Source: Anaerobacillus sp.
GTDB lineage: Bacteria > Bacillota > Bacilli > Bacillales_H > Anaerobacillaceae
DNA length: 8,651 nucleotides
Direction of reading: 5' to 3'
NCBI GenBank assembly: GCA_007120055.1
Contig: SKOL01000591.1
Span: 1-8,651, forward strand
A model generated the notes under the pieces. It was not told the DNA's origin. It ran no database searches and saw only the letters and a list, made by a program, of their open reading frames with translations. The stretch's first letter is position 1. Every line of letters begins with the position of its first letter. This document shows positions 1-8,651 of this stretch, in pieces. A program made the position numbers and the translations under genes.

Positions 1-94
1 CATTATCTAATAAGTGATAAAGCTTAAATTAGTCCGTTTAGTAAGCAATAAAATCAAAAAGCAATAGTGCTAATACCCATAAAATAGACAAACA

Positions 95-147
95 GTAGGA
101 ACGAACGTCGGTGCTTCCTTCGGTGTCCTACCCTAATCGAAGGAAGC
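95..147. repeat. Hairpin-forming intergenic repeat-like block
   Basis: The perfect 10-bp arms 113-122 (GCTTCCTTCG) and 138-147 (CGAAGGAAGC) enclose a 15-base loop. GTAGGA at 95-100 is also complementary to TCCTAC at 126-131 inside that loop, so an alternative fold or a pseudoknot is possible. No U-tract follows on either strand, which argues against a simple terminator. CTTCCTTCG and GAAGCAAGGGA from this block both recur in the same order at 729-737 and 753-763, so it may be a degenerate member of a dispersed family. The remaining sequence in 1-267 shows no convincing gene. Confidence 0.4.
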
Positions 148-267
148 AAGGGAATTGTTTTAATGGAAATGAATCTAGCCTTGAATATGTCTTTAGTATT
201 ACTAGGTTACGCAATAGATTTTAAATTGATTTTCATGATTTTTACCCGTAAAAGCTTTTGTTTTCTA

Positions 268-564
268 TTATTCAGCAAAAAGCAAATACCATCTATGTTT
301 TTCACCATTGAATATTTTATCGGCTTTAAAGTATGGTAAGAGTGACAGGATTCCTAGCACATATCTTTCACAATTACCTGGAATATTCTTTTGGCGCACT
401 TTCCCATTTTCTTTAATAACTTCAATCGATTTTTCGATATACTTACGCTTTACTGTGCGTACGTCCCCCTTATCTAAGAGAATAGTTATTTCATTGTCCG
501 ATATAGATTCAATGGCCGCTTCAGCTTCTCTCTTGAGCGTCGAAATTGAATCGCGGACACGGGG
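268..564 (-). pseudogene. 5'-truncated gene remnant, C-terminal 98 codons, unknown family
   Basis: On the minus strand the frame is open from just after an in-frame TGA (565-567) to a TAA at 268-270, giving 98 residues with no ATG and no plausible early GTG or TTG start. The translation looks like real protein. A charged helical stretch (KREAEAAIES, residues 11-20) is followed by a basic segment (VRTVKRKYIEKSIEVIKE) and a C-terminal part with IPGNCERYVLG, LLPYFKADKIFNGEKH and an aromatic end. The 5' break falls exactly in a GGGAC-type repeat, so the upstream part of the gene was probably lost there. I do not recognise the family. The plus-strand frame over the same bases is its antisense shadow. 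Confidence 0.55.
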
Positions 565-581
565 TCAGGTCCCTTGTCCCT
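555..581. repeat. GGGAC-type short palindromic repeat, copy 1
   Basis: Read on the minus strand it begins GGGACAAGGGACC and ends GTGTCC. The arms 555-563 and 571-579 pair (GGACA with TGTCC, then GGG with CCC, one mismatch) around a 7-base loop. It overlaps the broken 5' end of the gene remnant at 268-564. A related block lies at 831-851. From memory, repeats of this GGGAC...GTCCC kind are scattered between genes in many Bacillaceae and resemble REP elements; that was not checked here. Confidence 0.5.
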
Positions 582-595
582 AACGATTTTTATTT

Positions 596-618
596 AAAAA
601 AGCCCCCTTACTAGGGGG
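596..618 (-). terminator. Second intrinsic terminator-like hairpin
   Basis: On the minus strand CCCCCT (618-613) pairs with AGGGGG (608-603) around a 4-base AGTA loop. It is followed by C and then six T (601-596). The stem is short but all GC apart from one pair. It lies about 150 bases beyond the operon terminator at 745-779 and could act as a backup stop, or it may belong to whatever once preceded the truncated gene at 268-564. It would not work on the plus strand because no T-run follows there. Confidence 0.5.
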
Positions 619-744
619 AGGATGGCTATTTCTCCATAGAAAAACCACTAGTTTTCAGCAAATAAAGGATCTGATGTCCGTATAAATCGCCTACTCAACT
701 TTAATGAAGAGCCAGGAAGGTTCAAGACCTTCCTTCGTTGAGCG

Positions 745-779
745 AAACAAAAGAAGCAAGGGATTCCTCCCCTCGCTTC
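745..779 (-). terminator. Intrinsic terminator of the ECF-sugar operon
   Basis: On the minus strand GAAGCGAGGG (779-770) pairs with CCCTTGCTTC (762-753), ten pairs including one G-U, around a 7-base loop. TTTTGTTT (752-745) follows directly. It lies about 80 bases after the stop codon of the BtpA-family gene, the last gene of the operon. A further 7-bp hairpin (715-721 with 727-733) lies just beyond it but has no T-run. Confidence 0.75.
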
Positions 780-830
780 CTAATCACGCACTACCAGAAT
801 TAAACAGAAATAGAGATTTCAGTGATCTCA

Positions 831-851
831 CACCTGTCCCCTCGTCCCTCC
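831..851. repeat. GGGAC-type repeat, copy 2
   Basis: On the minus strand it reads GGAGGGACGAGGGGACAGG, closely matching the start of the copy at 555-581 (GGGACRAGGG core) but lacking the closing palindromic half. It sits just downstream of the stop codon of the last operon gene. The sequence between the two copies (582-830) holds two terminator-like hairpins and no gene that I can support. Confidence 0.4.
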
Positions 852-857
852 ATCAAC

Positions 858-1634
858 TCACCTAACCATCTCTACAAGTTCCTTAACCTTACTTTCATCA
901 AGAGGGCTAAGTTCTAAATTCGAATTGTTAGCTCTAAAATAAGAGCCAATAATTGCGCCATCTGCGTATTCTGCAATACTAGTAATATTTTTAGAGTTAA
1001 CTCCCCCGCCTACGATAAGCGGTAAAGAAGCCGTGACTTCTCTTACCCTTTTTAACATATCAATTGTCTCTTCGGCATTTTTCCCAGTAATTATTAACCC
1101 CTCTGCTTTTCCAAAGTTTATACAATTCTTTGCTTGTTCTTCAATGTTTAAACTGACCATAGACTGTAGGTTATTGTCCTTATAAATATCTGCCCATATT
1201 TTTATATTATTCGCATGAAGTTTAGTTCGATAATCTAGAACTGTAGCAGGGTCTCCTTCTAAAATACCTTCTGGTGTTACAAATGCTCCAGTAAGGTACT
1301 TAATTCGCACGAAGCTACCGTTGATTGCTTTCGCAACCGCTATTGAGCCGTTCGAATCATTCCTAGATATATTTACTCCAACCTCTAAATTAGTATTATC
1401 CTTAATACTTTTTCCGATTGCGGAGAGAGAGGCAATTGTTTCGATCTTAGTAGTTAAACTATATGGTATATCACTACTATTTTGTATCATAACACTTGTA
1501 ATTCCATACCTTTTAAAAGTTTGTGCTTCTTCTAGTGCTACCTTAGAGATCTCTTCGACTGAACTCCCGGTGTATTGGTAGCTTCCTGGAAGTGGTGGTA
1601 AGTGAATCATTGGTATTATCTTAAACTCGTTCAT
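858..1634 (-). CDS. BtpA/SgcQ-family TIM-barrel protein
   Basis: This 258-residue protein belongs to the BtpA family, named after a cyanobacterial protein needed for photosystem I and including E. coli SgcQ of a sugar operon; no reaction is established to my knowledge. Visible family marks are MIHLPPLPGS at 9-18, GVNISRND at 86-93, RIKYLTGAFVTPEGILEGD at 110-128, IWADIYKDN at 146-154, IITGKNAEE at 181-189, GGGVNSKN at 209-216 and GAIIGSYFR at 226-234. They follow the strand-by-strand pattern of a phosphate-binding TIM barrel. The start chosen is the ATG at 1634. It overlaps the PfkB stop as TAATG, has GGGAGAGG five bases upstream, and places MNEFKIIPMIHL at the N-terminus as the family expects. 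The frame stays open upstream to 1757, but that part lies over the kinase gene. Coupling to the kinase suggests it acts on the same sugar-phosphate pathway, perhaps as an epimerase, isomerase or lyase; that is inference. Confidence 0.88.
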   Translation of the reverse strand: MNEFKIIPMIHLPPLPGSYQYTGSSVEEISKVALEEAQTFKRYGITSVMIQNSSDIPYSLTTKIETIASLSAIGKSIKDNTNLEVGVNISRNDSNGSIAVAKAINGSFVRIKYLTGAFVTPEGILEGDPATVLDYRTKLHANNIKIWADIYKDNNLQSMVSLNIEEQAKNCINFGKAEGLIITGKNAEETIDMLKRVREVTASLPLIVGGGVNSKNITSIAEYADGAIIGSYFRANNSNLELSPLDESKVKELVEMVR

Positions 1635-2542
1635 TAAATCCTCTCCCATTTTATATTGTCGGACTGGTTGTAGATTTTTTGTAAAGAAACGTTGAGCAAG
1701 TTGGATACTCCAACCCCCTGTATGCATATTCCTGCAACGACTGTAGCTATTTTGCATGCTTCTACGATTGATTTTCCTTCCAGAAGATTCGCAATTAATG
1801 CACCATTATAACTATCACCAGCACCTGTAGGATCTATAACCTTTATAGGGTTCGTCTTTATATAGAAATTTTCTTCCTGATCTCTCTGAACTGCTAAACT
1901 TCCTTTTTCTCCAAGCTTTACGATAACTGTCGGCACATTAAGTTTTCTAACCTCTAACAATATATCCTTTGGAGTGGCTAACTTCTTTTTTAGCAGTAGT
2001 TCTAATTCAACATCTGAGGGCAAAAAGATATCAATATACGGTAGTAAGCTTAACAATTCCTCTTTATATTTTTCTGCAAAAAATTCAGAGGTGTCCATGG
2101 ACACGAGCATCCCTTTATCTCTTGCCTGAATAGCGAGTTTTTTTTGTATTTCTGGAATAGTTGGGCTCAAATGAATTAAGCTACTACCATTGTTATCAGA
2201 CAAGGTTGTATTAGGAGCTTGCTCTATCGTCTTCTCATACCATTCTACCTGCCCATGGCTCAGTGTATTTCTTGTGTTATGCTTATAGAACATCTTGCTA
2301 CGTCTTTGATTCCCTTTTATCTTTTCAATATGGGTAAACAAACTAGTCGATTTAACACCTATTAACTCAAGGTATTTCATAGGGTAATCCTCACAAAGCT
2401 TTGCATTTATGGAAACAGCATCATTGAAAATACTAGCGGAGGCAGCTACGTAAAGTGCTGACCCCCCCGCTAGTTCACTAGATTCCAAGTTATTATTAAC
2501 GACCGTATCTATATTTAAGTGTCCAGCTATACACAGCGACAT
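1634..2542 (-). CDS. PfkB-family (ribokinase-like) sugar kinase
   Basis: This 302-residue protein is of typical length for the PfkB carbohydrate kinase family, which transfers the gamma-phosphate of ATP to a sugar or nucleoside hydroxyl in the cytoplasm. The N-terminal substrate-site glycines are in LAGGSALYVA (25-33). The C-terminal signature DPTGAGDSYNGAL spans 237-249, with GAGD at 240-243 forming the anion hole and D243 the expected catalytic base. KLGEKGS (209-215) matches the nucleotide-binding region. The usual NxxE magnesium motif appears as SDVE (176-179), so its Asn is replaced while the Glu is kept. The ATG follows directly after the TAA of the SIS gene, with a GAGG about ten bases upstream, so translation is probably coupled. 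The pairing with a SIS enzyme and a GntR regulator parallels FrlD/FraD fructosamine kinases, but the substrate cannot be read from sequence. A seven-G run encodes part of the GG motif. Confidence 0.9.
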   Translation of the reverse strand: MSLCIAGHLNIDTVVNNNLESSELAGGSALYVAASASIFNDAVSINAKLCEDYPMKYLELIGVKSTSLFTHIEKIKGNQRRSKMFYKHNTRNTLSHGQVEWYEKTIEQAPNTTLSDNNGSSLIHLSPTIPEIQKKLAIQARDKGMLVSMDTSEFFAEKYKEELLSLLPYIDIFLPSDVELELLLKKKLATPKDILLEVRKLNVPTVIVKLGEKGSLAVQRDQEENFYIKTNPIKVIDPTGAGDSYNGALIANLLEGKSIVEACKIATVVAGICIQGVGVSNLLNVSLQKIYNQSDNIKWERI

Positions 2543-3649
2543 TTATATTCTAACCTCACTATGTCTTGTGAGCTTCCTACTTATTTTCTTGCGAAACGGG
2601 TCTACATGTGTTCTTCTGTTTGGATCTAACCCTTTTAATTGTGAGTAATAGTAGGCAATCAATTGAACAGGAACTGCGTTTATTAAAGGTGAAAATAATT
2701 CATCCGTTTCTTCTGGAATTTCTACCGTAAATTTAGATAGTTGTTCGAATTGGTTATCGTTTGTGATGGTGACAACATCGTTGCCAAACTCTCTTAAGCA
2801 GCTTCCTACTTCAAAAGAACGATACGCGCCTGTCCCTTTAGGGGAGATTAAAAATACAGGGTTGTTTTTATCAAGGATCCAGAATTCTTGGTGAGCCAAT
2901 TCTTCTGTTTCTTGCCCAATCGCCGTTTCATGGCATACTTCTAAAAATTTTGCTGCACCGTACTTGGCAATCCCGTAGTTAGGCCCGCCACCTATAAAAT
3001 ATACAGGTGCTTTTGCGTAATTTTCGTGCATATTTTTAGCAATCTTGTACGAGATTTCTTCCATGTATTCAAACTTCTCAGAGATATAATTTAGATGATT
3101 ATATAATTTATGTTTGTAAAAAGATTTCTCTTCCTCACCACAATCTGAGAGTTCTATTCCTAGTAAGTAAAGAGAACTTAATGTACTTAAAAATGTTAAC
3201 GTGCTTGGTGTCCATCCTGGTTCTTCATCAATGTTTAAAAATAAATTATAATCTGCTTCACCAAATAATTTCCCATTCACATTATTTGTTATCCCAAGCA
3301 CCGTATTACCTAATTCTTTTGTACGATATACAGCTTCTAGTGTTCTAGCTACGTTACCAGACATAGAGATACCAACTAGTGTTGTATTCTTAAGTTCTTG
3401 TGAAAAATAGTTTGAAAATTGGTATGCCGTTGTTACTTCAAACGTATGACCACAGATCTTTTTTAAAAATGGAAGTACAGCTAGCCCAGCAAAATAAGAG
3501 TCGCCACACCCTATAATAAAAACTTTCTCAGCCTGCTTATTCTCTTTTAAAGATTGCCCAATTTCTATTACTTTTGTTTCTAGCTTTTTCAAATTGTCGA
3601 CTATGTTTACTTGCTTCTTAATTTCCATTTCCATATCTAAAAAATTCAT
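2543..3649 (-). CDS. Two-domain SIS sugar-phosphate isomerase/deglycase-like protein
   Basis: This 368-residue protein has two SIS (sugar isomerase) domains, as in the isomerase half of GlmS and in AgaS, FrlB and FraB. The first domain carries FIIGCGDSYFAG (44-55) and the phosphate-binding SMSGNVARTLEA (95-106). The second starts near YFIGGGPNYGIAKYGAAK (217-234). The pair E237 and H253, in FLEV and LAHQ, has the 16-residue spacing of the catalytic Glu/His pair in GlmS and, as I recall, in FraB (E214/H230). There is no glutamine amidotransferase domain, so it is not a full GlmS. The C-terminus (GLDPNRRTHVDPFRKK, 340-354) differs from GlmS, which ends in a lysine-bearing VTVE-type tail. The likely substrate is a 6-phosphorylated keto- or amino-sugar conjugate made by the neighbouring kinase. 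It could be an Amadori deglycase, an aminosugar deaminase or an isomerase. The SD region is GGAGATGGGGAA before the ATG. Confidence 0.87.
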   Translation of the reverse strand: MNFLDMEMEIKKQVNIVDNLKKLETKVIEIGQSLKENKQAEKVFIIGCGDSYFAGLAVLPFLKKICGHTFEVTTAYQFSNYFSQELKNTTLVGISMSGNVARTLEAVYRTKELGNTVLGITNNVNGKLFGEADYNLFLNIDEEPGWTPSTLTFLSTLSSLYLLGIELSDCGEEEKSFYKHKLYNHLNYISEKFEYMEEISYKIAKNMHENYAKAPVYFIGGGPNYGIAKYGAAKFLEVCHETAIGQETEELAHQEFWILDKNNPVFLISPKGTGAYRSFEVGSCLREFGNDVVTITNDNQFEQLSKFTVEIPEETDELFSPLINAVPVQLIAYYYSQLKGLDPNRRTHVDPFRKKISRKLTRHSEVRI

Positions 3650-3669
3650 TATTTCCCCATCTCCTTTTT

Positions 3670-4470
3670 TTATAGTACACTTCTAGTAATTAATCCTAAA
3701 CCACTAACACGTAAATATATCGACACTATTATTAATAGACAAAAGCTAATAAATAGTACATAATCTTTCCTCGCCAATCGTGTGTCAGAGTAGTATGATC
3801 TAATTTTCGATGTTCCGAACCCTCTTGATTCTAATGCGATTGACATAGGCTGTAACATACTTACAAGTCTAGAAGACAGCGGTATGAGGATCGCTACATT
3901 TTTCTTCAACCGTTGGAATACAGAACCACTCTCCAACTCCAACCCTCTTGATTTTTGTGCGTTTGCGATTGTTGTTATATCTGAGATAGCCATCGGTACT
4001 AGTCGAAATGCCATCGTGAAGGTAAAGGCAACTTTATAAGGTACCTTCATCGATACTAACCCTCTAGTTATTTCTGAAAGACTAGTAAACATAAACCAAA
4101 AGATAGACATTAATACAATAGAGCTAAATCGAAGAGACATCGAAATACCTAGTAATATTCCGTTACTGTATAAATCAAAACCTCCTAGACTCCCAACTAC
4201 TTGCCCTTCTCGTAACGTAAATGGCCAGACTACTAATGAAAAGATGATAATGACTAGGGCAATCCCCCTCAAAGTAACTAATGCTCTTCCCACTGGAAGT
4301 AATGCGGCGTAACCTATGCTGATGACGCACAGAAAAATGGCGAATAGTACAAGTGGATGATTGTTAAGTAAACAAATGATAAAGATAGTGAAAAATAGTA
4401 AATTCTTTGTCAGAGGATGTAAGTGATGGATCATTGAGTCTTTTGATATGTAGTTCCCAATTGTGTTCAT
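3670..4470 (-). CDS. ecfT: ECF transporter transmembrane protein EcfT
   Basis: This 266-residue membrane protein of the CbiQ/EcfT family couples ATP hydrolysis by EcfA-EcfA' to movement of the S component. Hydrophobic segments lie near 23-35, 40-60, 68-84, 103-127 and 236-254. The two coupling-helix motifs that dock into the ATPases are present: AQKSRG at 171-176 and ESRGFG at 214-219, each with the conserved x-R-G core. The start is placed at the ATG at 4470, not the preceding TTG at 4473. It overlaps the ATPase stop as TGATG, and GGGG sits eight bases upstream. It follows the ATPase gene and precedes the SIS gene by 20 bases. A dedicated A-T-S set in one operon is typical of group I ECF transporters, which serve a single substrate. 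Confidence 0.92.
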   Translation of the reverse strand: MNTIGNYISKDSMIHHLHPLTKNLLFFTIFIICLLNNHPLVLFAIFLCVISIGYAALLPVGRALVTLRGIALVIIIFSLVVWPFTLREGQVVGSLGGFDLYSNGILLGISMSLRFSSIVLMSIFWFMFTSLSEITRGLVSMKVPYKVAFTFTMAFRLVPMAISDITTIANAQKSRGLELESGSVFQRLKKNVAILIPLSSRLVSMLQPMSIALESRGFGTSKIRSYYSDTRLARKDYVLFISFCLLIIVSIYLRVSGLGLITRSVL

Positions 4471-6257
4471 CAACTATTCCCCTTCCATGACAAGTGATTT
4501 AAAAATCCTTGTACAGTTAATACTGGTTCGGTGAAACCGAATTCTTCTAACTGTGCGGCAACTTGCGTGATCTGAGGTGGATATAAATGTGCCTTTTCTA
4601 ATTTTTCAATGTTCGTAAACACTTTATGAGTCACATCGTCTTCGTCGACTTCTCCGTTGTTGACTACAATTGTTCTCTCTGCATATTTAGCCACAAAATT
4701 CATATCATGAGTGATTAGAACTACTGTTTTTCCTTGTTTCTGTATGTTAGTTAAAACCTGCCCTACTAATTGACAATTACTATAATCCAGCCCAGTAGTT
4801 GGCTCATCTACTATTAAAACATCTACATCCATAGCAACAACTGATGCTATTATGAGGAGTTGTTTTTGAGCTCTATTTAACATAGTTGGATGTTGATCTT
4901 TGACTTTTTCCAGGTCACATAGTTTTAAGGCAAATTGCGTTTTCTCTGCAATTTGTTCCGCTGTCCAACCTAAATTTTTCGGTCCAAACATAATTTCTTT
5001 CTCTACTGTATCCTCAAAAATTTGATGGTTAGGGTTTTGAAACACATATCCTACATTTCTAGATAATTGAGCGACCGTTTTTTTATTCGTTGGTATCCCG
5101 TTAACGAACACTTTGCCTTTCGTAGGTTTTAACAAGCCGTTAAAATGCTTTACTAATGTCGTCTTTCCCGTTCCATTCTTCCCTAAGACAGCTACAAATT
5201 CACCTTTTTTAATGGAGAGGTTTATATCGTGTAGAATTTGATCACTAGTTTCATAGGAAAAGGACATTTGTTCCACCTTAATTACCTCTTCTGTTTCATG
5301 GGTAGGAGTCAGTTTAGCAGAACTTTTAACGACTAACTCCTCCTTGTTCTTCACAAAGTAATTTCTTAAGACGGATATTGCTTCTTCTACTGATACGAAT
5401 ATAGGGATATCTAAACCCAGTTTCTTTAGTTCATTCCATAGAACTACTACTTCTGGAACATTAATATGCATATCCAACAGCTTATCTGTATCTTTTAATA
5501 CTTCTCTTGTATTATGAAAGGCAACTAGCTCTCCTTTATTTAATACGAGTAATTTATCCGCAAATCGTACTAAATGTTCTAAGTCTTGTTCAATTAGTAG
5601 AATTGTTTTCGTTTGGCTTTTCTTTAATTTTTCTACTATTTTAATTACATCGTATTTTCCAACAGGATCAATTTCTGCTGTTGGTTCATCAAGTATGATG
5701 ACTTCAGGGCCACAAATAATAGCAGAAGCTATAGCTAACCTTTGTTTTTCCCCACCTGAGAGACGATGGGGATGCTTTTTTAAGAATTCTTCTGATAGAC
5801 CAACCGCATCCATTGCCCATTTCATCTTTTCTCTAATTACTTCTGGAGGAATGTTATAATTTTCAGGGCCAAAAACTAAATCTTCTTCCACAGAAGATCC
5901 TATAATTTGTGATTCTGGATCTTGAAAGGTCATAGATACGAACCTAGAAATCGTACTAACATCACTTTCTAAGATATCTTTCCCACAAACGTCAAGTGCC
6001 CCCCCCCAGGCCCCATCTAACTTATGGGGCACTATTGCTTTAATTGAGAGGCCTAGCGTCGTTTTTCCAGCTTCTGCAGGTCCGATAATACCTATTAATT
6101 CTCCGCTTTGAAACTCATAATTTAACTTCTTTAGAGCTAGTTTTTCACTATCATTATATTTAAAGGAATGATTTTTAGCTTTTACCTTTGTTTGTACATT
6201 TTCTCCTTCTTTCAAAGGGCTAATTTCGATGTTTAGTTTTGTTACCGCCTGATTCAT
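4470..6257 (-). CDS. Fused double ECF ATPase (EcfA-EcfA') with one degenerate site
   Basis: This 595-residue protein carries two ABC ATPase domains in one chain and powers the ECF importer. Domain 1 has Walker A GPAEAGKTT (59-67), Q-loop FQDPESQ (111-117), signature LSGGE (166-170), Walker B VIILDE (186-191) and, where the switch His is expected, IEQD (222-225) with Q224. Domain 2 has Walker A GKNGTGKTT (359-367), FQNPNHQ (406-412), signature LNRAQ (460-464) instead of LSGGQ, Walker B LIVDE (481-485) and an intact ITHD (H517). In an ABC dimer each ATP site joins one Walker A/B/H-loop with the partner's signature. Site 1 is therefore altered at three motifs and site 2 is canonical. Each domain ends in an ECF-type tail with a VPEVV or PPQIT stretch (near 267 and 560). 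The SD is AGGAGG eight bases before the ATG. A nine-G run encodes part of residues 84-87. The length fits fused YkoD-like ECF ATPases. Confidence 0.93.
   Translation of the reverse strand: MNQAVTKLNIEISPLKEGENVQTKVKAKNHSFKYNDSEKLALKKLNYEFQSGELIGIIGPAEAGKTTLGLSIKAIVPHKLDGAWGGALDVCGKDILESDVSTISRFVSMTFQDPESQIIGSSVEEDLVFGPENYNIPPEVIREKMKWAMDAVGLSEEFLKKHPHRLSGGEKQRLAIASAIICGPEVIILDEPTAEIDPVGKYDVIKIVEKLKKSQTKTILLIEQDLEHLVRFADKLLVLNKGELVAFHNTREVLKDTDKLLDMHINVPEVVVLWNELKKLGLDIPIFVSVEEAISVLRNYFVKNKEELVVKSSAKLTPTHETEEVIKVEQMSFSYETSDQILHDINLSIKKGEFVAVLGKNGTGKTTLVKHFNGLLKPTKGKVFVNGIPTNKKTVAQLSRNVGYVFQNPNHQIFEDTVEKEIMFGPKNLGWTAEQIAEKTQFALKLCDLEKVKDQHPTMLNRAQKQLLIIASVVAMDVDVLIVDEPTTGLDYSNCQLVGQVLTNIQKQGKTVVLITHDMNFVAKYAERTIVVNNGEVDEDDVTHKVFTNIEKLEKAHLYPPQITQVAAQLEEFGFTEPVLTVQGFLNHLSWKGNS
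5999..6030. repeat. Nine-base C/G homopolymer beside a 7-bp hairpin inside the ATPase gene
   Basis: Positions 5999-6007 are nine consecutive C on the plus strand (nine G in the coding strand), encoding W-G-G in domain 1 of the ATPase. Next to it GCCCCAT (6010-6016) pairs with ATGGGGC (6024-6030) around a 7-base loop. The hairpin lies upstream of the G-run in the mRNA, so it is not arranged like a classical programmed -1 frameshift signal. The tract could slip during replication. Confidence 0.6.
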
Positions 6258-6290
6258 CCTATTCCCCTCCTGCTGTAGCTACATTATTGC

Positions 6291-6995
6291 TTACATATCT
6301 ACTTCCTCTTTATCATCTAACTTATTTATTTTCTTTTTCCCTTGGAAGGATTGCCAATCTAGGTTTTGTCTCTTCACGATTGGATAAAGTAACTTAAGGA
6401 ATATTGGTCCAAGAATTAAAACCGCTACGATTCTGTTCATTAATAATGCAGTTGGCTCTGTTGTCCATGCTACCTCTGTAGGAAGAGTTCCTGTAATGGA
6501 AATAACAAAAGGCATAACTAGCATTCCTAATAAGGCACCTCCAACCACTCCCGCTACAAATTGGAACCAACTAATAAATGTTTTTAATGAATAGTCCTTC
6601 ATAATTTTATAAGGAATGTATGCAAACAGAAAGTTTCCAAGCACGCCACCTAAACTTGCCGGAGTTACAAACCCTTTAAATATATCGGATATTAAATTTC
6701 CTAAAGCTGCACCAAATGCTCCAGGAATTCCGAAGACAATACCTAGTACAGGTGTAATAGCAGCTCCTGGTCTAAAGCTAATCCACCCAAAGCGAATTGG
6801 CCCAGTTAGTATAGCTGCTCCTGCATTTAAGGCAGCCGCAATTGCTACTACTGTTAAGGCTGTTGACCCCCATACGATATGGTGTTTTTTTAACCTTCCT
6901 TTCGTTATGTCATACTTAAATGCCAAGAAGAAGAAAATAAATACAGCTGCAAAAGTAATACCACCAACAATATTTAATAAAGTGAAAATCGTCAT
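6291..6995 (-). CDS. ECF transporter substrate-binding S component
   Basis: This 234-residue membrane protein is the specificity subunit of the importer. The stretch FGWISFRPGAAITPVLGIVFG (69-89) followed by GAALGNLISD (95-104) is the pattern seen in S components of the QueT-like and related families: loop with Arg-Pro, then a Gly-rich helix ending in GN. Hydrophobic segments fall near 4-26, 39-63, 78-102, 113-130, 139-168 and 183-207. The small-residue helix AIAAALNAGAA (51-61) contains AxxxA spacing (51/55 and 54/58), used by S components to pack on EcfT. The segment at 4-26 looks like an additional N-terminal helix before that usual helix 1. The C-terminus is short, basic then acidic, and cytoplasmic. 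The SD is a run of six G nine bases before the ATG, and the gap to the ATPase gene is 33 bases. The substrate cannot be assigned from sequence; the downstream enzymes suggest a sugar conjugate or aminosugar-like compound. Confidence 0.82.
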   Translation of the reverse strand: MTIFTLLNIVGGITFAAVFIFFFLAFKYDITKGRLKKHHIVWGSTALTVVAIAAALNAGAAILTGPIRFGWISFRPGAAITPVLGIVFGIPGAFGAALGNLISDIFKGFVTPASLGGVLGNFLFAYIPYKIMKDYSLKTFISWFQFVAGVVGGALLGMLVMPFVISITGTLPTEVAWTTEPTALLMNRIVAVLILGPIFLKLLYPIVKRQNLDWQSFQGKKKINKLDDKEEVDM

Positions 6996-7019
6996 ACAAA
7001 AATTCCCCCCTAATTATAG

Positions 7020-7033
7020 TGTAAGCACTTACA
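7020..7033. promoter_or_regulatory. cre-like palindrome (candidate CcpA site) between regulator and S component
   Basis: TGTAAGCACTTACA has perfect 6-bp arms around CA. It matches the Bacillus cre pattern TGWAANCGNTNWCA at 13 of 14 positions; the mismatch is A for G in the central CG. It lies 25 bases upstream of the S-component start and just after the stop of the regulator gene, where CcpA could block elongation or initiation. It could instead be a GntR operator, since the arms also carry GT...AC ends. Catabolite control fits a carbohydrate pathway. Confidence 0.5.
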
Positions 7034-7051
7034 ATTCTGAGCCAATTAGAA

Positions 7052-7777
7052 CTATTTGTTAAATAGCTCTATGAAGAATCTAGTTGTATCTCCTTTAAAT
7101 ATAGAAGTGGTGTATTCAATTGGCGTTACATTGTCGCTAAAACTAGTTCTTGTCACCTTAAAAACTGGCATGTTTTGGCCTATACTTAACCTATCTTGCG
7201 CTTCTAAGTTAGGAAAATCAATCTCTATTGACTCGGATGCCTTATAAATATCTAGTTGTAACTTATCTTTAAGAACCCTATACAATGAACCATTTAAATC
7301 ATAATTCTTTAATTGTCTTCCAAAATCCATTGAAACAGTAGTTATAGTAAGAACTGATGCAACTCCGTCAATATACCTAATTCGTTTCACACGGAGAATC
7401 GTATCTCCTTCGTTTACTTTCAATACATCTGCATCTACTTGATTTGCAATATCTTCAAAAATAGATATTACCTTTGTAGAGACAGACTTTCCTTCTAACT
7501 CCATTTCTTCTGTAAAACTCTTAAATTGTACAAAACCAATTGTTTCCTTATTCTTCTTAATAAATGTACCTTTTCCTCTAATGTTCTCAATGTAGCCCAT
7601 CTGATTCAGTTCGGTTAGTGCCTGCCTTACAGTAATTAAGCTGACGTTATACCTATCCGCTAACTCCTTTTGTGTTGGTAGTTGAGTCCCCACCTCCCAT
7701 TTTCCACTTTTAATTTCATCCTCCAGATGATGTAATACTTGAATGTAAAGTGGAGTTTGATTTGATCTAGAAATCAT
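7052..7777 (-). CDS. GntR/HutC-family transcriptional regulator with UTRA domain
   Basis: This 241-residue regulator has an N-terminal winged helix (about 5-75): PLYIQVLHHLEDEIKSGKW, LPTQKELADRYNVSLITVRQAL (33-54) as the recognition region, and the wing GYIENIRGKGTFI (61-73). Residues about 85-240 form a UTRA ligand-binding domain of the HutC subfamily, seen in regions such as ILRVKRIRYIDGVAS (127-141). HutC-type regulators sense sugar phosphates or related metabolites; FrlR, FraR and NagR are relatives by family. The start is set at ATG 7777, with GAGGTG (7789-7784) six bases upstream. A GTG at 7786 is in frame but lies inside that Shine-Dalgarno sequence. It heads the transporter operon in the same direction with a 56-base gap before the next gene, so it probably controls its own operon in response to the imported compound or its phosphate. 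Confidence 0.92.
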   Translation of the reverse strand: MISRSNQTPLYIQVLHHLEDEIKSGKWEVGTQLPTQKELADRYNVSLITVRQALTELNQMGYIENIRGKGTFIKKNKETIGFVQFKSFTEEMELEGKSVSTKVISIFEDIANQVDADVLKVNEGDTILRVKRIRYIDGVASVLTITTVSMDFGRQLKNYDLNGSLYRVLKDKLQLDIYKASESIEIDFPNLEAQDRLSIGQNMPVFKVTRTSFSDNVTPIEYTTSIFKGDTTRFFIELFNK

Positions 7778-7793
7778 TTGCGTCACCTCATAA

Positions 7794-7808
7794 AAAGTTT
7801 ATAACTTT
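7794..7808. promoter_or_regulatory. Candidate operator for the GntR regulator
   Basis: AAAGTTTATAACTTT is a perfect 6-bp inverted repeat with a 3-base centre. Its core GTTTATAAC resembles the GT..TA..AC shape of HutC-type operators, although the spacing is one base longer than the 8-base consensus I recall. It lies just after the predicted -10 box, about where transcription would start, which suits a repressor. A second AT-rich palindrome, TATAATATTATA (7816-7827), overlaps the -10 region. Confidence 0.4.
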
Positions 7809-7816
7809 ATAAAATT

Positions 7817-7845
7817 ATAATATTATACTTTTTAAAAACAGTCAA
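7817..7845 (-). promoter_or_regulatory. Predicted sigma-A promoter of the operon
   Basis: On the minus strand TTGACT (7845-7840) and TATTAT (7822-7817) are separated by exactly 17 bases. The -35 box matches TTGACA at five of six positions and the -10 box matches TATAAT at five of six. Transcription would start near 7810, about 33 bases before the regulator ATG. Overlapping TATAAT boxes at 7827-7822 and 7819-7814 have poorer spacing (12 and 20). No other equally good promoter was seen between the operon genes. Confidence 0.6.
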
Positions 7846-7850
7846 TATTA

Positions 7851-7876
7851 AAAATTTTTAAAATTCTAAAAATTTT
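7851..7876. repeat. AT-only inverted repeat upstream of the operon promoter
   Basis: AAAATTTTTA (7851-7860) and TAAAAATTTT (7867-7876) are a perfect 10-bp inverted repeat around a 6-base loop. It lies directly upstream of the -35 box. It could act as an AT-rich UP element, a bending or protein-binding site, or a weak end for the minus-strand gene that stops at 7904. With no GC in the stem, a strong terminator is unlikely. Confidence 0.4.
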
Positions 7877-7903
7877 ATTTTGAAATGGCTGAGCTATTAA
7901 AGA

Positions 7904-8268
7904 TTAGTCATAAAATTGTCTGTTACCTTCTGGAACGAGTTGTATAATTTTTGATGTGTCTACACCTGGATATAAACTATTTTTATTTCTTTCAGTCCAA
8001 AGTAACCCCCGAACCAATAGAAACCTCTAAAAAACTTTAAAATTATAGCTTCTGATTTTTCGAATGTAATACTATGATAGTCATTCTTTGTAATATGAGC
8101 ATCTAGTTGAATAAAAGGAATATACTTCTCAGAGATCCTTACGAGTGAACTTGAAAGCGTTGCTAAAGTTTCACTTTGAACAAGTGAATTCCAAGCCCTA
8201 CATCCTTGTCCGAAAAAAATTATTTTTTTTACAAAAGTAACCTTATATGGTGTGGTGTATTCTCTCAA
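7904..8268 (-). pseudogene. Small unknown gene, probably frameshifted near 8006-8010
   Basis: One minus-strand frame runs from a TTG at 8268 to a stop at 7960-7962 (102 codons), with text such as AWNSLVQSETLATLSSSL and LVRISEKYIPFIQLDAHI. A second frame, running to TAA at 7904-7906, gives a protein-like tail, TERNKNSLYPGVDTSKII then QLVPEGNRQFYD. Adding one G to the five-G run at 8006-8010 joins the two as FYWFGGLLWTERNK and gives about 121 residues. I take this as a single gene with a one-base deletion, or a sequencing error there. The start is uncertain: TTG has only a weak ribosome-binding site, and the frame is open a little further upstream. The A/T homopolymers at 8214-8230 could hide another shift. 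I do not recognise the family. It is divergent from the XRE gene at 8306. Confidence 0.4.
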
Positions 8269-8305
8269 TCCATTTAATAATTGGACTTGAAAGGACTAAT
8301 GATAA

Positions 8306-8563
8306 ATGGATAATCAATTGGGAAATCACTTAAAAGAATACATAGGACGAGCTGTAAAGCAATTAAGAAACGACGCAGGTCTTACACACGAGGAATTGGC
8401 TTTCCACTCTGGAATAGGTGAAAAATACATAAGTAAGATTGAACGTGGCATAGTTAAAAATATCACTCTTGATACATTAGATGATATTAGCCGTGGTCTA
8501 AAAACCGATCCGTCCGATTTAATTGCCATAGCACAAAAACTAGAAAGAGATTGTGAGGATTAA
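8306..8563 (+). CDS. Small XRE-family helix-turn-helix regulator
   Basis: This 85-residue protein is a single HTH_3/Cro-C1 type DNA-binding domain. Helices run from GRAVKQLRNDAGLTHEELAF (about 14-33) through HSGIGEKYISKIERG (34-48) to the closing helix TLDTLDDISRGLKTDPSDL (54-72). EELAFHSGIGEKYISKIE fits the usual helix-turn-helix core. The short acidic tail (LERDCED) leaves no room for a ligand or catalytic domain, so it probably binds DNA as a dimer like SinR or phage Cro. The ATG at 8306 has AAAGGA about nine bases upstream. It is the only clear plus-strand gene here and diverges from the probable pseudogene at 7904-8268, which it could have regulated. Its target is unknown. No strong terminator is visible in 8564-8651. 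Confidence 0.8.
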   Translation: MDNQLGNHLKEYIGRAVKQLRNDAGLTHEELAFHSGIGEKYISKIERGIVKNITLDTLDDISRGLKTDPSDLIAIAQKLERDCED

Positions 8564-8651
8564 TACTTTTCACTCCGAATTATTAGTTTAGTAAAAAACT
8601 AACCCTCTGGAGTTACCTTCTAATTAATCCTCTCTTCGCAAAAACTTCCGA

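Follow-up and report, generated by a model that had tools for sequence, protein, structure and literature searches.

The locus poses the question of which compound is taken up and degraded by an operon that joins a GntR-type regulator, a PfkB kinase and a two-domain SIS enzyme to an ECF importer and a BtpA-family protein. The window, by which the whole stretch of DNA analysed is meant (8,651 nucleotides of contig SKOL01000591.1 from Anaerobacillus sp.), was examined by sequence and by profile scans. Seven genes were confirmed on the minus strand (858-7786), encoding a GntR/UTRA regulator, an S component, a fused EcfA-EcfA' protein, EcfT, a two-domain SIS enzyme, a PfkB kinase and BtpA (Table 1); all seven, and their order, are as an earlier note on this DNA had described them. 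As in group I ECF importers, S, T and two ATPase domains are encoded within a single operon, the S-component fold was found in a structure model, and XRG motifs are present in EcfT. The operon holds no gene for a nucleosidase, phosphorylase, MtnA or deaminase. By gene list and profile scan, the window contains neither MtnA nor MTAP, and it has no Q genes. No riboswitch was detected at the gathering threshold across the window, and none at E<=1 in 6900-8400.

Table 1. Features of the operon in the window, and position of its near copy in Halobacillus sp. A1.
Feature	Position	Strand	Remarks
GntR/UTRA (HutC-type) regulator	7052..7777	-	PF00392 65.7 bits, PF07702 103.2 bits; start ATG at 7777, longest open reading frame begins at 7786
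Palindrome AAAGTTTATAACTTT	7794..7808	.	candidate operator; precedes gntR
Palindrome TGTAAGCACTTACA (TGTAAG-nn-CTTACA)	7020..7033	.	putative operator or cre-like (CcpA) site; in the spacer from gntR to the S gene
ECF S component	6291..6995	-	more akin to the S components of MTA salvage than to QueT
EcfA-EcfA' in one protein (595 aa)	4470..6257	-	Walker A at 59 and 359; signature LSGGE at 166, degenerate LNRAQ at 460
EcfT	3670..4473	-	PF02361 99 bits; two SRG coupling motifs at residues 175 and 216
Two-domain SIS enzyme	2543..3649	-	GlmS-type catalytic K234, E237, H253; family-specific D50, E249
PfkB kinase, SIS-linked clade	1634..2542	-	PF00294 108.7 bits
BtpA/SgcQ-family TIM-barrel protein	858..1634	-	PF03437 194.1 bits; trio-specific K112 right after strand 4
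Halobacillus operon (locus L001)	4878-11769 of L001		

The earlier note had taken GntR, PfkB and SIS as the defining trio of Amadori operons of the frl/fra type. The SIS alignment A1 took in 16 of 42 matches, the window's own among them. A tree of SIS proteins was built with E. coli FrlB, AgaS, GlmS trimmed to its isomerase half, and three Bacilli FrlB-like proteins (found in 3 of 61 genomes) as references, FraB not being among them; two amidotransferase-type proteins (P0032 and P0041) were left out. The window SIS enzyme falls into a clade of 48 rows (99/97) outside all of these references, and FrlB groups separately with its three Bacilli kin (100/98). The window SIS enzyme matched GlmS with 90 bits and two of the Bacilli FrlB-like proteins with 37 and 20 bits; the third of these, E. 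coli FrlB and AgaS gave no match. For the residue counts P0042, which stands beside GlmS in the tree, was also omitted; the GlmS catalytic lysine, glutamate and histidine are kept in all 48 family rows, which also share the family-specific D50 and E249, and E. coli FrlB lacks the catalytic lysine. The kinase likewise lies outside FrlD (23.6 bits, versus 45.8 to YdjH and 38.0 to RbsK), and the fructoselysine-6-kinase model gave it 42 bits against a cut-off of 247. In the PfkB tree (10 of 59 proteins, that of L011 without 80 N-terminal residues), an SIS-linked clade (94/98) stands apart from E. coli FrlD, RbsK, PsuK, FruK, KdgK, YdjH and Gsk. Kinship with frl/fra was therefore not borne out with this reference set, and since both enzymes fall outside FrlB and FrlD, the combination of GntR, PfkB and SIS is not diagnostic of Amadori pathways. 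A GntR/UTRA regulator is present as in Amadori operons; such regulators are common to many other sugar operons.

PfkB, SIS and BtpA were found together at nine loci, the window included. An ECF importer accompanies them at five (the window, L001, L009, L010 and L040) and a BMP (PnrA-like) ABC importer at three (L012, L042 and L013 of Mesorhizobium huakuii); at the ninth, L011, BtpA lies at the contig end and the importer is unassigned. The trio is thus conserved while the importer is swapped between ECF and BMP ABC types. Partial sets occur at three more loci: BtpA and SIS without the full trio in two actinomycetes (L019 and L020), in apparent natural-product clusters, and SIS and PfkB with a different ABC importer in Rhizobium (L021), where BtpA was not seen in 21 kb. 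BMP importers are no proof of nucleosides, and the other importer and missing BtpA of L021 also speak against a nucleoside reading.

The SIS family profile matched 5 of 398 phylum genomes, with one more carrier in the order, another in the class of genome G258, and four plasmid records. Among 101 genomes around Halobacillus the gene was found in Halobacillus alone, and a second phylum draw of nearly the same genomes, centred on G287 and without Halobacillus, gave 4 of 398. Carriers made up 1 of 22 genomes in the class of G287, 3 of 154 in that of G258, and 1 of 1, 1 of 12 and 2 of 42 in orders; each count takes in the genome on which the search was centred. One plasmid search returned 88 records and another 4, and the 4 were read; from 190 plasmid records with BtpA, five were picked by hand and read. 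The combination of a catabolic-looking set with a complete, dedicated ECF importer and BtpA, to which the earlier note had drawn attention, is real and conserved, and it is absent from the papers searched.

Grouping of the S component with QueT, which the earlier note had named as a result that would refute its reading, holds at the level of Pfam and fails at finer resolution. PF06177 matched it with 44.2 bits (cut-off 33.7), and a sister S component (P0044) stayed under the cut-off with 27.6 bits; the same model passed its cut-off in 156 of 299 phylum genomes, with 111-167 bits among the matches listed. The S alignment A2 comprised the window and 16 of 21 matches. In profile-profile comparisons, the window S clade gave 2% against all 28 canonical QueT open reading frames (recovered from 30 loci), versus 99.5% (E 8e-23) against a group of ~266-aa S components linked to MtnA and MTAP. 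Trees were calculated with 14 of the 28 QueT frames. In the first, which also held five of the ~266-aa relatives, the S components of the window, its close kin, L009, L010 and L040 formed one group (99/95). In the second, canonical QueT branched off at 100/100, and the added S components of L088 and L094 both entered the group (93/90, inner order open), so that the S components of the module are no longer shown as one clade. The L040 protein lacked its first 20 residues in the first tree and was given a later start (A5) in the second. The profile match to the ~266-aa group is 99.5%, yet in the tree the Mts group (10 rows) does not include the window S component.

The module S profile exceeded 300 bits in only 3 of the 398 genomes, all among the five SIS carriers, and the next best match had 127 bits; because those three proteins were in the profile, this shows the absence of free-standing copies and is not a blind prediction. 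Eight loci were read from the 18 matches below 300 bits. Seven combine, in one operon, ECF genes with genes for methylthioadenosine or adenosylhomocysteine, the latter recognised by NCBIfam in L088, L089, L091 and L092 (MtnA, MTAP/MTIP family, class II aldolase, AhcY and DeoB, together with a deaminase-like amidohydrolase below its cut-offs) and by eye in L090, L093 and L095; L094 is of another kind. Outside the module, the closest S component (102.8 bits) is that of L088, whose gene stands between one for an MtnA-like and one for an MTAP-family protein. All of the eight loci but L088 resemble the window in having a single fused ATPase, of ~570 aa. A single genome, G287, carries a canonical QueT, an MTA-type S component 29 kb away and a module S component, and because all three coexist there they probably differ in ligand. 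The kinship of the S component with those of methylthioadenosine salvage, together with the neighbouring genes, points to a nucleoside-type substrate.

Genes of purine, pyrimidine or nucleoside type adjoin several of the loci. In L009 they encode a PucR regulator, DeoC (274 bits, cut-off 117; placed after the trio), FdrA (529, cut-off 433), AllG and AllH; in L012, a dihydropyrimidinase (498 bits, cut-off 393) and, at scores under their equivalog cut-offs, a xanthine-dehydrogenase-like subunit and an NCS1-like permease. In L013 a dihydropyrimidinase lies ~3 kb beyond the importer on the opposite strand, in L021 a gene of the PNP/uridine phosphorylase family directly follows SIS, and in L019, a Streptosporangium plasmid, QueE, a QueD-type enzyme and FolE are found within ~7 kb of BtpA-SIS. 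No nucleoside-type genes were recognised by eye in L010, L040 and L011, which goes against a nucleoside substrate, and no nucleosidase, phosphorylase, MtnA or deaminase is an invariant partner at the trio loci read. As raw counts over the loci read, these suggest a frequent but not universal association of trio and nucleoside genes.

The window BtpA matches the family models (PF03437 194.1 bits, cut-off 30; TIGR00259 182.2 bits, cut-off 153.4) and stays at 138.4 bits under the cut-off of 400 of the photosystem I biogenesis equivalog NF045918. A structure model computed from two sequences gave a TIM barrel (mean pLDDT 65), for which Foldseek returned GGGP synthase/PcrB, HisF, ribulose-phosphate epimerase and OMP decarboxylase at TM scores of about 0.5; a GGG region typical of phosphate-binding barrels is present. 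K112 occurs in all nine trio-locus BtpAs and in none of eight others, of which two are SIS-paired in gene clusters (both with G at this position) and six, SgcQ included, are without SIS. The model is of low confidence around K112 (pLDDT about 36-39), and the analysis does not establish a single clade of trio BtpAs (recovered in 16% of bootstrap trees; AU p 0.215). Transaldolases carry a Schiff-base lysine on strand 4, which makes an aldolase-like role of BtpA by way of K112 a testable guess by analogy.

When species genomes were scanned for proteins closely related to SIS, one locus came up, in Halobacillus sp. A1, with all seven genes in the same order and protein identities of 88.4-93.2% to the window. 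Codons with silent changes only (391) outnumber changed ones (230). The flanks of the two copies share no convincing similarity. On one side of the Halobacillus operon lies an IrrE-like peptidase gene, itself adjoining a phage-type integrase, and on the other an HTH gene (XRE-like by eye); the next 20 kb encode a T4SS coupling protein, a TraG-like ATPase (26.5 bits, barely above its cut-off), a MobL relaxase (468 bits) and an ArdC-like protein. From this gene content the operon apparently sits in an integrative conjugative element and would be mobile. A search of plasmids for the S component gave no copies.

A prophage or viral origin was considered and rejected: three viral_contigs scans gave no relative, and the Halobacillus flanks carry conjugation genes instead. 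The phages collection yielded 27 records with SIS-type matches, all below 60% identity, the 20 listed being at 22-27%.

Both palindromes are preserved between the window and the Halobacillus locus within spacers that have otherwise largely diverged, AAAGTTTATAACTTT together with an AT-rich, promoter-like stretch and TGTAAGCACTTACA at the same place (5621-5634 of L001). The palindrome between gntR and the S gene resembles the cre consensus, a likeness that would fit carbon-catabolite control.

Taken together, the anatomy and kinships of the genes suggest a substrate that is nucleoside-like rather than a glycated amino acid. The operon is read here, with about as much confidence as doubt, as a mobile system, complete in itself, for taking up and degrading a compound of the purine-nucleoside type, either a nucleoside or the sugar part of one; both the substrate and all chemical steps we infer from the same anatomy and kinships. 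The S component would bind a nucleoside-like ligand and EcfT/EcfAA' would power its import. PfkB would then phosphorylate the primary hydroxyl of the sugar, SIS would interconvert the phosphorylated aldose and ketose, freeing any base or amine still attached, and BtpA, as a TIM barrel with a phosphate-binding end, would cleave the phosphoketose, possibly by a Schiff base on K112. Such a kinase-isomerase-lyase route would be like the MTAP/MtnA/class II aldolase route found beside the sister S components, and the GntR/UTRA protein would repress until a phosphorylated intermediate builds up. A bolder version, put forward tentatively and with more doubt than belief, has PfkB, the new SIS clade and BtpA replacing phosphorylase, MtnA and class II aldolase in an undescribed degradation of nucleosides or their sugars, with BtpA as a Schiff-base phosphoketose lyase, the S components as a new nucleoside-type ECF class, and spread on conjugative elements.

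Amadori or amino-sugar catabolism, in which PfkB makes a 6-phosphate and SIS deglycates or deaminates it, was the proposal of the earlier note. It draws on the resemblance of GntR/UTRA, PfkB and SIS to E. coli frl and on the GlmS-type triad K234/E237/H253, whose chemistry is known on 6-phospho amino sugars, and because SIS chemistry is compatible with it, this reading keeps some probability; set against it are the positions of SIS and kinase outside FrlB and FrlD, the lysine missing from E. coli FrlB, importers of the ECF and BMP types, the kinship of the S component with MTA salvage and the purine and pyrimidine neighbours, and we regard it as unlikely. Slightly less likely again is a reading without any nucleobase, in which the kinase-isomerase-lyase logic would serve a free pentose, a deoxy-sugar or a glycosylated vitamin. 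BtpA and PfkB without SIS beside sugar-type ABC importers (L016 and L018), SgcQ in a PTS-type operon, and DeoC after the trio in L009 would all suit it, but BMP importers and purine genes adjoin several trio loci and the S component has its kin in adenine-nucleoside salvage.

Salvage of queuosine or another 7-deazapurine precursor or nucleoside appears improbable. The Pfam match to QueT, the QueT family name given by NCBI to the Halobacillus copy, and the Streptosporangium plasmid with its QueE, QueD-type gene and FolE near BtpA-SIS argue for it; the 2% profile match and separate branch, the coexistence of three S types in G287, and the lack of a riboswitch in 6900-8400 and of Q genes in the window argue against it.

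Salvage operons served by ECF importers are known; within the literature searched, no description combines this set of enzymes with this group of S components. In a search mostly outside the subscription literature, no paper was found that links BtpA with SIS, PfkB or ECF importers, or ECF with fructoselysine. The BtpA family is widespread, and titles and abstract openings of the literature searched give no established enzymatic role for BtpA or SgcQ; a trio that keeps BtpA with kinase and isomerase while the importer changes makes this role testable, and the Schiff-base lyase, if true, would be the first enzymatic function for the family. The proposal would further give ECF transporters, a class best known for vitamins and metals, a catabolic substrate, assign a ligand to a group of S components currently classed as QueT, and correct the automatic names "QueT transporter" and "glucosamine--fructose-6-phosphate aminotransferase" on such proteins.

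Among known systems, the E. coli frl operon (frlA-B-C-D-R) shares a GntR/UTRA regulator, a PfkB kinase and a two-domain SIS enzyme with the window, but its SIS and PfkB belong to other clades, it has a permease (an ABC importer in Bacilli) in place of ECF, and it lacks BtpA. The loci of Mesorhizobium huakuii pMHb, L012 and L042, for which no description was found in the literature searched, have the same trio and regulator family with a BMP-type ABC importer where the window has ECF. SgcQ shares the TIM-barrel family PF03437; it lies in a PTS-type operon and lacks the trio lysine. Canonical QueTs share PF06177 and the S-component superfamily, but tend to be shorter (150-200 aa in most of the open frames listed) and reach 111-167 bits among the matches listed, versus 44 for the window. 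The MtnA/MTAP-linked ECF operons (L088-L093 and L095), which we take to be of the MtsTUV type, have a related S component, EcfT and a dedicated ATPase, GntR-type regulators in L089, L090, L092 and L095 (phmmer), and the same isomerase and aldolase logic; in place of the PfkB, SIS and BtpA of the window, they encode MtnA, MTAP, class II aldolase, a deaminase-like enzyme or AhcY.

The operon copy in Halobacillus sp. A1 (locus L001) is apparently carried as cargo of an integrative conjugative element, the genes of which are collated in the table. In the window, the operon is adjoined by a small HTH_3 (XRE-type) protein, of a kind frequent on mobile elements; no convincing similarity was found between this flank and those in Halobacillus. 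A 98-codon open stretch, terminated by a stop codon and disrupted on its upstream side near a GGTCAGGTCCCTTGTCCC-type stretch, is possibly a gene remnant. Short strings resembling this stretch reappear around 836-850.

Features of the window and of related loci
Locus	Coordinates	Strand	Feature
Window	271-564	-	Open stretch
Window	4470-6257	-	EcfA-EcfA' fusion
Window	8306-8563	+	HTH_3 protein
L001 and L024 (Halobacillus sp. A1)	2655-4400, 11990-19104 (L001)		Integrase, IrrE-like peptidase, coupling protein, MobL relaxase, ArdC-like
L019 (Streptosporangium plasmid)	2698-11074		BtpA-SIS pair
L020 (Nonomuraea)	9096-10909		BtpA-SIS pair
L015 (haloarchaeal plasmid)	8983-10753		BtpA, PfkB kinase
L017 (haloarchaeal plasmid)	7974-9694		BtpA, PfkB kinase
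L094 (G271)	2385-9794		ECF locus; PfkB-like kinase, class I aldolase-like protein; ADP-ribosylglycohydrolase-like and alcohol-dehydrogenase-like ORFs (both identified by eye)

The two actinomycete BtpA-SIS pairs look like parts of natural-product clusters, one of which contains 7-deazaguanine genes, and their BtpAs are devoid of the trio lysine (K112). On the haloarchaeal plasmids, BtpA adjoins a PfkB kinase on the opposite strand, with no annotated SIS gene nearby.

The S component of L094, a further ECF locus, belongs to the superfamily of the window's own. In the window ATPase, the second ABC signature is degenerate (LNRAQ). The ATPases are separate in the trio ECF loci L009, L010, and L040, whereas in seven of the eight sister loci (MTA-type and L094) they are fused, as in the window.
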